NCBI GenBank assembly: GCA_018268465.1
Contig: JAFDWN010000004.1
Location: forward strand, 103,474 to 167,473
From: Actinomycetota bacterium
GTDB lineage: Bacteria; Actinomycetota; Actinomycetes; Mycobacteriales; Mycobacteriaceae
Direction: 5' to 3'
Length of the DNA: 64,000 bases
Part shown: positions 1 through 64,000 of the stretch, piece after piece
Position numbering within the stretch: position 1 is the first letter of the stretch
Layout of the letters: every line of letters begins with the position of its first letter
The notes under the pieces: model-generated
The model's input: only the letters and a program-made list of their open reading frames with translations
Databases searched by the model: none
What the model was told of the DNA's origin: nothing
Program-made: the position numbers and the translations under genes

Positions 1-815
1 AGCCGGTCATCGAGCACACGGTTCGCGAGCTGGTCAGCTCGGGTATCACCGATATCACGATTGTCGTGTCGGGCGGAAAATCGCTGATACAGGAACACTT
101 TCGCCCGAACCCCGGATTGGTCGAGCAACTGCGCGCCGACGGGAAGGCAGCGTATGCCGATGCGGTCGAAGAGGTCGGCGAGCTGTCCCACCGCGGCCAC
201 ATCACCTACCTGGATCAGCACGGTCCCTACGGCAACGGCACACCGGTGCTCAACGCCGCGAGGTCGTTCGGCGACGAGCCCGTGCTCGTGCTGTGGCCCG
301 ACGACGTCTTCGTCGCCGACGTGCCCCGAGCGCAACAACTCATCCGGGCTTACGAGCAGACCTCCTGCCCCGTCCTGGCGTTGATGCCGATGGCCCCCGA
401 GCATTCCCGCAGATACGGCGTCCCCATCGTCAAGGAGGACCTCGACGGCGGTCTGCTGAGGATCACCGGCCTCGTCGAGAAGCCCAAACCCGAGGATGCA
501 CCGTCGGAGTTCGCGGCCATCGGCGGGTACGTGGTCACCCCTGGTGTCGTCGACGAACTGCGGGAGCAGACAAAACGGTGGTATGAGCACCGCACCGGTG
601 AGATCTACCTGACCGACGCGATCAACGCCTTCGCGAAGGGCCGTGCCGTGTACGGCCAAGTGATTCAAGGCCATTGGTACGACACCGGTAACCCGGCCGA
701 CTATCTCGTCGCCCAGTTCGCGTTCGCGCTGGCCCATCCGACCTACGGCCCGGTGCTTCGCGGGCTCGCCGACACGATCGACGGGGATCACGGTATGTCG
801 CCCGGCGTGACGTAA
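1..815 (+). CDS. UTP-glucose-1-phosphate uridylyltransferase-like protein (5' end missing)
   Basis: A sugar-phosphate nucleotidyltransferase of the GalU type, making UDP-glucose or a related NDP-sugar from sugar-1-phosphate for cell-envelope polysaccharides. The frame is open from base 3, and the first codons (PVIEHTVRELVSSGITDI) match the conserved segment just after the nucleotide-binding loop of GalU. The N-terminal GxGxxxxP motif therefore lies outside the window. Visible signatures are a WPDD-type nucleotide-proximal aspartate motif, a VEKPKPEDAPS segment holding the sugar-binding Glu-Lys pair, and TGEIYLTDAI, the usual GalU 'GEIxLTDA' motif. It ends at a TAA 18 bases before manA, so the two probably form one sugar-phosphate operon. 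GalU itself cannot be separated from a close paralogue without the N-terminus. Confidence 0.8.
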   Translation, partial: PVIEHTVRELVSSGITDITIVVSGGKSLIQEHFRPNPGLVEQLRADGKAAYADAVEEVGELSHRGHITYLDQHGPYGNGTPVLNAARSFGDEPVLVLWPDDVFVADVPRAQQLIRAYEQTSCPVLALMPMAPEHSRRYGVPIVKEDLDGGLLRITGLVEKPKPEDAPSEFAAIGGYVVTPGVVDELREQTKRWYEHRTGEIYLTDAINAFAKGRAVYGQVIQGHWYDTGNPADYLVAQFAFALAHPTYGPVLRGLADTIDGDHGMSPGVT

Positions 816-833
816 CGAGCCTGGGGATCATTG

Positions 834-2078
834 ATGGAACTGCTGCGCGGAGCGATACGACAGTATGCGTGGGGATCGCACACGGCTCTGGCCGAACTGA
901 CCGGGCGACCGGTGCCCAGCCCGCATCCGGAAGCCGAACTCTGGCTGGGCGCCCACCCCGGCGACCCGGCGCGGCTGATCACGGCCGAGGGCGAACGTTC
1001 GTTACTGGACGTTCTGCGCGACGACGGACCCGATCAATTGGGCCGGACCGTCGCATCCCGGTTCGGAAGCGAACTGCCCTTCCTCATGAAAGTGATCGCG
1101 GCCGACCAGCCCCTGTCGTTGCAGGCCCATCCGGATGCGGCCCAGGCGGTGTCGGGATTCGAGCGGGAAGACGCCACAGGCATTGCCGTCACCGCGCCCC
1201 ACCGGAATTATCGCGACCGGCGGCATAAACCCGAGATCGTGGTCGCTCTGGAACCTTTCGAAGCGCTCGCGGGATTCCGGCCACTGGCCGATACGCGTCG
1301 GCTGCTGCAGGCGTTCGGAATCGACAGCCTGGTGTGGCGAGCCCGCCTGAACATGGAGCCCGCGTCCAAAGGTCTGCGCGCCCTGCTGCGCTCGTGGATG
1401 ACACTACCGGCGGAGCTACTCAGCACAACGGTGTCGGCTGCCATGAGAGGAGCCGAACGGTATCTCACATCGGGCGGGGTCCTTTTCGTCCCCGAAGCCA
1501 AGACCCTGTTGGAGCTCGGTGCACGCTATCCCGAGGATGCGGGCGTCCTCGTGGCTCTGCTGCTCAATCGCATCACCCTGCAGCCCGGTGAGGCGCTCTT
1601 CCTGCCCGCGGGCAACCTGCACGCCTACCTCCGCGGAGTGGCCGTCGAGGTGATGGCCAACTCCGACAACGTCCTGCGCGGTGGTCTCACCTCGAAACAC
1701 GTCGACGTCGCAGAACTCGAACACATCCTCGACTTCACCCCTGTCGAAGTCAGCAGCCTGCAGCCGGCACCACTGCGCGACGGCGCCAGGATCCGCTACT
1801 CGCCACCGGTCGACGAGTTCTGCGTATCGGTGTGGAAACTCGATGGCGCACAGTTGGACCGGGACGTGCCGGCCATTCCCGCCGGCGGCGGCCCCCACAT
1901 CCTGCTGTGCACGCAAGGATCGCTGACCATCGACAGCGCGGACTGCTCGGTGCCGTTGAAGCGAGGCGAAGCCGCCTGGATACCCGACCGCGACCGCGCG
2001 ATCAGCCTGCGGGCACACGAGAACGCAGTCGTATTCGCGGCAGGCGTGCCGGATGCGCGCCTCCGCCATGCGGGTTGA
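834..2078 (+). CDS. manA: Mannose-6-phosphate isomerase, class I
   Basis: Interconverts fructose-6-phosphate and mannose-6-phosphate in the cytosol, feeding GDP-mannose for mannosylated lipids and glycans. The 414-aa length is normal for class I enzymes. The zinc-site motifs are recognisable: QAHPDAAQA (Gln and His ligands), the HKPE segment giving the Glu ligand, and the later NLHAYLRG segment with the second His. The ATG at 834 was chosen; a TTG directly in front of it (831) is less likely. It follows the GalU-like gene by 18 bases on the same strand, consistent with co-transcription of nucleotide-sugar supply genes. Confidence 0.93.
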   Translation: MELLRGAIRQYAWGSHTALAELTGRPVPSPHPEAELWLGAHPGDPARLITAEGERSLLDVLRDDGPDQLGRTVASRFGSELPFLMKVIAADQPLSLQAHPDAAQAVSGFEREDATGIAVTAPHRNYRDRRHKPEIVVALEPFEALAGFRPLADTRRLLQAFGIDSLVWRARLNMEPASKGLRALLRSWMTLPAELLSTTVSAAMRGAERYLTSGGVLFVPEAKTLLELGARYPEDAGVLVALLLNRITLQPGEALFLPAGNLHAYLRGVAVEVMANSDNVLRGGLTSKHVDVAELEHILDFTPVEVSSLQPAPLRDGARIRYSPPVDEFCVSVWKLDGAQLDRDVPAIPAGGGPHILLCTQGSLTIDSADCSVPLKRGEAAWIPDRDRAISLRAHENAVVFAAGVPDARLRHAG

Positions 2079-2313
2079 GTGATATGGCGCCCCGGAAGAC
2101 AAGTTCCGAACGACACCCAGCCACGCGTATTCCCCACCCTCACAGCACAGTCCGAGAAGCGGACGTGACCCGGGACACCACGGTCGACTGCCGGCGTTTT
2201 CGGGGTGCGGCACCCGGTCATCACCAACTCGCGAATCCGGTTCACACGGAACTCGTTTCGACGCACAGTCCGCCGGGGTGCGTGAAACTCAGGTACGACA
2301 AGGATGAAAGGCC

Positions 2314-3177
2314 ATGATGTTCAGGCGTCTCGGTGCGATGTTCTGGTTCGCGCGGGTAGGTTCCACCTCGCTCATCGCCGCGGCGGTCCTTGCGGGGACC
2401 ATCCTGCACTCCACGCCGCGCCAGCCGGTGATGTCGGCCGAAACGCGGCTCAGCTCGGCCGGCATGTCACTGGCATGGAGCGACGAATTCAACGGATCCG
2501 CAGGGAGCGAAGTCAATCGCACATTCTGGGGATACGACCACGGCCCCGGAGGGTGGGGGAACAACGAGCTACAGACGTACACGATGAACCGCGAGAACTC
2601 GCGGCTCGACGGCGCCGGCAACCTTCAGATCAGGGCGATCAAGGACGGCGACTCCTATACCTCGGCGCGTCTGGTCACCCGCAACAGAGTGGAGTTCCAG
2701 TCCGGCCTACTGGAGGTCCGTGCCAAACTTCCTGAAGGCCAAGGCATCTGGCCGGCGATCTGGCTTCTCGGCGCCAACGTCGCCGAGGTGGGTTACCCCG
2801 CTTCCGGCGAGATCGACGTGATGGAGCTGGTCAATACGGGCACCATGATCCACAACGCCATTCACGGACCGAAGACGGGCGCACCCGATCAGAAGTGGAA
2901 ACTCAGCTTCGACTTCTGGGCGGGGCGCAATCTGTCCGACGACTACCACGTGTACCAGGTCTATCGATCGCCTGGCGTCATCGTGATCGGAATCGACGGT
3001 ATCCCGGTGGGCGTCTACAGCAGGTACGCGACCCCGCCCGGTTCGGATTGGGTTTTCGACGCACCCATGTATCTGATTCTGAACGTCGCGGTGGGCGGCG
3101 ACTGGCCCGGAAATCCGAATGCGTCGACCGCATTTCCGGCGACCATGCTCGTCGACTACGTCCGGCACTGGCAGTAG
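2314..3177 (+). CDS. Secreted glycoside hydrolase family 16 (endo-1,3-beta-glucanase-like)
   Basis: Predicted exported beta-glucanase of 287 aa. The N-terminus is a typical signal sequence: Arg residues, then a hydrophobic stretch at about residues 14-29 (STSLIAAAVLAG). The catalytic GH16 motif GEIDVMEL is intact, with nucleophile Glu166, assisting Asp168 and acid/base Glu171. Other family signatures are the WSDEFNGS start, WPAIWLLG, and a C-terminal FPATMLVDYVRHWQ strand. Substrate (laminarin-like 1,3-glucan or another beta-glucan) is inferred from the family. The 235 bases upstream contain no convincing gene, so it probably has its own promoter. The gene ends 16 bases before a strong hairpin terminator. 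Confidence 0.9.
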   Translation: MMFRRLGAMFWFARVGSTSLIAAAVLAGTILHSTPRQPVMSAETRLSSAGMSLAWSDEFNGSAGSEVNRTFWGYDHGPGGWGNNELQTYTMNRENSRLDGAGNLQIRAIKDGDSYTSARLVTRNRVEFQSGLLEVRAKLPEGQGIWPAIWLLGANVAEVGYPASGEIDVMELVNTGTMIHNAIHGPKTGAPDQKWKLSFDFWAGRNLSDDYHVYQVYRSPGVIVIGIDGIPVGVYSRYATPPGSDWVFDAPMYLILNVAVGGDWPGNPNASTAFPATMLVDYVRHWQ

Positions 3178-3193
3178 CCCACCTCCACCACAG

Positions 3194-3232
3194 ACGACGA
3201 TGGTCCCCGCAGGGTGCGGGGACCATCGTCGT
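3194..3232. terminator. Bidirectional intrinsic terminator hairpin
   Basis: Two perfect 18-base arms (3194-3211 and 3215-3232) separated by a 3-base GGG loop. The stem is GC-rich and lies between the convergent GH16 gene and the rplK-rplA operon, so it can stop transcription from both sides. It has no long T-run, as is common in mycobacterial terminators. Confidence 0.85.
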
Positions 3233-3245
3233 TCGATGTGTCGGC

Positions 3246-3378
3246 TGGCGCCTACGCCTCGGTGCTCATGCTCGGCTCCGGCTGTGGCGCCTACGCCTCG
3301 GTGCTCATGCTCGGCTCCGGCTGTGGCGCCTACGCCTCGGTGCCCATGCTCGGCTCCGGCTGGCGCCTACGCCTCGGC
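3246..3378 (-). repeat. 39-bp tandem repeat copying the 3' end of rplA, with embedded mini-ORFs
   Basis: Three 39-bp units start at 3246, 3285 and 3324, and a partial fourth copy at 3361-3378 overlaps the last codons and stop of rplA. The first two units are identical; the third has one visible change. Read in the rplA direction, each unit carries GGAG, six bases, then an 18-base open frame with its own ATG and TAG: MGTEA (3330-3347), MSTEA (3291-3308) and MSTEA (3252-3269). The shared core CGAGGCGTAGGCGCCA includes the rplA stop codon. The array ends just before the hairpin terminator. Confidence 0.9.
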
Positions 3379-4074
3379 GAAGTTCCGGGTGATCGCCGGG
3401 TCCACCGGGATGCCGGGGCCCGTCGTCGTCGAGACGGTGACCTTCTTGAGGTAGCGGCCCTTCGACGCCGACGGCTTGGCCCGCAAGATCTCGTCCAGCG
3501 CAGCTCCGTAGTTCTCGGCCAGCTTCGTGTCGTCGAACGAGGCCTTACCGATCACGAAGTGCAGGTTAGCCTGCTTGTCCACGCGGAAGTTGATCTTGCC
3601 GCCCTTGATGTCCTGCACGGCCTTGGTCACGTCGGGGGTGACGGTGCCGGTCTTCGGGTTCGGCATCAGTCCGCGCGGCCCGAGGATGCGCGCGATACGG
3701 CCGACCTTGGCCATCTGGTCCGGGGTGGCGATCGCGGCGTCGAAGTCCAGGAAGCCGCCCTGGATCTTCTCGATCAGGTCGTCGCTGCCCACGATGTCCG
3801 CACCGGCGGCGATGGCCTCTTCGGCCTTGTCGCCGACCGCGAACACCGCGACGCGGGCGGTCTTACCGGTGCCGTGCGGCAGGTTCACGGTGCCACGCAC
3901 CATCTGGTCGGCCTTGCGCGGGTCCACGCCGAGGCGGATGGCCACCTCGACGGTGGCGTCCTGCTTCTTCGACGAGGTCTCCTTGGCCAGCTTGGCCGCC
4001 TCCAGCGGGGTGTACAGACGTTCCTTGTCGACCTTCTCGGCCGCTTCGCGGTATGCCTTGCTTGTCTTGCTCAT
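3367..4074 (-). CDS. rplA: 50S ribosomal protein L1
   Basis: Binds 23S rRNA at the L1 stalk and, in many bacteria, represses its own operon. The 235-aa protein is full length and carries the usual L1 signatures such as [12 protein letters not shown]. The ATG at 4074 is preceded by a GGAAG ribosome binding site. It lies 70 bases downstream of rplK in the normal L11-L1 order. Its TAG stop is part of the downstream 39-bp repeat, which is unusual. No feature suggests altered function. Confidence 0.98.
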
Positions 4075-4144
4075 GTCCTACTTCCAATCTGTTTCGTTGG
4101 AGTCGTGGTCCTGCGAGCCGATGCCAGCTCTGCCACGCGCGTGA

Positions 4145-4576
4145 TTATTCGACCGTGATCCCCATCGACCGGGCGGTGCCGGCGATGATCTTGGCGGCGG
4201 CGTCGATGTCGTTGGCGTTCAGATCGGCCTTCTTGGTCTCGGCGATCTCGCGCACCTGATCCCAGCTGACCTTGGCGACCTTGGTCTTGTGGGGCTCGCC
4301 CGAACCCTTCGGCACACCGGCAGCCTTCAATAGCAGCCTGGCGGCGGGCGGGGTCTTCAGCGCGAACGTGAAGCTGCGGTCCTCGTAGACGGTGATCTCC
4401 ACGGGGATGACGTTGCCGCGCTGACTCTCCGTCGCGGCGTTGTACGCCTTGCAGAACTCCATGATGTTGACGCCGTGCTGGCCGAGCGCGGGACCGACCG
4501 GCGGGGCGGGGTTGGCCTGCCCGGCCTGGATCTGCAACTTGATCAGCCCGACGACCTTTTTCTTCTTCGGGGCCAT
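4145..4576 (-). CDS. rplK: 50S ribosomal protein L11
   Basis: Component of the GTPase-associated centre of the ribosome and binding site for thiopeptide antibiotics. The 143-aa length is typical. The N-terminal proline-rich loop ([17 protein letters not shown]) and the C-terminal RNA-binding region ending [11 protein letters not shown] are intact. An ATG start at 4576 follows a GGAAC-type ribosome binding site. It is co-directional with nusG upstream (72-base gap) and rplA downstream. Confidence 0.98.
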
Positions 4577-4648
4577 GGGGTGTGGTGTTCCTTTCTCGGG
4601 TATTCGGCGATTCGGCGCGTTCAGCGGACGTCAGCGCACCGAAATCGC

Positions 4649-5997
<1,349 letters not shown>

Positions 5998-6076
5998 CGC
6001 ATGCTCCCTTGTGTCTGGTGGCCTGGTTCTGCTCGGTCACTATCCAGTGTCCACACTTTTCGAGTATTCAGTTGAG

Positions 6077-6149
<73 letters not shown>

Positions 6150-6348
6150 TCGTGGCCGGCGCACCGGCCAACGCATCGGGGCTCACACAATTCGCGCGCT
6201 CCCCGTTCGGTCGATCGAAAGCCGACGGACAGCGCGCTGTAATGGGCAAACCCCGAGGACCGAGTGTACATCGGCCCTGTTGTGAGTTACTAATCCGGTT
6301 TCCGCCACGGCTTCGCAACTGCCCCGCCTCGGCCAGAACCGAACCGGT

Positions 6349-6858
6349 CTACTCGCCTGCGGCCTTCCGCATGACCTGACCCGACTCCGGATCCCACCTG
6401 ACGGAGACCGAATTGTCGCCCTCGTGGCCCATCATCGTGGTGAAGGCCTCCAGCACGACCTCGCCGTGCTGGTTGGTGCAGACATTGCGGGTGACGACGA
6501 TGTCGGCGCCGAACCGCTCGTCCACCGAATGGACATGCATGGCGCCGTGCAGGGTGTCGCCTGCCTTGATCGGCTTGTGGTAGACGAACTTCTGGTCGAC
6601 CTGGATGATCTGCATGGTTTCCATGCCGACGTCGACGTTCTTGAAGAAGTGCTGCTGGATCAGCAGCGCGAAAATCGCCACGAACGTCGGCGGCGCGATC
6701 AGCGCGTCGTGGCCCAACTCGGCCGCGGCGTCTTCGTCGAAGCTGGCGGCGTCCTCGGCCTTGACGGCCCTGGCGTAGGCCCGCAACTGTTCGCGGCCCA
6801 CGACGAAGCTGTCGGGGTACTTCCAGACCATCCCGCGGATGTCAGTCTTGAGCGCCAT
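6349..6858 (-). CDS. hadC: (3R)-hydroxyacyl-ACP dehydratase subunit HadC
   Basis: Subunit of the FAS-II dehydratase that removes water from 3-hydroxyacyl-ACP during mycolic-acid elongation; HadC pairs with the hydratase subunit HadB and acts on longer chains. The 169-aa protein has the HadA/HadC N-terminal pattern (DIRGMVWKYPDSFVVGREQLRAYA) and a degenerate hotdog fold that lacks the Asp-His hydratase pair, as expected for a non-catalytic, chain-binding subunit. It starts four bases after the hadB stop in the hadA-hadB-hadC operon. Confidence 0.95.
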   Translation of the reverse strand: MALKTDIRGMVWKYPDSFVVGREQLRAYARAVKAEDAASFDEDAAAELGHDALIAPPTFVAIFALLIQQHFFKNVDVGMETMQIIQVDQKFVYHKPIKAGDTLHGAMHVHSVDERFGADIVVTRNVCTNQHGEVVLEAFTTMMGHEGDNSVSVRWDPESGQVMRKAAGE

Positions 6859-6861
6859 CTG

Positions 6862-7290
6862 TCAGGCCAACTTCGCGGTGGCGACCGCGCGGCCGAAGAT
6901 CTTCTTCCCGCCCGTGGTCGCCGACAGGGCGATCGTCACCGTCTTGGTCTCGGGTTCCAGCGACTTGACCCGCCCGTTGAACACGATCTCCGCGCCGACC
7001 CCGTCGTTGGGCACCGGCACGACCGCGGTGAATCGGACGTTGTACTCGGTGACCGCGGCCGGGTCGCCGACCCAGGACGTGACGTAGCCGCCGCCCAGAC
7101 CCATGGTGAGCATGCCGTGGGCGATCGCGGTGTCGAGCCCGACCTGCTGGGCGATCTCGTCGTCCCAGTGGATCGGGTTCAGATCACCGGACACCCCGGC
7201 GTAGTTCACCAGGTCCTGCCGTGTCAGCGGGATGACCTTTTCGGGGAGCTCGTCGCCCACTTTGACGGAAATGAACTCACGAAGACTCAT
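6862..7290 (-). CDS. hadB: (3R)-hydroxyacyl-ACP dehydratase catalytic subunit HadB
   Basis: Catalytic MaoC-type hotdog subunit shared by the HadAB and HadBC dehydratases of mycolic-acid FAS-II. The hydratase motif GDLNPIHWDD is present with catalytic Asp36 and His41 at the family positions. The 142-aa form starting at the ATG at 7290 (MSLREF) was chosen because GAAGAGGG lies just upstream and the length matches HadB; a longer open frame upstream is not supported. The start overlaps the end of hadA by 14 bases, implying translational coupling. Confidence 0.96.
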   Translation of the reverse strand: MSLREFISVKVGDELPEKVIPLTRQDLVNYAGVSGDLNPIHWDDEIAQQVGLDTAIAHGMLTMGLGGGYVTSWVGDPAAVTEYNVRFTAVVPVPNDGVGAEIVFNGRVKSLEPETKTVTIALSATTGGKKIFGRAVATAKLA

Positions 7291-7753
7291 CAGAAAAACC
7301 CTCTTCTCCATCGCCGGACCGGCCCGCCAGAGTCGTGTACGACTCCTGAACCACGCCACCGGCCTCGTTGGTGATGATGTTCTTGGTGACGATGATGTCC
7401 GTACCGTGCGCCTGGCGCACGGAGTCCACCGAGACGTCGCAGTACAGCTTGTCGCCGGCCTTGATCGGCGCCAAGAACTTCAGCACCTGGTCGACCTGCA
7501 CGATCTGGGCATCGGTGATGCCGATGTTGGCGCTGGCGAAGAACGCGGACTGTGCCCGGTAGCCGAACACCGAGATGAACGTCAGCGGGGCCAGGAGCGC
7601 GTCGTGGCCGAGGTCGGCCGCGGCGCCCTCGTCGAAGCAGGCGGCATCGTCATTCTTGACCGCGATCGCGTACTCGCGGATCTTCTCGCGCCCGACGACG
7701 TAATGGTCCGGGTAGCGGTAGTGCATCCCGACGATTTTCGAAGACAGCGACAC
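7277..7753 (-). CDS. hadA: (3R)-hydroxyacyl-ACP dehydratase subunit HadA, with Ser at position 61
   Basis: Substrate-binding subunit of the HadAB dehydratase in mycolic-acid FAS-II. It is 158 aa from a GTG at 7753 and aligns without gaps to M. tuberculosis HadA around the start (IVGMHYRYPDHY) and in LLAPLTFI-S-VFGY. The residue equivalent to Cys61 of M. tuberculosis HadA is Ser here (codon TCG at 7571-7573). Cys61 is the residue modified by the activated pro-drugs thiacetazone and isoxyl, and its substitution is a known resistance change. The gene leads the hadABC operon and overlaps hadB. Confidence 0.95.
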   Translation of the reverse strand: MSLSSKIVGMHYRYPDHYVVGREKIREYAIAVKNDDAACFDEGAAADLGHDALLAPLTFISVFGYRAQSAFFASANIGITDAQIVQVDQVLKFLAPIKAGDKLYCDVSVDSVRQAHGTDIIVTKNIITNEAGGVVQESYTTLAGRSGDGEEGFSDESS

Positions 7754-7804
7754 GAACTGTGAACCTACCTAGTCAGCCTCGGCAACCACGCAGGGGTCGG
7801 AAGA

Positions 7805-7975
7805 TTACCGCGATTCCTTGTGCGCGCGATGAGTGCCGCAGTTCGGGCAGAACTTCTTCAGCTCCAGCCGGTCCGGGTCGTTGCGGCGGTTCTTCTTGGT
7901 GATGTAGTTGCGGTGTTTGCACACCTCGCACGCCAAAGTGATCTTTGGCCGGACGTCGGTACTCTTGGCGGCCAC
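7805..7975 (-). CDS. rpmG: 50S ribosomal protein L33 (zinc-binding form)
   Basis: A 56-aa ribosomal protein. It reads from the GTG at 7975 ([20 protein letters not shown]) and ends THRAHKESR. The two CxxC pairs, CEVC and CPNC, show the zinc-binding C+ form rather than the C- paralogue that mycobacteria induce under zinc limitation. It precedes hadA on the same strand, matching the rpmG2-hadABC arrangement of mycobacteria. Confidence 0.95.
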
Positions 7976-8012
7976 GTCGGTAGTCCTCTTTCGTCTGGTT
8001 GCGTTCGATCTG

Positions 8013-8086
8013 TAGCGGTGGGGGGGCTCGATCCCCCGACCTCACGATTATGAGTCGTGCGCTCTAACCAGCTGAGCTACACCGCC
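8013..8086 (-). tRNA. tRNA-Met (CAT anticodon, elongator)
   Basis: A 74-base cloverleaf with acceptor arm GGCGGTG/CACCGCT (a terminal G-U pair) and discriminator A. The anticodon loop is CTCATAA. The anticodon stem CGACT/AATCG lacks the three G-C pairs of initiator tRNA, so this is elongator tRNA-Met. Confidence 0.95.
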
Positions 8087-8129
8087 ATTCCAGGCATCCA
8101 CCGTCGGTTCGCTCGCCCGGCGTCCACCG

Positions 8130-8202
8130 AGCCCCCTAACGGAATCGAACCGTTGACCTTTTCCTTACCATGGAAACGCTCTACCGACTGAGCTAAGGGG
8201 GC
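8130..8202 (-). tRNA. tRNA-Thr (GGT anticodon)
   Basis: A 73-base cloverleaf with acceptor arm GCCCCCT/AGGGGGC and discriminator T. The anticodon loop is ATGGTAA with anticodon GGT, and the T arm GGTTCGATTCC is intact. It is 43 bases upstream of tRNA-Met on the same strand, so the two are probably co-transcribed. Confidence 0.96.
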
Positions 8203-8314
8203 CTTGCCCACTGCACGACATTCGCGCGGAGGCTATCCGTGCGGTGGGCCTTAAAGAGGGTACAGCCTGCCGAGCGAGGTCACCAAACCGCTGGTCACCA
8301 CCGGTCCAAACGCT

Positions 8315-8349
8315 CCGTTCCCGCCACGGACAGCCCATGGCGGGAACGG
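8315..8349 (-). terminator. Hairpin terminator downstream of the permease gene
   Basis: Perfect 12-base arms CCGTTCCCGCCA (8315-8326) and TGGCGGGAACGG (8338-8349) with an 11-base loop. It lies 13 bases past the stop of the minus-strand permease gene, separating it from the tRNA genes. Confidence 0.75.
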
Positions 8350-8362
8350 CGGCGGCGACTGG

Positions 8363-9883
8363 TCAGTGGCCCTTCTTGCCCGGGTCGTCGGTGTGCTCGT
8401 GTTCGGGGAACGGCACCGGTGCGACGATCGGCGGGACGACCGGGTACTCGCCGGTGTAGCCGACCCGGCTCTGCGCCATCGCCATCACCTTGCCGCGAAC
8501 GGCGTACCAACCGCCGATCAGCGCGGGCACGATAACCAGGAGCGCCACCAGGTTCCAGTAGTTCTCGTAACACATCAGCACCGTGACCGCGCCGAGGAAG
8601 ACCAACGTCGCGTAGCCGGTGTAGGGCGCGCCGGGCAGGCGGAACGACGGGCGGGTCAGCAGGCCCTTCTTCTCCCAGCGGTGCAGCTGGAGCTGGCAGA
8701 GCACGATCATGCCCCAGGTCGAGATGATGCCCAGCGCCGAGAGGTCCAGCGCGATGTTGAACGCCTCGGAGGGCACCACCAGGTTCAGCCCGACGCCGGC
8801 GAGGGTGAGCAGGCCCGTCAGCGCGATACCGCCGAACGGAACACCGTTGCGATTCATCTTGGCCGTGAACGCCGGCGCGCTGCCGTTCATCGCCAGCGAC
8901 CGCAGGATCCGCCCGGTCGAGTACAACCCGGCGTTGAGGCTCGACAGCGCCGCGGTGAACACCACCAGGTTCATGATCCCGCCCGCGGCCGGTACGCCGA
9001 TCTTGGAGAAGAACGTCACGAACGGACTCTCCCCGGCCTTGTAGGTGGTGTAGGGCAGCAGGAGCGCCAGCAGGATCAGCGAACCGACGTAGAACACCGC
9101 GATCCGCACGATCACCGAGTTGATGGCGCGCGGCATGATCTTGGCGGGGTTCTCGGTCTCACCCGCGGCAATGCCGACGAGTTCGACGGCCGCGTAGGCG
9201 AAGATCACGCCCGACGTCACGATGACCAGGGCGAACATTCCCTGCGGGAACAGCCCGCCGTTGTCGGAGATGACACTCAACCCGGTGGCGGCGCCCTCGA
9301 CCTCGAACCGGCCCGCGAGGAACACCGTTCCGACCACGAGGAAGGTCACCAGCGCCAGCACCTTGATCAGCGCGGCCCAGAACTCGAGTTCGCCGAACAA
9401 CTTGACCGAGATCATGTTGAACGCGAGCACCACGGCCAGCGCCACGAGTGCGATCAGCCACTGCGGCACCGCCTTGAAGACGCTCCAGTAGTGGCAATAC
9501 AGCGCGATCGCCGTCACATCGACGATTGCGGTCATCGCCCAGTTGAAGAAGTACATCCATCCGGTGACGTAGGCGGTCTTCTCGCCGAAGAACTCGCGCG
9601 CATAGGAGACGAACGAACCCGACGATGGCCGGTGCAGCACCAACTCGCCGAGGGCTCGCAGGATGAAGAAGACGAATACACCGCAGAAGGCATAGACCAG
9701 GAAGAGGCCCGGCCCGGCGTTGTGCAGACGACTGCCCGCTCCCATGAACAGACCGGTGCCGATGGCGCCACCGATCGCGATCATCTGAATCTGGCGAGGT
9801 TTGAGCCCCTTGTGGTAACCCTCGTCCTCATGACTGAGGGCGGAGTTGTCGTACCCGGACTCGGCCGCCGGCGTGGTTCCCAT
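8363..9883 (-). CDS. ansP: Amino acid permease, L-asparagine permease (AnsP) type
   Basis: Proton-coupled amino acid importer of the APC superfamily, 506 aa with about 12 predicted transmembrane helices. The N-terminal motif [20 protein letters not shown] and the [14 protein letters not shown] segment are typical of the amino acid transporter (AAT) group that includes AnsP and the GABA/Phe/Pro permeases. The C-terminal tail is hydrophilic and Pro/His-rich. Assignment to asparagine rather than another amino acid rests on overall resemblance to mycobacterial AnsP and is not certain. It is transcribed divergently from an XRE-cupin regulator that probably controls it. Confidence 0.8.
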
Positions 9884-9932
9884 GGTGTCCCCCTGCTCGT
9901 GAGCGCTTCGGCTAGTAACATCGAAGTCGGTG

Positions 9933-9966
9933 TCAAACCTTTGATAAGACAGACTTTTCGAAAGTT
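9933..9966. promoter_or_regulatory. Candidate operators between the permease and XRE-cupin regulator
   Basis: The 124-base divergent region is locally AT-rich. It holds an inverted repeat TCAAACCTTTGA (9933-9944) and a palindromic core TTTCGAAA within 9953-9966. These are plausible binding sites for the adjacent XRE regulator controlling both genes. Inference only. Confidence 0.4.
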
Positions 9967-10007
9967 AACCGCGCCCGCATTGCCACGCCAACGGAAGAAC
10001 GTAAACA

Positions 10008-10583
10008 GTGCGTAACAGGTCCACCGAAGGCGACATCCACAGATCCGGGGTGCACCGCCTGGGGCGGGCCATCCGGGGGCTGCGCCGGGACCGTGGCCTG
10101 ACGCTCACCCAGCTCAGCGAGGACAGCGGGTTGTCCGTCGCGTTCCTCTCCCAGGTGGAGAACAACCGAGCCCAGCCCTCGCCCCAGTCGCTCAACGCCA
10201 TCGCGAATGCGTTGAACTGCACCACGGTCGACATCGTCGGCGCCGCACGTGCCGGGCGTGTGGTCGACGTCGAGCGGGCCGACAACGCCACCCCCGAGGA
10301 CCGGTGTTTGGGGCGTATCTCACAAGTCGAGCTGACCGAACTGCATCGGCCCGCCGGCGGCGGGGAAGACCCGCAGACTCATGTGCACGACGCCGTGCTC
10401 TACGTGGTGCGCGGGCGGATCTCGGTACAGACCAGCGACATGTCGGCCGACGACGAACACACTCTGGCCGCCGGGGACCGCATCCGGTGCGGCGGCGGGG
10501 TCGCCTACCGCTGGCATGCGCTCGAGGACGCCGTGGTGGTCGCCGCACGGGTGGACGACGACGCACCTACGCCGCCGGACTGA
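10008..10583 (+). CDS. XRE-family transcriptional regulator with C-terminal cupin domain
   Basis: A 191-aa regulator. Residues about 15-70 form a Cro/C1 helix-turn-helix (IRGLRRDRGLTLTQLSEDSG, then LSVAFLSQVENN). Residues about 105-180 form a small cupin barrel with HVHDAVLYVVRG and a C-terminal WHALED strand, which usually binds a small ligand or metal. Such proteins commonly regulate adjacent transport or amino-acid metabolism genes. It starts at a GTG, 124 bases from the divergent permease gene, so regulation of that permease is the most economical guess. Confidence 0.85.
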   Translation: MRNRSTEGDIHRSGVHRLGRAIRGLRRDRGLTLTQLSEDSGLSVAFLSQVENNRAQPSPQSLNAIANALNCTTVDIVGAARAGRVVDVERADNATPEDRCLGRISQVELTELHRPAGGGEDPQTHVHDAVLYVVRGRISVQTSDMSADDEHTLAAGDRIRCGGGVAYRWHALEDAVVVAARVDDDAPTPPD

Positions 10584-10596
10584 CTCCGCGCCCGCC

Positions 10597-11052
10597 TCAC
10601 CGATCGAGCGCGTCGACAGCTCCGCCGAGGTGGCGCTCCATCGCTCGCCTGACCGGGCCCGGGTCGGCGTCGACCAGCCCGGCGATCACCTCACCCAGGG
10701 ACACTTCCGCCCACCCGCGCACCGGCCACAGTCTCGCGGCGACGTCCCACGACGGGCCGGCGGCGATGAGCACCTGCCACAGCTCGTAGACGAGCGCTTC
10801 GTAGGCACGATTCCCGCTCGCCTCGGCGATCCCGACGTAGATCGCTGCCAGGAGGGACTCCCAATCGCGTGCGTCCTCCTGTCCCGCCAGTTCCGCGAAA
10901 AGCACCCGCAGGGAACGGATCTGTGCGGGATCGGCCCGCGAAGCGGCATCCACCGCCGCCTGGGTCGCGACCAACGACCATGCCGCCCAGACGTCACTGC
11001 ACCAGATATCCGGATAACCGGCTGTCATGCTGTCAGACAACTGCACAGACAC
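10597..11052 (-). CDS. FCD-domain-only protein (GntR/FadR ligand-binding domain without HTH)
   Basis: A 151-aa helical protein. The pattern WESLLAAIYVGIAEASGN, EALVYELWQ and a C-terminal AMERHLGGAVDAL resembles the FCD effector domain of FadR-type regulators. There is no winged-helix DNA-binding domain; the GTG start at 11052 has GGGAGGA upstream, so the protein is not simply mis-started. The usual metal-binding Asp/His set of FCD domains appears only partly kept. It is divergent from an intact GntR-FCD regulator 76 bases away and may be a partner or antagonist of it. It could also be a degraded regulator. Confidence 0.6.
   Translation of the reverse strand: MSVQLSDSMTAGYPDIWCSDVWAAWSLVATQAAVDAASRADPAQIRSLRVLFAELAGQEDARDWESLLAAIYVGIAEASGNRAYEALVYELWQVLIAAGPSWDVAARLWPVRGWAEVSLGEVIAGLVDADPGPVRRAMERHLGGAVDALDR
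11031..11039. promoter_or_regulatory. FadR-type palindrome inside the FCD-only gene
   Basis: TGTCAGACA is a GTC-N-GAC dyad fitting the GT-Nx-AC pattern of FadR-type GntR operators. It lies in codons 5-8 of the minus-strand gene, encoding part of LSDS, and is matched by a copy inside the divergent gntR gene (11144-11154). Confidence 0.45.
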
Positions 11053-11128
11053 ATCCTCCCTCAGGTACCGGGAGGCGTCAACAGATGCGCCGAACTACCC
11101 AACCAGGCGGACGTGACGTGCAGGTATA

Positions 11129-11833
11129 GTGACGACCATGACCCTGTCTGACAGCTGGACGGATAGACAGCCACGGACCGTGCGGATGGGTGCGGCCGAG
11201 GCCGTACTCGCCGACCTGCGGACGTCGATCGAAGACAAGGACCTACCGGTCGGGACGAAGCTCCCCGCCGAGGCCGCGCTGGCGAGCCGGTACGGCGTCA
11301 GCAGATCGGTGATTCGCGAGGCACTGCGGTCGACGAACGCGCTGGGCCTGACCGAGACGAGAACCGGTCTCGGCACCTATGTCGTCGCCGACCGGGCGCA
11401 CGCCGAGCCGCTGGCGGGCCGCTTCACGGTGCAGGCGCTGCGGGAGGCGCGGCCGCATATCGAGGTGCCCGCCGCCGGGTTGGCCGCGCTGCGGCGCACC
11501 GACGAGCAGCTGGAACGGATGCGGGCCCTTGTCGCGGCCATGGATGTGGTCAACGACCCCACCGAGTGGGTGCGCCTCGATGGTGAGTTCCACCTGTGCA
11601 TCGCCCAGTCGAGCGGGAACGCGGTGTTCGCGTCCGTCGTCGGCGACCTCCGGGAAGCGTTGTCGGAGCAGTCGAAGATGCTCAACACGATGCCTCATCG
11701 CAAGGAAGCTTCCGCCGACGAGCACAGGGCGATCCTCGAGGCGATCGCCGAGGGCTCGGAGAATCGCGCCTGTGCTGCCATGGCCACGCATCTGCGGATC
11801 GTCGAAGACGCGGTGACGACCCTGCTGAGATGA
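11129..11833 (+). CDS. GntR-family (FadR/FCD) transcriptional regulator
   Basis: A 234-aa repressor-type regulator with an N-terminal winged helix (LPAEAALASRYGVSRSVIREAL) at about residues 45-85 and a C-terminal FCD domain at about 100-228. The FCD domain includes DGEFHLCIAQSSGN and a final HLRIVEDAV helix, which supply the metal-binding Asp and His residues. The start is GTG at 11129 or ATG at 11138. It is divergent from the FCD-only gene, and palindromic CTGTC-N-GACAG motifs near both starts suggest autoregulation of the pair. The ligand is unknown, probably a small carboxylic acid. Confidence 0.88.
   Translation: MTTMTLSDSWTDRQPRTVRMGAAEAVLADLRTSIEDKDLPVGTKLPAEAALASRYGVSRSVIREALRSTNALGLTETRTGLGTYVVADRAHAEPLAGRFTVQALREARPHIEVPAAGLAALRRTDEQLERMRALVAAMDVVNDPTEWVRLDGEFHLCIAQSSGNAVFASVVGDLREALSEQSKMLNTMPHRKEASADEHRAILEAIAEGSENRACAAMATHLRIVEDAVTTLLR
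11144..11154. promoter_or_regulatory. FadR-type palindrome near the gntR start
   Basis: CTGTCTGACAG is a perfect 11-base palindrome of the GTC-N-GAC type, located in codons 3-6 of the long gntR frame. It mirrors TGTCAGACA at 11031-11039 in the divergent gene, a likely operator pair. Confidence 0.45.
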
Positions 11834-11849
11834 CCGCTACCGGCGGCGC

Positions 11850-11865
11850 CCGCCCGACAGGGCGG
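11850..11865. terminator. Short hairpin between convergent gntR and hmp
   Basis: CCGCCC (11850-11855), loop GACA, GGGCGG (11860-11865). It fills the gap between two convergent stop codons and could terminate both. The stem is only six base pairs. Confidence 0.4.
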
Positions 11866-13107
11866 TCAGGACAGCAGCCAGTCGTTGGGCGCGAACAACT
11901 CGCAGTGCACCCGCGCGGGCTGCACACCGCGTGAGGTCAGTTGGCCTCGCACCGCCTGGACGAACCCGTTGCTGCCGCAGAGGTAGATGTCGGCGTCGTC
12001 GGGCAGGTCGACGCCGGCGAGGTCGAGCAGCCCCGCATGCACCCCGGCGCGGTGGCCGGTCAGACCGTCCTCGTACCAGACGTCCAGCGTGGCCGACGGC
12101 AGCGCGTCGATCAGTTCCTCCTGGCGCTCGCGCAGCGGATGGCTCTCGTCGCCGCGATCGGCGTGCAACACCTGGACCCGGGTGCCCGGCTGTTCCGCGG
12201 CGAGATATTCGAGAATGCCGACCATCGGCGTGATGCCGATACCCGCAGAGATGAGCACCAGGGGTGCACCCGTGGCGCCGGGCATCGGCAGGTCGCCGAA
12301 CGGGACGGTGATGTCGAGCAGATCGCCCACGCAGAGGTTGGCGTGGATCCAGGTGGACACCTCGCCCGCCGGCGCGTTGTCCGCGGCGGCCACCGGCTTG
12401 ACCGCGAAGGTGAGCTCGCCTGTCCCGCTCGCGTTCACCAGACTGTACTGACGGATCTGGCGGGCACCGTCGGGCATCGTGATGCCCACCGAGATGTACT
12501 GCCCCGGAAGGAAATCGGGGATGGCACCATGGGTGGGCAGGACGGTGACGAGCACGACGCCCGAGGGGTCCTCAACGCGTGAAACGACGCGGGCCCGGCG
12601 GTAGACGTCACCGTCGGGCACCCCGGCGGCCTGGTAGAGGTCGTGCTCCAGCGCGATCAGTGTGTCGGCCATGATCCAGTAGACCCGGTCCCATGCCGCG
12701 GCGACCTCTGCGGTGACGGTGTCGGCACCCAGCACCGCGACGATCGCGGCGAACAGATTCTCGTGCACGATCGGGTACTGATCGGCGGTGACGCCCAGCG
12801 ACGCGTGTTTGTGGCCGATCCGCGACAGCAGTTCGGCCGGATGCGGCAGGTCGGGGCTCACCAGATGGGTTGCGAAGGTCGCGATCGACGCCGCCAGCGC
12901 GCGCTGCTGGGCGCCCTGGGCCTGATTGCCCCGGTTGAACAGATTGCGCAGCAGTTCGGGATGGTGGCCGAACATCCGCCGGTAGAACTCCGAGGTGATC
13001 TCGTCGATGTGCGCGCCGACGAGCGGCAGTGTCGCCGTGATGATCTCGGCGTGGTGCGGCTCGAGTTCCTGGCGGGTGTCCGCGGGCTCGGGCGTGGTGA
13101 CGGTCAT
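11866..13107 (-). CDS. hmp: Flavohemoglobin nitric oxide dioxygenase
   Basis: Detoxifies nitric oxide to nitrate using O2 and NAD(P)H. The 413-aa protein has an N-terminal globin domain (about 1-150, with the IGHKHASLGVTADQYPIVHENL heme-proximal region), an FAD-binding domain (PGQYISVGI, RQYSLVNASG) and a C-terminal NAD-binding domain (LISAGIGITPMVGILEYL, YLCGSNGFVQAV). The ATG at 13107 is preceded by GAGAGGA. Its ATG overlaps the nsrR stop (ATGA), so the two genes form a coupled, NO-responsive operon. A longer open frame upstream is just nsrR read in another frame. Confidence 0.95.
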   Translation of the reverse strand: MTVTTPEPADTRQELEPHHAEIITATLPLVGAHIDEITSEFYRRMFGHHPELLRNLFNRGNQAQGAQQRALAASIATFATHLVSPDLPHPAELLSRIGHKHASLGVTADQYPIVHENLFAAIVAVLGADTVTAEVAAAWDRVYWIMADTLIALEHDLYQAAGVPDGDVYRRARVVSRVEDPSGVVLVTVLPTHGAIPDFLPGQYISVGITMPDGARQIRQYSLVNASGTGELTFAVKPVAAADNAPAGEVSTWIHANLCVGDLLDITVPFGDLPMPGATGAPLVLISAGIGITPMVGILEYLAAEQPGTRVQVLHADRGDESHPLRERQEELIDALPSATLDVWYEDGLTGHRAGVHAGLLDLAGVDLPDDADIYLCGSNGFVQAVRGQLTSRGVQPARVHCELFAPNDWLLS

Positions 13108-13559
13108 TGGACGGTCCTCTCTCGGGTCGATCGGAGTTGCAGAATCAACGGAAGGCTGTTCCCGTTGGTCAGGTCGGAGACTGTGTAGCGGTCGAGTTCG
13201 CGGTAGAACGCCTCCTTGGCTTCGGCCAGGGCTCGCCGCAGCCGGCACGCCGGTATGAGCGGGCACGGGTTGTCGCCACCGCATTCGACGACTTCCCGAT
13301 CCCCCTCCAGCTGACGGACCAGCCAGCCGATGGCAGCATCGCGTCCGGCGGGGGTGAGTGCCAGCCCGCCGACGCGCCCGCGGCGCGCGTGCACCATCCC
13401 GAGCTCGACGAGCCGGGACACCGCTTTGGAGATGTGGTTCTCCGACGCACCGGCACCCACCGCAATGGTGCGGGTGGTCACCCGGCGGTCGTCGGACTCC
13501 CCCGCCGCGAGCAACATCATCGTGCGCAGGCCCAGGTCCGTGAACCGCGTCAGTTGCAT
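13104..13559 (-). CDS. nsrR: Rrf2-family NO-sensing repressor NsrR
   Basis: A 151-aa iron-sulfur repressor that releases DNA when NO attacks its cluster. The N-terminal winged helix covers about residues 1-75. Three cysteines lie in CGGDNPCPLIPAC at positions 93, 99 and 105, the arrangement seen in characterised NsrR proteins. It is immediately upstream of and overlaps hmp, its classic target. The ATG at 13559 gives the standard MQLTRFTDLGLR N-terminus; a longer reading adds unrelated sequence. Confidence 0.93.
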   Translation of the reverse strand: MQLTRFTDLGLRTMMLLAAGESDDRRVTTRTIAVGAGASENHISKAVSRLVELGMVHARRGRVGGLALTPAGRDAAIGWLVRQLEGDREVVECGGDNPCPLIPACRLRRALAEAKEAFYRELDRYTVSDLTNGNSLPLILQLRSTRERTVQ

Positions 13560-13574
13560 GGGGCAACCGTACAA

Positions 13575-13597
13575 ATTGCGCATCCAGAATGCGACTT
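13575..13597. promoter_or_regulatory. Candidate NsrR operator
   Basis: A 23-base imperfect 11-1-11 palindrome centred on 13586 with arms carrying CGCAT and ATGCG; 7 of 11 positions are symmetric. It starts 16 bases upstream of nsrR, and its layout resembles known NsrR sites. It may also affect the divergent hydrolase gene. Confidence 0.55.
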
Positions 13598-13684
13598 TTA
13601 GCGGTGTGCGGTTAAACACCTCACGACGTGCGGTTTTTGTACCTCGCGCGATGCCGGCGCAGGCGCACTCCATACTCTTGATCC

Positions 13685-14410
13685 ATGACCGCCCCGGGCA
13701 CGCAGGACCGCCTCTACTTTCGCCAGCTGTTGTCCGGCCGCGACTTCGCCGCCGGCGACGTGATCGCCCAGCAGATGCGCAACTTCGCCTACCTGATCGG
13801 CGACCGCCAGACCGGCGACTGCCTGGTCGTCGACCCGGCATACGCCGCGCCCGACCTCGTCGACACCATCGAATCCGACGGCCTGCGCCTGTCCGGGGTG
13901 CTCGTGACCCACCATCACCCCGACCACGTCGGCGGGTCGATGCTGGGTTTCGAACTCAAGGGACTCGCCGAGCTGCTGGACCGGGTCAGCGTCCCCGTGC
14001 ACGTCAATGCCCTTGAAGCCGACTGGGTTTCCCGCGTGACGGGTATCGCGCGCAGCGAACTGACGCCGCACACCCACGGCGACACGGTCAGCGTCGGCGA
14101 TATCGCGATCGAACTGCTGCACACACCCGGTCACACCCCGGGCAGTCAGTGCTTCCTGCTCGACGGCCGGCTCGTCGCGGGCGACACGCTGTTCCTGGAA
14201 GGCTGCGGACGCACCGACTTTCCCGGCGGCGACGTCGACGATATGTACCGCAGCCTCCAGGCGCTGGCCGCCCTCCCCGGCAATCCGACCGTCTTTCCCG
14301 GACATTGGTACTCCACTGCGCCCAGCGCCGCCCTGTCCGACGTCCGGCGCACGAACTACGTCTACCGCGCCACCGATCTGGACCAGTGGCGCGCGTTGAT
14401 GGGCGGCTGA
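13685..14410 (+). CDS. Metallo-beta-lactamase-fold hydrolase (glyoxalase II / persulfide dioxygenase-like)
   Basis: A 241-aa MBL-fold enzyme. The metal motif THHHPDHVGG, a downstream HTPGHTPGSQCF histidine, the GDTLFLEGCGRTDFPGGD bridging-aspartate segment and VFPGHWY complete the active site. The GRTDF signature is shared by hydroxyacylglutathione hydrolase-like and persulfide dioxygenase proteins, so the substrate is probably a thioester or persulfide of a low-molecular-weight thiol (mycothiol in this group, by inference). It is divergent from nsrR-hmp with a 125-base shared promoter region, suggesting a link to NO or sulfur stress. Confidence 0.8.
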   Translation: MTAPGTQDRLYFRQLLSGRDFAAGDVIAQQMRNFAYLIGDRQTGDCLVVDPAYAAPDLVDTIESDGLRLSGVLVTHHHPDHVGGSMLGFELKGLAELLDRVSVPVHVNALEADWVSRVTGIARSELTPHTHGDTVSVGDIAIELLHTPGHTPGSQCFLLDGRLVAGDTLFLEGCGRTDFPGGDVDDMYRSLQALAALPGNPTVFPGHWYSTAPSAALSDVRRTNYVYRATDLDQWRALMGG

Positions 14411-14575
14411 CCGCTCGTTTGCCGTGGCGCCGCGGCCGCGGCGCCGCCACGCCGGGACCCAAGCCGTGGCCGCAGTCCCGACCGGCCCCGCCATTCCGCC
14501 CGCAGTGGCCGACCCCGGCAACGGAATCCGCATCTACTCGGCACTGATCCCGACGAATCCGTCGTCACCCGATTC

Positions 14576-14591
14576 GAGTAGTGCGATACTC
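14576..14591. promoter_or_regulatory. 16-bp dyad upstream of the DUF2235 gene
   Basis: GAGTAGTGCGATACTC, an inverted repeat with GAGTA/TACTC arms, 69 bases upstream of the DUF2235 start. It matches the dyad at 18561-18576 at 13 of 16 positions. A candidate site for the LuxR-type regulator encoded between them. Confidence 0.45.
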
Positions 14592-14660
14592 AGGACAGGG
14601 TCAGGGTCGCCCGGCAAAGTCTTCAATCACGTACGTCGCTTCGTCAGCCCGGGGGTTGCT

Positions 14661-15695
14661 GTGAAGAACATCGTGTTGTGCTTCGACCATGCCCATGGTC
14701 AGCCTGGCACACATGACGCCACCAATGCGGCGGCGCTGCTGCGCCTGCTTGCCCAGACCGACGAGCAACTGATCTGGTACGACCCTGGCACGCGGGCGCG
14801 GCCGGTCCGCAGCGGCCTACCGGCGGTCGGGGGGGCCGACGCCGGCGAATCCCGCACGGCGATCGCCGAGGCCTACGGGTTCCTCATGCGCCACTGGCGG
14901 CCCGGCGACGGCATCTTCGTGTTGGGCGTGGGACCGAGCGGCATCCGCGCACGCGAGTTGTGCAGACTGCTGGCCACCTTCGGCGTGGCCGACGACCGGT
15001 CGCGCCACCTGCTCGACTACGCGCTCGCCACCTACGTCCTGCCGCGTACCCAGCGCACGCGACAGGACTGGGCCCGGGTCAGCAGACTGGCGGCGCGGCT
15101 GGCCGGTCGCCGCGAGATCGGTGTCGCCGTCCGCTATCTGGGCCTGTGGAACACCACCGTGGCGGCCGGTCTGTCCTCATCACACCCCGCCGAACCACTG
15201 CGTAACACCCGCAGCGGCAGACATGCCGTCGCCATCGACGGCGGGCTGTTCCCCACGCAGCTGGTGACCCCGGCTGACGACGGGCTCGAGACGGTGTGGT
15301 TCCGCGGTACCCATCGCGACGTCACCGGCGGACCGGGCGCCTGCTGGCCATTGGCCGACATCGCGCTGGACTGGGTGCTCGACGGGGCCGTCGCCGCTGG
15401 GGTAATCCTGCGCGACGGCGCCGGGGAATGCGCCCCGGCACCCGGTGAGCAAGACGCCCTGGCGGGGACCGCACCCGCGGTGTCGCGCCGGCGCCTGCCT
15501 GCCGACGCCGTGGTGCACGCCAGTGTCGAGGTGTACCTGCGGGCCCATCCCCAGTACTGGCGCCGCCTGCCCGCGCGCGTGGTATGGGCCGATCCGGACT
15601 GGCTGGCCCGAGGTGAACGCTTGGTGCCGATGGCAGGACAAGCGCCGCACGTGGTGCGGCACACCGGGCGTGCGGCACTCACTGCCGCATCCTGA
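14661..15695 (+). CDS. DUF2235 (Tle1-type alpha/beta-hydrolase) protein with altered nucleophile
   Basis: A 344-aa protein of the DUF2235 family, which includes Tle1 phospholipase effectors. Family landmarks are the N-terminal LCFD strand, a YDPGT segment, the nucleophile-elbow region VLGVGPSGIRAR, RHAVAIDGGLFP, and VWFRGTHRDVTGG with His218 and Asp220. In most relatives the elbow reads GFSRGA, with Ser as nucleophile. Here the aligned residue is Gly91, and the nearest Ser is two residues later (Ser93). The canonical FDGTxN start is also altered to FDHAHG. The enzyme may be inactive or use a shifted serine. No signal peptide is visible. GTG start at 14661 after GGGGG. Adjacent to a LuxR regulator. 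Confidence 0.72.
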   Translation: MKNIVLCFDHAHGQPGTHDATNAAALLRLLAQTDEQLIWYDPGTRARPVRSGLPAVGGADAGESRTAIAEAYGFLMRHWRPGDGIFVLGVGPSGIRARELCRLLATFGVADDRSRHLLDYALATYVLPRTQRTRQDWARVSRLAARLAGRREIGVAVRYLGLWNTTVAAGLSSSHPAEPLRNTRSGRHAVAIDGGLFPTQLVTPADDGLETVWFRGTHRDVTGGPGACWPLADIALDWVLDGAVAAGVILRDGAGECAPAPGEQDALAGTAPAVSRRRLPADAVVHASVEVYLRAHPQYWRRLPARVVWADPDWLARGERLVPMAGQAPHVVRHTGRAALTAAS

Positions 15696-15883
15696 CATCC
15701 CCTGACCGGAGAGAATCGCAATGACACTGGCCGACAGGCTGATTGAGATATGACGTGGCGTCCCGCCCCGCCGGTGGTGCACCGATGAGCGCTGCGCCGT
15801 GGAACCAAACCCGGGCACCTCGACCGCGTCCCGTTGGGGCAAGTACTGCAACCCCTCACCTGGAAGTAGTAAAGTCCCAGGTC

Positions 15884-18487
15884 ATGGCCCAAACCTGGCC
15901 GGTGGTCCGTCGCGACCTGGAATATACGACCATCCACAGCGCGCTGGTAGACCAACCCGGGGTATGCGGCATCGTGCTGATCGGCGACGCCGGCGTCGGC
16001 AAGACGACGCTGGCACGCCTGGTGACGCAGTCACTGCCGTCCAGGGTGCAGTGGGTCGCAGGCACGGAATCGGCGCGCAGCATTCCGTTGGGCGTCTTCG
16101 CCCACCTGGTCGGCAGCGCGACCTCCCGCGACCCCGTGGCATTCCTGTCCGCGGCCAGGGAAACCATTCTCGCCGAGGGCCATTCGGTCATCGGCGTCGA
16201 CGATGCGCATTTGCTGGATCAGCTGTCGGCAACGCTGCTGCATCAGCTGGCACTCGACGGTTCGGTGCGCATCGTCGCCACGGTGCGCTCGGGCGAGACC
16301 GTGCCCGATGCGATCACCTCGCTGTGGAAGGACGGCTACCTGCAGCGCCTGCACCTCATGCCGTTCACCAAGGCGCAGTGCGTCGCGCTCATCGAGGAAG
16401 CTCTCGGCGGGCGGGTCGAGGGTCTCAGCGCAGACCTCATGTGGGAGGCCTCCGGAGGCAACGCGCTGTTCGTCAAACACCTGGTCGAGGGCGCCCTCGA
16501 AGCGGGTACCCTGCGCCAGGTCCGCGGTGTGTGGCAATTGCGCGGCCGCACCGCCGTCACGTCCGAGTTGGCATCGCTGCTGGACTCCCGGGTCGACCAG
16601 TTGCCCGAAGACGTCCTGCACACACTGCGGCTGCTCACCTTCTGCGAACCGCTCGACCTCGACACCCTCAACGACATCGTCGGATCCGAGGCTGTCGAAG
16701 AATCCGAGAACCGGGGGCTGGTGCGGGTCGTCGAGGAGCACAACGGGATCGAGGTCCGGTTCAACCATCCGCTGTTCGGCGAGGTGATCCGCCGCAGACT
16801 GGGCATCGCCGCGGCCCGGCGGTTGCGCGGTGAGGTGGTGCGCGCGTTGCACGGCCGTCCGATGCACGGACCCGCGGCACGAATCAGGCTGGCGGAGTTG
16901 ACGCTCGACAGCGACCAGTCGCCGGAGCTCGAGCTGCTCGTCAGTGCCGCGCGGGACGCGATCGCACTGACCAACGTCACCCTCGGCGAGCGGCTGGCTC
17001 GCGCGGCGGTCAATCGCGGCGGCGGCCTGGTGGCCAGCGAACTATTGGCGCGCTCACTGCTGTGGCAGGGCAAGGCCGCCGAGGCCGAGGAGACACTCAG
17101 TTCGTTCGACCCGGACGGGCTAAACGAATTGGACCTGGCGCGTTGGGGTTTGGCGCGTATCGCGAACCTGCACTGGTCGATGGGAGATGCCGAGAGCGCG
17201 GACGACGTGCTGGAGTTGCTGCGCGCGCGGATCACCCACGAGGGTCTCCGACTGCTGGTCGACGGGGTCGCCTCGGCGTCGCGGACTTTCGAGAACCAGC
17301 TCGAGGAGGCCGTCGCCCTGTCACAACCCGTACTCGCCCACACCGATGCACAACCCGTGGCAGCGGTGTGGGCGGCGTTCGGCGGCGGTCTGGCGTACGC
17401 ACTGATGGGCCGCAGCGATGCGGCCATCGCGGTGGCCGAACGCGGCCACCGGGTCGACCGGGACGTCGACGGCCTGCTGCGCTATCTGGCGGCGTTCGGC
17501 GAAATTCGCGCGATGACCCTCATCGGCGATTTCGACTCCGCCACCAAACAGTCCGCCGACATGATCCGGATCACCTCGGCCGGTCAGTATCTCGCCTGGG
17601 GTATGGCCAATGTTCTGGCCGGGACCGTCGGCCTGGCCCGCGGCGACTTCAGCGACACCGTGTCCCGCATGGAGCAGACCGTCGCCGCGCTCACCTCGGA
17701 ATCGGCGGCTTCGTGGAGTTTCCCCGCCCGTCTGCTGCTCGCCCAGGCGTACTGCGCGCTCGGCCGCGCCCAGGCGGGCGCCAAGATGGTGGCCGAACTG
17801 AAGACCCGATTCGGCAGGCATGTCGCGGTCTTCGGCCCCCAACTCAAGATCGCCGAATCGTGGCTGGCCGCGTCCGAGGGCAACGTCAGCGCCGCAATCG
17901 ATCTCGCACTCCAAGCCGCCGACCTTGCCAAGGATTCGGGCCAGCGGGCCATCGAGATGATGGCCCTGCACGACGCCGTTCGTTTCGGCGATCAGACCAG
18001 CCTCGACCGAATGGTCGACGTGGCCACCGCCACCGGCGGGCAGCTGGCCGCCACTCACGCTGCGCACGCCAAAGCCGTCCGGGACCGCGACCCCGGCGCC
18101 ATCATGGCCACCGCGCAGCTGTACGAACAGATCGGCGCACTGTTGTCCGCCGCCGACGCCGCCGCACAGGCCGCGGTGGCCTTCGAATCCGGCGACGACC
18201 GCCGCCACGCCGTGGAAGCGTCCGCCGCGGCCAACCGCCTGGCCGCCCTGTGCGGCGGTATACGCACGCCTGCATTGGATCTGGCTGCACATCCGCTGCC
18301 GCTGACAGTGCGCGAACGGGAGATCGCCAACCTCGTGGCCGCGGGCCTGAGCAACCGGGAGATCGCCGATCGCCTCACCGTGTCGGTACGCACCGTCGAG
18401 GGCCACCTCTACCGTGCGTGCATCAAACTCGACATCTCCGACCGCGAAGAGCTCGCCAAACTGATCCGTGAAGGCGGGGCGGGTTAG
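15884..18487 (+). CDS. Large ATP-binding LuxR-family transcriptional regulator (LAL/STAND type)
   Basis: An 867-aa regulator. It has an N-terminal P-loop NTPase with Walker A GDAGVGKTT (Lys40) and Walker B VIGVDDAHLL, a long helical TPR-like middle region, and a C-terminal LuxR helix-turn-helix (LTVREREIANLVAAGLSNRE) in the last 65 residues. Such proteins act as signal-gated activators. The ATG at 15884 was chosen; further in-frame codons upstream look unconserved and lack a ribosome binding site. It lies between the DUF2235 gene and the endolysin gene on the same strand. Related 16-bp dyads precede both of those genes, making them its best candidate targets. Confidence 0.88.
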   Translation: MAQTWPVVRRDLEYTTIHSALVDQPGVCGIVLIGDAGVGKTTLARLVTQSLPSRVQWVAGTESARSIPLGVFAHLVGSATSRDPVAFLSAARETILAEGHSVIGVDDAHLLDQLSATLLHQLALDGSVRIVATVRSGETVPDAITSLWKDGYLQRLHLMPFTKAQCVALIEEALGGRVEGLSADLMWEASGGNALFVKHLVEGALEAGTLRQVRGVWQLRGRTAVTSELASLLDSRVDQLPEDVLHTLRLLTFCEPLDLDTLNDIVGSEAVEESENRGLVRVVEEHNGIEVRFNHPLFGEVIRRRLGIAAARRLRGEVVRALHGRPMHGPAARIRLAELTLDSDQSPELELLVSAARDAIALTNVTLGERLARAAVNRGGGLVASELLARSLLWQGKAAEAEETLSSFDPDGLNELDLARWGLARIANLHWSMGDAESADDVLELLRARITHEGLRLLVDGVASASRTFENQLEEAVALSQPVLAHTDAQPVAAVWAAFGGGLAYALMGRSDAAIAVAERGHRVDRDVDGLLRYLAAFGEIRAMTLIGDFDSATKQSADMIRITSAGQYLAWGMANVLAGTVGLARGDFSDTVSRMEQTVAALTSESAASWSFPARLLLAQAYCALGRAQAGAKMVAELKTRFGRHVAVFGPQLKIAESWLAASEGNVSAAIDLALQAADLAKDSGQRAIEMMALHDAVRFGDQTSLDRMVDVATATGGQLAATHAAHAKAVRDRDPGAIMATAQLYEQIGALLSAADAAAQAAVAFESGDDRRHAVEASAAANRLAALCGGIRTPALDLAAHPLPLTVREREIANLVAAGLSNREIADRLTVSVRTVEGHLYRACIKLDISDREELAKLIREGGAG

Positions 18488-18560
18488 GCACCCCCATCCG
18501 GGGCCCGTTGCGGACCGGACCCGGCCGCTGCGGGGCACCGCAGGGCGGACGCCGGGAATC

Positions 18561-18576
18561 GAGTAGTCGGCTACTC
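18561..18576. promoter_or_regulatory. 16-bp dyad upstream of the endolysin gene
   Basis: GAGTAGTCGGCTACTC, perfect six-base arms GAGTAG/CTACTC around TCGG, 190 bases before the endolysin start. It shares 13 of 16 positions with 14576-14591, and both are preceded by TC. Candidate LuxR-family site. Confidence 0.5.
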
Positions 18577-18766
18577 TACTGCCGCCACCGCAGCCAGGGG
18601 ACACTACCGGTAGTGGCAGCCGCGGCGCCGTCCGGGCCGGATGCCACCGGCCGCGCCGGCAACCGTTCTGATCGACGCAGCGCGAATATGGCTGAGCCCC
18701 AGCACAACAGCGGGCCGGGCTCGGGGGTGGACACAGGAAATACTGCTTCGTTTCGGAGGGGCGACG

Positions 18767-20422
18767 ATGAGGCTTATCGATTTTGCGGCACGCACGATTT
18801 CACCTGAGGCGATCAGGGCAGCAGGCTTTGACGGCGTCGTCGCCTATGTGTCCCGGTCCAGGCCGGGTGCGAACCTCGGCGCGAAGCCGCTCACCCGCGA
18901 CTATGCCGACGCGCTGCGCGCCGCGGGACTACATATCGTGAGCAATTACCAGTTCGGCAAACCGGGTTCGGCCGCGGCGCCGTCGGACTTCCGGCGCGGA
19001 TTCGACGGCGGAGTCGCCGACGCCAGGACCGCTCTGCAGCTGCACGAGGCCGCAGGGGGGCCGGATACGGCGCCGATCATCTTCAGCATCGACGAGGACA
19101 TCGACCTCGCCACCTGGAACCGCACCGCGGTCCAGTGGTTCAGGGGGATCACGTCCGTGCTCGGTGTCGAGCGCACCGGAATCTACGGTCACTCCCGCGC
19201 GTGCGCGTGGGCGATCCAGGACGGAGTGGTGGGCCATTCGAGCACGCCGGGGCGGCGATGGGCGTGGCAGACCAGGGCATGGTCGTTCGGCGTGACCGAA
19301 CCGGCGGCCGTACTCTTCCAGCGCGTGATCGACACGCCGTCGAATCCCGGCCCGCTCGTGGGAGGCATCCGCGTGGACGTCAACGACGTGCTGGCCGCCG
19401 ACTTCGGCCAGTGGGACCGCTCCGCGTCGCCGACTGCTGCCCTCGCGTCCGCGTCCGCCGCGGCCGTGGCGATGCCGCCGTTCACCGAAAGCACCGAGAT
19501 TCGCAGCCCGTACCACAGCTCGCGGGGCGGTACCAGGGTGCTGTGGTTCGCTCTGCACACCGAAGACGGCAACAGCGGCTCGGCACGCAATCTCGCCAGG
19601 TATCTGTCCGACAACGAGCGACGGGTGTCCTACCACTACACCGTCGATGACGACGGCAAGGTCTTCAACATCGTCGACACCGACCGCACCGCCAATTCCG
19701 TCCTGGATCCCGGCAACCCGAAGACGATCAACCTCGCCTTCGCCGGCTCGTGGGCGAACTGGTCCCGCGAGCGGTGGTTCGACCGGATGCGGCACGGCAT
19801 CGACGTGGCCGCGTGGATCGCGGTGCGCGACGCGCGGCGCTACGGGCTGCAACCACGGGTCATCAGCCCCGACGAGGCCAGGCGGGGAATCACGGGCATC
19901 ACCGACCACAACGGTGTGCGTATCGCCACCGGCCGCGGTACCCACACCGATGTGGGACCGGGATTCGACTGGGGGTATTTCATCGAGAAGGTCAACGCCT
20001 TCGCCGCGATGACCGCCCCTCAGCCGACACCCCCTGGCGCCGCGCCGCACCCCGGGTTCACCGTGGCCAGCGGCGAAACCGGACCGGAGGTCGCCCTGAT
20101 CCAGGACCGGTTGAACACCGCGGCCGGCGCGGGTCTACTCGTCGACGGCGAGTTCCACTCGGTGACCGAACGCGCCGTCACGGACTACCAGCGCAGCCGC
20201 GGGCTGCGGCCCGACGGCCGGGTCGGGGCGCGCACCTGGGCGATCTTATTCGACGGCAGCGACGCGACCGCCCCTTCCGACGGCCGGCGTGACGGAGGTG
20301 TCGTGGACTTCGGTGCGTACTACCTCGTCGGTGGGTCCTGCTCGGGCGGGCCGGAGGGCCTGGCGAGCGCGGAGGCCGCCGCGGCGCAGGACGAGGCGGC
20401 GTCCGTTCCGGCTACTGCCTAG
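18767..20422 (+). CDS. Three-domain phage-type endolysin (DUF1906 / PGRP amidase / PG-binding)
   Basis: A 551-aa cell-wall hydrolase. Residues about 1-215 form a DUF1906 glycoside-hydrolase-like domain (IDFAARTISPEAIRAAGFDG, AWQTRAWSFG, a final RVDVNDV). Residues about 240-430 form a zinc amidase_2/PGRP domain (FALHTEDG, YHYTVDDDG, GRGTHTDVGPGFDW carrying the His/Asp ligands). Residues about 450-515 are a peptidoglycan-binding repeat (LIQDRLNTAAGAGLLVDGEF). The ATG at 18767 follows CGGAGGGG. No signal peptide or membrane segment is visible, as in mycobacteriophage lysin A, and no phage genes surround it. It may be a domesticated lysin needing a separate release route, or act after lysis. Confidence 0.82.
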   Translation: MRLIDFAARTISPEAIRAAGFDGVVAYVSRSRPGANLGAKPLTRDYADALRAAGLHIVSNYQFGKPGSAAAPSDFRRGFDGGVADARTALQLHEAAGGPDTAPIIFSIDEDIDLATWNRTAVQWFRGITSVLGVERTGIYGHSRACAWAIQDGVVGHSSTPGRRWAWQTRAWSFGVTEPAAVLFQRVIDTPSNPGPLVGGIRVDVNDVLAADFGQWDRSASPTAALASASAAAVAMPPFTESTEIRSPYHSSRGGTRVLWFALHTEDGNSGSARNLARYLSDNERRVSYHYTVDDDGKVFNIVDTDRTANSVLDPGNPKTINLAFAGSWANWSRERWFDRMRHGIDVAAWIAVRDARRYGLQPRVISPDEARRGITGITDHNGVRIATGRGTHTDVGPGFDWGYFIEKVNAFAAMTAPQPTPPGAAPHPGFTVASGETGPEVALIQDRLNTAAGAGLLVDGEFHSVTERAVTDYQRSRGLRPDGRVGARTWAILFDGSDATAPSDGRRDGGVVDFGAYYLVGGSCSGGPEGLASAEAAAAQDEAASVPATA

Positions 20423-20443
20423 TGGCTGCCGGCGCGCCACGAT

Positions 20444-21691
20444 TCATCCGACCGGGATGGCGATCTCGATCCACAGATCGCCGTCGCGGGTGACGTCCGC
20501 GGCGTCGTGCGGCACCTCATCCGAACGCACCAACCTGCGCTGCTGCCCGCCCAACGCGGTGAGTAGCGACGCACGCGGTATCGAGGGCCAGCGCTGCATG
20601 GGCCCCAGCGACACCAGCGACAACGCGTCGGCGGGCAGCACATCGTCGACGAAGGGTTTCGGCGTGCCGTTGTAGGACCCGTGATGGGACACCTTGTACG
20701 CGCGGGTTCGTGCCAGCAGTTGCCTGCGCACCGGGTCGTCGAGGATCTTCGACCAGGTGCCCCACTCGGCATCGCCGGCGAAAAGCACACAGTCGTCCCC
20801 GAATTCCAGCGCGAACACCAGGCTGGTCCCGTTGATCGCGTCTTCCAGGCCCGCGGCGGCGGCCAGCATGTCGACGGTGGACCGCCCGTCGAGCGCCGCG
20901 GCGTCGGTGTGCTCGGCGAGCGTGGCGTACCTCGCCCCGAAACTAGCGCCATCCCAACGGTATTGCGGGCCGAAGAGGTGCGGGAACGCGACGGCGACGG
21001 TGGTGTCCTCAGGGGTTGCCGGTGCGGCGGCCTCCCCCGGTTTCACCGGGTCGTCGGGGAAGTACATTCCCGCGGGGGGATCCATCAACGCGATCACGTC
21101 GCGGTCATGGGATGGCCCGAGCACGTGCACCCGCACCCCCGGCAGCGCATCGGTGGTGAACATCTGCGCTCCCTCGCCGTCGCTCGGCAGGTACCGGCGC
21201 CGCGGCTGCCCGGCGAATCCGGTGCGCAGCCGCTTCTCGGCGTCCTTGTTGGACAACGAGTTCAGCGCGAGCGCGCCGACAGGGGTGTCGGCGGAGGCGA
21301 ATCGCTGCGCCAGCGCCATGGCGATGCGGTTCTGGCTGTGCCGGATCGCGTCGGCGGCCGGGTTACCCACCTCCTCGGTCCACGGCATCCACACCTCGCC
21401 GACCTCCACGTCGTTCCACAGGTTCAGCGCGTACCCGCTGATGTGGTCGTAGTGGCGGTGGGTGGCGACGACGACGTCGAGCCGGGCCCTGCCGTCCCTG
21501 CTGACCGTCGCCACGATGTCGCGGGCGGCGTCGCTGACACTCCGGCCGGTCTTGCTGGACATGTGTTTTCCGCAGTCGAGGAGCAGGGTGCGCTCACCGG
21601 CGCTGGTCGGCACGAACAGCAGGAAGCAGTCCCCGAATCCGACGTTGTACATCCGGATCCGCAGCGCGGCCGCGGCGTCACCGCCGGCCAT
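20444..21691 (-). CDS. Metallo-beta-lactamase-fold hydrolase (ComEC-like MBL domain), cytoplasmic
   Basis: A 415-aa single-domain MBL protein. The metal motif THRHYDHISG (His78, His80, Asp82, His83), the FAGDAEWGTW aspartate strand and YKVSHHGSYNGT are the signatures of the ComEC/Rec2-type MBL domain, but there are no membrane segments. Substrate unknown; relatives include phosphodiesterases and lipases. Its start overlaps the end of the metalloprotease-like gene by 14 bases, so the two proteins are made together and probably cooperate. It converges on the endolysin gene with 21 bases between stops. Confidence 0.78.
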   Translation of the reverse strand: MAGGDAAAALRIRMYNVGFGDCFLLFVPTSAGERTLLLDCGKHMSSKTGRSVSDAARDIVATVSRDGRARLDVVVATHRHYDHISGYALNLWNDVEVGEVWMPWTEEVGNPAADAIRHSQNRIAMALAQRFASADTPVGALALNSLSNKDAEKRLRTGFAGQPRRRYLPSDGEGAQMFTTDALPGVRVHVLGPSHDRDVIALMDPPAGMYFPDDPVKPGEAAAPATPEDTTVAVAFPHLFGPQYRWDGASFGARYATLAEHTDAAALDGRSTVDMLAAAAGLEDAINGTSLVFALEFGDDCVLFAGDAEWGTWSKILDDPVRRQLLARTRAYKVSHHGSYNGTPKPFVDDVLPADALSLVSLGPMQRWPSIPRASLLTALGGQQRRLVRSDEVPHDAADVTRDGDLWIEIAIPVG

Positions 21692-24600
21692 CGAGAGACC
21701 TCAGGTTGAGCCGATCGACGATGCGGCGGTTGCGGTCCGGACTCCACGCGATCGAGGTGAGCCGATGCTCCACCGACGCGGCGAAGTCGGCGAGGTCCTT
21801 CATCCTCGCGGGGTCGGCGCTGGGCAGGGGTTTCCCAATCGCATAGCGCACATAACCCTCGCCGTCGGCGACCACGGTGACCCCACCCATCGGCACCAGT
21901 CCGCCGAGGTCCTCGAAACGACGTTTGTCGCGCTGCACGAACTGAACGGTGATCTGCGACTGCAGATAGCCATCGGCGTCGACACGCTGGCTGGTGAAGA
22001 AGCCGTCGACCGCGATCTGCCAGTGCGGTGCGGGTGCGGCCAATCCCAGCGCCCCGTGGTGTTCGGTCGCCCAGGTGTGCAGTTTCTTGGCCCACAACGT
22101 CTGGTCCTCGCGGCGCGCCCACTCCGCGGCCTGCTTGCCGACCGTCGGATGCTGCGACTCGTCGTCGTCGTCCTCGTCGGTGAGGAGCGCGGAATTGGAT
22201 CGCCTGCGCCGGTCGAATTCCCGGGCGGCGTCGAGCAGCCGGTCGCGCACGAACGGCAGCCGGGTGAACTCGTTGGGGTCGACGGGCTCGATTCGCAGCG
22301 ACCGTTCGGCGAGGGAGGCCACCCCGGAGGGGTAGATCCCGCGAGCCCGGAAGCCCTCGATGAGGTTGGCCCGCAAGTGAATCGAGTCGTCCGGGAAGAG
22401 ATCGATGTCGGCGGTGACCAGCGCCCGCAGATAGTCGCTGAACGTGACGTCGACCGGCGGCAGATAGTCGAAGGCCCGGATGCAGATCTGGGTGATGCGG
22501 TCGGCGGTGAAACACGCGACCGCGGCGACCCGATCCACCAGGTCGGGATGCAGCGCCCCCGGCTGCAGTACGCCCGTGCCAGCGGTGGCGATCCGGACCA
22601 GATCCTCGATCCCTTCGTGGTAGGAGCGCAGGAATCCGTCCATGACCGCGGCCACCAGGACGGCGCCGCGCGCGTGCTCCTCTCGGGCATTGGCGTAGGC
22701 ATTCTTGTCGGGCTTCATCAACGCGGTCCGCAGCGGACCCTGATCGCCCACCGCGTAACCGAATTGACTGGCCAGGCTGAGGAGCGGACTGCTCTCTGTG
22801 ATCGCGCGGTCGTTGAGGTCACCGCGGGTGGCGGCGAGGTGTTCGGCCACGACCTCGCGGTAGGTGAAATGCTGCAGTATCGCCACGATGTCGGAAAACC
22901 CCTCGTGGAACGCCAGCACGTCGGGGTTGGTGGGGTTCGAGTAGTGCTTGCGCAGCCGGTGCAGCACCGCGTGCGTCGTCTCGTGGGCGATGATGTCGTG
23001 CGAGAGCGCGGTGAACACCACCTGCCCGGGCAGGTTGGGCCCCGGGTCGAACTGGGTCGCGGAGAAATACCCGAAGAGCAGGGCGAACAGATCCTCGTCG
23101 AAGTAGGCGTTCTCGCCGACGAAGGCATGCGGGTACACCCGCAGCCGCCGCTTGCCCCGCCAGCGAAAGGGCCGGCCCAGCGCGCGCTCGAACGTCTCGA
23201 GCACCCGCATGACCACCGCGTACACCATCTGCTGGTGAAAACGCGGGTCGGACTCGGCGACATCGATACCGCTGTCGAGCAGCACGGCCGCGTCATCGAG
23301 ATCGATTGGTTCATACCAGCATTGGTGCACCGGGTCGTAGTCGATGACCTCGACCAGCCGGCCCGCGGGGCCGGGACCGGTCTGTTCGTAGATGACGTCG
23401 GCGATGACGGACCGCCCCGCGCGGTCCACCATGGGGTCGAACGGTATGACCCGCAGGGGCCTGCGACGGGCCCGGATGTCCCCGTCGCGGTCCGTCGGCG
23501 TCCGCAGACCCGCCGCGCCGCCGGCCACCGGCGGGCACACCCGCGGCTGCGATGTCAGTTCCTCGGCGAGCCGCTCGCGATCGGCGCTCGTCGGCGTGGC
23601 GCGCCTGCGGGGCCGCGGGGCGGGTTTGCCTCCGATGAGGTACTGGATCGCACCCACCGAATCGCACACCAGTGTCACTCCGAGCGGCCGTTTTCCGCCG
23701 TCGCGCTGGGCGAGGTTGACGAATGTCCGCGCGACCAGGTTGCCCACGCTGTCGATCTGGTTGGAACTCTGGAAGCCGACAACCTCCACGGGCCTGCCCG
23801 AATCCAGCCGCAGCTTGGCCAGCCGCGCCCCGGCGAACTCCTCGACGGATGTGCGCCAGACACCGGCATTCTGCTCGCGCTGGACGTCCAGGGCGGCCCG
23901 CACCTGGTCCACCCGGGACGGCTGGACCATGAACTGCCTGCGGTACTCGCCGGCGGTGACGGTGTAGAGCAGTCCGTCGCCGGCATGTTCCATGACCTCG
24001 TTGCGCAGTGGGTTGCTGTGGTTCAGGATCAACGCTTCGATGGCCAGTGATCCCGGATCCCTTGGGATGAGTCCGCGGGTGTGGAACGCCTCGACGAGCC
24101 GGGACCGGTACTCCGACTGTGATTTACCGACCAGCATGGTGTCGGTGGCCAGGAATGCGCGCAGGAAGTCGTAGAACGTGATGTTCAGGGGTGGCAGGTA
24201 ATCCAGCGCCGCGATCGCCGAGCGGGCGACCCGGGCGGCGAGGAACGATGCCTCCGCGGCCAGTCTGGCGACGAGGTCGGGATGGACGTAACCCGGTTGG
24301 GGCGCACCGCCGTTCATCCGCAGCAGATCGGCCGTGCGGCGATCGTGGGCGGCGAGGAACGCCTCGAGGAACGCCGACGTCAGTATGCCGGCCCGGCGGA
24401 TCGGATCGCCGCCGTCCCGATAGTCCGCCGGGTCGGGCGCCTCCGGGAACGACCGCAGCGCGGCTCCGTCGCCGCTGGCCACGCCGAACTGGGTGGCGAT
24501 TTTGAACAGCGCGGTGCCCGCCAGGCTCGCGCCGTTGGCACGGATGGTCCTGGCGACGACATCGGGCTCGAAGAACCGCACCAGAATGGCGATCAGGTCG

Positions 24601-25262
24601 GCGAAACCGTGATCGAATGCGTGGTTGTCGACGGGACGGTCATCGTCCGGCTGTGCACCCGCCGGTCGCAGCCGCGCCATCACCGCGTTGCACACCAGAT
24701 GAGCGATGACGTCGTAGGACAGGCACGTGAAGATGTGCTGGCCCCGCAGGACCCCACTGGCGGCATCGGGTCGGTCGGCGGCGAAATACCCGAACATCAC
24801 GGCGAACTTGCCGGGGTCGAACGCGGCGTTCTCCCAGCCGCCGAAGGCGTGCGGCAGGATGCGCAGCCGGTCCGGCCAGTCGAACGGTCGGCCCAGGCCG
24901 CGCTCGAAGGTCTCCAGGACGCGCATGGCCACGGCGTAGACCATCTGCTGATGTGACCGCAGGTCCGTTTCCGACGGGGTCAGACCCTGACCGATGAGGA
25001 CCGCGGGCGCATCGAGGTCCAGCGGCGGATGCCACTGCCGGGCGCCGATATCGAAATCGACGACGTCGACCAGCCTGCCCGCCGGCCCGGGGCAGACCCG
25101 CTCATAGGGCACCCTGCAGACGATGGGGTCCAGGAATCGGTCGGACAGCGGGTCGAAGGGAAAGATCCGCAGCGGGCGGCGGAACGATTCCCGCACACTC
25201 GTCGATACGGTGTTCGCCCTTGGCTTTTCACCCTGGCCGCGGTTGTCGGTGCGTTCGCCCAT
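21678..25262 (-). CDS. Tandemly duplicated zinc-metalloprotease-like protein; first copy catalytically degenerate
   Basis: A 1194-aa protein made of two homologous halves of roughly 570 residues. Both start with PLR(I/V)(F/I)PFDP and contain HQQMVYAV-MRVLETFER, RPF-W, FGYF and (A/L)DYLPP blocks. In the C-terminal half HETTH (His760, Glu761, His764) is followed 23 residues later by Glu787 in HEGFSD, the layout of thermolysin-like gluzincins. In the N-terminal half the equivalents are HLVCN (188-192) and HGFAD (His215), so the catalytic Glu, the second His and the third ligand are all lost. No signal peptide is visible. The ATG at 25262 is preceded by GGAGGGGAC. Coupled to the downstream MBL gene. 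Target unknown; peptidase activity is inferred from the motif. Confidence 0.7.
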   Translation of the reverse strand: MGERTDNRGQGEKPRANTVSTSVRESFRRPLRIFPFDPLSDRFLDPIVCRVPYERVCPGPAGRLVDVVDFDIGARQWHPPLDLDAPAVLIGQGLTPSETDLRSHQQMVYAVAMRVLETFERGLGRPFDWPDRLRILPHAFGGWENAAFDPGKFAVMFGYFAADRPDAASGVLRGQHIFTCLSYDVIAHLVCNAVMARLRPAGAQPDDDRPVDNHAFDHGFADLIAILVRFFEPDVVARTIRANGASLAGTALFKIATQFGVASGDGAALRSFPEAPDPADYRDGGDPIRRAGILTSAFLEAFLAAHDRRTADLLRMNGGAPQPGYVHPDLVARLAAEASFLAARVARSAIAALDYLPPLNITFYDFLRAFLATDTMLVGKSQSEYRSRLVEAFHTRGLIPRDPGSLAIEALILNHSNPLRNEVMEHAGDGLLYTVTAGEYRRQFMVQPSRVDQVRAALDVQREQNAGVWRTSVEEFAGARLAKLRLDSGRPVEVVGFQSSNQIDSVGNLVARTFVNLAQRDGGKRPLGVTLVCDSVGAIQYLIGGKPAPRPRRRATPTSADRERLAEELTSQPRVCPPVAGGAAGLRTPTDRDGDIRARRRPLRVIPFDPMVDRAGRSVIADVIYEQTGPGPAGRLVEVIDYDPVHQCWYEPIDLDDAAVLLDSGIDVAESDPRFHQQMVYAVVMRVLETFERALGRPFRWRGKRRLRVYPHAFVGENAYFDEDLFALLFGYFSATQFDPGPNLPGQVVFTALSHDIIAHETTHAVLHRLRKHYSNPTNPDVLAFHEGFSDIVAILQHFTYREVVAEHLAATRGDLNDRAITESSPLLSLASQFGYAVGDQGPLRTALMKPDKNAYANAREEHARGAVLVAAVMDGFLRSYHEGIEDLVRIATAGTGVLQPGALHPDLVDRVAAVACFTADRITQICIRAFDYLPPVDVTFSDYLRALVTADIDLFPDDSIHLRANLIEGFRARGIYPSGVASLAERSLRIEPVDPNEFTRLPFVRDRLLDAAREFDRRRRSNSALLTDEDDDDESQHPTVGKQAAEWARREDQTLWAKKLHTWATEHHGALGLAAPAPHWQIAVDGFFTSQRVDADGYLQSQITVQFVQRDKRRFEDLGGLVPMGGVTVVADGEGYVRYAIGKPLPSADPARMKDLADFAASVEHRLTSIAWSPDRNRRIVDRLNLRSLDGRR

Positions 25263-25414
25263 CTGTCCCCTCCGTCTCCTGCAGATGGCGCTGACGAGTC
25301 GGTTCCGCGGATGCAACTCTAGTCGGCGACCATGCCGATGCGTCGCGTTATGAACGTGCCGGTGCGGGTCGTTTCCTCCGGCCGGCCCGAGCTCGGCACC
25401 TCCCTCTTTGTTTT

Positions 25415-25433
25415 CGTAACATCGTTACGTAAC
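25415..25433. promoter_or_regulatory. Overlapping palindromes upstream of the crotonase-tetR pair
   Basis: CGTAACATCGTTACG (25415-25429, six-base arms) overlaps GTTACGTAAC (25424-25433, a perfect 10-base palindrome). They lie 41-59 bases before the crotonase start, a typical TetR operator position, so autoregulation by the downstream TetR protein is likely. Confidence 0.55.
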
Positions 25434-25473
25434 ATCGGTATGGATTCCGGCCACGCTCAACGAGGAGAGTCGA

Positions 25474-26175
25474 ATGACCAGCCCCGTGACCTACCAGCTC
25501 GACGACGCCGTCGCCACCATCACCCTCGACGACGGCAAGGTCAACGTGCTCGGCCCGGCGATGCAGCAGGCGATCAACGACGCACTCGACACCGCCGAGA
25601 AGGATGGCGCCAAGGCCGTCGTCCTGGCGGGCAATGCGCGGGTGTTCAGCGGCGGGTTCGACCTGGCGGTATTCCAGTCGGGGGATCCGCAGGCCGCGCT
25701 CGCCATGCTGGCGGGCGGATTCGAACTGGCCCTGCGAACGCTGACATTCCCCGTTCCCGTCATCATCGCCGCCACCGGTCCCGCGATCGCGATGGGTTCG
25801 TTCCTGCTGCTCAGCGGCGATCACCGCGTGGGTCAGCCCAAGTCGCGCTGCCAGGCCATCGAGGTGGCCATCGGGATGACGATCCCCATCTCGGCGATCG
25901 AGATCATGCGCATGCGGCTCTCACCTCCAGCGTTCCAGCGGGGTGTGTCGTTGGCCGCCACCTTCGTGGGCGACGATGCGGTGACCGCGGGCTGGCTCGA
26001 CGAGATCGTCGACGCCGACAGGGTGCTTTCCCGCGCGCAGGAGGTCGCCGCCGACGCCGTGGCGACGGTGCACGCAGGTGCACACCTGGCCAGCAAGCTC
26101 AAAGCGCGCGATGGCGCGCTGACGGCGATCCGAGCCGGAATCGACGGACTGGCCACCGAGTTCACCTTCGGCTGA
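25474..26175 (+). CDS. Crotonase-family enoyl-CoA hydratase/isomerase
   Basis: A 233-aa crotonase-fold enzyme acting on acyl-CoA thioesters. The oxyanion-hole segments are visible: FSGGFDLAVF and the second at about residues 100-112 (TGPAIAMGSFLLLSG). The usual catalytic acidic residues around position 115-140 are replaced by QPKSRCQAIEVAIG, so hydration activity is uncertain; isomerase or hydrolase roles are possible. It has an ATG at 25474 after GAGGAGAG. It is followed 10 bases later by a TetR gene on the same strand, forming a small self-regulated operon, probably for fatty-acid or aromatic degradation. Confidence 0.85.
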   Translation: MTSPVTYQLDDAVATITLDDGKVNVLGPAMQQAINDALDTAEKDGAKAVVLAGNARVFSGGFDLAVFQSGDPQAALAMLAGGFELALRTLTFPVPVIIAATGPAIAMGSFLLLSGDHRVGQPKSRCQAIEVAIGMTIPISAIEIMRMRLSPPAFQRGVSLAATFVGDDAVTAGWLDEIVDADRVLSRAQEVAADAVATVHAGAHLASKLKARDGALTAIRAGIDGLATEFTFG

Positions 26176-26185
26176 AGGCCGCGCG

Positions 26186-26773
26186 GTGCCGAGGGCGAAG
26201 CAACGCACGCCCGAACTGCGCGATCGACTGCTCAACGTCGCGATCGCCACCCTGACCGAGGAAGGGCTCGCGCAGTTCACCACCCGGCGGGTGGCCCAAC
26301 GCGCCGGCACGTCGGTGCCCGCGGTGTACGAGCTCTTCGAGGACAAGGCCGGGCTGCTGCGCGCGGTGTTCTTCGAGGGGTTCCGCATGCTCGGCCGCGA
26401 CCTCGCCCGGGTGCCGGCCACCGATGACCCGCTGGCAGACCTCGAGCGGCTGGTTCCCGTATTCCGCCGATTCTGCCGGTCCTACCCCCGGCTGGCGCAG
26501 GTGATGTTCTCGCGGCCGTTCGCGGATTTCGAACCGGGCCCCGACGAACTCGCAGCCGGAGCGTCGGTGCGCGACGTGTTCATCGGGCGGATCAGGCGCT
26601 GTATCGACGAGGGACTGCTGCGCGGCGACCCCACCGACATCGCCCACGTATTGCTTGCTCTCGCACAAGGTCTGGCCGTTCAGGAGGCGGGCCGCTGGCT
26701 CGGTACGTCGCCGGGCGCGGTCGAGCGGCGCTGGCGCCTCGGGGTGCGCTCGGTGCTGGCCGGACTCCGCTGA
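26186..26773 (+). CDS. TetR-family transcriptional regulator
   Basis: A 195-aa repressor with an N-terminal TetR helix-turn-helix (ALAQFTTRRVAQRAGTSVPAVYELFEDKAGL region, residues about 10-55) and a helical ligand-binding C-terminal domain. GTG start at 26186. It lies directly downstream of the crotonase gene, and overlapping palindromes upstream of that gene are its likely operator. The ligand is probably an acyl-CoA, inferred only from the neighbour. Confidence 0.9.
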   Translation: MPRAKQRTPELRDRLLNVAIATLTEEGLAQFTTRRVAQRAGTSVPAVYELFEDKAGLLRAVFFEGFRMLGRDLARVPATDDPLADLERLVPVFRRFCRSYPRLAQVMFSRPFADFEPGPDELAAGASVRDVFIGRIRRCIDEGLLRGDPTDIAHVLLALAQGLAVQEAGRWLGTSPGAVERRWRLGVRSVLAGLR

Positions 26774-26847
26774 ACCTGGGGATGCCACCGCAACGTTACG
26801 GGCGCATTTCCGGCGTGAGCGACCGGTAATAGATTCGTATTCCGTAC

Positions 26848-26863
26848 CTAACCACTGGGAAAC
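26848..26863. promoter_or_regulatory. GlnR-like box upstream of the Nit1C cluster
   Basis: CTAAC-CACTGG-GAAAC fits the actinobacterial GlnR half-box pair GTNAC-N6-GAAAC with one mismatch (first G to C). It lies about 100 bases before the first gene of a nitrogen-starvation cluster. Only one pair is evident, whereas strong GlnR sites usually have two. Confidence 0.5.
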
Positions 26864-26960
26864 AGAAGACCTCTGTAATCGAAGCAGCCGAAGTTCTTCT
26901 CGGCCCGCCCGGGACCCCTGCCCCGGGTGAACCGCACGAACACGAACTGTGGAGACCCCC

Positions 26961-27482
26961 ATGCCTTTTGACGATTCCATCGCCGAGAACATCAAGACCT
27001 CCCTCGCCGAGATCCCCCACCCCGCACTGCCCAAGGGGTCGAACATCTACGGCGGCACCAAGATCTTCCCCGACTACAAGGCCGAGAACGGCGAGAGCTA
27101 CTTCACGCTGGTCCACGGCATTGCGCACGAGTCGTCGGTCAGCTTCGTTGCCGTACTCCAGGCGACGCGCGCGCTGCGCAAGGGTTTCGAGTCGGCGATC
27201 TACTTCTACGGCCCCGGTGCCATCAACTGCCTTGCCACACGCGGCTTTCCGAAAACGGGCGACTCGGGGTTCCCCGGCGAACAAAACATCAACGATGCGC
27301 TCGCGACGTTCATCGGCGAAGGCGGAACCGTGTTCTGCTGCCGGTTCGGACTCGCCCTGCACGGCGGGCGGGAAGAGGATCTGATCGAAGGCGTGATTCC
27401 GGCCCATCCTCTCGACGTCCAGGACGCGCTGATCCACTACGCGCGCAAGGGCGCGATCATCAACTCGACCTACATGGTCTAG
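26961..27482 (+). CDS. MSMEG_0572/Sll0783-family nitrogen starvation response protein
   Basis: A 173-aa DsrE-like protein that opens Nit1C clusters in mycobacteria and cyanobacteria. Recognisable segments are SNIYGGTKIFPDYKAENGES, YFYGPGAINCLATRGFPKTG and the C-terminal GAIINSTYMV. The biochemical role is not established. The ATG at 26961 has GGAG six bases upstream; an in-frame GTG at 26949 is less likely. It is followed 33 bases later by the nitrilase. The family is known to be induced by nitrogen limitation, which agrees with the GlnR-like box upstream. Confidence 0.88.
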   Translation: MPFDDSIAENIKTSLAEIPHPALPKGSNIYGGTKIFPDYKAENGESYFTLVHGIAHESSVSFVAVLQATRALRKGFESAIYFYGPGAINCLATRGFPKTGDSGFPGEQNINDALATFIGEGGTVFCCRFGLALHGGREEDLIEGVIPAHPLDVQDALIHYARKGAIINSTYMV

Positions 27483-27515
27483 AACCTCTTCGGCACAATC
27501 GGATTCAGTCAAACC

Positions 27516-28415
27516 ATGACAACACTTGCTGCCGTCGCGGCGAACTTCACCCGCGACCTCGAACAGAACTACGCCGTGATCACCTCGCTGGCCGAGGAGG
27601 CGCGTGACCGGGGTGTCGATCTCCTCGTGCTGCCCGAAGCCGCGATCGGCGGGTATCTCTCGTCGCTGGGCAACCACGGCGACACGGTCAAGACCACCAC
27701 CCGCTCACTTCCACCGGCCATCCGCGTGGACGGACCCGAGATCGCCCGCGTCCAGCAGATCGTCGGCGACCTGGTGATCGCCATCGGGTTCTGCGAACTG
27801 GACGCGGACGGCGAGACCCGCTACAACGCCGCGGCGGTGCTGGACGGCGGCACCGTGTACGGAACCTACCGCAAGGTCCACCAGCCGCTCGGGGAGGGTA
27901 TGTCCTACTCGGCAGGCTCGACGTACGGCGTATTCGACACCCCGGTGGGCCGCGTCGGCCTGCAAATCTGCTACGACAAAGCCTTTCCCGAGGCGGCACG
28001 CATCATGGCCCTCGACGGGGCACAGATCATCGCGAGCCTGTCGGCCTGGCCGGCGGCCCGCACGGCGACCGCCGAAAATCTGCAGGACGACCGCTGGACC
28101 TATCGGTTCAACCAGTTCGACGTCGCCCGTGCGCTGGACAACCAGGTGTTCTGGGTGGCGTCCAACCAGAGCGGGACGTTCGGCTCGCTGCGCTACGTCG
28201 GCAACGCCAAGGTGGTCGACCCGGGCGGGAACATCCTGGCGACCACACTTCTCGGCGGCGGGATGGCCGTCGCCGACGTCGACATCGACACCACCTTCCG
28301 AGCCATGCGGGCCGGCATGTTCCACCTTCGCGACCGTAGGCCCGACGTGTACGGCCCGGTGTCACAGGCCGACGACCCGGCCACGGCGAAGTGGCGGGAG
28401 CTGGCCCATGCCTGA
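27516..28415 (+). CDS. Nit6803-family nitrilase (catalytic triad intact)
   Basis: A 299-aa aliphatic nitrilase of the Nit1 branch, hydrolysing nitriles to carboxylate and ammonia. The Glu-Lys-Cys triad is complete: Glu41 in LPEAAIGGY, Lys120 in YRKVHQP, and Cys152 in LQICYDKAFPEAAR. It starts at an ATG and ends overlapping the next small gene. In other bacteria this enzyme and its cluster permit use of cyanide-derived nitrogen. A second, altered copy lies at 33966-34808 in the same cluster. Confidence 0.93.
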   Translation: MTTLAAVAANFTRDLEQNYAVITSLAEEARDRGVDLLVLPEAAIGGYLSSLGNHGDTVKTTTRSLPPAIRVDGPEIARVQQIVGDLVIAIGFCELDADGETRYNAAAVLDGGTVYGTYRKVHQPLGEGMSYSAGSTYGVFDTPVGRVGLQICYDKAFPEAARIMALDGAQIIASLSAWPAARTATAENLQDDRWTYRFNQFDVARALDNQVFWVASNQSGTFGSLRYVGNAKVVDPGGNILATTLLGGGMAVADVDIDTTFRAMRAGMFHLRDRRPDVYGPVSQADDPATAKWRELAHA

Positions 28416-28704
28416 GATGACGTTCGAGGTGCGCTGGCCGGACGGCAGCGCGGCCCGGTACTACTCCCCCAGCCTGGTCATGCACGACTATCTCGTCGCG
28501 GGCACGTCCTACACCGTCGCCGACTTCGCCGACAGATCGGACCGCGCACTCATCGAAGCCGGCGAGCGGGTGCGGGCGAAGTTCGGATTCGCCTGCACGT
28601 CGGCGGCCGCAACCAACGCGCAGATCGCCGACACCGCATGCCGATACCCCTCCGACGCGCTGATCGACGTCATCGCGATGCAACCCGGCCTGGAGACGAT
28701 ATGA
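28408..28704 (+). CDS. MSMEG_0570-family nitrogen starvation response protein
   Basis: A 98-aa protein found only in Nit1C clusters, function unknown. It contains WPDGSAARYYSPSLVMHDYL, a conserved YTVADF segment and two cysteine-free helices near TAC-RYPSDALIDVI. The ATG at 28408 overlaps the nitrilase end by eight bases, and the stop overlaps the next ATG (ATGA), so it is tightly coupled to both neighbours. No membrane segment or signal peptide. Confidence 0.85.
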   Translation: MPEMTFEVRWPDGSAARYYSPSLVMHDYLVAGTSYTVADFADRSDRALIEAGERVRAKFGFACTSAAATNAQIADTACRYPSDALIDVIAMQPGLETI

Positions 28705-29978
28705 GCACCACCGAACACATCCCCGTCGTGATCATCGGCGGCGGTCAGGCCGGCCTGTCGGTCAGCTGGTATCTCGGACGCGCCGGCGTCGACCACGTCG
28801 TGCTGGAGGCGCACACCCCCGTGCACGCCTGGGCGGACAGCCGCTGGGACAATTTCACCCTCGTCACCCCGAACTGGCACTGCCGCCTGCCCGGCTACTC
28901 CTACGACGGCCCCGAGCCCGACGGATTCATGACCCGCGACGAGGTGGTGGACTGGCTGGCCGGCTGGCTGGATACGTTCAGCCCGCCGGTGCGCGACCAC
29001 ACCCGCGTGACCCGGCTACGTCCGTCGCGCGACGGGGGTTTCGAACTCACCGTCGAACAGCACGGCGCCGTGCGGACAATGACCTGCGAGCATGCGGTGA
29101 TCGCCACGGGCGGCTACCCGCTGCCGGTGCTGCCCCCGTTCGCCGGCTCGCTGGACCCTGCGGTCACCCAGATCCACTCGGAGCAGTACCGCAACGCCGG
29201 CCAACTTCCCGAGGGCGCAGTACTGGTCGTGGGATCGGGTCAGTCGGGCGCCCAGATCGCCGAGGACCTCCACCTGGCCGGGCGGCAGGTCCACCTGGCC
29301 GTCGGCAACGCCCCGCGCGTGGCACGCTTCTACCGTGGCCGCGACTGTATGACGTGGCTCGCCGATATGGGGCTCTACGACAAGGCCGCCCAGGAGTATC
29401 CCGGCGGCAAGGCGGCCATTGAGAAGACGAACCACTACGTCACCGGACGCGACGGCGGGCGCGACGTCGACCTGCGGCAATTCGCCGTGGAGGGTATGCG
29501 GCTCTACGGCGTGCTCAGCGACGGCAAAGACGCGACGCTGCGGTTCGAGCCGACCCTCGGCGGTGCGCTCGACCACGCCGATTCGGTGTACAACTCGATC
29601 TGCGCCGACATCGATGCCCACATCACCAGGGCGGGCGTCGACGCCCCGCCGGCGTCGCGCTATGAACCGGTGTGGGCTCCGGAGGCCGAACTCACCTCAT
29701 TGGACCTGGTGGCGGAGGGCATTTCCAGCATCGTGTGGGCCATCGGTTATCGGCCCGACTACCGCTGGATCGAAGCGAGTGCGTTCGACGGCGGCGGCAG
29801 GCCGATGCAGAACCGCGGCGTCACCGGGGTCACCGGTCTGAGTTTCGTCGGTCTGCCCTGGATGCACACCTGGGGTTCGGGACGGTTCCTCGGCATCGAC
29901 CGCGATGCCTCGCACATCGCGGCGACCATCATCAGCAGCTACCACGAGTCGGTGCTGCGGCTGGCCGTGGGTCACTAG
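28701..29978 (+). CDS. MSMEG_0569-family flavin-dependent oxidoreductase
   Basis: A 425-aa FAD/NADPH monooxygenase-like enzyme. It has an N-terminal FAD-binding GGGQAGLSVSWYLGRAG motif, a second dinucleotide fold GSGQSGAQIAEDL at about residue 175, and a late WAIGYRPDYRWIE strand that contacts FAD. It is a constant member of Nit1C clusters, presumably oxidising the cluster's substrate before or after nitrile hydrolysis; the real substrate is unknown. The start overlaps the stop of the preceding gene. Confidence 0.88.
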   Translation: MSTTEHIPVVIIGGGQAGLSVSWYLGRAGVDHVVLEAHTPVHAWADSRWDNFTLVTPNWHCRLPGYSYDGPEPDGFMTRDEVVDWLAGWLDTFSPPVRDHTRVTRLRPSRDGGFELTVEQHGAVRTMTCEHAVIATGGYPLPVLPPFAGSLDPAVTQIHSEQYRNAGQLPEGAVLVVGSGQSGAQIAEDLHLAGRQVHLAVGNAPRVARFYRGRDCMTWLADMGLYDKAAQEYPGGKAAIEKTNHYVTGRDGGRDVDLRQFAVEGMRLYGVLSDGKDATLRFEPTLGGALDHADSVYNSICADIDAHITRAGVDAPPASRYEPVWAPEAELTSLDLVAEGISSIVWAIGYRPDYRWIEASAFDGGGRPMQNRGVTGVTGLSFVGLPWMHTWGSGRFLGIDRDASHIAATIISSYHESVLRLAVGH

Positions 29979-29999
29979 CGCCCGGATGGATCGACGTAA

Positions 30000-31457
30000 A
30001 TGACTGTACGACAGACATTCTCGCGGATCATTACCGCGCGTGCACAGCGCAACCCGCACGAGGTCGTGGTACGTAGCGACCACGAAGGGGTGGATGTCAC
30101 CGCCGCCGAACTCGACGCGCACAGCAACCGGCTGGCCCGCGAGTACCTGGCGCGCGGCGTCGGCCGTGACGACCTGGTCGCGGTCGGGTTGCCCACGGGG
30201 GCCGAGTTCGTGGCGGCGTGCGTGGCGATCTGGAAGCTGGGCGCCACCCCGCACCCGCTGTCCCCGGCGCTGTCGCGCACCGACCGCGCGGCGCTGGAGG
30301 AGTCGGGCCGCCCCGCGCTGGCACTCGGCGCCCGCCCCGTCGAACCGTCGATCCCCTGGCTGCCTTCCGGATTCGTCCCGACGGCCGCCGGCACGATACT
30401 CCCCGACGCGTGGGCACACAGCTGGAAGGCACCCACGTCGTCGGGCAGTACCGGACGCCCCAAGATCGTCACATCCACCGCTCCCGCGCTGCTCGACCCC
30501 GACCGGCCGGTCGCGCCGTTCCTGCCGAGACGGGCCGTACAACTGGTGACCGCGCCGCTGTGGCACTCCGCGGCCTTCACGTATGCCTTCCGCGGGCTGC
30601 TCACCGGGCACCGGCTGGTGCTGACCGGCGGATTCGAGGAACACCGCTTCGCCGAGCTGGTCTCGCGGCACCGAATCACCTGGACCCTGCTGTCTCCCAG
30701 CATGATTCGCCGCCTGGTCCGGCTGACCGGACGCCCGTCGCTGGATTCACTGGAATCGGTGCTGCACATGGGTGCCCCGTGCGCCCCTGCCGACAAACGC
30801 GCCCTGATCGATCTGCTCGGCCCCTCGCGGGTCGTCGAAGTCTACGCGGGCAGCGAATCCAACGGCCTGACCATGATCACCGGTGCGGAGTGGCTGGCCA
30901 AGCCGGGTAGCGTCGGAAAACCCATCGGCGGCACGCAGATCGCCATCCGGCGCGCCGATGGTTCCGCCGCGGCGCCGCACGAGGTCGGTCAGGTGTGGAT
31001 GCACCGCGGCAACCTCCCCGCCTACCGCTATCTCGGCGCGGCCACCAGGCGGACCGGCGACGGCTGGGACACCCTGGGCGACCTCGGGATGCTCGACGAG
31101 GACGGCTATCTCACCATCGTGGAACGCGCCGACGACGTGATCGTGTCGGACGGGGTCACCGTCTATCCGTCCCGCGTCGAACACGCACTGGCGGCCCATC
31201 CGGCGGTACGCGACGCGGTCGTGTATCCGGCGCGCACCGGCCCCGGACACACCCGGGTGGCCGCCGTCGTCGAGGTGGCCGACGACGGCGTCGACGCCGC
31301 CGCCGTGCTGGCATACGCCGGCAGACGCCTGACGCCGGCGGAGCTGCCGTCCCTGATCGACATCACGCGCCACCCGCTGCGCAACGAAGCGGGGAAGGTC
31401 CGTCGCAGCACCTTCCGGCCCGCCGCATACACCGCCCGTGTCCCCGAAAGCGCCTAG
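30000..31457 (+). CDS. AMP-binding (class I adenylate-forming) ligase of the Nit1C cluster
   Basis: A 485-aa acyl-CoA synthetase-like enzyme that activates a carboxylic acid as acyl-AMP. The P-loop SSGSTGRPKIV, the EVYAGSESNG motif, GDLGMLDEDGYL with the ribose-binding Asp, and the C-terminal EAGKVRR lysine are all present. It starts 21 bases after the flavin oxidoreductase and ends shortly before the radical SAM gene. The natural acid substrate is unknown; an acid released by the neighbouring nitrilase is possible. Confidence 0.85.
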   Translation: MTVRQTFSRIITARAQRNPHEVVVRSDHEGVDVTAAELDAHSNRLAREYLARGVGRDDLVAVGLPTGAEFVAACVAIWKLGATPHPLSPALSRTDRAALEESGRPALALGARPVEPSIPWLPSGFVPTAAGTILPDAWAHSWKAPTSSGSTGRPKIVTSTAPALLDPDRPVAPFLPRRAVQLVTAPLWHSAAFTYAFRGLLTGHRLVLTGGFEEHRFAELVSRHRITWTLLSPSMIRRLVRLTGRPSLDSLESVLHMGAPCAPADKRALIDLLGPSRVVEVYAGSESNGLTMITGAEWLAKPGSVGKPIGGTQIAIRRADGSAAAPHEVGQVWMHRGNLPAYRYLGAATRRTGDGWDTLGDLGMLDEDGYLTIVERADDVIVSDGVTVYPSRVEHALAAHPAVRDAVVYPARTGPGHTRVAAVVEVADDGVDAAAVLAYAGRRLTPAELPSLIDITRHPLRNEAGKVRRSTFRPAAYTARVPESA

Positions 31458-31467
31458 GAGAATCGTC

Positions 31468-32532
31468 ATGCCCGCTGCGTCCGCTTCCACCCGCGTCGAC
31501 CTGGCCCTGCTGGGCATCAGGGGGCGACCACCGGTCAGCCGCGACGCCGGCGCCGGACCCAGCGACGACGGCCATCTGGTGGTCGACGGGCTCAACGCGG
31601 CGATCCCCCGCAACCCGTCGAGCCCGTTCGTCTTCGACGGTGACCGGGTACTGTTCGACGGCACGGACACCGGACTGGACGTCGAGGTCGTCGAGCGGCC
31701 CGCGTTCTATGACCTGGCCACTGCCGACGGGGTGCCCTACGAGAAGCTGGCGCGCCTGCACGGACGCAACGTGCTGGCCACGACGGTGGTGCAGACCTGT
31801 GTGCGCTACGCCGAGGACCAGCGTTGCCGGTTCTGTTCGATCGAGGAGTCGCTGCGCAGCGGCGCGACGACGGCGGTGAAGCGACCGGCCGAACTCGCGG
31901 AGGTGGCCGAGGCCGCCGTCCGGCTCGACGGTGTCACCCAGATGGTGATGACCACCGGCACGTCGGCGGGCAGCGATCGGGGTGCGCGGCATCTGGCACG
32001 GTGTGTGCGGGCCGTCAAAGAGGCGGTGCCGCAGCTGCCGGTCCAGGTGCAATGCGAACCGCCCGCCGACCTGAAGATCATCACCGAGCTGCGTGATGCG
32101 GGCGCGGATTCCATTGGGATCCACGTCGAATCGCTCGACGACGCGGTGCGGCGGCGCTGGATGCCCGGCAAGGCCACGGTGCCGCTCGCGCAGTACCGCG
32201 CAGCCTGGCGCGAAGCGGTGCGGGTGTTCGGCCGCAACCAGGTGTCGACGTATCTTCTCGTCGGACTCGGCGAGGAGCCCGACGATCTGATCGCCGGCGC
32301 CGCCGATCTGATCGCCATGGGGGTCTACCCGTTCGTGGTGCCGTTCCGCCCGCATCGCGGCACGCTGGCGGTCGATGTCGACGGGGCCGGGGCCCCCGAT
32401 GCCGCGGTGCTGGAGAAGGTCTCCCGAGAGGTGGCGGCCCTGCTTCGGATGTCGGGGATGGCGGGCGCCGACCAGCGGGCGGGTTGCGCGTCCTGCGGGG
32501 CGTGCGGCGTCCTGCAGAGCCTGGGCGGGTGA
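31468..32532 (+). CDS. MSMEG_0568-family radical SAM protein with C-x8-C-x2-C motif
   Basis: A 354-aa radical SAM enzyme of Nit1C clusters. The cluster-binding cysteines are Cys111, Cys120 and Cys123 (CVRYAEDQRCRFC), spaced C-x8-C-x2-C instead of the common C-x3-C-x2-C. A second cysteine group, CASCGAC, lies at the C-terminus and may hold an auxiliary Fe-S cluster. TTGTSAGSDRG and the IGIHVES barrel strands support a SAM TIM-barrel. The ATG at 31468 has AGGAG seven bases upstream. The reaction is unknown. Confidence 0.88.
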   Translation: MPAASASTRVDLALLGIRGRPPVSRDAGAGPSDDGHLVVDGLNAAIPRNPSSPFVFDGDRVLFDGTDTGLDVEVVERPAFYDLATADGVPYEKLARLHGRNVLATTVVQTCVRYAEDQRCRFCSIEESLRSGATTAVKRPAELAEVAEAAVRLDGVTQMVMTTGTSAGSDRGARHLARCVRAVKEAVPQLPVQVQCEPPADLKIITELRDAGADSIGIHVESLDDAVRRRWMPGKATVPLAQYRAAWREAVRVFGRNQVSTYLLVGLGEEPDDLIAGAADLIAMGVYPFVVPFRPHRGTLAVDVDGAGAPDAAVLEKVSREVAALLRMSGMAGADQRAGCASCGACGVLQSLGG

Positions 32533-32536
32533 GGTG

Positions 32537-33964
32537 ATGCGCGACATGATCGGGCCGCAGCGGGGCCATGAGTTGTCCATTTTGTCCGGCACCCGGCGGA
32601 TCGATGCACCCGCGGGGTTTCTCATCCACCCCGCCGACGGCCGCGACGAGATCGAGCAGTACCGCCGGCTGCGCCGCGCGGCGTTCGTCGTCGACCAGGG
32701 CCTATTCCGCGGCAGCGACCATGACGACCTCGATGACGATCCGCGCACCGTCGTGCTGGTGGCGACCGCATCCGACGGGACGGTGCTCGGCGGCGTCCGG
32801 TTGGCGCCGCGCACCACCACAGATATCGGCTGGTGGACCGGAAGCCGCCTGGTCACCGACACCGCGGTGCGCGCATCGGGGCTGGGTCCCGCCCTGGTCC
32901 GTGCGGCGTGCGCGCACGCCGAATCCGCCGGGGTGCTGCGTTTCGAAGCCACGGTGCAGCGCCGGTACCTGGCCATGTTCACCGCGCTGGGCTGGGAGAT
33001 GCTCGGCGACTGCCTGCTGGGTGAGCGTCCGCACGTGCGGATGCGCTGGCCGATCCACCGGGTCCAGCGGTCCGCGAACGCCACGAAGTCGTTCCTCGGT
33101 GACGTGCTGCGCCCGCTGTCCGGAGTTGCCGGCGGGCTCGGACCTGCAGGTTTCGTCGGCGACGACGGCGTACCCGTGCCCGGCAGCGACGTCGTCGCCG
33201 CATGTGATGCAATCATCCCGTCCATGGTGGAACGCGATCCGGAGTGGGCGGGGTGGTGTTCGGTGCTGGTCAACGTCAACGACCTGACGGCGATGGGCGC
33301 GTCGCCCACCGGCCTGCTCGACGCCGTGGGCGCGCCGACACGCTCACTGCTGACCCGGATCGTCCGCGGCATCGCCAAGGCTTCCCACTCCTGGCAGGTG
33401 CCGGTGCTGGGCGGCCATACTCAGCTCGGCGTGCCGGCGTCGCTGTCGGTGACGGCACTGGGCCGGACCCGCCGACCCGTACCTGCCGGTGGCGGCGCCG
33501 CCGGCGACGAGGTGCGGATCACCGCCGACCTGTCCGGCGGTTGGCGCCCGGGTTACCATGGCCGCCAATGGGATTCGACCAGCGGCCGGCGCCGCGACGA
33601 GCTCGCCCGCATGACTTCCCTGGTCGCCGAGATGCGCCCGCACGCGGCCAAGGACGTCAGTATGGCGGGGACGGTGGGCACGCTCGGGATGCTGGCCGAG
33701 GCCAGCGGCACGGGCGCCGAGATCGACGTCGCAGCGGTGCCGCGTCCGGCCGGCGCCGACATGGGCGCATGGCTGACCTGCTTTCCGGGCTTCGCGATGC
33801 TCACCGCCGGTGACGGCGGCGCGGCCGTCCCGGCCATGCCCGCAGGTGTGGTGAGCGAGGTGTGTGGCCGGCTCACCTCCCGGCCCGGTGTGCGGCTGCG
33901 CTGGCCCGACGGGGAGCTCACCGACGCGCTGACACCGGAGGTGACGGGGTTGGGGAGGGCATGA
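32537..33964 (+). CDS. MSMEG_0567/Sll0787-family GNAT-AIR synthase fusion protein
   Basis: A 475-aa two-domain protein. Residues about 1-165 are a GNAT acetyltransferase-like domain (EIEQYRRLRRAAFVVDQG, then VTDTAVRASGLGPALVRAAC for acetyl-CoA binding). Residues about 180-475 are an AIR-synthase/PurM-like ATP-dependent domain (LVNVNDLTAMGASPTGLLDA, VLGGHTQLGVPASLSVTALG). In some genomes these are two separate genes; here they are fused. It starts five bases after the radical SAM stop and ends next to the second nitrilase. Role in the cluster unknown. Confidence 0.85.
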   Translation: MRDMIGPQRGHELSILSGTRRIDAPAGFLIHPADGRDEIEQYRRLRRAAFVVDQGLFRGSDHDDLDDDPRTVVLVATASDGTVLGGVRLAPRTTTDIGWWTGSRLVTDTAVRASGLGPALVRAACAHAESAGVLRFEATVQRRYLAMFTALGWEMLGDCLLGERPHVRMRWPIHRVQRSANATKSFLGDVLRPLSGVAGGLGPAGFVGDDGVPVPGSDVVAACDAIIPSMVERDPEWAGWCSVLVNVNDLTAMGASPTGLLDAVGAPTRSLLTRIVRGIAKASHSWQVPVLGGHTQLGVPASLSVTALGRTRRPVPAGGGAAGDEVRITADLSGGWRPGYHGRQWDSTSGRRRDELARMTSLVAEMRPHAAKDVSMAGTVGTLGMLAEASGTGAEIDVAAVPRPAGADMGAWLTCFPGFAMLTAGDGGAAVPAMPAGVVSEVCGRLTSRPGVRLRWPDGELTDALTPEVTGLGRA

Positions 33965-33965
33965 A

Positions 33966-34808
33966 TTGGCACCGATAACGATAGCGGCGGTGGCCGCCCA
34001 CTTCGGCCGGGACGTCGACCGCGGGGTCAGCAAGGTCGTCGGCATCGTCGATGCGGCGACCCGGGAGGGCGTGCAGCTTCTCGTGTTTCCAGACGCCTGC
34101 CTGGGCGGCTACATCGGCGATCTGCGCGCACCCGACCCCGATGATCCGCCACCGGCGCTCGACCCCGACGGCCCGGAGATCGCGGCCGTCATCGCCGCCG
34201 CCGGGCCGATGACGGTGTGTCTGGGCTACGCGGAGGCCGCGATCGGGGGCCGGTACAACTCGGCGATCTGTGTATCGGGCGAGGGGGTGCTGGGCGCGCA
34301 CCGCAAGGTCCACCAGCCCGCCGGTGAAGGTCTGACCTATCTGGCGGGTGATTCGTTCTCGGCGTTCGACACCCCGGTGGGCCGGATCGGGATGCTCATC
34401 GACTACGACAAAACCTTCCCCGAGTCCGCGCGGGCGCTGGCGCTCGACGGCGCGATGATCATCGCCGCGTTGTCGGCGTGGCCCGCCAGCGTCACGGACC
34501 GAGCGTCGCGGCTGCCGGCCGACCGCCAATCACGGCTGTTCGACCTCTACGACTGCGCCCGCGCGGCGGAGAACCAGGTGGTGCTGGTGTCGTCGAATCA
34601 GACGGGGATCATGGGTTCTCTGCGCTTCCTCGGCCAGGCCAAGGTGGTCGGGCCCGGCGGTGAGATCCTGGCGACCACCCGCTCCAAGGGTGGCCTGGCC
34701 AAGGTGGATATCGATGTGGACGCCGAGATCGGCCGCGCCAGAAGGGTATTGAACCATCTGACGGAACGCCGGCTGGACGCCTACCACACCACGGCACCGG
34801 GGCGGTAG
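33966..34808 (+). CDS. Second nitrilase paralogue lacking the catalytic Cys (pseudoenzyme)
   Basis: A 280-aa nitrilase-family protein clearly paralogous to the one at 27516-28415, sharing YRKVHQP-like HRKVHQPAGEG, FDTPVGRIG and LSAWPAS. The nucleophile Cys is Asp146 (LIDYDKTFPES, codon GAC at 34401-34403), and the catalytic Glu is Asp43 (FPDACLGGY). Lys114 is kept. The reading frame is intact and the fold residues are conserved, so it is not a decaying pseudogene by appearance. It starts at a TTG overlapping the end of the GNAT-AIR gene region. It may form mixed oligomers with the active nitrilase or bind ligand. Confidence 0.85.
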   Translation: MAPITIAAVAAHFGRDVDRGVSKVVGIVDAATREGVQLLVFPDACLGGYIGDLRAPDPDDPPPALDPDGPEIAAVIAAAGPMTVCLGYAEAAIGGRYNSAICVSGEGVLGAHRKVHQPAGEGLTYLAGDSFSAFDTPVGRIGMLIDYDKTFPESARALALDGAMIIAALSAWPASVTDRASRLPADRQSRLFDLYDCARAAENQVVLVSSNQTGIMGSLRFLGQAKVVGPGGEILATTRSKGGLAKVDIDVDAEIGRARRVLNHLTERRLDAYHTTAPGR

Positions 34809-34810
34809 CC

Positions 34811-36001
34811 GTGCGGGTCGCATTGATCACGTATTCCACCAAACCCCGCGGCGGTGTGGTGCACACGCTCGATCTCGCCGAGGCGCTGGCGGCGATCGGC
34901 GTCGAGGTGACCGTCTGGTCACTGGCCCGGCAGGGCGACCGGGGGTTCTTCCGGCCCGTGGACAGCCGGGTGGCATTGCGGCTCATCGAGTTTCCCGACC
35001 GCCCGGACGAATCGGTGACCGATCGGATCGTGCGCTCGATCGACGCGATGCGCCGCGCATTCACCCCGGATCGCTACGACATCGTGCACGCTCAGGACTG
35101 CATCAGCGCCAATGCCGTCGGGACATGTATCCGCACCATCCACCATCTCGACCAGTTCACCACCCCGATCCTGGTCGAATGCCACGAGAAGGCCGTCGTG
35201 GAACCGTACGCGCGCATCTGCGTCTCGGCGGCGGTGGCCGCCGAAGTGGCCGCGGGCTGGGGACTGCGGCCGACCGTGATCCCCAATGGCGTTCGTGCGC
35301 AGCGTTTCACCGCGGCGGCCGCCGATCCGGCAGCACAACGGCGGTGGACGGACGAGCTGGGGAGCTACGTGCTGACGGTCGGCGGTATCGAGCCCCGCAA
35401 GGGCACCGTCGACCTGGTCGAGGCGTACCACCTTTTCCGGCAGCGTGTTCCGGACGTCGCGTTGGTGATCGCCGGGGGCGAAACACTTTTCGACTACCGC
35501 GATTACCGGGCGGAGTTCGAACGCCGGTGCGCACGTCTCGGCGTCGAACCCGTCATCCTGGGCGCGGTGGCCGACGGCGAACTGCCCGGCCTCGTCGCGG
35601 CCGCCGCGGTGTTCGCGTTCCCGTCCACCAAGGAGGGTTTCGGGCTCGCGGCGATGGAGGCGCTGGCGGCCGGCCGGCCCGTCGTCGCGCGGGATCTGCC
35701 CGTCCTGCGTGAGGTGTTCGGCGACACCGTGCGGTATGCGTCGGATGTGCGGGGACTCGCCGACGGGCTGGTTTCCGCGGTCGGAGACCGCAATCCGGCA
35801 CCAGCGGTCGGAGACCGCAATCCGGCACCAGCGGTCGGAGACCGCAATCCGGCACCAGCGGTCGGAGACCGCAATCCGGCACCAGCGGTGGCAGGCGCCA
35901 GGGCGGAGGCGGGGCGCGCGCTGGCGGAGTCGATGACCTGGGCGGCCGCGGCGCGGGCGCACGTCGCGTTCTACCGGGACCATCCGAAACCGGCGCATTG
36001 A
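34811..36001 (+). CDS. MSMEG_0565-family GT4 glycosyltransferase
   Basis: A 396-aa retaining glycosyltransferase that closes Nit1C clusters. GT-B features are the N-terminal KPRGGVVHTLDLAEAL glycine-rich loop, IPNGV, GGIEPRKGTVDLVEAY, and the nucleotide-sugar binding FPSTKEGFGLAAMEALAAG Glu-x7-Glu motif. Donor and acceptor are unknown. Four perfect 27-bp repeats near the C-terminus (35777-35884) encode repeated AVGDRNPAP units. GTG start at 34811, two bases after the nitrilase paralogue stop. Confidence 0.88.
   Translation: MRVALITYSTKPRGGVVHTLDLAEALAAIGVEVTVWSLARQGDRGFFRPVDSRVALRLIEFPDRPDESVTDRIVRSIDAMRRAFTPDRYDIVHAQDCISANAVGTCIRTIHHLDQFTTPILVECHEKAVVEPYARICVSAAVAAEVAAGWGLRPTVIPNGVRAQRFTAAAADPAAQRRWTDELGSYVLTVGGIEPRKGTVDLVEAYHLFRQRVPDVALVIAGGETLFDYRDYRAEFERRCARLGVEPVILGAVADGELPGLVAAAAVFAFPSTKEGFGLAAMEALAAGRPVVARDLPVLREVFGDTVRYASDVRGLADGLVSAVGDRNPAPAVGDRNPAPAVGDRNPAPAVGDRNPAPAVAGARAEAGRALAESMTWAAAARAHVAFYRDHPKPAH
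35777..35884 (+). repeat. Four perfect 27-bp in-frame tandem repeats (VNTR) in the glycosyltransferase
   Basis: Four identical units start at 35777, 35804, 35831 and 35858, encoding AVGDRNPAP each. The unit contains GGTC-GGA-GACC, a small dyad. Being a multiple of three, copy-number changes keep the frame. Perfect identity suggests recent expansion. Confidence 0.95.
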
Positions 36002-36002
36002 C

Positions 36003-36038
36003 CTTCGCCAGATGGGGCAGATGCCCCATGTGGCGAAG
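36003..36038. terminator. 36-bp near-perfect double-arm hairpin after the Nit1C cluster
   Basis: Arms CTTCGCCA/TGGCGAAG (36003-36010, 36031-36038) enclose ATGGGGCA/TGCCCCAT (36012-36019, 36022-36029), with single G residues opposite each other and a 2-base GA centre. It starts two bases past the glycosyltransferase stop, so it probably ends the cluster transcript. Its symmetry also allows an operator role for the next gene. Confidence 0.6.
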
Positions 36039-36063
36039 CCCCCGGTCGTCGCAGCATGACGAC

Positions 36064-36804
36064 ATGACACATTTCACCAACCCCCGGGCCGCCGCGACCG
36101 CCACCGCCCACCTCGACCTGCCGCCGGGAGACGATGAGCGGGTCGTCGGCTTCGGCGTGATGGGCCTGCCGTTCGCCACGGGCCACTATCTGGCTTTCCG
36201 CGATTTCCCCGCGACGTCGTTCTCGCCCGCGTATCTGTCGGTGTGGCACCGCGATCCCGGCGGCGTGTGGACCTTCTACGCCACCACACCGGGTCAGCAG
36301 AGCTGTTCGCGGTACTTCAGCTCGGCCACACCGGTCGCTCCGGTCCAATGCGACATCCGCACCGAGTGGCCCACCCCGTGGTCGTTGCGGATCTCGATCG
36401 ACGGCCTGCTGGATTGGCGGCTCAACATCGGCACCACGGCGGCCACCCGCATGATGACCGCGATCGGCACCCGACTGCCGTCCACGGCCTGGAACAGCCG
36501 CACCGCCCTGGCGGTGCTGAGCCGTGCGGTCGGTCCTCTGCTCGGCCTTGGCAGCGTCCAGCTCACCGGAAAGCTGCCCAACGGGCAGGGCTATCGCATC
36601 GCACCCAAGCGGGTGTGGGCGGTGACCGACGCGACGGCCGTCGTGTGGGGTGAGGATCTCGGCGCGGTGGCGCCGCTGCCCGTCCAGGCCCGTCTGGAGG
36701 ACTTCCGCCTGCCCCAACGCGGCATTTGCGTGGTCGGACACGGGCGCTTCGAATCGTTCGACCCGGCGCGCCACCGTGAGGACCATCTCGGGCGATCGTG
36801 CTGA
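36064..36804 (+). CDS. Hypothetical protein
   Basis: A 246-aa protein with no recognised motif. It is Trp- and aromatic-rich and looks like an all-beta fold, with YLAFRDFP, YLSVWHRDPGGVWTFYAT and a late KRVWAVTDATAVVWGEDLG strand. No signal peptide or membrane segment. Such composition recalls lipid- or polyketide-binding beta-barrel proteins, but this is a weak impression. It starts at ATG 36064, 26 bases after the long hairpin, and is followed 31 bases later by the HD-GYP/LuxR gene, with which it may be co-transcribed. Confidence 0.7.
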   Translation: MTHFTNPRAAATATAHLDLPPGDDERVVGFGVMGLPFATGHYLAFRDFPATSFSPAYLSVWHRDPGGVWTFYATTPGQQSCSRYFSSATPVAPVQCDIRTEWPTPWSLRISIDGLLDWRLNIGTTAATRMMTAIGTRLPSTAWNSRTALAVLSRAVGPLLGLGSVQLTGKLPNGQGYRIAPKRVWAVTDATAVVWGEDLGAVAPLPVQARLEDFRLPQRGICVVGHGRFESFDPARHREDHLGRSC

Positions 36805-36835
36805 CCCGGCCGCCGGGACGGCGCAGAATCTTGGG

Positions 36836-38419
36836 GTGACGTCGGGCGCGACGCGAGGACCCGGGGCCGGGGCCGGGGCCACCACCCGGGCAGAGGTCCT
36901 CGCCGCCCTGTCGGTGGCCATCGACCTCGGCCTCGGCCAGCCCGCTGAGCACATGCTGCGCTCGGCGCTGATCGCCACGCGGCTCGCCGATCGCCTCGGT
37001 TTGACTCGCGCACAACGTGATTGCGTCTACTACGCCACACTGATCATGTGGATCGGCTGTCACGCCGATTCGCACGAATTCGCCCGGTGGTTCGGTGACG
37101 ACATCGCGGTCCGCCGCGATGCCTACCTCGTGGACTGGTCCGGGTTGCCGTACCAGCGGTTCCTGCTGACCAACATCGGACACGGCGAGTCACTGCTGCA
37201 ACGGTTGCGCACGACGACCGTGCTGTACGCGAACGCTCGCGGTCACATCTCCCGGCTCATCCATTCGCACTGCACCTCGGCGGCACTGCTCGCCGAGCGG
37301 GTCGGCCTGGACCCGGATGTCCAGACCGCGCTGCGGTTCACCTTCGAACGCTTCGACGGCGGCGGCCTGCCCGGCGGCGCCGGGGGCGATGCCATCCCGA
37401 TCGAGATGCGCGTCGCTCAGCTCGCCGACATGGTGGAGGTCCATCAGCGCGAGTTCGGCGTCGAGGGGGCGGTGGCGATGGCGCGCAGCCGCCGCGGCGG
37501 CCAGTTCGATCCGGCGGTCGTCGACGCGTTCGTCGCCGATCCGCACGCACTGCTCGGCGTGCCCGCGACGGGTGATGTGTGGGCGGCGGCGCTGGCGCAC
37601 GCCCCCGACCGGCACACCACACTCGACGCCGCCGCGCTGGACGCCCTGATTGTTGCGCTCGGAGACTTCGTCGACCTCAAATGCCCCTTCACTCTGGGGC
37701 ATTCACGTGAGACCGCACGGCTGGCCGCCGACGCCGCGGACGCCGTCGGCCTGGATTCGGACACGGTGACCCTCACGCGCCGGGCGGCGCACCTCCACGA
37801 CATCGGCAGGATCGGGGTCTCCAACCGGATCTGGTCCAAACCGTCGGGCCTGACGATGGCGGAGTTCGAACGCGTGCGGCTGCATCCGTACCTGACCGAG
37901 CGCATTCTGCAGCGGGTGCCCGGTCTGCGCCAGGTCGGGATGACCGCCGCGAATCATCACGAGCGTCTGGACGGGTCGGGATATCCCCGCGGCGTCGCCG
38001 CACCCCAGCTCGCCATGCCCGACCGGCTGCTGGCGGCCGCGGTCGACTACCGGTCGGCCCTCGAGACCCGGCCGTATCGCGAAGCGATGCCCCATGCCGC
38101 GGCGGCGCGCCGGCTGCGCGAACGGGTCCGCGCCGGCGGACTGGATCCGGTGGCCGCCGAGGCCGTCCTGCACGCCGCAGGGCACACCACGCAGCGACCC
38201 AAACCCCGGCCCGACGGGCTCACGGCACGCGAGGTCGAGGTCCTCGGACTGGTGGCGCGCGGCGCGAGCAACAAGGAGATCGCCGCCCGTCTGGTGATCA
38301 GCACGAAGACGGTGCGCAACCATGTGGAGCGCGCGTACGCCAAGATCGGGGTGTCGAACCGGATCGGGGCGAGTATGTACGCCCTGGAACGGGGACTGGC
38401 GCCGCCTACGACGAGCTGA
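36836..38419 (+). CDS. HD-GYP domain protein with C-terminal LuxR helix-turn-helix
   Basis: A 527-aa protein with two HD-GYP-like segments and a DNA-binding tail. The second segment (about 265-440) is intact: GHSRETARLAA, HLHDIGRIG (His321, Asp322), and HHERLDGSGYP (Gly382-Tyr383-Pro384), as in cyclic-di-GMP phosphodiesterases. The first segment (about 20-230) is degenerate: WIGCHAD replaces HDIG and FERFDGGGLP replaces HExxDGxGYP. The last 65 residues form a LuxR HTH (LTAREVEVLGLVARGASNKE). It may couple a nucleotide second messenger directly to transcription. GTG start at 36836. Confidence 0.87.
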   Translation: MTSGATRGPGAGAGATTRAEVLAALSVAIDLGLGQPAEHMLRSALIATRLADRLGLTRAQRDCVYYATLIMWIGCHADSHEFARWFGDDIAVRRDAYLVDWSGLPYQRFLLTNIGHGESLLQRLRTTTVLYANARGHISRLIHSHCTSAALLAERVGLDPDVQTALRFTFERFDGGGLPGGAGGDAIPIEMRVAQLADMVEVHQREFGVEGAVAMARSRRGGQFDPAVVDAFVADPHALLGVPATGDVWAAALAHAPDRHTTLDAAALDALIVALGDFVDLKCPFTLGHSRETARLAADAADAVGLDSDTVTLTRRAAHLHDIGRIGVSNRIWSKPSGLTMAEFERVRLHPYLTERILQRVPGLRQVGMTAANHHERLDGSGYPRGVAAPQLAMPDRLLAAAVDYRSALETRPYREAMPHAAAARRLRERVRAGGLDPVAAEAVLHAAGHTTQRPKPRPDGLTAREVEVLGLVARGASNKEIAARLVISTKTVRNHVERAYAKIGVSNRIGASMYALERGLAPPTTS

Positions 38420-38465
38420 CGTCGATGGCGCTGCCGGCGCCGTGGGTCGCTGCCATGATGACCGG

Positions 38466-39458
38466 GTGACCGCGGTACACGGCCGGGTGTGGCGAGCCGG
38501 CAAACCCCAGGACGACTTCGAGTTCTCCGCCATCTCCGACTACCTCGCCGAACCGGACACCCTGGTGTGGGCCGACATCTACGACCCCGATCACGCGGTG
38601 CTCACCGACCTGGCCAAGGAGATCGGACTGAACACGTGGGCGGTGGAGGATGCGATCGCGGAATCGGAGCGCACGAAGGCCGTCGTCTACCACACGCACA
38701 CGTTCTTCACGGTGTACGCCGTGGACACCGTCGAGGCGCCGGCCGACGACGACACGATCCCGCGGCTGTCCGTGCATCGCATTTCGGGATTCGTGCTGCC
38801 GCAGGGGTTGATCACCGTGCGGCTGTCACCGTGTATCGACATCGACACGGTGTCGGAGCGGTTCGACGAACTCGGCGGCCAGCAGTTCGGCGTCGGGTCA
38901 CTGGTGCACGGTCTGCTCGACGTGGTGGTGGACGGTCACTTCGCGGCCGTGCAGTGTCTCGACGACAACATCGAGGCCATCGAGGACGGGTTGTTCGACG
39001 ACTCGGGTCCGCGGCGCGGCCTGCAGCGTCAGATGTTCCGGTTGCGCAAGGATCTGGTCCAGCTGCGCCGGGTGGTGCTGCCGATGCGCGAGGTCATCAA
39101 CGCCATCCAGCACCGCAGACTCGACGCCAAGACCGCACCGGAGCTCGACCCGCTCTACGCCGACCTCTACGACCATGTCCTGCGGGCGTCGGAGTGGACG
39201 GAGTCCCTGCGCGACATGGTCACCACGGTGTTCGAGACCAACCTGTCGTTGCAGGACGCGCGGCTGAACAATGTGATGAAGAAACTCAGCGGCTGGGCCG
39301 CCATTATCGCCGTGCCCACCGCGATCACCGGCTTCTACGGCCAGAACGTGCTCTACCCGGGCTTCAACACCGTGGCCGGGTTCCTCGTCAGCAGCGTGGT
39401 CATCGTGCTGTTGGTGGCCGCGCTCTACGTCATGTTCCGGCGCAACGACTGGTTGTGA
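38466..39458 (+). CDS. corA: CorA-family divalent cation transporter with YGQN pore motif
   Basis: A 330-aa CorA/MIT channel for Mg2+ or Co2+. The cytoplasmic funnel occupies residues 1-265, then two C-terminal transmembrane helices (WAAIIAVPTAITGFYG and VAGFLVSSVVIVLLVAALYVM). The selectivity motif between them reads YGQN in place of the canonical YGMN. The Asn that contacts the hydrated ion is kept. GTG start at 38466. Expected to be pentameric. Stands between the HD-GYP gene and recC, with no obvious operon partner. Confidence 0.9.
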   Translation: MTAVHGRVWRAGKPQDDFEFSAISDYLAEPDTLVWADIYDPDHAVLTDLAKEIGLNTWAVEDAIAESERTKAVVYHTHTFFTVYAVDTVEAPADDDTIPRLSVHRISGFVLPQGLITVRLSPCIDIDTVSERFDELGGQQFGVGSLVHGLLDVVVDGHFAAVQCLDDNIEAIEDGLFDDSGPRRGLQRQMFRLRKDLVQLRRVVLPMREVINAIQHRRLDAKTAPELDPLYADLYDHVLRASEWTESLRDMVTTVFETNLSLQDARLNNVMKKLSGWAAIIAVPTAITGFYGQNVLYPGFNTVAGFLVSSVVIVLLVAALYVMFRRNDWL

Positions 39459-39480
39459 AGATGGCCTAGGGTGGCCTTCG

Positions 39481-42400
39481 ATGGTGCTTCACCTCCACCG
39501 TGCCGAGCGCACCGACCGCCTCGCCGACGGACTCGGCGCACTGCTGTCCGACCCGCTGCCCGACCCGTTCGCCGTCGAACTGGTGCTGGTCTCGGCGCGC
39601 GGCATGGAACGATGGCTCAGCCAGCGGCTGTCCCATGTGCTCGGGGGCGCCGACGGTGTGTGCGCGGGAGTGCAGTTCCGGTCGCCGGCGTCGCTGATCG
39701 CCGAGATCACCGGCACCGCCGACAGCGACCCGTGGTCACCCGAGGCGCTGACTTGGCCGTTGCTGGAGGCAATCGACGCCGGCCTCGACGAGCCGTGGTG
39801 CCGCACGCTCGCACAGCATCTGGGCCATTTCGCCGGCGGCGACGAGGCCGAGCTGCGCCGCGGGCGGCGCTACGCCGTCGCACGCCGGCTGGCCGGCCTG
39901 TTCGCCTCCTACGCCAGACAACGCCCGGCGATGCTCGTCGACTGGCTCGACGGAGAATCGTCCGACGGCACCGGGGCACGTCTGGACGCCGACCTGGATT
40001 GGCAGCCGCACCTGTGGCGCGCGGTGGTCGGCAGGGTCGCCGCCGAGCCCCCGCACATCCGGCACGAGAACGCACTCGCCCGGCTGTGCGCCGGACCCGC
40101 GGACCTGCCCACCCGGCTGTCCCTCTTCGGTCACACCCGGCTGGCAGCCTCGGAGATCGACCTGCTGGGCGCCCTGGCCGTCCACCACGACCTTCACCTC
40201 TGGTTGCCGCATCCCAGCGACGCGCTGTGGAACGCATTGCGTGGCACCTCCGGCCGGATCGCACGCCGTGCGGACACCAGCCACCGCGCGGTCGGGCATC
40301 CGCTGCTGGCGACCCTGGCCCGCGACGTTCGGGAACTTCAGGGCGGGCTGCCCGGCGATCACACTGACGAATTCCTCGGTACCGCCACCCATCCCGACAC
40401 CCTGCTCGGCTGGCTGCAGTCCGACATCGCCGCGAACACCGTGCGGCCGCGGGGACGTATCCACCGTCACGACGACCGTTCGCTGCAGGTGCACAGTTGT
40501 CACGGACCGGCCCGGCAGATCGACGTGCTGCGCGAGGTACTACTCGGACTTCTTGCCGACGACCAGACGCTGGAACCCCGCGACATCCTGGTGATGTGTC
40601 CCGACATCGAGACCTACGCACCGCTGATCGTCGCCGACTTCGGCCTGGGCGATGTGCTCACCGAGGGTCATCCCGCACATCGATTGCGCGTGCGCCTGGC
40701 CGACCGGTCACTGATCCAGACCAATCCGCTGCTCGGCGTGGCCGCGTCGCTGCTCGTGCTGGCGGGCGGGCGGGCGACCGCCAGCGAGGTGCTCGACTTC
40801 GCCCAATCACCGCCCGTCCGTGCCCGATTCGGATTCGACGACGACGATTTGGACGTCATCACCCGCTGGGTCCGCCAGGCGAATGTGCGGTGGGGGTTCG
40901 ACCAGCGGCACCGGCAGCCCTACGGCGTGGATTTCGTGCACAACACCTGGCGTTTCGGCATCGACCGGGTGCTCGCGGGTGTCGCGGTCTCCGCCGATGC
41001 GCACTCCTGGATCGATTCCACGCTGCCGCTGGACGACGTCGGCAGCAACCGCGTCGAACTGGCGGGCCGGCTGGCGGAGTTCGTCGACCGGCTGCACCGG
41101 GTCACTACTTCGCTGAACGGTGTTCTGCCGCTGCGTGACTGGCTGTCCCGGCTCGCCGACGGGGTGGACCTGCTGACCCGCGTCGCCGACGCCGACGCCT
41201 GGCAGCGCAGCCAGCTCCGGCGGGAGTTCGCCGATGTGGTCGACGACGCGGCGCAGCGTTGCGAGACGCCGATGCGGCTGTCCGACATCCGGGCGCTCCT
41301 CGACCGCCGCCTCGGCGGCCGGCCGACCCGCGCGAACTTCCGTACCGGCACCCTGACGGTGTGCACGATGGTGCCGATGCGTTCGGTGCCGCACCGGGTG
41401 GTGTGCCTGGTGGGTCTGGACGACGGTGTATTCCCGCGACTGGGCGTCGTCGACGGCGACGACGCGCTGGCCCGCAACCCACTGACCGGTGAACGCGACA
41501 TCCGCTCCGAGGACCGGCAACTGCTGCTCGACGCGGTCAGCGCAGCCACCGAAACACTGGTCATCAGTTATACCGGGGCCAACGAGTACTCGGGTCAGCC
41601 GCGACCGCCCGCGGTGCCGTTGGCCGAACTGCTCGACTCCATCGATGCCACCACGGAAACCGCCGTACGCGACCGCGTCGTCATCAGCCATCCGTTGCAG
41701 CCCTTCGATATTCGCAACGTTCGACCGGGCGCCCTGGTGCCGGGCGTGGCGTTCAGCTTCGACCCCACGGCGTTGCGGGCGGCCCGCGCCGCGAGCGAGC
41801 CGCGCCGCGCCCGGCCGCCGTTCGTCGCCGGACCGCTGCCGCCGCTACCCGCCCACGATGTGGGTCTCGACGAGCTCGCGGACTTCTTCAGGGATCCGGT
41901 GAAGGGTTTCTTCCGCGCGCTCGACTACACGCTGCCCTGGGACGTCGACGGCGTGACCGACGCCATGCCGGTCGATATCGACGCACTCGAGGAATGGACC
42001 GTCGGCGACCGGATGCTCTCCGACATGGTGCGCGGGATGACACCGGACGACGCCAGGCAGGCCGAATGGCGCCGCGGCACACTGCCTCCCGGCCAGCTGG
42101 GCTGGCGCCGCGCGACCGAGATCCGCGATCAGGCCCAGCAGTTGGCCGCCGCGGCCGCGCGGCTGCGTCAGCCGGTGTCGCACGCGCACGACGTGGACAT
42201 CGACCTGGGTGCCGGACGGCGGCTGACGGGCACCGTGTCACCGGTTTTCGGTGACCGGCTGGTGTCCGTCACCTATTCCCGGCTCAGCGGCAAGCACCTG
42301 CTCGAAGCGTGGATTCCGTTGCTGGCCTTGACCGGAGCCTATCCTGGCCGGCCCTGGTCGGCCAGCTGCATCGGCAGGCACCGGCGCGGCCCCGCGCCCC

Positions 42401-42771
42401 GGCGGGTGGAACTCGCCGCTCCCGCGGACACCGCGGTCGAACTCCTGCGGGATCTGGTGGCGATCTACGACGCCGGCAGGCGCGAACCGCTGCCATTGCC
42501 CGTCAAGACGTCGTTCGCCTGGGCGGAGGCCCGCCACAGCGGCGACGACCCCGAACAGGCCGCGGGGTACCGGTGGCGATCCACCGATCGGTTCCCCGGC
42601 GAGGAGCGCGAGCCCGCGCATATGCGCGCCTGGGGTCCCGACGCACGATTGGGCGACCTGATGGCGCCGGTGCGCCCGGGTGAGGAGTACGACGGCGAGG
42701 CACACCGGCTGGGCGCGTATGCAGCCCGGCTCTGGCTACCCCTGCTGCGGGCCGAACAGAGCGGGCCGTGA
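39481..42771 (+). CDS. recC: Exodeoxyribonuclease V subunit gamma (RecC)
   Basis: The 1096-aa RecC subunit of RecBCD, which guides the unwound 3' strand and interacts with the helicase subunits at double-strand breaks. Features include the N-terminal RAERTDRLADGLG, GMERWLSQRLSH helicase-like fragment, and VPMRSVPHRVVCLVGLDDGVFPR. ATG at 39481; the stop overlaps the recB start (TGATG). In mycobacteria RecBCD mainly serves single-strand annealing, with AdnAB doing end resection for recombination (known from M. smegmatis). Confidence 0.95.
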   Translation: MVLHLHRAERTDRLADGLGALLSDPLPDPFAVELVLVSARGMERWLSQRLSHVLGGADGVCAGVQFRSPASLIAEITGTADSDPWSPEALTWPLLEAIDAGLDEPWCRTLAQHLGHFAGGDEAELRRGRRYAVARRLAGLFASYARQRPAMLVDWLDGESSDGTGARLDADLDWQPHLWRAVVGRVAAEPPHIRHENALARLCAGPADLPTRLSLFGHTRLAASEIDLLGALAVHHDLHLWLPHPSDALWNALRGTSGRIARRADTSHRAVGHPLLATLARDVRELQGGLPGDHTDEFLGTATHPDTLLGWLQSDIAANTVRPRGRIHRHDDRSLQVHSCHGPARQIDVLREVLLGLLADDQTLEPRDILVMCPDIETYAPLIVADFGLGDVLTEGHPAHRLRVRLADRSLIQTNPLLGVAASLLVLAGGRATASEVLDFAQSPPVRARFGFDDDDLDVITRWVRQANVRWGFDQRHRQPYGVDFVHNTWRFGIDRVLAGVAVSADAHSWIDSTLPLDDVGSNRVELAGRLAEFVDRLHRVTTSLNGVLPLRDWLSRLADGVDLLTRVADADAWQRSQLRREFADVVDDAAQRCETPMRLSDIRALLDRRLGGRPTRANFRTGTLTVCTMVPMRSVPHRVVCLVGLDDGVFPRLGVVDGDDALARNPLTGERDIRSEDRQLLLDAVSAATETLVISYTGANEYSGQPRPPAVPLAELLDSIDATTETAVRDRVVISHPLQPFDIRNVRPGALVPGVAFSFDPTALRAARAASEPRRARPPFVAGPLPPLPAHDVGLDELADFFRDPVKGFFRALDYTLPWDVDGVTDAMPVDIDALEEWTVGDRMLSDMVRGMTPDDARQAEWRRGTLPPGQLGWRRATEIRDQAQQLAAAAARLRQPVSHAHDVDIDLGAGRRLTGTVSPVFGDRLVSVTYSRLSGKHLLEAWIPLLALTGAYPGRPWSASCIGRHRRGPAPRRVELAAPADTAVELLRDLVAIYDAGRREPLPLPVKTSFAWAEARHSGDDPEQAAGYRWRSTDRFPGEEREPAHMRAWGPDARLGDLMAPVRPGEEYDGEAHRLGAYAARLWLPLLRAEQSGP

Positions 42772-45700
42772 TGGACCGTTTCGACCTGCTCGGACCGCTG
42801 CCCGCGGCCGGATCCACGACGGTACTCGAGGCCAGCGCCGGGACCGGCAAGACCTTCGCGCTGGCCGGGCTGGTGACCCGCTACGTCGCCGAAGGCGTTG
42901 CGACCCTGGACGATATGCTGCTGATCACCTTCAGCCGCGCCGCCAGCCAGGAGCTTCGTGACCGGGTGCGCGGTCAGATCGCCTCCGCGTACCGCGCGTT
43001 CGAGACTCCACCCGATGGCGAGAACGAACTGCTCACCCACCTGCTCGCGGGCACCGCGGCGCAGCGCGCGGCACGCCGCGAGCGCCTCGGTGACGCACTG
43101 GCCGGGTTCGACGCGGCGACCATCGCCACCACCCATCAGTTCTGCCAACTGGTGCTGAAGTCACTCGGGGTGGCCGGTGACACCGACGCCGGCGTCACCC
43201 TGGCCGAAAGCCTCGACCCGTTGGTGACCGAGATCGTCGACGACCTGTACCTGGCGCATTTCGGGCGCGAACGCGACAACCCCGTCCTCACCTATCGCGA
43301 CGGCCTGCGGCTGGCGCGCGACGTGCTGGCCAATCCGGCCGCCGCGCTGCGGCCGGTCGCGCCGGAACCCGGATCCCGCGCCGACGTGTGCGTGCGGTTC
43401 GCCAGAGACGTTCTGACCGAACTGGATACCCGCAAGCGGCGGATGGGAGTCCTCGGCTACGACGATCTGCTGAGCCGGCTGGCCTCGGCTCTGGCCACCG
43501 AGGACTCCCCCGCGCGGCTGAGGATCCGGCGGCGCTGGCCCATCGTGATGGTCGACGAGTTCCAGGACACCGACCCCGTGCAGTGGCAGGTGATCGACCG
43601 GGCGTTCAGCGGCCACTGCACCCTGATCCTCATCGGCGACCCCAAACAGGCCATCTATGCGTTCCGCGGCGGCGATATCGTCACCTACCTCCGAGCCGCC
43701 GACACTGCGGGGGAAAAGAAGACCCTCGCCACGAACTGGCGCAGCGACGGCGCTCTGGTGCAGCGGCTGCAGGCGGTGCTGCGCGGCGCGGAGCTGGGCG
43801 ATCGCGCGATCGTCGTGCACGATGTGCAGGCCCGCCACGAGGGTTCACGGCTGGCGGGGGCGCCGAGCACAGACCCCTTCCGGCTGCGGGTGGTGAAGCG
43901 AACGACGTTCGGGCGCCGGGGAATCCAGAACCTCCCCATCGCCGATCTGCGCGAGCACATCGGCAGGGATCTCGCCGCCGACATCGCGGCGCTGCTGTCG
44001 AGCGCCGCGACCTTCGCCGGCAGGAGGCTGGCGGCACCCGACATCGCGGTGATCGTCGAGACCCACAGGGATGCCCGCATCTGCTACCGGGCACTGTCGG
44101 ACGCGGGCGTCCCCGCGGTGTACACCGGGGATTCGGATGTGTTCGGTTCGGCGGCCGCCGACGACTGGCTGTCGCTTCTCGAGGCGTTCGACCAACCGCA
44201 CCGCGCCGGGGTGGTGCGCGCCGCCGCGGCGACGATGTTCTTCGGTGAGACCGCCGAAACCTTGTCCGCAGGCGGTGATTCGCTCACCGACCGGTACGCA
44301 GAAACCCTGCGGGAGTGGGCCGGCCATGCCCGCGAACGCGGTATCGCAGCGGTCTTCGAAGCCGCACAGTTGACCGGGATGGGCGATCGGGTGCTGTCGT
44401 GGCAGGGCGGCGAACGTCATATGACGGATCTGGCGCACCTGACCCAACTGCTCCAGGACGCCGCGCACCGCGACCACCTCAACCTGCCCGCACTGCGGGA
44501 CTGGCTGCGCACCCAACGCGACACGCGCGGCGGTGCCGTCGAACACAGCCGCCGGCTGGACAGTGACGCCGCGGCCGTGCAGATCATGACGGTGTGGGCG
44601 AGCAAGGGGCTGCAGTTCCCCGTCGTCTACCTACCCTTCGCGTTCAATCGGCATGCGCAGGAACGTGATCTGGTGCTGTTTCACGACGATGCGGGTACCC
44701 GTTGTCTGCATGTGGGTGGGCCGGACAGCCCGGATTTCACCGACGTGCAGCGACGCGGCCGCCAGGAAGCCGCCGGCGACGACAGCAGGCTCATGTACGT
44801 GGCGTTGACGCGGGCGCAGGCGCAGGTCGTGGCGTGGTGGTCACCGGCCTTCCACGAACCCAACGGCGGGCTGTCGCGGCTGTTGCGCGGCAGGCGGCCC
44901 GGTGAACCCCGGGTACCCGACCGCGCGCAGCCGGCAAAGGTCAGCGACGACGCTGCACTGGCCCGGCTGCGGGAATGGGAGCTGGCGGGCGGACCGGTGA
45001 TCGAGGATTCCGTCGTGGCGGCGGTCCCACCGGTGGCGCCGCCGCATCCCACACCCGCGGGCTTGTCCGTCCGCCACTTCCACCGGCGCGTGGACACCAC
45101 CTGGCGCCGGACGTCGTACTCGGGCCTGATCAAGGCCGCCGAAACGACCGGAGTCGGCAGTGAACCGGAGGCGGTACAACTCGACGACGAGGTCGACGAT
45201 ATTCCTGAGATCCCGGTGAGCCGAACCCCTTCGGGTCCCGACGTCGTCTCCCCGATGGCACTGCTGCCGGCGGGTGCGACGTTCGGCACGCTCGTGCACG
45301 CCGTCCTGGAGACTGCCGACCCGATGGCGACCGACCTGCGCGGTGAGCTGGAGTCCCATATCCGGGCGCATGCGGTGTGGTCGCCGGTCGACGTGCCCCC
45401 GCCCGACCTCGCCGCCGCGTTGGTGCCGATGCACGACACCCCGCTGGGGCCGTTGGCGGGCGGGATGACGCTGCGACGCATCGGTCTGCGGGATCGGCTG
45501 CGCGAGATGGATTTCGAATTCCCACTGGATGGCGGGGACCAACGCGCCACGGCCGGGGACCTCCGGCTGCACGAGGTGGGATCGCTGGTGGCCGAGTTGC
45601 TCCCGCGTGACGACGTGCTCGCGCCCTACGCGCAACGGCTGCGGGACGGTGCGCTGGCGGGTCAGACGCTGCGCGGGTACCTCGCCGGTTCGGTGGACGC

Positions 45701-46082
45701 GGTGCTGCGCATTCCCGACGGGCAGGGGCACCGCTACCTGGTGGTGGATTACAAGACCAACAGGCTCGGTGTCGCCGGACGGGCGCTGACCGCCGCCGAC
45801 TATGTCCGCCCGCGGCTGGTCGAGGCGATGCTGCACACCGACTATCCGCTGCAGGCGCTGCTGTACAGCGTTGTGCTGCACCGATTTCTGCGGTGGCGGC
45901 TGGCCGGTTACGATCCGCAGCGGCACCTCGGCGGTGTGCTCTACCTGTTCGTCCGGGGAATGTGCGGCGAGCACACCCCAATCGTGGACGGACATCCCGC
46001 CGGTGTGTTCAGTTGGTCTCCCCCGGCGGCCCTGGTGACCGGTCTGTCCGATCTGCTCGGCGGGGACAGGACCGTCCGATGA
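42771..46082 (+). CDS. recB: Exodeoxyribonuclease V subunit beta (RecB), helicase-nuclease
   Basis: A 1103-aa UvrD-like 3'-5' helicase with a C-terminal nuclease domain. Walker A EASAGTGKTFALAGL lies near residue 20, Walker B VMVDEFQDTDPVQW near 260, and the helicase motif ALTRAQAQ near 680. The nuclease motif VVDYKTNRLG at about 990 carries the Asp-x-Lys catalytic pair. Overlaps recC by one base and recD by four (ATGA), so the three subunits are translationally coupled. Confidence 0.96.
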   Translation: MDRFDLLGPLPAAGSTTVLEASAGTGKTFALAGLVTRYVAEGVATLDDMLLITFSRAASQELRDRVRGQIASAYRAFETPPDGENELLTHLLAGTAAQRAARRERLGDALAGFDAATIATTHQFCQLVLKSLGVAGDTDAGVTLAESLDPLVTEIVDDLYLAHFGRERDNPVLTYRDGLRLARDVLANPAAALRPVAPEPGSRADVCVRFARDVLTELDTRKRRMGVLGYDDLLSRLASALATEDSPARLRIRRRWPIVMVDEFQDTDPVQWQVIDRAFSGHCTLILIGDPKQAIYAFRGGDIVTYLRAADTAGEKKTLATNWRSDGALVQRLQAVLRGAELGDRAIVVHDVQARHEGSRLAGAPSTDPFRLRVVKRTTFGRRGIQNLPIADLREHIGRDLAADIAALLSSAATFAGRRLAAPDIAVIVETHRDARICYRALSDAGVPAVYTGDSDVFGSAAADDWLSLLEAFDQPHRAGVVRAAAATMFFGETAETLSAGGDSLTDRYAETLREWAGHARERGIAAVFEAAQLTGMGDRVLSWQGGERHMTDLAHLTQLLQDAAHRDHLNLPALRDWLRTQRDTRGGAVEHSRRLDSDAAAVQIMTVWASKGLQFPVVYLPFAFNRHAQERDLVLFHDDAGTRCLHVGGPDSPDFTDVQRRGRQEAAGDDSRLMYVALTRAQAQVVAWWSPAFHEPNGGLSRLLRGRRPGEPRVPDRAQPAKVSDDAALARLREWELAGGPVIEDSVVAAVPPVAPPHPTPAGLSVRHFHRRVDTTWRRTSYSGLIKAAETTGVGSEPEAVQLDDEVDDIPEIPVSRTPSGPDVVSPMALLPAGATFGTLVHAVLETADPMATDLRGELESHIRAHAVWSPVDVPPPDLAAALVPMHDTPLGPLAGGMTLRRIGLRDRLREMDFEFPLDGGDQRATAGDLRLHEVGSLVAELLPRDDVLAPYAQRLRDGALAGQTLRGYLAGSVDAVLRIPDGQGHRYLVVDYKTNRLGVAGRALTAADYVRPRLVEAMLHTDYPLQALLYSVVLHRFLRWRLAGYDPQRHLGGVLYLFVRGMCGEHTPIVDGHPAGVFSWSPPAALVTGLSDLLGGDRTVR

Positions 46083-47848
46083 CGACGAACGAGCGCGCGG
46101 GCCAGGAGCATCCGGCTACCGACGACGCGGTCGATCCGCTGAGCTGTGGGCAGGCCCGCGGCGCGACGGGTCTGCTCGCGACGTTCAACCGGGCCGGCGT
46201 CCTCGACGCCGCCGATGTCCACGTGGCCCAACGACTGACGACGATGGCCGCAGAGCCCGACCAGCGGGTGGCCCTGGCCGTGGCGCTGGCGGTGCGCGCG
46301 CTGCGGGCCGGATCGGTGTGTGTCGACCTGAGAGCCGCCGAAACCCACATCGGGACAACCGGTCTGCCGTGGCCGGTCGCCGACGACTGGTTGGCAGCCG
46401 TGCGCGCGAGCCCGCTGACCGGGAACCCGCCGGTGCTGAGGCTGCGCGATGACCTGCTCTACCTGGACCGCTACTGGCGCGAGGAACAGCAGGTCGCCGA
46501 CGACGTGCTGGCGATGCTGGGGACACGCCCGCCCGATCCGGTGCCTGATTTCGGCGGGCTGTTTCCCCCGGGCTTCGACGAGCAACGCCGCGCCGCGCAG
46601 ATCGCGTCGACCCAGCGACTGACCGTACTCACCGGAGGTCCGGGCACGGGCAAGACCACCACGGTCGCGCGGCTTCTGGCGCTGTTGGCCGAACAGGCCG
46701 AGTTGAGCGGCCGCGCCCGGCTGCGCATCGCGCTCGCAGCGCCGACGGGTAAGGCGGCCGCCCGGCTGCACGACGCGGTGCTGGGGGAGCTCGACGCGCT
46801 CGACGGGCAGCACCGGCGCCGGCTGGACGGCCTGCGGGCGACGACCTTGCACCGGCTGCTGGGCAGCCGGTCGGACAGCTCGTCGCGATTTCGCCATCAC
46901 CGCGAGAACCGGCTGCCGCACGATGTGGTGGTCGTCGACGAGACGTCGATGGTTTCGCTGACCATGATGGCGCGCCTGCTGGAGGCGGTGCGGCCGGACA
47001 CCCGGCTGCTCCTGGTCGGCGACGCCGACCAGCTGGCCTCGGTTGAGGCGGGTGCGGTGCTGGCCGACCTCGTCGACGGGCTGGGAACGCGTGGCGACGC
47101 GGTGATCGCCTCGCTGCGGACATCGCACCGCTTCGGCCGCTCGATCGGCCGGTTGGCGACCGCGATCCGTGCCGGGGATGCCGACCGCGTCGTCGAACTC
47201 CTCAGGGCGGGCGACGAGCACGTCGAATGGGTCCACGCCGGCGAACCGCAGGACTTCCTGCGGGCCGTACTCGTGCCGCAGGCTCTCGAACTCAGAGGTG
47301 CGGCGCTGCGTGGCGACGTCGCGGCCGCGCTGAGCGCCCTGGCCGAGCACCGGCTGCTGTGCGCACACCGGCGCGGCCCGTTCGGCGTCACCCACTGGAA
47401 CCGGCAGATCGAGCGCTGGGTCAGCGAGGCGACCGGCGAGGCCGTCCGGTCGGCGTGGTATCCCGGCCGACCGGTGCTGGTCACCAGCAACGAGCACGGC
47501 CTCGGGCTCTACAACGGCGACGCAGGGGTGACGATGGTCGTCGACGGTGAGCTGCGGGTGGTCATCGCCGGTGCGGGCGGCGCGATGGAGTTCACCCCGG
47601 GGCGGCTGGCCGACGTCGAGACGATGCACGCGATGACGATCCACAAGAGTCAGGGCAGTCAGGCGGACGACATCACTGTGCTGCTGCCGCCGGAGGATTC
47701 GCGGCTGTTGACACGGGAGCTGTTCTACACCGCGGTGACGCGTGCCAAGAACCGTGTTCGTGTCGTCGCCGCCGAGGCGGCGGTGCGCGCGGCGGTGGAC
47801 CGGCGCGCGATGCGGGCATCGGGTCTGCGGGGCCGGTTGCGGGCCTGA
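46079..47848 (+). CDS. recD: Exodeoxyribonuclease V subunit alpha (RecD), helicase
   Basis: A 589-aa 5'-3' SF1B helicase. Walker A GGPGTGKTTT (Lys192), VVDETSMVSLTMMARLL (motif II), VGDADQLASVEAGAVLADL (motif III), and the late MTIHKSQGSQADD and YTAVTRAKNRV motifs are intact. The ATG overlaps the recB stop. It completes the recC-recB-recD operon. The DosR-like box of the next gene starts 18 bases after its stop. Confidence 0.96.
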   Translation: MTTNERAGQEHPATDDAVDPLSCGQARGATGLLATFNRAGVLDAADVHVAQRLTTMAAEPDQRVALAVALAVRALRAGSVCVDLRAAETHIGTTGLPWPVADDWLAAVRASPLTGNPPVLRLRDDLLYLDRYWREEQQVADDVLAMLGTRPPDPVPDFGGLFPPGFDEQRRAAQIASTQRLTVLTGGPGTGKTTTVARLLALLAEQAELSGRARLRIALAAPTGKAAARLHDAVLGELDALDGQHRRRLDGLRATTLHRLLGSRSDSSSRFRHHRENRLPHDVVVVDETSMVSLTMMARLLEAVRPDTRLLLVGDADQLASVEAGAVLADLVDGLGTRGDAVIASLRTSHRFGRSIGRLATAIRAGDADRVVELLRAGDEHVEWVHAGEPQDFLRAVLVPQALELRGAALRGDVAAALSALAEHRLLCAHRRGPFGVTHWNRQIERWVSEATGEAVRSAWYPGRPVLVTSNEHGLGLYNGDAGVTMVVDGELRVVIAGAGGAMEFTPGRLADVETMHAMTIHKSQGSQADDITVLLPPEDSRLLTRELFYTAVTRAKNRVRVVAAEAAVRAAVDRRAMRASGLRGRLRA

Positions 47849-47865
47849 CCGCGGCGGCAGGCGCA

Positions 47866-47879
47866 GGGACTTTGGTCCC
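47866..47879. promoter_or_regulatory. DosR/DevR-like box upstream of the P-type ATPase
   Basis: GGGACTTTGGTCCC matches the core GGGACTWWAGTCCC of mycobacterial DosR sites with one mismatch (A to G). It ends 75 bases before the predicted start of a CtpF-like ATPase. ctpF belongs to the DosR regulon in M. tuberculosis, which supports the reading. Confidence 0.7.
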
Positions 47880-47954
47880 CGGATCGGCCCATCGGCTTGC
47901 GCACCCCGGCACCGCCACGGACGATCGGAACATGGCCGACCGATACACAGTAAA

Positions 47955-50663
47955 TTGACAGCTACATCACAGTTGGCGATCGAGGACGCCGAATTCGCCG
48001 GGCTCGTACACGCGCGCAGCCGCGCGGAGATCCTTGCCACGCTGGACACCACGACGAGCGGGCTGAGTTCGGCCGAAGCGGCCAACCGGCTCGAACTCAA
48101 CGGTCCCAACCGGCTGCCCGAACCCGGCCATCGGCCGGCGATCGTCCGATTCGCGGCGCAGTTCAACAACGTCCTCATCTACATCCTCGTCGCCGCGGGT
48201 GTGCTCAAGGCGATCCTTGGCCAGTGGGTGGACTTCGCGGTGATCATCGCCGCGGCGGTGATCAACGCGGTGATCGGCTACCTGCAGGAGGGCAAGGCCG
48301 AACGCGCGCTGGACAGCATCCGCTCCATGCTCTCGGTCAGCGCGCAGGTGCGTCGCGACGGCGACTGGGTGAACGTCGACGCCGAAACCCTGGTCCCCGG
48401 TGACATCGTGCGCATCGGCTCCGGCGACCGCATCCCGGCCGATATGCGCCTGCTCGACGTGAGCAACCTGCGGGTCGAGGAGTCGGCGCTGACCGGCGAG
48501 TCGGTGCCCGCGGCCAAACAGGTGACCCACGTCGAGTCCGACGCCGGATTGGGCGACCGCACCTCGATGGTGTACTCGGGCACCATCGCCTCGGCGGGCA
48601 CCGGTGTCGGCGTGGTGACCGCGACGGGCAGCGCCACCGAGATCGGCCGCATCCAGTCGCTGATCGCCGACGTCGAGGGTATCGACACTCCCCTTACCCG
48701 CAAGCTCGCCCAGTTCGGCAGCCGGCTGTCGGTGGTGATCCTGGGTATGGCCGCGGTGATGCTGGTGGTCGGGCGGCTGCTGCACGAGTTCTCCGTCGAC
48801 GAGTTGATATCGGCGGCAATCGGTTTCGCGGTGGCCGCGGTACCGGAGGGGTTGCCGGCGGTGGTGACCGTGACACTGGCGCTCGGCGTGCAGCAGATGG
48901 CACGGCGCAACGCGATCACCCGCAAACTGCCCGCGGTCGAAGCGCTCGGTTCGGTGAACGTCATCTGTTCGGACAAGACCGGGACCCTGACGCAGAACGA
49001 GATGACGGTCCGCACCGTGGTCACCGCGCGGCACCGGTTCGCAGTCGCGGGGACCGGCTACCGCCCGCACGGCGACATCGATCTCGACGGCGTGCCCGCC
49101 ACCCCCGGCGACCACCCCGACCTGGCGGCGCTGCTGACCACCATGGCGGTGTGCAACGACGCGCGGCTGACCGAGACCGACGGGCATTGGCATATCGTCG
49201 GCGAGCCGACCGAAGGTGCGTTGCGCACGCTGGCCCAGAAAGCCGGGGTGGACGGCGCCGACCATCCGCGGCTGGCGTCGGTGCCGTTCGAATCGGCGAA
49301 CAAGTTCATGGTGACACTCAACGACGGTCCGCTCGGCGAACGGTTCCTGCACGTCAAGGGTGCGCCGGACCGTCTGCTCGACCGCTGCCGCACCCAACTA
49401 CGCGGCGGCGTCGCCGAACCACTCGAACGCACCTTCTGGGAAGGGCAGATCGACGACCTCAGCGGTCAGGGGCTGCGGGTGCTCGCCGCCGCCCGCCGCC
49501 CCGCACCGGGTGTCGACGATGTCGAGATCGACGACGTCGCAGCCGATCTCGAGTTCCTCGGCGTCGTCGGGATCGTGGACCCACCCCGCCCGGAAGCCAT
49601 CCGCGCGATCACGAAATGCCACAGCGCCGGCATCCAGGTCAAGATGATCACCGGCGACCATGCGGGCACCGCCCGCGCCATCGCCCACGAGATGGGCATC
49701 ACCACCGCGCCCGATGCGGCCGTACTGACCGGCGCCGACCTGCAGTCGATGAGCCAGCCCCGGCTGCGGGAGGTGGTCGGCGACGTCGACGTCTACGCCC
49801 GCACGAGCCCTGAACACAAGCTGCGGATCGTCAGCGCGCTGCAGGCCGAAGGCAAGGTCGCGGCGATGACCGGCGACGGTGTCAACGACGCCCCGGCGCT
49901 GGCCAGGGCCGACATCGGTGTCGCGATGGGGATCAAAGGCACGGAGGCCACCAAGGAGGCCGCCGACATCGTCCTGGCCGACGATAATTTCGCCACCATC
50001 GAACGCGCGGTCGAGGAAGGCAGGAGGATCTTCGACAACATCCGCAAGTCGGTGCTCTTCCTGCTGCCCACCAACGGATCTCAATCGCTGGTGATCCTGG
50101 TGGCGATTCTGTTCGGGCTGGCGATGCCGCTGCAGCCCGTGCAGATCCTGTGGGTCAACATGGTCACGGGTGTCACGCTGTCGCTGGCGCTGGTCTTCGA
50201 GAAGGCCGAGGACGACGTGATGTCCCGGCCGCCGCGGCGAAGCAACCGTGCGTTGGTGGAGCCGGCCGACCTGGCGATGATCGCGATGGTCTCGATCCTG
50301 GTCGCCGGGGCCACCATCGCGGTGTTCTTCGTCGCACGGGCCGGCGGCCATTCGCTGGCGGTCGCGCAGACGGCCGCGGTGAACATGCTGGCACTGGGCC
50401 AGCTGGCGTACCTGTTCAACTGCCGGTTCCGCAACGCGTCGAGTCTGCGTCCCGCCGTGCTGCACGGCAATCGGTGGGTGTGGTGGATGGCGGGCGCGCT
50501 GGTAGTGCTGCAGCTGATCTTCGTCTACACGCCGTTCATGAACACCTGGTTCCACTCCGCACCAATCACCTGGATCGGCTGGACGGCGGCCGCCGTGTTG
50601 TCCGTGGCGATCTTCCTCGTCGTCGAGTTGGCGAAGTGGGTGGGCCGCCGGCTGGGGTACTGA
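47955..50663 (+). CDS. ctpF: P2-type cation-transporting ATPase (CtpF-like)
   Basis: A 902-aa membrane pump of the calcium/alkali P2 group. The phosphorylated Asp340 is in CSDKTGTLT, followed by [11 protein letters not shown] (ATP site) and [12 protein letters not shown] (hinge). TGES dephosphorylation motif and the fourth transmembrane helix PEGLPAVV are standard for P2 ATPases. About ten transmembrane segments. The start is uncertain: a TTG at 47955 gives the most complete N-terminus but lacks a clear ribosome binding site. The DosR-like box upstream and CtpF-like length argue for a dormancy or hypoxia-induced role. Exact ion not shown by sequence. Confidence 0.82.
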
Positions 50664-50682
50664 AGGTGTTTCGCGTTCCGCG

Positions 50683-51108
50683 TCAGTCGTAGACGATGTC
50701 GAGTCCGCGTCGCGCCAGGTCGGCCATGGTGTCGCGCATACCTTGCAGCTGTTCGGGTGTGTGCCCGACCCAGTCCGTCAGCTCTCCGACGATCCGCACC
50801 GGTGCGCGGGTGCGGTACGAGCGAGTCGGATTGCCCGGAAATCGCTTGTCCGTCACATTCGGGTCGTCTTCGAGAGGTCCTGGCGCCTCGACGATGTACA
50901 CGCGGCCGGGACCGTCACCCGAAGCCAGCTCGGCTCCCCACACGGCGGCGTCCACGGTGTAGGTGACGTACACGTGGTTGGCGATGCGGTTCTTGTCGTA
51001 GTTCATCGGCCGGCCCGGCACCAGCAGGTCACCCGTCGCGAGGTCTGCCTTGGTGCCGTGCAGCAGCGCACCCGATTCATGGGCCTGGAACGGTATCGGG
51101 GCACTCAT
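50683..51108 (-). CDS. arr: NAD(+)-rifampin ADP-ribosyltransferase
   Basis: A 141-aa enzyme that inactivates rifamycins by ADP-ribosylating the C23 hydroxyl. It aligns along its length with M. smegmatis Arr: HESGALLHGTKADL, NHVYVTYTVDAAVWGAEL and KRFPGNPTRSYRT. The key residues of the M. smegmatis enzyme (His19, Tyr49, Asp84) correspond to His17, Tyr47 and Asp82 here. ATG start at 51108. It converges with the ATPase gene (19-base gap). Intrinsic rifampin resistance of the host is predicted. Confidence 0.96.
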   Translation of the reverse strand: MSAPIPFQAHESGALLHGTKADLATGDLLVPGRPMNYDKNRIANHVYVTYTVDAAVWGAELASGDGPGRVYIVEAPGPLEDDPNVTDKRFPGNPTRSYRTRAPVRIVGELTDWVGHTPEQLQGMRDTMADLARRGLDIVYD

Positions 51109-51228
51109 CTGATCCCCCTCGAACTCTCAATTGTGTTGTCCTGGTTGGCCGGACGATTGTGCGGCACGACCAGGGGCTTGCCGCAAGACCCCCGTGCCGG
51201 GTTAGGCTGTGAATATCGGCGCGGCGGT

Positions 51229-51684
51229 CTACGGCCGGACCGGATGCCTGCTGAGGATGGACACCCGGTTGAACGCGCCGATCGCGATCGCCACCCACAC
51301 CACCGCGGAAACCTCGTCGTCGGTGAGCACGGCGCGGGCCCTGGCATATTCGCGTTCGGCCGTGTCGTGGTCGGGCAGCGTGGCGGTGATCTCGGCCAGC
51401 CGCAGCGCCGCCTGCTCACGGTCGTCGAACAGGTCCGTCTCGCGCCATTGCGACAGCGTCGCCAGTTGCCGCGACGTGACCCCCGCCGCGTCAGCCTTGC
51501 GCACGTGGACGTCCAGACACGTCGCACACCCGCTGATCTGCGAGACCCGCACGTTGATCAGCTCGACCAGACCCCGCGTCAAGCCGGCATCCCTGGCCAG
51601 CGCCGTCGCCGAAGTGGCGACACCGATCATCGCCTTGTAGACCGCGGGCGACTGTTTGTCGACATGGACGTGCTGGATCTCCAT
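51229..51684 (-). CDS. Carboxymuconolactone decarboxylase / AhpD-like peroxidase family protein
   Basis: A 151-aa all-helical protein. The redox motif is CATCLDVHVRKA, a CxxC with the downstream His seen in AhpD-like alkylhydroperoxidases. The surrounding sequence (LVELINVRVSQISGCATCLD) is typical of the family. The ATG at 51684 follows GGGAG; a longer frame upstream is unlikely. It is divergent from the pirin gene with 71 bases between. Likely peroxide or oxidative-stress role, substrate unknown. Confidence 0.87.
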   Translation of the reverse strand: MEIQHVHVDKQSPAVYKAMIGVATSATALARDAGLTRGLVELINVRVSQISGCATCLDVHVRKADAAGVTSRQLATLSQWRETDLFDDREQAALRLAEITATLPDHDTAEREYARARAVLTDDEVSAVVWVAIAIGAFNRVSILSRHPVRP

Positions 51685-51755
51685 CGCGCTCCCGGATTCA
51701 TCCCGCGCCGGCGCGGGTACTGTCGGTCTATCGCGGACGATCGTACGCAGCGGGG

Positions 51756-52748
51756 GTGAAAGCAATCAGCAATCTCGAGACCGCGCCGGCCGAGTTCGGC
51801 TGCGCGGCCGGCCCCGCGCACCGCATCGAGATCCTGGAACCGCGCGACGTTCCCCTCGGCGGCCCGCGTGCGATGAAGGTGCGCCGCACGCTGCCGTCCC
51901 GGCAGCGCTCCCTGATCGGCGCATGGTGCTTCGCCGACCATTACGGCCCCGAGGACGTGCGGACCCGACCCGGTATGGACGTTCCGCCGCATCCGCACAC
52001 CGGCCTTCAGACGGTCAGCTGGCTGTTCAGCGGCGAGATCGAACACCGCGACAGCAACGGCGTGCGTGCGATGGTGCGCCCGGGCGAGCTGAACCTGATG
52101 ACCGCGGGCCGCGGCATCTGCCACTCGGAGGTGTCCACGCCGGCCACAACCCTCCTGCACGGGGTGCAACTGTGGGTGGCACTGCCCGGCACCGACCGCG
52201 ACACCGCCCGCGACTTCGCGCATTACGCCCCCGTGCCGGTGCCGTTCGGAGCGGCGGAGGTGACGGTCTTCCTCGGCGCCCTGGCCGGGCAGCGGTCACC
52301 GGTACACACGTTCACCCCGCTGCTCGGGGCGCAGATCGACCTGCCCGAGGGGGCGGCCGTGGAACTGGACGTCGACCCCGACTTCGAACACGGCGTACTC
52401 CTCGACCGCGGATCACTCGAGATGGCAGGCACCGGCGTCGAATCCGGCGAACTGGCCTACCAGGGCCCCGGCGAACACACGATCGGGCTGTGCAACACCG
52501 GCACGGCCCCGGCACGGGCGGTGCTGCTGGGCGGCACCCCGTTCACCGAGGAACTCGTGATGTGGTGGAACTTCGTGGGCCGCAGCCACGAGGACATCGT
52601 CGAGTACCGCCGACAGTGGCAGGCCGAATCCGATCGGTTCGGCGCGGTCGACGGCTATCGGGACACACCGGGGCGGCTGCCCGCTCCCCCGCTGCCGGCG
52701 ACCCGGCTCAAACCGCGCCAACCACCATCAGGAAGGAACACCCCGTGA
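51756..52748 (+). CDS. Pirin-family cupin protein
   Basis: A 330-aa bicupin. The N-terminal iron site is visible as HPHTGLQTV with HRD later and the HSE of GICHSEVS, giving the three-His one-Glu set of pirins. Such proteins may act as quercetinase-like dioxygenases or redox sensors; the actual role here is unknown. GTG start at 51756. Its stop overlaps the GTG of the next small acetyltransferase gene (GTGA), so the two are coupled. Confidence 0.9.
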   Translation: MKAISNLETAPAEFGCAAGPAHRIEILEPRDVPLGGPRAMKVRRTLPSRQRSLIGAWCFADHYGPEDVRTRPGMDVPPHPHTGLQTVSWLFSGEIEHRDSNGVRAMVRPGELNLMTAGRGICHSEVSTPATTLLHGVQLWVALPGTDRDTARDFAHYAPVPVPFGAAEVTVFLGALAGQRSPVHTFTPLLGAQIDLPEGAAVELDVDPDFEHGVLLDRGSLEMAGTGVESGELAYQGPGEHTIGLCNTGTAPARAVLLGGTPFTEELVMWWNFVGRSHEDIVEYRRQWQAESDRFGAVDGYRDTPGRLPAPPLPATRLKPRQPPSGRNTP

Positions 52749-53104
52749 CACTCACCGACAAGACCGGCGCCCCGGTCGCGGTCACCAAGGAGTCCGGCGA
52801 ATTCACCATCGGCGTCGACGGAAAAGCCGTGGGCAAAACCGAATTCGCCGAACGGGACGGGCAGCGGATCTTCTACCACACCGAGGTGGACGAGGCGTTC
52901 GGCGGGCGCGGCCTGGCAACCATCCTCATCGGGGAGGCACTGGCGCACACCCGCGACGACGGCCTGCGGATCGTGCCGGTGTGTCCGATGGTCGCCGCGG
53001 TGGTCCGCAAACGCGACGACATCGCCGACGCCGTGGACGCCCCGACGCAGGACTTGCTGCGGTGGGTGCGGCAGACCACGGGCTCACCGCACGTCGAGTC
53101 GTGA
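52745..53104 (+). CDS. Small GNAT (YjdJ/GCN5-type) N-acetyltransferase
   Basis: A 119-aa minimal acetyltransferase. The acetyl-CoA binding segment reads HTEVDEAFGGRGLATILIGEAL, and the C-terminal PVCPMVAAVV strand is typical of the short GNAT_acetyltr_2/YjdJ group, which lacks the N-terminal half of the standard fold. Acceptor unknown. It starts at a GTG overlapping the pirin stop. Confidence 0.88.
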   Translation: MTLTDKTGAPVAVTKESGEFTIGVDGKAVGKTEFAERDGQRIFYHTEVDEAFGGRGLATILIGEALAHTRDDGLRIVPVCPMVAAVVRKRDDIADAVDAPTQDLLRWVRQTTGSPHVES

Positions 53105-53156
53105 CCCGACCGCTCCCGGGACACCGGAGCCCCGGGGGCCAGCCCGCGGCGTGCCG

Positions 53157-53462
53157 CTAGACGTTCAGATGTGGCTGGTCGGGGTGGTCGGCCAGCCAGC
53201 GTCGCTCGACGCGCTTGACGCGCTGATGCTCCAGCGCGATCGCCAGCGCACCGGCGGTGACCAGGGCTCCGGCGACCAGACCCAGGATCAGCGACACTTC
53301 GGTGTTGCCGTAGGCGGTGGCCGCGACGGTGCCGGCGATCAGGACGATGCCGACGGCGATCAACAGCAGGCCGGGCAACCACAACGTGTCGGTGAACGAT
53401 TCACCGGCATGCGGCTGGGTGGTGCGAGAGTGATCAAGCGGGTCGTGATGCGCACCCTTCAT
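53157..53462 (-). CDS. UsfY-like small membrane protein
   Basis: A 101-aa protein with two transmembrane helices (PGLLLIAVGIVLIAGTVAAT and EVSLILGLVAGALVTAGALAI) and a C-terminal basic segment. The N-terminal DPLDHSRTTQPHAGESFTDTLWLPG pattern recalls UsfY, encoded near sigF in mycobacteria, but this copy is not next to sigF. The ATG at 53462 has GGAGGGAG upstream. A perfect CRP-type site lies 44 bases further up. Function unknown. Confidence 0.6.
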   Translation of the reverse strand: MKGAHHDPLDHSRTTQPHAGESFTDTLWLPGLLLIAVGIVLIAGTVAATAYGNTEVSLILGLVAGALVTAGALAIALEHQRVKRVERRWLADHPDQPHLNV

Positions 53463-53505
53463 CGGTATCTCCCTCCGTTGCGAGACACCTCCAGGCTACG
53501 CCCGT

Positions 53506-53521
53506 TGTGAACTACATCACA
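53506..53521. promoter_or_regulatory. CRP-type site upstream of the UsfY-like gene
   Basis: TGTGA-ACTACA-TCACA is a perfect match to the TGTGA-N6-TCACA consensus of Crp proteins. It lies 44 bases before the UsfY-like gene start and 28 bases past the stop of lpd. Confidence 0.7.
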
Positions 53522-53548
53522 CCATCTCGCCGGTGTCCGCGCACCGAC

Positions 53549-54916
53549 TCACTGGTGGACGTGCAGCGGGCTGCCCGCCATCGCCAGCAGCGCTTCGCCG
53601 ATCGCCTCCCCCTGCGTGGGGTGGGCATGCACCAGGCGCGCCGCATCGGCCACCGGTACTCCGAGGCCGTAGAGGATCTGCGCCTCGCCGATCAGCTCAC
53701 TGACCCGGTCGCCCACCATGTGCATCCCCGCCACCGTGCCGCTGGGGTCCTGAATCAGTTTGACCGCGCCCGCGGTGCCCAGGATCTGGCTCTTCCCGTT
53801 GCCCGCCAGGTCGTACACCACCGTCCGCACCCCGTCACCGAAGCGCTCCCGCGCCCTGGCCTCGGTCAACCCGACGGAGGCCACCTCGGGATGGGAGTAC
53901 GTGACCCGGGGAACGGCGTCGTCGTCGACGGGGACCGGATCGAGACCGGCGATGTCCTCGGCGACGAAGATGCCGTGCGCGAAGCCGCGGTGGGCCAACT
54001 GCGGGCCCGCGACGATGTCACCGACGGCGTACACGTGCGGCACCGTGGTACGCAGCCGCGCGTCGGTCCGGACGAAGCCGCGGTCGAGTCCGACGGGCGT
54101 CTCGGCGAAGTCCTCGGTGTTGGGCTGACGACCGACTGCCACGAGCAGGACCTCGGCCTCCAGCGCAGCTCCTGAACCGAGTTCGACGATGATGCCGTCG
54201 TCGTCCTGTTTGACGCCGGTGACGGTGACACCCGTCTTGGCGGTGACGCCGCGTTTGCGCAGTCCCCGCGCGAGGTGTTTGGAGCAGAACTCGTCCTCGC
54301 CGGCCACCAACCGGTCCAGCGCCTCCAGCACCGTGACCTTGACCCCCAGCGACGCCCAGATGCTGGCGAACTCCACACCGATGACACCGCCGCCCAGCAC
54401 CACGGCGTCCTCGGGTATGCGGTCGAGTGTCAGCGCATCGTCACTGGAGAGCACGTTGCCGCCGATCTCGATCCCCGACAGCGCCCGCGGCCGCGACCCC
54501 GTCGCGAGCACCAGGTGCTCGCCGGTGTAGAGGTCGGATCCGACGGTCACCGTGGTCGCCTCGACGAAACGGCCGCGGCCACGGACGATCTCGATGTCGT
54601 GGGCGTCGAGCAGACCCTGCAGGCCCTTGTGCAACCTGCCGACCACTGCGTCCTTGTAGGCGTGCACCGCCGCGGGGTCCACCCCGGTCAGGGCGGCGCC
54701 GACACCGAACTTGGCCGCCCCGCGCACGGTGTCGGCGACCTCCGCGGCGTGCAGCAGCGCCTTGGTCGGGATGCACCCACGATGCAGACACGTGCCGCCG
54801 ACCTTCTCCTCCTCGATCAGGACGACCGACTTGCCGAGTTCGGCGGCGCGGATCGCGGCGGCATAGCCGCCGGACCCGCCGCCGAGGACCACCACGTCGG
54901 CGCGGTGCTCGCTCAC
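53549..54916 (-). CDS. lpd: Dihydrolipoyl dehydrogenase (E3) of the acetoin system
   Basis: A 455-aa flavoprotein that reoxidises the dihydrolipoyl arm and passes electrons to NAD+. The FAD motif GGGSGGYAAAIRAAELG, the redox disulfide GGTCLHRGCIPTK, the NAD motif VVLGGGVIGVEFASIWASLG and the C-terminal VHAHPTQGEAIGEA with the catalytic His-Glu pair are all intact. GTG start at 54916 overlaps the acoC stop. It is the last gene of the aco operon, so it probably serves this complex rather than pyruvate dehydrogenase. Confidence 0.93.
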   Translation of the reverse strand: MSEHRADVVVLGGGSGGYAAAIRAAELGKSVVLIEEEKVGGTCLHRGCIPTKALLHAAEVADTVRGAAKFGVGAALTGVDPAAVHAYKDAVVGRLHKGLQGLLDAHDIEIVRGRGRFVEATTVTVGSDLYTGEHLVLATGSRPRALSGIEIGGNVLSSDDALTLDRIPEDAVVLGGGVIGVEFASIWASLGVKVTVLEALDRLVAGEDEFCSKHLARGLRKRGVTAKTGVTVTGVKQDDDGIIVELGSGAALEAEVLLVAVGRQPNTEDFAETPVGLDRGFVRTDARLRTTVPHVYAVGDIVAGPQLAHRGFAHGIFVAEDIAGLDPVPVDDDAVPRVTYSHPEVASVGLTEARARERFGDGVRTVVYDLAGNGKSQILGTAGAVKLIQDPSGTVAGMHMVGDRVSELIGEAQILYGLGVPVADAARLVHAHPTQGEAIGEALLAMAGSPLHVHQ

Positions 54917-56052
54917 CCGCCCGTCGCTTCCCGGATCGCCGCGATCACGTCGTGCGGCTTCTCCATATGCGCCATGTGACCGGCGCCGTCGACGATGTGC
55001 ACGGTGACCGAGCCGCCGAGTCCGTCGGCGTTGGAGGCGGGGACGATCTTGTCCTCGCGTCCCCACACCGCCACCACCGGGCCGCCGAAACCGGCGGCGT
55101 CGGCGGTCACGTCGACCGCGGACTTGTCACCCTCGAGGAGCCCGTCCGCCAGCGTGCGCAGCGCCTGGTCGACACCGTCGAGGCGTTTGTATTTGAGCAG
55201 GTCGTCGATGAGCTGGCGGTTGACCAGCCCCGGGTCGGCGAACAGGTTCAGCAGATGCGGTTTGAGGTCCCTGCGCGACTCCGCCTCGGCGAATCCGCGC
55301 AGATATCCGGCGTTGATGTCCGGCCCGTATCCGGCCGGTGAGATCAGCGTCAGCGACGCGACTTTCCCCGACCCGTCGGGGTCGGCCGCCGCCGCGGTCG
55401 CCACCGCGCCGCCCATCGAATGCCCGACCAGATGCGCGCGGGAGATACCGACCGCGTCGAGGAAGCCGAGCAGGGTCTTGGCCAGCGACGCCACCGTGCC
55501 GTCCCCGACGTCCTTGGACGACAACCCGTGACCGGGCAGGTCCAGCGCATAGGTGACCCGGTCGGCCGAGATCGGCTCCTGGACGAACAGCCAGGAGTTC
55601 TTGTCGCCGCCGTACCCGTGCACGAACACCACGGGGATGTCGTCGCCCTCGCCGAGCACCGCGTAGGACAGCGACAGCCCGCCGACCTCGGCGGTCTGCA
55701 GCTTCGGACCCGAATCATCTTCGATCGCACCGGATTCCAGCTGTTCGCGGGCTTCGGCGACGACGGCGTCGATATCCTCCTGCGATACGTCGGCGGGTGC
55801 GACGACGGCGATGGTCCCGCCCACCGGCACACTCTCGTTGACCTCGACGACGAGTGCGCGCACCACGCCCGTCCAGGTGGACTCGAGCTCACCGGCGATC
55901 TTGTCGGTGTCGATCTCGCAGATCTCGGTGCCGTCCTCGATCTCGTCGCCGACGGAAACCAGCCAGTCGGTGACCTTGCCCGCTTCCATGGACAGGCCCC
56001 ATTTGGGCATGGTCACCCGCTGGATGCGCTCATCGGTCATTGTGTCCGCCAT
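54913..56052 (-). CDS. acoC: Acetoin dehydrogenase E2: lipoyl domain plus alpha/beta-hydrolase
   Basis: A 379-aa protein. Residues about 10-85 are a lipoyl domain with the modified lysine in EIDTDKIAGE. Residues about 125-375 are an alpha/beta-hydrolase with nucleophile elbow GHSMGGAV and a final GAGHMAHMEKP histidine. This fusion is diagnostic of AcoC, which transfers the acetyl group from acetoin cleavage to CoA. It begins four bases after the acoB stop. Start could also be the internal ATG four codons later. Confidence 0.93.
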   Translation of the reverse strand: MADTMTDERIQRVTMPKWGLSMEAGKVTDWLVSVGDEIEDGTEICEIDTDKIAGELESTWTGVVRALVVEVNESVPVGGTIAVVAPADVSQEDIDAVVAEAREQLESGAIEDDSGPKLQTAEVGGLSLSYAVLGEGDDIPVVFVHGYGGDKNSWLFVQEPISADRVTYALDLPGHGLSSKDVGDGTVASLAKTLLGFLDAVGISRAHLVGHSMGGAVATAAAADPDGSGKVASLTLISPAGYGPDINAGYLRGFAEAESRRDLKPHLLNLFADPGLVNRQLIDDLLKYKRLDGVDQALRTLADGLLEGDKSAVDVTADAAGFGGPVVAVWGREDKIVPASNADGLGGSVTVHIVDGAGHMAHMEKPHDVIAAIREATGG

Positions 56053-56055
56053 CGG

Positions 56056-57072
56056 TCATCTGCTCCATTCGGTGACGGTCTTGGCCGCGTTGACGATGTC
56101 CTGCACGGACGGGATGTACAGATCCTCCAGCGGTTCGGCGAACGGGACCGGCACATGCGGCGGACTGACCATCTTGATGGGCGCCTTCAGATCCCCGAAC
56201 GCCTCGGAGACGACCTGAGCAGAGATGTCGGTGGCCAGGTTGCAGCGCGGACTGGCCTCGTCGACGACCACCAGCCGGCCCGTGTTCTCCACGGATTCCA
56301 GGATGATGTCCAGGTCGAGCGGACTTACCGTCCTCGGGTCGATGACTTCCGCCGATACACCGGATGATTCGAGTTCGTCGGCGGCCTGCTGGGCGAAGGA
56401 CACCATGCGGCCCAACGCGACGATGGTCACGTCATCGCCCTCACGCACGACGTTGGCCTCCCCGAACGGAATGGTGTAGCTCTCCTCGGGGACGTCGCCG
56501 GTCACGTCGTACATCGCCTTGTGCTCACAGAAGATCACCGGGTCGTTGTCCCGGATCGCCTGGATGAGAAGACCTTTGGCTTCGTACGGACTCGACGGCA
56601 GCACCACCTTCAGGCCAGGCAGGTGGGTGAACACCGGGTAGAACGCCTGCGAATGCTGCGCGGCGGCCCGTAGTCCGGCACCGTACATGGTGCGGATGAC
56701 CACCGGCGTGACGGCCTTGCCACCGAACATGTAGCGGAACTTGGCCGCCTGGTTCATGATCTGGTCCAGGCAGACTCCGGCGAAATCGATGAACATCAGC
56801 TCCGCCACGGGCCGCAGGCCCCGGGTCGCCGCGCCGACCGCCGCACCCACGAAGGCGGATTCGGTGATCGGGGTGTCCAGTACCCGGCCGGGGAATTTGT
56901 CGTAGAGGCCCTTGGTGACGCCGAGCACGCCGCCCCAGGCGTCGTCCTCACCGGGCGCTCCGGCGCCTCCCGCGTTGTCCTCGCCCATCACGATGACCGA
57001 GAGGTCGCGCTCCATCTCCTGGCTTAGTGCTTCGTTGATCGCTTCGCGATAGCTGAGCTTGCGAGTAGCCAT
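56056..57072 (-). CDS. acoB: Acetoin dehydrogenase E1 beta subunit
   Basis: A 338-aa transketolase-type beta subunit forming the TPP site with AcoA. Signatures are GEDNAGGAGAPGEDDAWGGV, ITESAFVGAAVGAATRGLRP, and VEVIDPRTVSPLD-like EVIDPRTVSPLDLDII. The operon position between acoA and acoC supports acetoin, rather than pyruvate or branched-chain keto-acid, as substrate. ATG start at 57072, 30 bases after acoA. Confidence 0.93.
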   Translation of the reverse strand: MATRKLSYREAINEALSQEMERDLSVIVMGEDNAGGAGAPGEDDAWGGVLGVTKGLYDKFPGRVLDTPITESAFVGAAVGAATRGLRPVAELMFIDFAGVCLDQIMNQAAKFRYMFGGKAVTPVVIRTMYGAGLRAAAQHSQAFYPVFTHLPGLKVVLPSSPYEAKGLLIQAIRDNDPVIFCEHKAMYDVTGDVPEESYTIPFGEANVVREGDDVTIVALGRMVSFAQQAADELESSGVSAEVIDPRTVSPLDLDIILESVENTGRLVVVDEASPRCNLATDISAQVVSEAFGDLKAPIKMVSPPHVPVPFAEPLEDLYIPSVQDIVNAAKTVTEWSR

Positions 57073-57102
57073 GATTCGTTCGTTCTCCTGGGTCTGGGGT
57101 GG

Positions 57103-58119
57103 TCAGTACTTGACGTAGACGTCGGTGAGCAGGTCTTCGGGGCTGGGCACCGGTGCGGCCTTGGCCTCGTCGACGGCCGCGTCGATGAGCGCGCCGACCT
57201 GGGCGTCCACCTGATCGAGCTGAGCGTCGGTGAGCCGGCCGGATTCCACGACGCGGGCGCGGAATCGCTTGAGGCAGTCCTGGTTCTCCTTGACGTTGGC
57301 GACCTCGTTCGGTCCGCGGTACTTCTGCTGATCGCCCTCGAAGTGGCCGTAGTAGCGCGTGAACTTGACCTCCAGCAGAGTGGGCCCGCCACCCTGGCGG
57401 GCGCGTTTGATCGCCTCACCGGCGGCTTCGTAGACGGCGAAGAAGTCGAATCCGTCCACGATCACGCCGGGCATGCCGAAGCCGGCGGCGCGGTCGGCGA
57501 TGTTGTCGGCGGCCACCGACCAGGTGGAGCTGGTGGCCTCGGCGTAGCCGTTGTTCTCCGCGACGAAGATCGCGGGCAGGTTCCACACCGACGCCAGGTT
57601 CATCGCCTCCAGGGTGGTGCCCTGATTGGAGGCGCCGTCCCCGAAGAAGGCGACACCCACGCCGCCGTCACCCTTGATCTTGGCCGCCAGCGCCGTCCCG
57701 CAGATCAGCGGCGGTCCCCCGCCGACGATCCCGTTGGCGCCGAGCATTCCCTTGGACAGGTCGGCGATGTGCATCGAGCCGCCCTTGCCGCGGCAGGATC
57801 CCGTGCTCTTGCCGAAGATCTCGGCCATCATGGGTTTGATGTCCACCCCCTTGGCGATGCAATGCCCGTGGCCGCGGTGGGTGGAGGCGATGGTGTCGCG
57901 GTCGGGGTCGAGGTGTGCGCAGACGCCCGTCGCCGACGCCTCCTCACCGGCGTAGAGATGCACGAAGCCGGGGATGTCGCCGGTGGCGAACTCGTCGTGC
58001 ACGCGGTCCTCGAACGCCCGGATGGACCGCATGGTGCGGTACACGTCGAGCAGCTGGGTCTCGTTGAGTACCGACGCGTCGGGTGCGTCGGCCCCGAGCG
58101 AGGACAGGGTTTGCGTCAT
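57103..58119 (-). CDS. acoA: Acetoin dehydrogenase E1 alpha subunit
   Basis: A 338-aa thiamine-diphosphate-dependent subunit. The TPP-binding motif GDGASNQGTTLEAMNLASVW-type region (GDG to NN) is present as GDGASNQGT and VAENNGYA. RGHGHCIAKGVD and KGGSMHIAD are typical of acetoin dehydrogenase alpha subunits. The ATG at 58119 overlaps the acoX stop (ATGA). Cleaves acetoin to acetaldehyde and a hydroxyethyl/acetyl unit together with AcoB. Confidence 0.93.
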   Translation of the reverse strand: MTQTLSSLGADAPDASVLNETQLLDVYRTMRSIRAFEDRVHDEFATGDIPGFVHLYAGEEASATGVCAHLDPDRDTIASTHRGHGHCIAKGVDIKPMMAEIFGKSTGSCRGKGGSMHIADLSKGMLGANGIVGGGPPLICGTALAAKIKGDGGVGVAFFGDGASNQGTTLEAMNLASVWNLPAIFVAENNGYAEATSSTWSVAADNIADRAAGFGMPGVIVDGFDFFAVYEAAGEAIKRARQGGGPTLLEVKFTRYYGHFEGDQQKYRGPNEVANVKENQDCLKRFRARVVESGRLTDAQLDQVDAQVGALIDAAVDEAKAAPVPSPEDLLTDVYVKY

Positions 58120-59192
58120 CGGATCTCCTCTGCGATTGAACTGATCAATTCCTCTGAACTGCTTGCATGTTCGTCGGCGAGCGTGGCGGGAACGTCGATC
58201 ACCCGGGGACCGTCGTGTTGCAGCGTGACGGTGATGCGGTCGTCGGGACCGAACTCCAGTTCGCGTTCCCCGTCCAGCGCCACGGTGCCGCCGGCGAGCC
58301 GGACGCGCACGGGCACGCCGGGCATCAGGACGTCGCACGCCGTGAGCCCGACCGGTTCGAGCAGACCCGGTGCGATAGGTGCCAGGACGGTGCGGCTGGG
58401 TTCGGGGCCGAGGCGGACCGCGACCCCCGTGGGCGCCGACCGGGCGGTCGGCAGGATACGGCCGGGGATCGACGACAGCCCGATGGCGGCCGGTTCGGCG
58501 AATGTGCAGTAGAGCTCGCGCAGGGTGTCGGTTCTCCAGACCGCGCGCGAGCCGATCTCGCCGACGGTGTTGACGCAGACGTCCACGAGCGCGATCTCCC
58601 GACGGCGGGTGCCGTCGGTGCGGACGACCTCGACATGCAAGGTCTTGGCCCGCGCGGTGGGCGCGGGCACCCGGCCGGTGGCGATGAGCCCGAGGGCCAT
58701 GCCCGCGACGGTGGCCTCCATCATGATCGGGAAGGCGTTGTTGGTTCCGGTGCTCAGCGCCAGCATCGGGGTGTCGCCGAGGCCCGGAGTGGCCGCCCGC
58801 ATCGTGCCGTCGCCGCCCAGCAGTACGACCGCCGCCGCGCAGCGTTCGGCGATCATCCGGGCGTAGCCGGTGGTGTCGGCCGCGGTGCCGGTCGGGTGGG
58901 GCAGGGTCAGGAATTCGATCTCGGGCAGCGATACCCGCACGTCGGGCGGGGCGGCCTGCAATCTGCCGATCTCCCGCAGCACACCCGCCGCGATCCCGAA
59001 GGTGTCGGTGGACAGCAGCACGCGCTCGACACCCATGGCACCGACCGCACGGATGATCCGCAACACCATCGAGGTCTTCTCGGTGTTGGGGAACACCGAT
59101 GCCTGCGCGACCACACGGCGAATGTCCCTACCCGACATCGGGTTCGGAATGATCCCCACTGCGCTGCCGGGGATCACCTGAGGTTCGGACAC
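58116..59192 (-). CDS. acoX: AcoX, ATP-NAD kinase-like protein
   Basis: A 358-aa protein of the NAD kinase/diacylglycerol kinase fold. The glycine-rich loop LLGGDGTMRAA and LSTGTNNAFP match this family. acoX is a frequent first gene of aco operons; its function is not settled. The GTG at 59192 was chosen because GGGAG sits five bases upstream; a GTG at 59228 would add 12 residues. A CRP-like site lies 47-62 bases upstream, suggesting control of the whole operon by carbon status. Confidence 0.85.
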   Translation of the reverse strand: MSEPQVIPGSAVGIIPNPMSGRDIRRVVAQASVFPNTEKTSMVLRIIRAVGAMGVERVLLSTDTFGIAAGVLREIGRLQAAPPDVRVSLPEIEFLTLPHPTGTAADTTGYARMIAERCAAAVVLLGGDGTMRAATPGLGDTPMLALSTGTNNAFPIMMEATVAGMALGLIATGRVPAPTARAKTLHVEVVRTDGTRRREIALVDVCVNTVGEIGSRAVWRTDTLRELYCTFAEPAAIGLSSIPGRILPTARSAPTGVAVRLGPEPSRTVLAPIAPGLLEPVGLTACDVLMPGVPVRVRLAGGTVALDGERELEFGPDDRITVTLQHDGPRVIDVPATLADEHASSSEELISSIAEEIR

Positions 59193-59238
59193 TGCCACTC
59201 CCGCGTCGGGGTGGGCCGGATTACCCACACCAGCAGTA

Positions 59239-59254
59239 TGTGGTGACGGTCACA
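59239..59254. promoter_or_regulatory. CRP-like site upstream of the aco operon
   Basis: TGTGG-TGACGG-TCACA differs from the TGTGA-N6-TCACA consensus at one position. It also contains the palindrome GTGACGGTCAC and outer TATGTG/CACATA arms. Located 47 bases before the acoX start. Confidence 0.6.
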
Positions 59255-59401
59255 TAGACGGTCAAGAGTTGCAGGGAGTTGCGCGGGTGTGCCGGCAATC
59301 GCGGCGCACGGGTCGCCGGGTCCGGCGCCAGGGTCGTGCCACCCGCGCGAGACCATGAACCGCACGCGGAGTTCGGTGCGGATGTCCCAATTCGCCGCAG
59401 C

Positions 59402-60667
59402 TCAGGCGGGCAGTGCGCTGCCTTTGCGCCACTGCGCCCACGGCACACTCCAGTCGCCGTTCTGCCAGAGCTGCAGGGGCGCCCCGCCGGTGTTGCGCAC
59501 CTCGACGACGTCGCCGGGCACCGAGAAATCGTAGAACCACCTGGCGTTGGCACCGTTGAGGTTCAGGCAGCCGTGGCTGGTGTCGGTGTTGCCCTGCGCC
59601 CACACCGTCGAATCCAGCTGGTGCAGGTAGATGCCGTCGGTGCTGATGCGGGTCGCGTAGTTGATCGCCTCCCGATAGCCGAGGCGGCTGCCGATCGGCA
59701 GACCGAAGGTCGAGGAGTCCATGATCACCGGGTTGGCTTTGTCCATCACGGTGTAGACGCCCGGCGGCGTCCAGAAGCTGATGGTCGTGGCGCCGATCGT
59801 CTCGGTGCCACCCATCCCCATCGAGGTCGGCATGGTGCGGACCAGTTTGCCGTTGTCGAAGACGCTGACCTGCTTGGTGGTGTCGTCGGCGATCGACACA
59901 TGGGAGTCCCCGACGGTGAAGGTCACCTTCTCGTCCTGCTGGCCGTACAGTCCGTCACCCAGGCGCACACCGTAGACGTCGGCCGCGACGGTAACCGAAG
60001 TGCCTGGTGTGTAGTACTTCTCGGGACGCCAGTGGGCGGTCTGATCGTCGATCCAGTTCCACGAGCCCGCCACCTTCGGGGTGGTGCTCACGACCAGATG
60101 GCGCTCGGCGGCCGCTTTGTCGGTGACCGGCTCGTCGAAACGCGCGACGACGACGATGCCCACGCCGTAGGTTGCGCCGTCATGCAGCTCGGTACCGCCG
60201 GTGGTGCCGAGCGTCACCGTGGTCTGGTCCTGCGGGGTGACGGTGCTGAAGCTCGATGTCTGCCGCGAGACGACGTCGCCCGGGCCGACGCTGACGATCG
60301 ACATCGTGTAGGTGCGTCCGTAACCGAGCGGGACGGTGGGCCGCCACGACGTGCCGTCGGCACCCAGGACGCCGGGGACCGGTTTGCCCGCGTCGTTGAC
60401 CATGGTGACGCCGGTGATCTCACCCGACCGTGCGCGCACGTCGACGCCGGCCACCGGGTCGACGTCCCGGGCGTCCGGCACCGGTGCGACGGTCAGCGCG
60501 GCGGGCCGCGGCGACGGCGGGTCGGCCTGCGGCACCGATCCCGCGGCCAGCGTCTGGCACTCCCCGGGACAGTCGGGGGCGGCCGAGATCACGGTCCCGC
60601 CCAACACGGCCAGTATCGCCAGCACGGCGGCAAGGCAGGCACCACGGACACGGCGATCAGTCGTCAA
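59402..60667 (-). CDS. L,D-transpeptidase (YkuD domain) with Ig-like domains
   Basis: A 421-aa exported enzyme forming 3-3 peptidoglycan cross-links, the dominant cross-link in mycobacteria and the target of carbapenems. An N-terminal hydrophobic anchor (CLAAVLAILAVLGGTVISAA) precedes two Ig-like beta domains (about 55-290). The C-terminal YkuD domain carries the catalytic SHGCLNLNGANARWF motif with His365 and Cys367. A TTG start at 60667 was chosen because GGAG lies about six bases upstream; no better start is near. No consensus lipobox is seen. Closest in layout to mycobacterial LdtA/LdtB. Confidence 0.9.
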   Translation of the reverse strand: MTTDRRVRGACLAAVLAILAVLGGTVISAAPDCPGECQTLAAGSVPQADPPSPRPAALTVAPVPDARDVDPVAGVDVRARSGEITGVTMVNDAGKPVPGVLGADGTSWRPTVPLGYGRTYTMSIVSVGPGDVVSRQTSSFSTVTPQDQTTVTLGTTGGTELHDGATYGVGIVVVARFDEPVTDKAAAERHLVVSTTPKVAGSWNWIDDQTAHWRPEKYYTPGTSVTVAADVYGVRLGDGLYGQQDEKVTFTVGDSHVSIADDTTKQVSVFDNGKLVRTMPTSMGMGGTETIGATTISFWTPPGVYTVMDKANPVIMDSSTFGLPIGSRLGYREAINYATRISTDGIYLHQLDSTVWAQGNTDTSHGCLNLNGANARWFYDFSVPGDVVEVRNTGGAPLQLWQNGDWSVPWAQWRKGSALPA

Positions 60668-60859
60668 CGAAGCTCCATTGCGGGGTCGGCAGGTGCCGGG
60701 ACGACCGGTGGACCGATCGGGCGCTTCGATCGTAGAGAGTGATCGGGCGCCGCGCGCGCAGCGCCGCGGCACCGTGGGGCATTCGTGACGGTGCCGTTGC
60801 TCACCTGTTCTGCCGAGGGCGCCGATCCCGTGCGACGCGGCGTGGGCCGGGGGTGCGTC

Positions 60860-61165
60860 CTAGGCACCGTCGGTGCGGTCGCGCAAGGAGCGGATCATCC
60901 GCTGCAGGATCCCGAACGCGCAGGCCTGCTCGGTCTCGGTGACGCCGGCCAGCATCGTCGCCTCGACGGACCGTACCGCGACGGTTGCCTTCGCGAGGCT
61001 CCGTCGGCCGCGAGGGGTGAGTCGCGCGGGAAGGACCTTCCCGACGGGCGCCTCCGCGGGCCTGGTGACGTAGCCCTCGCGTTCCAGGGTCTGGAGCAGC
61101 ACATTCATCGACTGCCGAGTCACGAACGCACCCCGGGCGAGTTCGGAGTTCGACAGGCCCGGCAG
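60860..61165 (-). pseudogene. MarR-family regulator remnant, 5' end lost
   Basis: The minus-strand frame encodes the C-terminal two-thirds of a MarR regulator: LSNSELARGAFVTRQSMNVL is the recognition helix-turn-helix and LVTRPAEAP-like YVTRPAEAPVGKVLPARLT is the wing. The N-terminal dimerisation helix is missing. Upstream of about 61165 the frame continues to an ATG at 61285, but it encodes Ser/Cys-rich sequence from AT-rich DNA without resemblance to MarR. This looks like a gene cut by a recombination event, with the junction at the border of the foreign-looking region. Confidence 0.6.
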
Positions 61166-61389
61166 ACGAACAACCGTTTCCGCACATCCAGATCCGCTAT
61201 GAGTAGTGACGATCCCCGAAAAATCAGATGAGATCGGCTTGATAGTCCGACAATTCCATTTACTTAAAATTCCATTCTGGAACAAATTGCCAGAATACGA
61301 TTCGGATGAATTGGCAATACGCGCACCCGGACGCCACCGCGATCCTCCCCGTGTAATTTGCTGAAAATGGCCGACGGGAGGCGACGGCG
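61166..61389. other. AT-rich junction region before the terminal locus
   Basis: Base composition drops well below the rest of the window (for example 61203-61290). It contains GAGTAGTGACGAT at 61201, sharing GAGTAGTG with the dyad at 14576. No gene is recognised. It probably holds the promoter of the next gene and marks the end point of an insertion or replacement. Confidence 0.55.
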
Positions 61390-61812
61390 ATGAGAGACTT
61401 CGGGGCGTCGGCGATTCGAACGGAAACGGTGGACCGAATGAGCGACTCTTCCTTCGAGATGTCCAGTGTCGGATCGGGCGACGCCAAGGCCCGCCTCAAC
61501 ACGGCGCTGGCCGCCGCGGAGAAACAAGCCAAATCCCTTTCGTCCATAAAGGGCAAGTTGAGCGACGTCGAGAAGCAGGTCAAGGCCACGTTGCAGGCGT
61601 CGGCGGAACTGTTGATCGCGGACGTGAAAAAACACCTCGCCAAGGGCGGCTACTCCACCGTCGCCAAAGCGGTCAAGAGCTGGCGCCAGCAGCGCGCGGC
61701 GGAACTCCAGACACTCGAAAACCTGGTCGAGGGTGGAAATCTCAACCTCGTATCCGTCGTGGCGCTCGTCGGTTACCTCGACGACGTCGGCGCCATTGCC
61801 GGCAAACTGTAG
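61390..61812 (+). CDS. Small helical protein of unknown function
   Basis: A 140-aa protein, Ala/Lys/Ser-rich and predicted to be mostly helical. It includes a long amphipathic stretch rich in A, K, E and Q at about residues 30-85, which could form a coiled coil (KARLNTALAAAEKQAKSLSS). There is no signal peptide or membrane segment. The ATG at 61390 has GGGAGG eight bases upstream; an in-frame ATG at 61438 is an alternative. It is followed 86 bases later by a very large gene on the same strand and may be its partner. Not recognised. Confidence 0.72.
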   Translation: MRDFGASAIRTETVDRMSDSSFEMSSVGSGDAKARLNTALAAAEKQAKSLSSIKGKLSDVEKQVKATLQASAELLIADVKKHLAKGGYSTVAKAVKSWRQQRAAELQTLENLVEGGNLNLVSVVALVGYLDDVGAIAGKL

Positions 61813-61898
61813 CCGCCACGCGCCCATCGAACTCGTCGGCGTGGAGCTGGACCACGTCGCCGACATCCAGGCGTTCACAAGAAAGACGGAGACCACCG

Positions 61899-64000
61899 AT
61901 GCCGCGCGTATGCAATCTGACCCCCATCGAATTGGCAGTGAGCGCGCAGCGGCACGGAGCCCCGGCATCCGATGCCGGACCATTCGCCACCGTCGACATC
62001 CCCCCGCCCGCCGACCGCATCTACGTGCAGCGGCGCGGAGGCGACCTGACATACCCGATCGCCGCGATTCCGGCGACCGCGCCCGATCAGACGGTGTCCA
62101 TCACGGTCGACCGGCTGCGCAGCAGTACGGACCCCACCCGTGGTTTCAGCCGCACGAGGACCTTCCGGAACTGCACCGCCGAGGTGGTGGATGTGATCCT
62201 CGCGGCAGATAGCCCGTCACGGGTGGCGACCCTGTTCCCCGGCGGTCAGCACGTCGACGACAACCCCTACCCGCAGGTCTGGGTCGTGCGCTGCGCGTTC
62301 ACCGACGAGGTCGTCACCGCATTCGCCGATGACGATGATCAGGCGCACCGCGCGATCACCTACGAGATCACCGACGACTTCCGTCAGCGGCTCGCCCGGC
62401 ACAACGCGCTGCCGTCACCCCTGCCCGGGAACCGGCCGGTGGTGCTCATCGGCGGTGCACGGGAGACCCCGCCACCAGAGGACCGCACGTACATCTCCAT
62501 CGACAATCGGGACGGGCGTCTCAAACCCGAATTCAACGGCGTCAAGAACGTGATACCGCGCCGGGTGAAAATAGTTGGCGCCAAAGTGATCTGGGATAAG
62601 AACAACGACACGGCGGGGTTGATGTCGCTGCAGGGCGACAAGGTCCTGGACCTGGAAAGCCTGGAGATCGTCGCCGACGAAGTGATCATCGCCTCCCCCC
62701 TTCGGTTTCCCGGGACGAACGTCTCGATCTACGCGCGCCGCGTGGAGTTCGGTGAGGACGGTGTGAACGACGGGATCATCGATACCACCCCTCCCGAGCT
62801 GCCGCCGGTCGAATACATCCCCCGGCAGCCGCGGCCGAAAACCCCTCCCAAGGTCACCGACGGCGCCGCAGGGCCGCCGGGCGGATCGGTGACACTGGTC
62901 GCACACACGCTGGTGACCGGCGACCCCACCACGATCCGGGTCCGAACCCGCGGCGGCAAGGGCGGCAAGGCGGAACCCGGCGACAAACTGGCCTACACCC
63001 GCCGGGACACGCGCCTGGCCAATACGGTGGCGCCGGAAGAGACGGCCAACTGCACCGTGGTCAAACAGAGCGACATCGCCAACCGGCTGCCGGGATGGTT
63101 CCAGACCGCCGGCTCCGACGCGAAGTACCTCAGCGGGTGGCTGTGGCCGGGCGGGCATTCCGAGCCGGGCCGCTGCGTGTACAACGGCAAACCACTCGGC
63201 CTGGGCGACAAGGACAATGCGGTCACCAGCCTCGTGGTGAGCGCCCACGACAACCGGTTCTTCGGTCTGGACATGAACTGGTTCCAGTTCCCTGCCGCCA
63301 CCGGCCAGGACGGGCGCTGGCACCGCGACGAGGTCTATTGGGACGCAGGCCAGTTCGAAAGCTACACCAGGGTGATCCCCACCCCGGTGATCCACCGGGT
63401 GCCCGGGGACGGCGCCGACGCATACGCCGGCGGTCAGCCCGGCAACGGCGGTGCGGGCGGGACGGTGTGGACGACAGCGGAATTCAGGGATGTCGTCGCG
63501 CGGATCTCGCAGACCCCAGGCGGAGAAGCGGGACCACCCACCGAGAAAGTCGACGGGGCCCCGCCCGGCACACCGGAGGTGGCGCTGCTGGTCGATATGG
63601 CGATCGTCCGCACCGGCTCACCCCGGCCGGAACCGCGGATGTGGGTGCGGGAGTACCGCGCTCAGCCGGGTAAACCGGGCGAGGCCAAAACGGCCACACC
63701 CGGCGCGGACGGCTCGGTGCAGGTGGGCGGGGGATCGTGGGTGCGGGCCGAGGCCATCGACGCGGTACTCGCCTATGCACGGGCCGCGTTCCGCGACGGC
63801 AACCGCGACGACGCCCAGCGTGCCATCGCGCCCTACTACGCCCTGTTCCGCAGCCCACTGATCACCCGGAACAATCGGTTCGCCGCCCAGGTCATCGCGG
63901 TCAACGCGATGCGCGAGAACCTCCTCGCCAACGTCGACTACTACGGCAACCCGCCGGGATGGCTGCCGCGGTTACGCCTGTCGACCAACCTCGAACTGTT
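61899..64000 (+). CDS. Very large protein of unknown function (3' end outside window)
   Basis: An open frame of over 700 codons from the ATG at 61899 to the window end without a stop. GGAG lies about eight bases upstream. Residues about 190-300 alternate short strands (RRVKIVGAKVIWDK, LDLESLEIVADEVIIASPL, NVSIYARRVEFG), suggesting a right-handed beta-helix or stacked beta-solenoid. A Pro/Gly-rich linker (KTPPKVTDGAAGPPGG) precedes a second region with GGKGGKAEPGDK and PGNGGAGGTVW, then a helical segment near the end. No signal peptide. I do not recognise the family. Partner to the small upstream gene by position. Confidence 0.75.
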   Translation, partial: MPRVCNLTPIELAVSAQRHGAPASDAGPFATVDIPPPADRIYVQRRGGDLTYPIAAIPATAPDQTVSITVDRLRSSTDPTRGFSRTRTFRNCTAEVVDVILAADSPSRVATLFPGGQHVDDNPYPQVWVVRCAFTDEVVTAFADDDDQAHRAITYEITDDFRQRLARHNALPSPLPGNRPVVLIGGARETPPPEDRTYISIDNRDGRLKPEFNGVKNVIPRRVKIVGAKVIWDKNNDTAGLMSLQGDKVLDLESLEIVADEVIIASPLRFPGTNVSIYARRVEFGEDGVNDGIIDTTPPELPPVEYIPRQPRPKTPPKVTDGAAGPPGGSVTLVAHTLVTGDPTTIRVRTRGGKGGKAEPGDKLAYTRRDTRLANTVAPEETANCTVVKQSDIANRLPGWFQTAGSDAKYLSGWLWPGGHSEPGRCVYNGKPLGLGDKDNAVTSLVVSAHDNRFFGLDMNWFQFPAATGQDGRWHRDEVYWDAGQFESYTRVIPTPVIHRVPGDGADAYAGGQPGNGGAGGTVWTTAEFRDVVARISQTPGGEAGPPTEKVDGAPPGTPEVALLVDMAIVRTGSPRPEPRMWVREYRAQPGKPGEAKTATPGADGSVQVGGGSWVRAEAIDAVLAYARAAFRDGNRDDAQRAIAPYYALFRSPLITRNNRFAAQVIAVNAMRENLLANVDYYGNPPGWLPRLRLSTNLEL

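What the first reader, a model, noticed from the sequence alone, without database searches (positions are those of the whole stretch)
33966..34808. Nit1C cluster contains a second nitrilase with the catalytic Cys changed to Asp
Both nitrilases in this cluster align across the active site. The first has the Glu41-Lys120-Cys152 triad; the second has Asp43-Lys114-Asp146. Losing the nucleophile while keeping the frame, the Lys and the surrounding fold argues for a selected pseudoenzyme. Nit1C clusters normally carry one nitrilase. Nitrilases form helical oligomers, so a mixed filament in which the dead subunit regulates the active one is plausible.
Basis: partly seen in the sequence, partly recalled or inferred. 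Interest (0 to 1): 0.78.

Follow-up and report, generated by a model that had tools for sequence, protein, structure and literature searches.

The report
Conserved cysteine-less nitrilase in Nit1C-type operon
Next to a normal nitrilase, this mycobacterial operon carries a second copy whose catalytic cysteine seems to have become aspartate once, long ago; the aspartate has been kept in relatives across many actinobacteria, so it looks like a selected protein with a changed job, not a decaying gene.

Summary
Confirmed and extended. The second nitrilase-fold gene (33966-34808; "NitAsp") reads D43-K114-E121-D146 where the first (27516-28415; "NitCys") reads E41-K120-E127-C152. NitAsp is no local accident: of 110 fetched relatives nearer to NitAsp than to NitCys, 106 have Asp at the nucleophile; the other four keep Cys and fall outside the one clade of all Asp rows. 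Purifying selection equals that on the Cys copy (median dN/dS 0.063 and 0.059, 126 close pairs). All 35 Mycobacterium genomes with NitAsp (of 248) also hold NitCys (one partial). So "selected pseudoenzyme" is well supported. The mixed filament is not: both copies lack the second spiral-forming insertion, NitAsp's distances follow the radical-SAM and glycosyltransferase genes more than NitCys (partial r -0.15), and the glycosyltransferase is the next cluster gene in 103 of 105 loci. Neither nitrilase scores as the Nit6803/NitC family that defines Nit1C; the operon is of the MSMEG_0565-0572 ("gpr") type. Best guess: a repurposed, ligand-binding nitrilase-fold protein serving the rSAM/GNAT/AIR/GT part of the pathway. 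New Asp-based chemistry and a heterodimer with NitCys are not excluded.

The parts
33966..34808 (+). NitAsp: nitrilase-fold paralogue with Asp146 in place of the catalytic Cys and Asp43 in place of the catalytic Glu (stop codon included)
   Evidence: AlphaFold2 pLDDT 96.4
34401..34403 (+). codon 146, GAC (Asp) at the nucleophile position
27516..28415 (+). NitCys: paralogue with intact E41-K120-E127-C152
   Evidence: AlphaFold2 pLDDT 89.8
26949..27482 (+). TIGR04044 MSMEG_0572/Sll0783 family nitrogen starvation response protein, first gene of the cluster
   Evidence: 257 bits, cut-off 109.85
28408..28704 (+). TIGR04042 MSMEG_0570 family protein; its start overlaps the end of NitCys
   Evidence: 117.5 bits, cut-off 79.85
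28638..29978 (+). TIGR04046 MSMEG_0569 family flavin-dependent oxidoreductase (ORF as listed; the ATG at 28701-28703 is the likelier start)
   Evidence: (630 bits, cut-off 498.35)
30000..31457 (+). AMP-forming acyl-CoA ligase-like protein, an optional member of the cluster
31438..32532 (+). TIGR04043 MSMEG_0568 family radical SAM protein
   Evidence: 516 bits, cut-off 303.7
32375..33964 (+). GNAT (TIGR04045) and AIR-synthase-like domain (TIGR04050) in one ORF
   Evidence: 87.6 bits, cut-off 68.45; 501 bits, cut-off 312.2
34811..36001 (+). TIGR04047 MSMEG_0565 family glycosyltransferase, 2 bases after NitAsp
   Evidence: 459 bits, cut-off 259.85

Best explanation
NitAsp arose by duplication of a nitrilase-superfamily protein in an actinobacterial Nit1C-type nitrogen-starvation operon (trees; the deepest order is not settled). 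One copy lost the Cys nucleophile and the Glu base and fixed Asp at the nucleophile (SHOWN: all Asp rows in one clade, no Cys row in it). It should not run the family's Cys-thioester chemistry (INFERRED from the missing nucleophile). It is predicted to fold as a complete nitrilase (confident model) and keeps a conserved pocket and a strongly conserved helix at pocket and interface (SHOWN as conservation; the place of the helix is recalled). I infer that it still binds an amide-, nitrile- or carbamoyl-type pathway intermediate, as homodimer or with another operon protein, and acts as a binding, hand-over or regulatory subunit for the rSAM/GNAT/AIR/GT arm rather than as a dead subunit in a NitCys filament. 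Rough odds: maintained function 0.97; no classical nitrilase or amidase activity 0.9; non-catalytic ligand-binding as main function 0.45.
For: One clade for the Asp rows: 100/96 (38 Asp of 97 rows), 99/98 (21 Asp of 63 rows). Asp in 105 of 105 NitAsp-nearest rows of the first loci and 106 of 110 with other classes added. dN/dS median 0.063 in 126 close pairs from 61 loci, against NitCys 0.059, rSAM 0.086, AIR 0.101, FAD 0.112 (123 pairs), GT 0.149, MSMEG_0572-like 0.034; in 27 disjoint pairs NitAsp is lower than NitCys in 17. In 38 non-redundant NitAsp rows 61 of 280 columns are invariant, among them K114, H116, D146, W172, P173, N203, N211. In 96 taxon-matched loci segment 184-204 has entropy 0.29 against 0.63 in NitCys, and 14 against 6 of 21 columns invariant. 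Model pLDDT 96.4, pTM 0.93; best PDB matches are carbamoylputrescine amidase and PH0642-type amidase; titles include Cys mutants with bound amide (6ypa C146A with glutaramide, 4izs C145A with butyramide), so a Cys-less pocket of this fold can still bind. Link to the operon: NitAsp in 35 of the 36 Mycobacterium genomes with TIGR04043 above its cut-off; the glycosyltransferase is the next recognised cluster gene in 103 of 105 loci. Over 88 loci distances track rSAM (r 0.881) and GT (0.822) more than NitCys (0.773).
Against: No ligand, activity or interaction is known. The binding role is argued from conservation and from engineered mutants of other enzymes. A fixed Asp beside a fixed Lys and Glu is also what a new active site would look like. 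The two loops with the former Glu (39-50) and with Lys and the second Glu (113-128) are slightly more variable in NitAsp than in NitCys (entropy 0.50 against 0.39, 0.63 against 0.54; invariant 4 against 6 of 12 and 5 against 7 of 16). Distance correlations within one operon are confounded by shared descent and gene exchange; AIR (0.721) and MSMEG_0572-like (0.678) correlate less with NitAsp than NitCys does, FAD about as well (0.785) with partial r 0.334. By presence NitAsp goes with the flavin oxidoreductase, which is on the NitCys side: both 27, neither 14, one only 4 of 45 class genomes, but all 14 'neither' are one family. Two clusters with the flavin gene do without NitAsp (G284, G466), so it is not essential everywhere, and G274 keeps NitAsp with neither NitCys nor rSAM found.
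Confidence: 0.47

Rival explanations
1. Regulatory hetero-oligomer: NitAsp pairs with NitCys (dimer or larger assembly) and tunes or stabilises it.
For: Nearly every genome with NitAsp also has NitCys (35 of 35 Mycobacterium, one of them partial; 28 of 29 other class genomes with NitAsp, two of them partial at the match). In 10 of 105 loci the two are neighbours among the recognised cluster genes. All 6 non-catalytic positions fixed differently in the two copies lie in the helix after the elbow, the 187-203 helix or the C-terminal segment, which I recall as parts of the superfamily's A-surface; 23 of 70 conserved columns lie there, P 0.0008, with the two helices alone 4 of 6, P 0.034; regions chosen after seeing the data.
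Against: No specific co-variation of NitAsp with NitCys (partial r -0.146); NitCys moves with the MSMEG_0570-like and FAD genes; it is clearly unlinked in G957, while in G958, G959 and G960 contig ends leave this open; NitAsp persists alone in G274; both lack the region-2 spiral insertion. Position 188 differs because of a change on the NitCys side: Q188 is also in the other Cys relatives read.
Confidence: 0.22
2. New chemistry: Asp146 with Lys114 and Glu121 forms a changed active site (general acid/base or carboxylate nucleophile) for another reaction, for example on a cyanohydrin, nitrile or amide of the pathway.
For: Asp146 is fixed throughout the clade, not merely 'not Cys', while the former Glu base position drifts (D, H, G, Q); Lys114 is kept in 106 of 106 and Glu121 in 105 of 106; segments 139-160, 165-180 and 184-204 are more constrained than in the Cys copy.
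Against: No precedent that I know of, and none seen in the listings, for a natural Asp nucleophile in this superfamily; most conserved positions are also those needed for fold and binding; the pathway is unknown, so no missing reaction can be named.
Confidence: 0.2
3. Plain scaffold: NitAsp is kept only as a structural protein that holds operon enzymes such as the glycosyltransferase or the GNAT-AIR protein together; the pocket is incidental.
For: Constant place before the glycosyltransferase (103 of 105) and a strongly conserved helix.
Against: A pure scaffold should let Lys114, Glu121, His116, Trp172 and Asp146 drift; they have not.
Confidence: 0.1
4. Decaying duplicate or sequencing artefact.
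For: Little: the window's assembly is estimated 5.86% contaminated.
Against: dN/dS about 0.06, no stop inside any of the 35 Mycobacterium copies, the one-stop flags of four class genomes lie at the next-to-last codon of the match, Asp in 106 loci.
Confidence: 0.01

Closest known systems
Nit1C cluster (Podar 2005, PMC1199592; NitC of Pseudomonas, PMC11049912; passages seen)
   Same: MSMEG_0572/Sll0783-type protein, radical SAM, GNAT, AIR-like, MSMEG_0570-like and flavin oxidoreductase genes; Nit1C serves cyanide assimilation as nitrogen source in Pseudomonas
   Different: No subfamily-1/Nit6803 nitrilase scores in the cluster; two paralogues of another nitrilase-superfamily branch stand in its place, one without Cys; GNAT and AIR are one ORF; a glycosyltransferase (also present in some Nit1C clusters) and an AMP-ligase are added
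gpr operon MSMEG_0565-0572 of M. smegmatis (PMC6039565; PMC4222082; PMC4617892; passages seen)
   Same: Same gene families by NCBIfam name; MSMEG_0566 lies between MSMEG_0565 and MSMEG_0567 by number, as NitAsp does here. Published: GlnR-dependent induction and peroxide resistance under nitrogen lack for the whole operon; msmeg_0566 8.94-fold and msmeg_0571 48-fold higher in wild type than in the glnR mutant under nitrogen starvation; expression ratios 2.96 and 4.06 under nitrogen limitation in continuous culture
   Different: The papers call MSMEG_0566 an aliphatic amidase; the passages I saw do not mention a missing Cys. I did not have the M. smegmatis sequence, so its residue is not checked. 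The window has an AMP-ligase gene in addition
N-carbamoylputrescine amidase (AguB, MtCPA 5h8i-5h8l) and PH0642-type amidase (1j31, 6ypa, 3ivz)
   Same: Fold, and best sequence and structure matches
   Different: About 25-27% identity by structure alignment; far below the AguB equivalog cut-off (74.9 and 112.5 bits, cut-off 410.25); NitAsp lacks Cys and Glu
Filament-forming nitrilases (CynD, Nit6803; PMC4700190, passages)
   Same: Superfamily fold
   Different: No region-2 insertion in NitAsp or NitCys (18 aa against 32)

Membership tests
Nitrilase superfamily (PF00795) | CN_hydrolase domain above Pfam's gathering score | tested here: met
   106.1 bits at the NitAsp place, cut-off 23.2; AlphaFold2 model matches solved members at TM 0.79-0.85 in the first 20 rows
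Catalytically competent nitrilase superfamily enzyme | Glu-Lys-Cys catalytic triad | tested here: not met
   D43-K114-D146 in the window; 106 of 110 rows nearest NitAsp lack the Cys, the other four lie outside its clade
Nit1C cluster | subfamily-1 (Nit6803, TIGR04048) nitrilase | tested here: not met
   41.4 and 31.7 bits, cut-off 502.6; 0 of 248 Mycobacterium genomes above the cut-off
Nit1C cluster | radical SAM, GNAT, AIR-like, flavin oxidoreductase, MSMEG_0570 and MSMEG_0572/Sll0783-type genes together | tested here: met
   TIGR04043, 04045, 04050, 04046, 04042, 04044 all above cut-off; the narrower AIR model TIGR04049 is below its cut-off (172.9 of 321.3)
N-carbamoylputrescine amidase (TIGR03381) | score above the curated equivalog cut-off | tested here: not met
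   NitAsp 74.9, NitCys 112.5, cut-off 410.25
Spiral-forming nitrilase | two C-surface insertions | tested here: not met
   region 2 is 18 aa in all 38 NitAsp and 45 NitCys rows against 32 in a Nit6803-like protein; region 1 median 43 (42-44) and 49 (41-69) against 53, so for NitCys region 1 is not clear-cut (definition from passages of PMC4700190)
Pseudoenzyme | no catalytic activity although the fold is kept | not testable with these tools
   Sequence criterion met; activity needs an assay
Pseudoenzyme | kept by selection rather than decaying | tested here: met
   dN/dS median 0.063 in 126 close pairs; 61 of 280 columns invariant in 38 rows

The most novel reading that the evidence does not exclude
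NitAsp is not dead but has become an enzyme of a new kind within the nitrilase fold: the fixed Asp146 with Lys114 and Glu121 does carboxylate-based chemistry (for example on a cyanohydrin, nitrile or amide intermediate) in the actinobacterial Nit1C/gpr pathway, so that two neighbouring paralogues of one fold run two different reactions of one pathway.
Probability: 0.18. Interest if true: 0.82.

Novelty: new variant of a known kind. Interest (0 to 1): 0.56.

Why it matters
Nitrilase-superfamily proteins are recognised and annotated by a Cys-based active site. Here a clade across many Actinomycetes genera, with one relative found in another class (G955), is Cys-less yet tightly conserved, and in the M. 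smegmatis papers the gene in the same place is called 'aliphatic amidase'. The clade sits in an operon type with published phenotypes (GlnR control, peroxide resistance, biofilm growth under low nitrogen; PMC6039565, passages) but an unknown pathway, so its ligand would be a direct clue to what that pathway makes or removes. My searches of an open-licence library showed no paper on a natural nitrilase pseudoenzyme in their listings (33 and 69 list 15 of 42 and 12 of 29 papers).

Tried and rejected
Decay: rejected. Mixed filament: disfavoured. A natural fusion of the two nitrilases was not searched for as such; in the 96 loci with two hits the copies are in separate ORFs. Loss of NitAsp with the FAD gene as proof that they act together: only one family carries the double loss, too few independent events. 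The first tree (97 rows, redundancy cut at 82% identity; its outgroup is not one group and holds long branches) put three Cys sequences beside NitAsp (87/85). The second (63 rows: thinned to 21 of 38 NitAsp and 22 of 45 NitCys rows, three long outgroup rows dropped, nine new Cys rows added) puts them outside NitAsp plus NitCys, and holding NitAsp with all nine unlinked Cys rows is not rejected (p-AU 0.312), so the deepest order stays open. dN/dS over all pairs was set aside because NG86 dS looks saturated in these GC-rich genes (where median dN/dS of NitAsp was also at or below NitCys in all three bins); only close pairs were used. No atomic coordinates were available to me, so pocket and interface were not measured. 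A GlnR box was looked for by eye only and not settled. No supplementary files were read.

Full report
NAMES. NitAsp and NitCys are my labels for the second (33966-34808) and first (27516-28415) nitrilase-fold genes.

OBSERVATION. Both ORFs are open throughout and 48% identical over 277 columns. NitAsp has Asp at codon 34401-34403 (GAC), Asp43 for the catalytic Glu, and keeps Lys114 and the second Glu (121).

WHAT THE OPERON IS. NCBIfam places the neighbours above cut-off in the families named after MSMEG_0565, 0567, 0568, 0569, 0570 and 0572, so this is the actinobacterial relative of Nit1C. The nitrilase that defines Nit1C does not score: both copies get 41 and 32 bits against TIGR04048 (cut-off 502.6), and 0 of 248 Mycobacterium genomes pass that cut-off. 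The nearest models and structures are carbamoylputrescine amidase and PH0642-type amidases. In M. smegmatis the operon of these names is 'gpr', GlnR-induced; its deletion makes cells peroxide-sensitive in nitrogen-free medium and slows biofilm growth (PMC6039565, passages). MSMEG_0566, in the place of NitAsp, is called aliphatic amidase; its transcript is 8.94-fold higher in wild type than in a glnR mutant under nitrogen starvation (msmeg_0571 48-fold; PMC4222082), and its ratio is 2.96 in a continuous-culture nitrogen-limitation study (msmeg_0571 4.06; PMC4617892). Orthology with NitAsp is inferred from position; I had no M. smegmatis sequence.

DISTRIBUTION. Genus: 35 of 248 genomes hold NitAsp and all 35 hold NitCys, in G008 only a partial match at a contig end. 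36 of 248 hold the rSAM marker above cut-off, among them all 35; the odd one (G041) has a distant rSAM/GNAT pair on a 15.7-kb contig. Class: 49 of 394 genomes have a match at E 1e-40 or better: 33 with NitAsp (4 Mycobacterium, 29 others), 16 with NitCys alone (16 loci read). Of the 29, 28 have NitCys (partial in G444 and G460); G274 has neither NitCys nor rSAM at the thresholds used. Phylum: 8 of 376; among them G955, of another class, has both copies, and G707, G727 and G747 have Cys copies only. Class of G955: 1 of 198, G955 itself. Class of G707: 12 of 179; I read the 3 known and the 9 new genomes, all E-K-E-C.

THE RESIDUE. Rows nearest NitAsp in the first set of loci: 105 of 105 Asp. With loci L180-L185 added: 106 of 110; the four with Cys (L181, L182, L184, L185) are from G707, G727 and G747. 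In the 106: Lys114 106; Glu121 105 (Asp in L180); position 43 D 97, H 4, G 4, Q 1. Another 56 of 56 short loci agree, 22 of them new. Rows nearest NitCys: 113 of 114 E-K-E-C; the other is a partial copy in L121. The named loci are the best 80 of 437, so the sample leans to close relatives; some searches were drawn evenly from larger groups.

ORIGIN. The Asp rows form one clade in both trees (100/96; 99/98) and NitCys another (97/90; 96/89). In the second tree NitAsp, NitCys and five Cys copies from Nit1C-type clusters of the class of G707 form one clade (100/99); nine further Cys relatives lie outside it. So one change to Asp suffices. Whether the duplication came before or after the split of those five is not settled (97/87 joins them to NitCys; p-AU 0.312 for an alternative). 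The first tree had a broken outgroup and placed three of the nine beside NitAsp (87/85).

SELECTION. In 126 close pairs from 61 loci, NG86 dN/dS medians are NitAsp 0.063, NitCys 0.059, rSAM 0.086, AIR 0.101, FAD 0.112 (123 pairs), GT 0.149, MSMEG_0572-like 0.034. In 27 disjoint pairs NitAsp is below NitCys in 17: no clear difference.

SITES. Among 71 columns conserved at 90% or more in both copies, 7 are fixed differently: 146, 150, 188, 191, 201, 262, 267. The six other than 146 lie in the elbow helix, the 187-203 helix or the C-terminal stretch (P 0.0008; helices alone 4 of 6, P 0.034; regions named after the fact, and their role in the dimer is recalled). Q188 is shared with the other Cys relatives, so that change is on the NitCys side. 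In 96 taxon-matched loci the two copies are equally conserved overall (entropy 0.90 and 0.95; 61 and 56 of 280 invariant). Segment 184-204 is far more conserved in NitAsp (0.29 against 0.63; 14 against 6 of 21 invariant), while the loops 39-50 and 113-128 are slightly less so.

STRUCTURE. AlphaFold2 on alignments of 58 fetched sequences each: NitAsp pLDDT 96.4, pTM 0.93; NitCys 89.8 and 0.88. Foldseek rows for NitAsp include engineered Cys-less enzymes with bound amide (6ypa, 4izs; titles). This is the reason for putting ligand binding first.

PARTNER. Among recognised cluster genes, NitAsp is followed by the glycosyltransferase in 103 of 105 loci; upstream are AIR 55, FAD 32, NitCys 10, MSMEG_0570-like 6, none 2. 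Over 88 loci, distance correlations with NitAsp are rSAM 0.881, GT 0.822, FAD 0.785, NitCys 0.773, AIR 0.721, MSMEG_0572-like 0.678; partial with NitCys -0.146, rSAM 0.371, MSMEG_0572-like 0.356, FAD 0.334, GT 0.213, AIR 0.026; NitCys with FAD 0.897, partial 0.74. For four loci with no or a partial NitCys the genome has an 81-83% identical NitCys elsewhere: clearly unlinked in G957; in the other three the locus lies at a contig end, so linkage is open. Both lack the region-2 insertion of spiral nitrilases. By presence, NitAsp and the FAD gene go together (27 both, 14 neither, 4 one only, of 45), but the 14 are one family. I read this as a protein of the same pathway, not as a subunit tied to NitCys.

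MECHANISM. Shown: sequence of fold, pocket and Asp kept by selection; classical catalytic residues gone. Inferred: it binds a pathway intermediate and hands it over or senses it. Rivals: pairing with NitCys; new Asp chemistry. No experiment decides.

NOVELTY. I saw no paper on a natural nitrilase pseudoenzyme in this sense (search listings of an open-licence library). Conserved dead paralogues are a known kind in other families; this clade is a new variant of it.

Noticed in passing
L181, L185, L214, L216, L217, L218, L221: The Cys relatives outside the Nit1C-type operon are directly followed by an AsnB-type asparagine synthase gene in 7 of 9 loci (not found next to L184 and L222), a hint at the ancestral substrate field.
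   Followed up: partly
window 35777-35889: Perfect 27-base tandem repeat (4.2 copies) inside the glycosyltransferase ORF, coding a repeated VGDRNPAPA-like peptide.
   Followed up: no
L155 (G274): Lone NitAsp gene, 64% identical, still Asp146, with no recognised operon gene near it and no rSAM match in the genome; the next gene is an aldose 1-epimerase.
   Followed up: partly
L139-L151, L154 (14 genomes of one family, f20): Reduced clusters with NitCys but without NitAsp and without the flavin oxidoreductase above cut-off; the glycosyltransferase follows NitCys in 13 of the 14.
   Followed up: partly
window 28408-28415: NitCys ends in TGA overlapping the start of the MSMEG_0570-like gene. PMC6039565 (passage) proposes that the UGA of MSMEG_0571 is read as selenocysteine; here an ordinary overlapping gene start would do.
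   Followed up: no
31 places in 29 Mycobacterium genomes: Full-length Nit6803-like nitrilases at 451-485 bits, just under the TIGR04048 cut-off; none of these genomes is among those with NitAsp or with a TIGR04043 rSAM above cut-off.
   Followed up: no
window 30000-31457: AMP-forming ligase gene inside the operon; in other genomes it is absent or stands in other places of the cluster.
   Followed up: no

What the first reader, a model, noticed from the sequence alone, without database searches (positions are those of the whole stretch)
33966..34808. Nit1C cluster contains a second nitrilase with the catalytic Cys changed to Asp
Both nitrilases in this cluster align across the active site. The first has the Glu41-Lys120-Cys152 triad; the second has Asp43-Lys114-Asp146. 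Losing the nucleophile while keeping the frame, the Lys and the surrounding fold argues for a selected pseudoenzyme. Nit1C clusters normally carry one nitrilase. Nitrilases form helical oligomers, so a mixed filament in which the dead subunit regulates the active one is plausible.
Basis: partly seen in the sequence, partly recalled or inferred. Interest (0 to 1): 0.78.

Follow-up and report, generated by a model that had tools for sequence, protein, structure and literature searches.

The report
Conserved nitrilase lacking its catalytic cysteine
Beside a normal nitrilase gene, this mycobacterium carries a second copy whose essential cysteine is an aspartate; the same change is kept in many related bacteria, so the protein probably has a job of its own rather than being a broken enzyme.

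Summary
n2 (33966-34808) has Asp43-Lys114-Glu121-Asp146 where its neighbour n1 (27516-28415) has Glu41-Lys120-Glu127-Cys152. Asp146 occurs in 33 of 33 n2-bearing genomes of the class sample, 80 of 80 named-genome loci and 269 of 269 n2-type proteins listed by three searches; the tree fits one old duplication. Lys114 is invariant in the 269; the Glu position drifts (D, H, N, G, Q, once E). Asp146 travels with Thr150-Gln188-Leu191-Ala201 (268 of 269), three of them in the helix that by homology forms the dimer surface. n2 is under purifying selection (omega 0.14; n1 0.11). n1 accompanies n2 in 32 of 33 class-sample and 80 of 80 named genomes; 16 class-sample genomes have a single match, n1-type in the 14 read. 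By gene order the cluster is the gpr operon of M. smegmatis (GlnR-controlled, peroxide resistance), where this gene is called an amidase. Best reading: a selected non-hydrolytic nitrilase-fold subunit, probably pairing with n1. The pairing is inferred: a distance-correlation test and a fusion search gave no support. Neither nitrilase matches the Nit1C nitrilase model (TIGR04048).

The parts
33966..34808 (+). n2: nitrilase-fold protein, 280 aa, TTG start; Asp43-Lys114-Glu121-Asp146 in place of Glu-Lys-Glu-Cys
34401..34403 (+). codon GAC, Asp146 at the catalytic-cysteine position
   Evidence: conserved
34092..34094 (+). codon GAC, Asp43 at the catalytic-glutamate position (G, Q, H, N, once E in relatives)
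34524..34574 (+). codons 187-203, predicted helix (dimer-surface helix of nitrilases by homology) with Gln188, Leu191, Ala201
27516..28415 (+). n1: paralogous nitrilase with Glu41-Lys120-Glu127-Cys152
26949..27482 (+). MSMEG_0572/Sll0783 family protein (TIGR04044)
28408..28704 (+). MSMEG_0570 family protein (TIGR04042)
28698..29978 (+). MSMEG_0569 family flavin-dependent oxidoreductase (TIGR04046)
30000..31457 (+). AMP-forming acyl-CoA-ligase-like protein, present in only some of the clusters
31468..32532 (+). MSMEG_0568 family radical SAM protein (TIGR04043)
32537..33964 (+). MSMEG_0567 family GNAT plus AIR-synthase-like fusion (TIGR04045, TIGR04050)
34811..36001 (+). MSMEG_0565 family glycosyltransferase (TIGR04047), two bases between it and the end of n2

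Best explanation
n2 belongs to an old actinobacterial subfamily of nitrilase-fold proteins that gave up cysteine chemistry and fixed an aspartate at the nucleophile position. It works as a non-hydrolytic subunit of the gpr (Nit1C-like) nitrogen-starvation pathway, most likely by pairing with the active nitrilase n1 across the dimer surface, so that the Asp-bearing subunit shapes, stabilises or gates the active site of n1. Shown: the position-specific replacement, its invariance in what was read, grouping in one clade, purifying selection, co-occurrence with n1, place in the cluster. Inferred: lack of hydrolase activity, physical pairing with n1, effect on n1.
For: Asp at this position in 269 of 269 n2-type proteins listed by three database searches (overlaps between lists not removed), Lys114 in 269 of 269, while position 43 is D 259, H 5, N 2, G 1, Q 1, E 1. 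All 31 Asp rows of an 82-row tree form one clade, support 100/95. Median omega 0.138 for n2 and 0.111 for n1, 406 pairs, 29 genomes. n1 accompanies n2 in 32 of 32 same-genus genomes with n2, 32 of 33 class-sample genomes and 80 of 80 named genomes: in 69 of the 80 stretches an EKEC n1 is near; in the other 11 (one with a broken local copy, L240) an n1 at 80-89% identity lies elsewhere in the genome, one of them partial. The reverse does not hold: 16 class-sample genomes have one match only, EKEC in the 14 fetched. n1 and n2 lie within 200 bases of each other in 9 stretches. Five of seven sites fixed differently in n1 and n2 lie in the nucleophile elbow and dimer-surface helices. Nitrilase monomers pair across helices alpha5 and alpha6, suggested also to position the catalytic cysteine (PMC4981594, passages); Cys-to-Ala subunits change the specificity of active partners in mixed plant nitrilase helices (PMC6214922).
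Against: The n1-n2 distance correlation after allowing for three other cluster genes is only 0.17, less than n2 with the radical SAM protein (0.50) or the glycosyltransferase (0.27). No n1-n2 fusion among the 120 listed of 340 matches; fusions of n1 with a flavoprotein exist instead. n2 is followed by the glycosyltransferase in 52 of 54 stretches, a tighter link than with n1. G981 has an intact n2 without n1 or the cluster. The helix enrichment is post hoc and weak (P 0.011), and Gln188 and Ala201 also occur in some EKEC forms. An invariant Asp is more than a bare scaffold needs.
Confidence: 0.45

Rival explanations
1. n2 is a non-hydrolytic nitrilase-fold protein, but its partner is not n1: it binds a pathway intermediate in its altered pocket and serves the glycosyltransferase or the radical SAM protein as carrier, scaffold or sensor.
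For: n2 is directly followed by the glycosyltransferase in 52 of 54 stretches and in 80 of 80 named loci; the partial distance correlation is highest with the radical SAM protein, 0.50; the pocket keeps Lys114 and Asp146 in 269 of 269 and Thr150 in 268 of 269.
Against: 14 of 21 C-only stretches have the glycosyltransferase without n2, so it does not need n2 either; adjacency in an operon is weak evidence of contact.
Confidence: 0.28
2. n2 is an active enzyme with different chemistry: Asp146 is nucleophile or base, as Asp takes the place of Ser or Cys at the nucleophile elbow of some alpha/beta hydrolases (recalled analogy), with Lys114 and Glu121 kept as helpers.
For: Asp146 and Lys114 are invariant in 269 of 269 and position 121 is Glu (232) or Asp (37); an Asp needs no Glu to deprotonate it, which fits the drift at position 43; pocket position 150 is Thr in 268 of 269.
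Against: The classical general base at 43 is not conserved. No Asp-nucleophile member of this fold was seen in the listings of paper searches, which are narrow. Solved relatives listed include known Cys enzymes and their Cys mutants; none was checked for a natural Asp.
Confidence: 0.2
3. n2 is a decaying duplicate or a sequencing error.
For: Only the lost triad and that n2 changes about 1.25 times as fast as n1 at non-synonymous sites.
Against: Same replacement in every relative read, intact frames, omega 0.14, single clade. A broken n2 was met only in G378.
Confidence: 0.01

Closest known systems
gpr operon of Mycolicibacterium smegmatis, MSMEG_0565 to MSMEG_0572 (PMC6039565, sections 15 and 17 read, further passages)
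   Same: Same families in the same order; by order n2 corresponds to MSMEG_0566 and n1 to MSMEG_0571; that operon is GlnR-dependent and needed for peroxide resistance under nitrogen starvation.
   Different: The window has an extra AMP-ligase-like gene. The paper calls MSMEG_0566 a putative aliphatic amidase; a missing cysteine is not mentioned in the parts read. The MSMEG_0566 sequence itself was not examined here.
Nit1C cluster (PMC1199592, passages read)
   Same: The MSMEG_0572, radical SAM, GNAT/AIR-like, MSMEG_0570 and flavoprotein families are those of Nit1C-type clusters (equivalence to the paper's ORFs recalled).
   Different: The paper confines Nit1C to subfamily 1 nitrilases; here there are two nitrilases and neither matches TIGR04048 (41.4 and 31.7 bits, cut-off 502.6).
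N-carbamoylputrescine amidohydrolase MtCPA (5h8i; PMC4812014, passages read) and PH0642 amidase (6ypa, 1j31)
   Different: MtCPA has Glu48-Lys121-Cys158; n2 has Asp at the nucleophile. Identity is about 26%.
Heteromeric plant nitrilases (sorghum NIT4A/NIT4B, passages in PMC5154151; mixed Capsella nitrilases, PMC6214922)
   Same: Different nitrilase subunits can share one complex, and an inactive subunit can change the active one.
   Different: In the Capsella work the inactive subunits are laboratory mutants; here the cysteine is lost by nature across a clade. A complex of n1 and n2 is not shown.

Membership tests
Carbon-nitrogen hydrolase superfamily (PF00795) | Sequence model and alpha-beta-beta-alpha fold | tested here: met
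Carbon-nitrogen hydrolase superfamily, active members | Glu-Lys-Cys catalytic triad | tested here: not met
   Asp43, Lys114, Asp146; Asp146 in the relatives read
Nit1C nitrilase (Nit6803 family, TIGR04048) | Score above the curated cut-off | tested here: not met
   n1 41.4 bits, n2 31.7 bits, cut-off 502.6
Nit1C-type gene cluster | Associated gene families | tested here: met
   TIGR04044, 04042, 04046, 04043, 04045, 04050 above cut-off; TIGR04049 below its cut-off (173.2 of 321.3)
gpr operon | Gene content and order MSMEG_0565 to 0572 | tested here: met
   Family names and order against the operon of eight ORFs described in PMC6039565; the M. smegmatis DNA was not fetched
gpr operon | GlnR binding upstream of the MSMEG_0572 homologue | tested here: inconclusive
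   One recalled motif form had no match in the window; binding upstream of msmeg_0572 is published for M. smegmatis (PMC4222082, passages)
Pseudoenzyme kept by selection | Catalytic residues lost, gene conserved under purifying selection | tested here: met
Pseudoenzyme kept by selection | No catalytic activity | not testable with these tools
   needs purified protein
Heteromeric nitrilase | Physical complex of n1 and n2 | not testable with these tools
   No two-chain prediction offered; distance correlation gave no specific support

The most novel reading that the evidence does not exclude
A nitrilase-fold subfamily in which Asp has permanently replaced the Cys nucleophile and carries out its own chemistry (Asp-ester or Asp-base catalysis with Lys114 and Glu121): a new catalytic class for this superfamily, hidden in a stress operon.
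Probability: 0.17. Interest if true: 0.85.

Novelty: new variant of a known kind. Interest (0 to 1): 0.6.

Why it matters
The gpr operon gives M. smegmatis peroxide resistance under nitrogen starvation, yet its chemistry is unknown and one of its two 'amidases' probably cannot be an ordinary one. If n2 is a fixed non-catalytic partner, nature has made the mixed active/inactive nitrilase that the paper read here built with mutants; if Asp146 is catalytic, the superfamily has a new mechanism. The n1/n2 pair, its signature (Asp146, Thr150, Gln188, Leu191, Ala201) and the lineages without n2 make both ideas directly testable. Source names for n2 proteins call them hydrolases, which should be doubted.

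Tried and rejected
Sequencing error or decay: rejected by homologues and by omega. An odd local event in this strain: rejected, the state is found across the class sample. Co-evolution of n1 with n2 beyond the rest of the cluster: tested, not found. Natural n1-n2 fusions: none among the 120 listed of 340 matches; the three long hits were n1-flavoprotein fusions. Dimer-surface enrichment of n2-specific sites: weak and post hoc (P 0.011 for elbow plus helices, 0.043 for the one helix). GlnR site: one recalled motif tried, no match. A first count of n2 followed by the glycosyltransferase was wrong for minus-strand stretches, whose order had already been turned, and was replaced. Literature: Jenrich 2007 on sorghum nitrilases is not held and is known here only through passages in PMC6214922 and PMC5154151. 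No paper on a natural Cys-less nitrilase of this kind was seen in the listings of searches; these cover only open-licence papers and chosen words.

Full report
What is there. The window holds a nine-gene run on the + strand, 26949-36001. Six products pass the cut-offs of NCBIfam family models: MSMEG_0572 family (26949), MSMEG_0570 (28408), flavin oxidoreductase MSMEG_0569 (28698), radical SAM MSMEG_0568 (31468), GNAT/AIR fusion MSMEG_0567 (32537), glycosyltransferase MSMEG_0565 (34811). The others are two carbon-nitrogen hydrolases, n1 (27516-28415) and n2 (33966-34808), and an AMP-ligase-like protein (30000-31457). One base lies between the upstream stop and the TTG start of n2, two bases between n2 and the glycosyltransferase.

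The observation. n1 and n2 are 48% identical over 277 columns. n1 has Glu41, Lys120, Glu127, Cys152; n2 has Asp43, Lys114, Glu121, Asp146, and the Asp146 codon is GAC.

How general it is (the own genome is counted in each sample). Same genus: 32 of 198 genomes carry an n2 orthologue at 71% identity or more, and all 32 also carry an n1-like match, one of them partial at a contig end. Family: 83 of 301 genomes match at E 1e-60; 81 have two or more matches, G399 (85% complete) and G378 one; G378 keeps only a piece of n2. Class: 49 of 394 genomes match at E 1e-45; 33 have n2, and Asp146 was read in 33 of 33; 32 of the 33 have a second, n1-like match, G981 does not; 16 genomes have one match only, of which 14 were fetched and all 14 are EKEC; G1077 and G1243 were not fetched. 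Phylum sample: 9 of 396 genomes match; G837 has Asp-Lys-Asp-Asp beside an EKEC partner, while G570, G591, G613 and G843 have EKEC forms only. Order of G837: 3 of 118 genomes match; G879 has both types, G941 EKEC only. Named genomes: the scan kept the best 80 of 494 confirmed stretches, its own list being capped; n2 has Asp146 in 80 of 80, position 43 being His in four. One of its two search words contained the Asp, so this set is no free test; the others are. Record titles include Mycolicibacterium, Gordonia, Williamsia, Nocardia, Rhodococcus, Millisia and Smaragdicoccus.

Database proteins. Three searches listed 120 proteins each, of 3790, 340 and 4190 matches. Of these, 357 were aligned; three fused proteins over 450 residues, all EKEC, were set aside. 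269 are n2-type: Asp146 269 of 269, Lys114 269 of 269, position 121 Glu 232 and Asp 37, position 43 Asp 259, His 5, Asn 2, Gly 1, Gln 1, Glu 1; Thr150-Gln188-Leu191-Ala201 complete in 268, with Ala150 in one. The other 88 are EKEC. Overlaps between lists were not removed. No residue other than Cys or Asp occurs at the nucleophile position in these 357.

Origin. In an 82-row tree (mycobacterial rows thinned) the 31 Asp rows are one clade (support 100/95) beside the EKEC cluster nitrilases (97/83), with some open forks and a midpoint root, so the order near the base is not certain. Several subgroups recur in both halves. The simplest history is one duplication, one Cys-to-Asp change, then retention. 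In G989 n2 is absent between the flavoprotein and the glycosyltransferase, while fetched genus mates have it, which looks like loss.

Selection. For 29 mycobacterial genomes, 406 pairs, median NG86 omega is 0.138 for n2 and 0.111 for n1; n2 is the lower in 87 of 406 pairs; its non-synonymous change is 1.25 times that of n1 at nearly equal synonymous change (ratio 1.01). Both are constrained, n2 somewhat less.

What changed besides the nucleophile. In a thinned set (31 n2, 30 paired n1), 77 columns are at least 90% conserved in both; seven are fixed to different residues (n2/n1): 146 D/C, 150 T/A, 188 Q/W, 191 L/R, 201 A/L, 262 L/M, 267 E/D. Five lie in the nucleophile elbow and the helices that by homology form the dimer (A) surface, P 0.011, chosen after seeing the data. 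The 14 single EKEC forms of the class keep Arg191 and Leu201, 11 of 14 Trp188; but two of three EKEC cluster forms from other classes (L077, L078) have Gln188 and Ala201, and all four EKEC genes outside the cluster have Gln188. So Gln188 and Ala201 are no marks of lost catalysis by themselves; Asp146 and Leu191 were seen only in n2 types. Position 150 corresponds to Trp162 of MtCPA, a pocket residue near the catalytic water (PMC4812014, passages; equivalence by counting from the nucleophile).

Structure. AlphaFold2 on a 20-row alignment of n2 types gives mean pLDDT 89, pTM 0.88, with a helix at 187-203. Best solved relatives include 6ypa, 1j31 and 5h8i. No complex could be modelled.

Partners. 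n1 and n2 lie within 200 bases of each other in 9 stretches. n2 is followed by the glycosyltransferase in 52 of 54 stretches and in 80 of 80 named loci. Of the 80 named loci, 69 have an EKEC n1 in the same stretch; L240 (Williamsia) has a broken local n1 lacking its first part; ten have none nearby. In all eleven genomes an n1-like gene lies elsewhere at 80-89% identity, one of them partial at a contig end; its residues were not read there. G981 has a solitary intact n2 and no n1. Partial distance correlations over 66 dereplicated clusters (of 120 with all five genes): n2-SAM 0.50, n1-SAM 0.36, n2-glycosyltransferase 0.27, n1-n2 0.17; this does not single out n1 as partner. The asymmetry, n1 often without n2 but n2 hardly ever without n1, is what an accessory subunit would show.

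Setting. The order matches the gpr operon MSMEG_0565-0572, whose deletion makes M. smegmatis about as peroxide-sensitive as a glnR mutant under nitrogen starvation and which is induced more than 500-fold by nitrogen starvation (PMC6039565, sections 15 and 17). msmeg_0566 and msmeg_0571 stand with 8.94 and 48.04 in a table of PMC4222082 (passages) and with 2.96 and 4.06 in PMC4617892 (passages); GlnR regulation is also reported in PMC3662644 (passages). PMC6039565 calls MSMEG_0566 a putative aliphatic amidase. That MSMEG_0566 has the Asp is inferred from gene order, not read.

Mechanism. Nitrilases pair across helices alpha5/alpha6, suggested also to place the catalytic cysteine (PMC4981594; PMC4700190; passages), active-site entrances of MtCPA are walled partly by the neighbour (PMC4812014), and a Cys-to-Ala subunit in excess transfers its specificity to an active one (PMC6214922). 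A fixed Cys-less subunit that tunes n1 is therefore sensible. The invariance of Asp146 and Lys114 with a drifting position 43 says the Asp itself matters: as an internal salt bridge holding the elbow, as a ligand contact, or as a catalyst. A further idea, unsupported by data, is that Asp resembles a cysteine oxidised to sulfinate, so that n2 would mimic an oxidised subunit in a peroxide-linked operon.

Verdict. Observation confirmed and broadened; interpretation partly supported; the physical partner is open.

Noticed in passing
35777-35889: Perfect 27-base tandem repeat, 4.2 copies, inside the glycosyltransferase gene near its 3' end, read in frame as VGDRNPAPA units.
   Followed up: no
27516-28415: n1 is not a Nit6803-type (TIGR04048) nitrilase although the accessory genes are Nit1C-type; its closest solved relative is a carbamoylputrescine amidohydrolase, so the nitrilase of this cluster type seems to differ between bacterial groups.
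   Followed up: partly
28413-28698: PMC6039565 proposes that the UGA of MSMEG_0571 is read as selenocysteine to fuse it to the flavoprotein. Of 35 stretches here with a TGA stop and the flavoprotein in the same frame, 23 have further stops in between and 12 do not, which speaks against it as a general rule.
   Followed up: partly
proteins P0183, P0219, P0224: Natural fusions of an EKEC n1-type nitrilase with a flavoprotein (704-738 residues), a hint that n1 and the MSMEG_0569 product act in sequence.
   Followed up: partly
30000-31457: An AMP-ligase-like gene sits inside the cluster here; 16 of 80 named loci have one, 8 of them in this position.
   Followed up: no
L166: G981 has a lone, intact Asp-type n2 between unrelated genes, with no n1 and no cluster: either a relic or a second use.
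   Followed up: partly
L240: In Williamsia sp. 1138 the n1 beside n2 lacks its first part, while a full-length n1-like gene (83%) lies on another contig and n2 is intact.
   Followed up: partly
L258: In G378 only a piece of n2 remains; next to it the start of an AIR gene runs into a transposase-like sequence, so the cluster seems broken by an insertion (the insert judged by eye).
   Followed up: no
L221, L222: Record titles name an Acidobacteriaceae bin and Kitasatospora arboriphila, but L222's genome gives the same coordinates as G298 of the window's family, and L221's n2 is 75% identical to the window's, so the labels or bins look doubtful.
   Followed up: no
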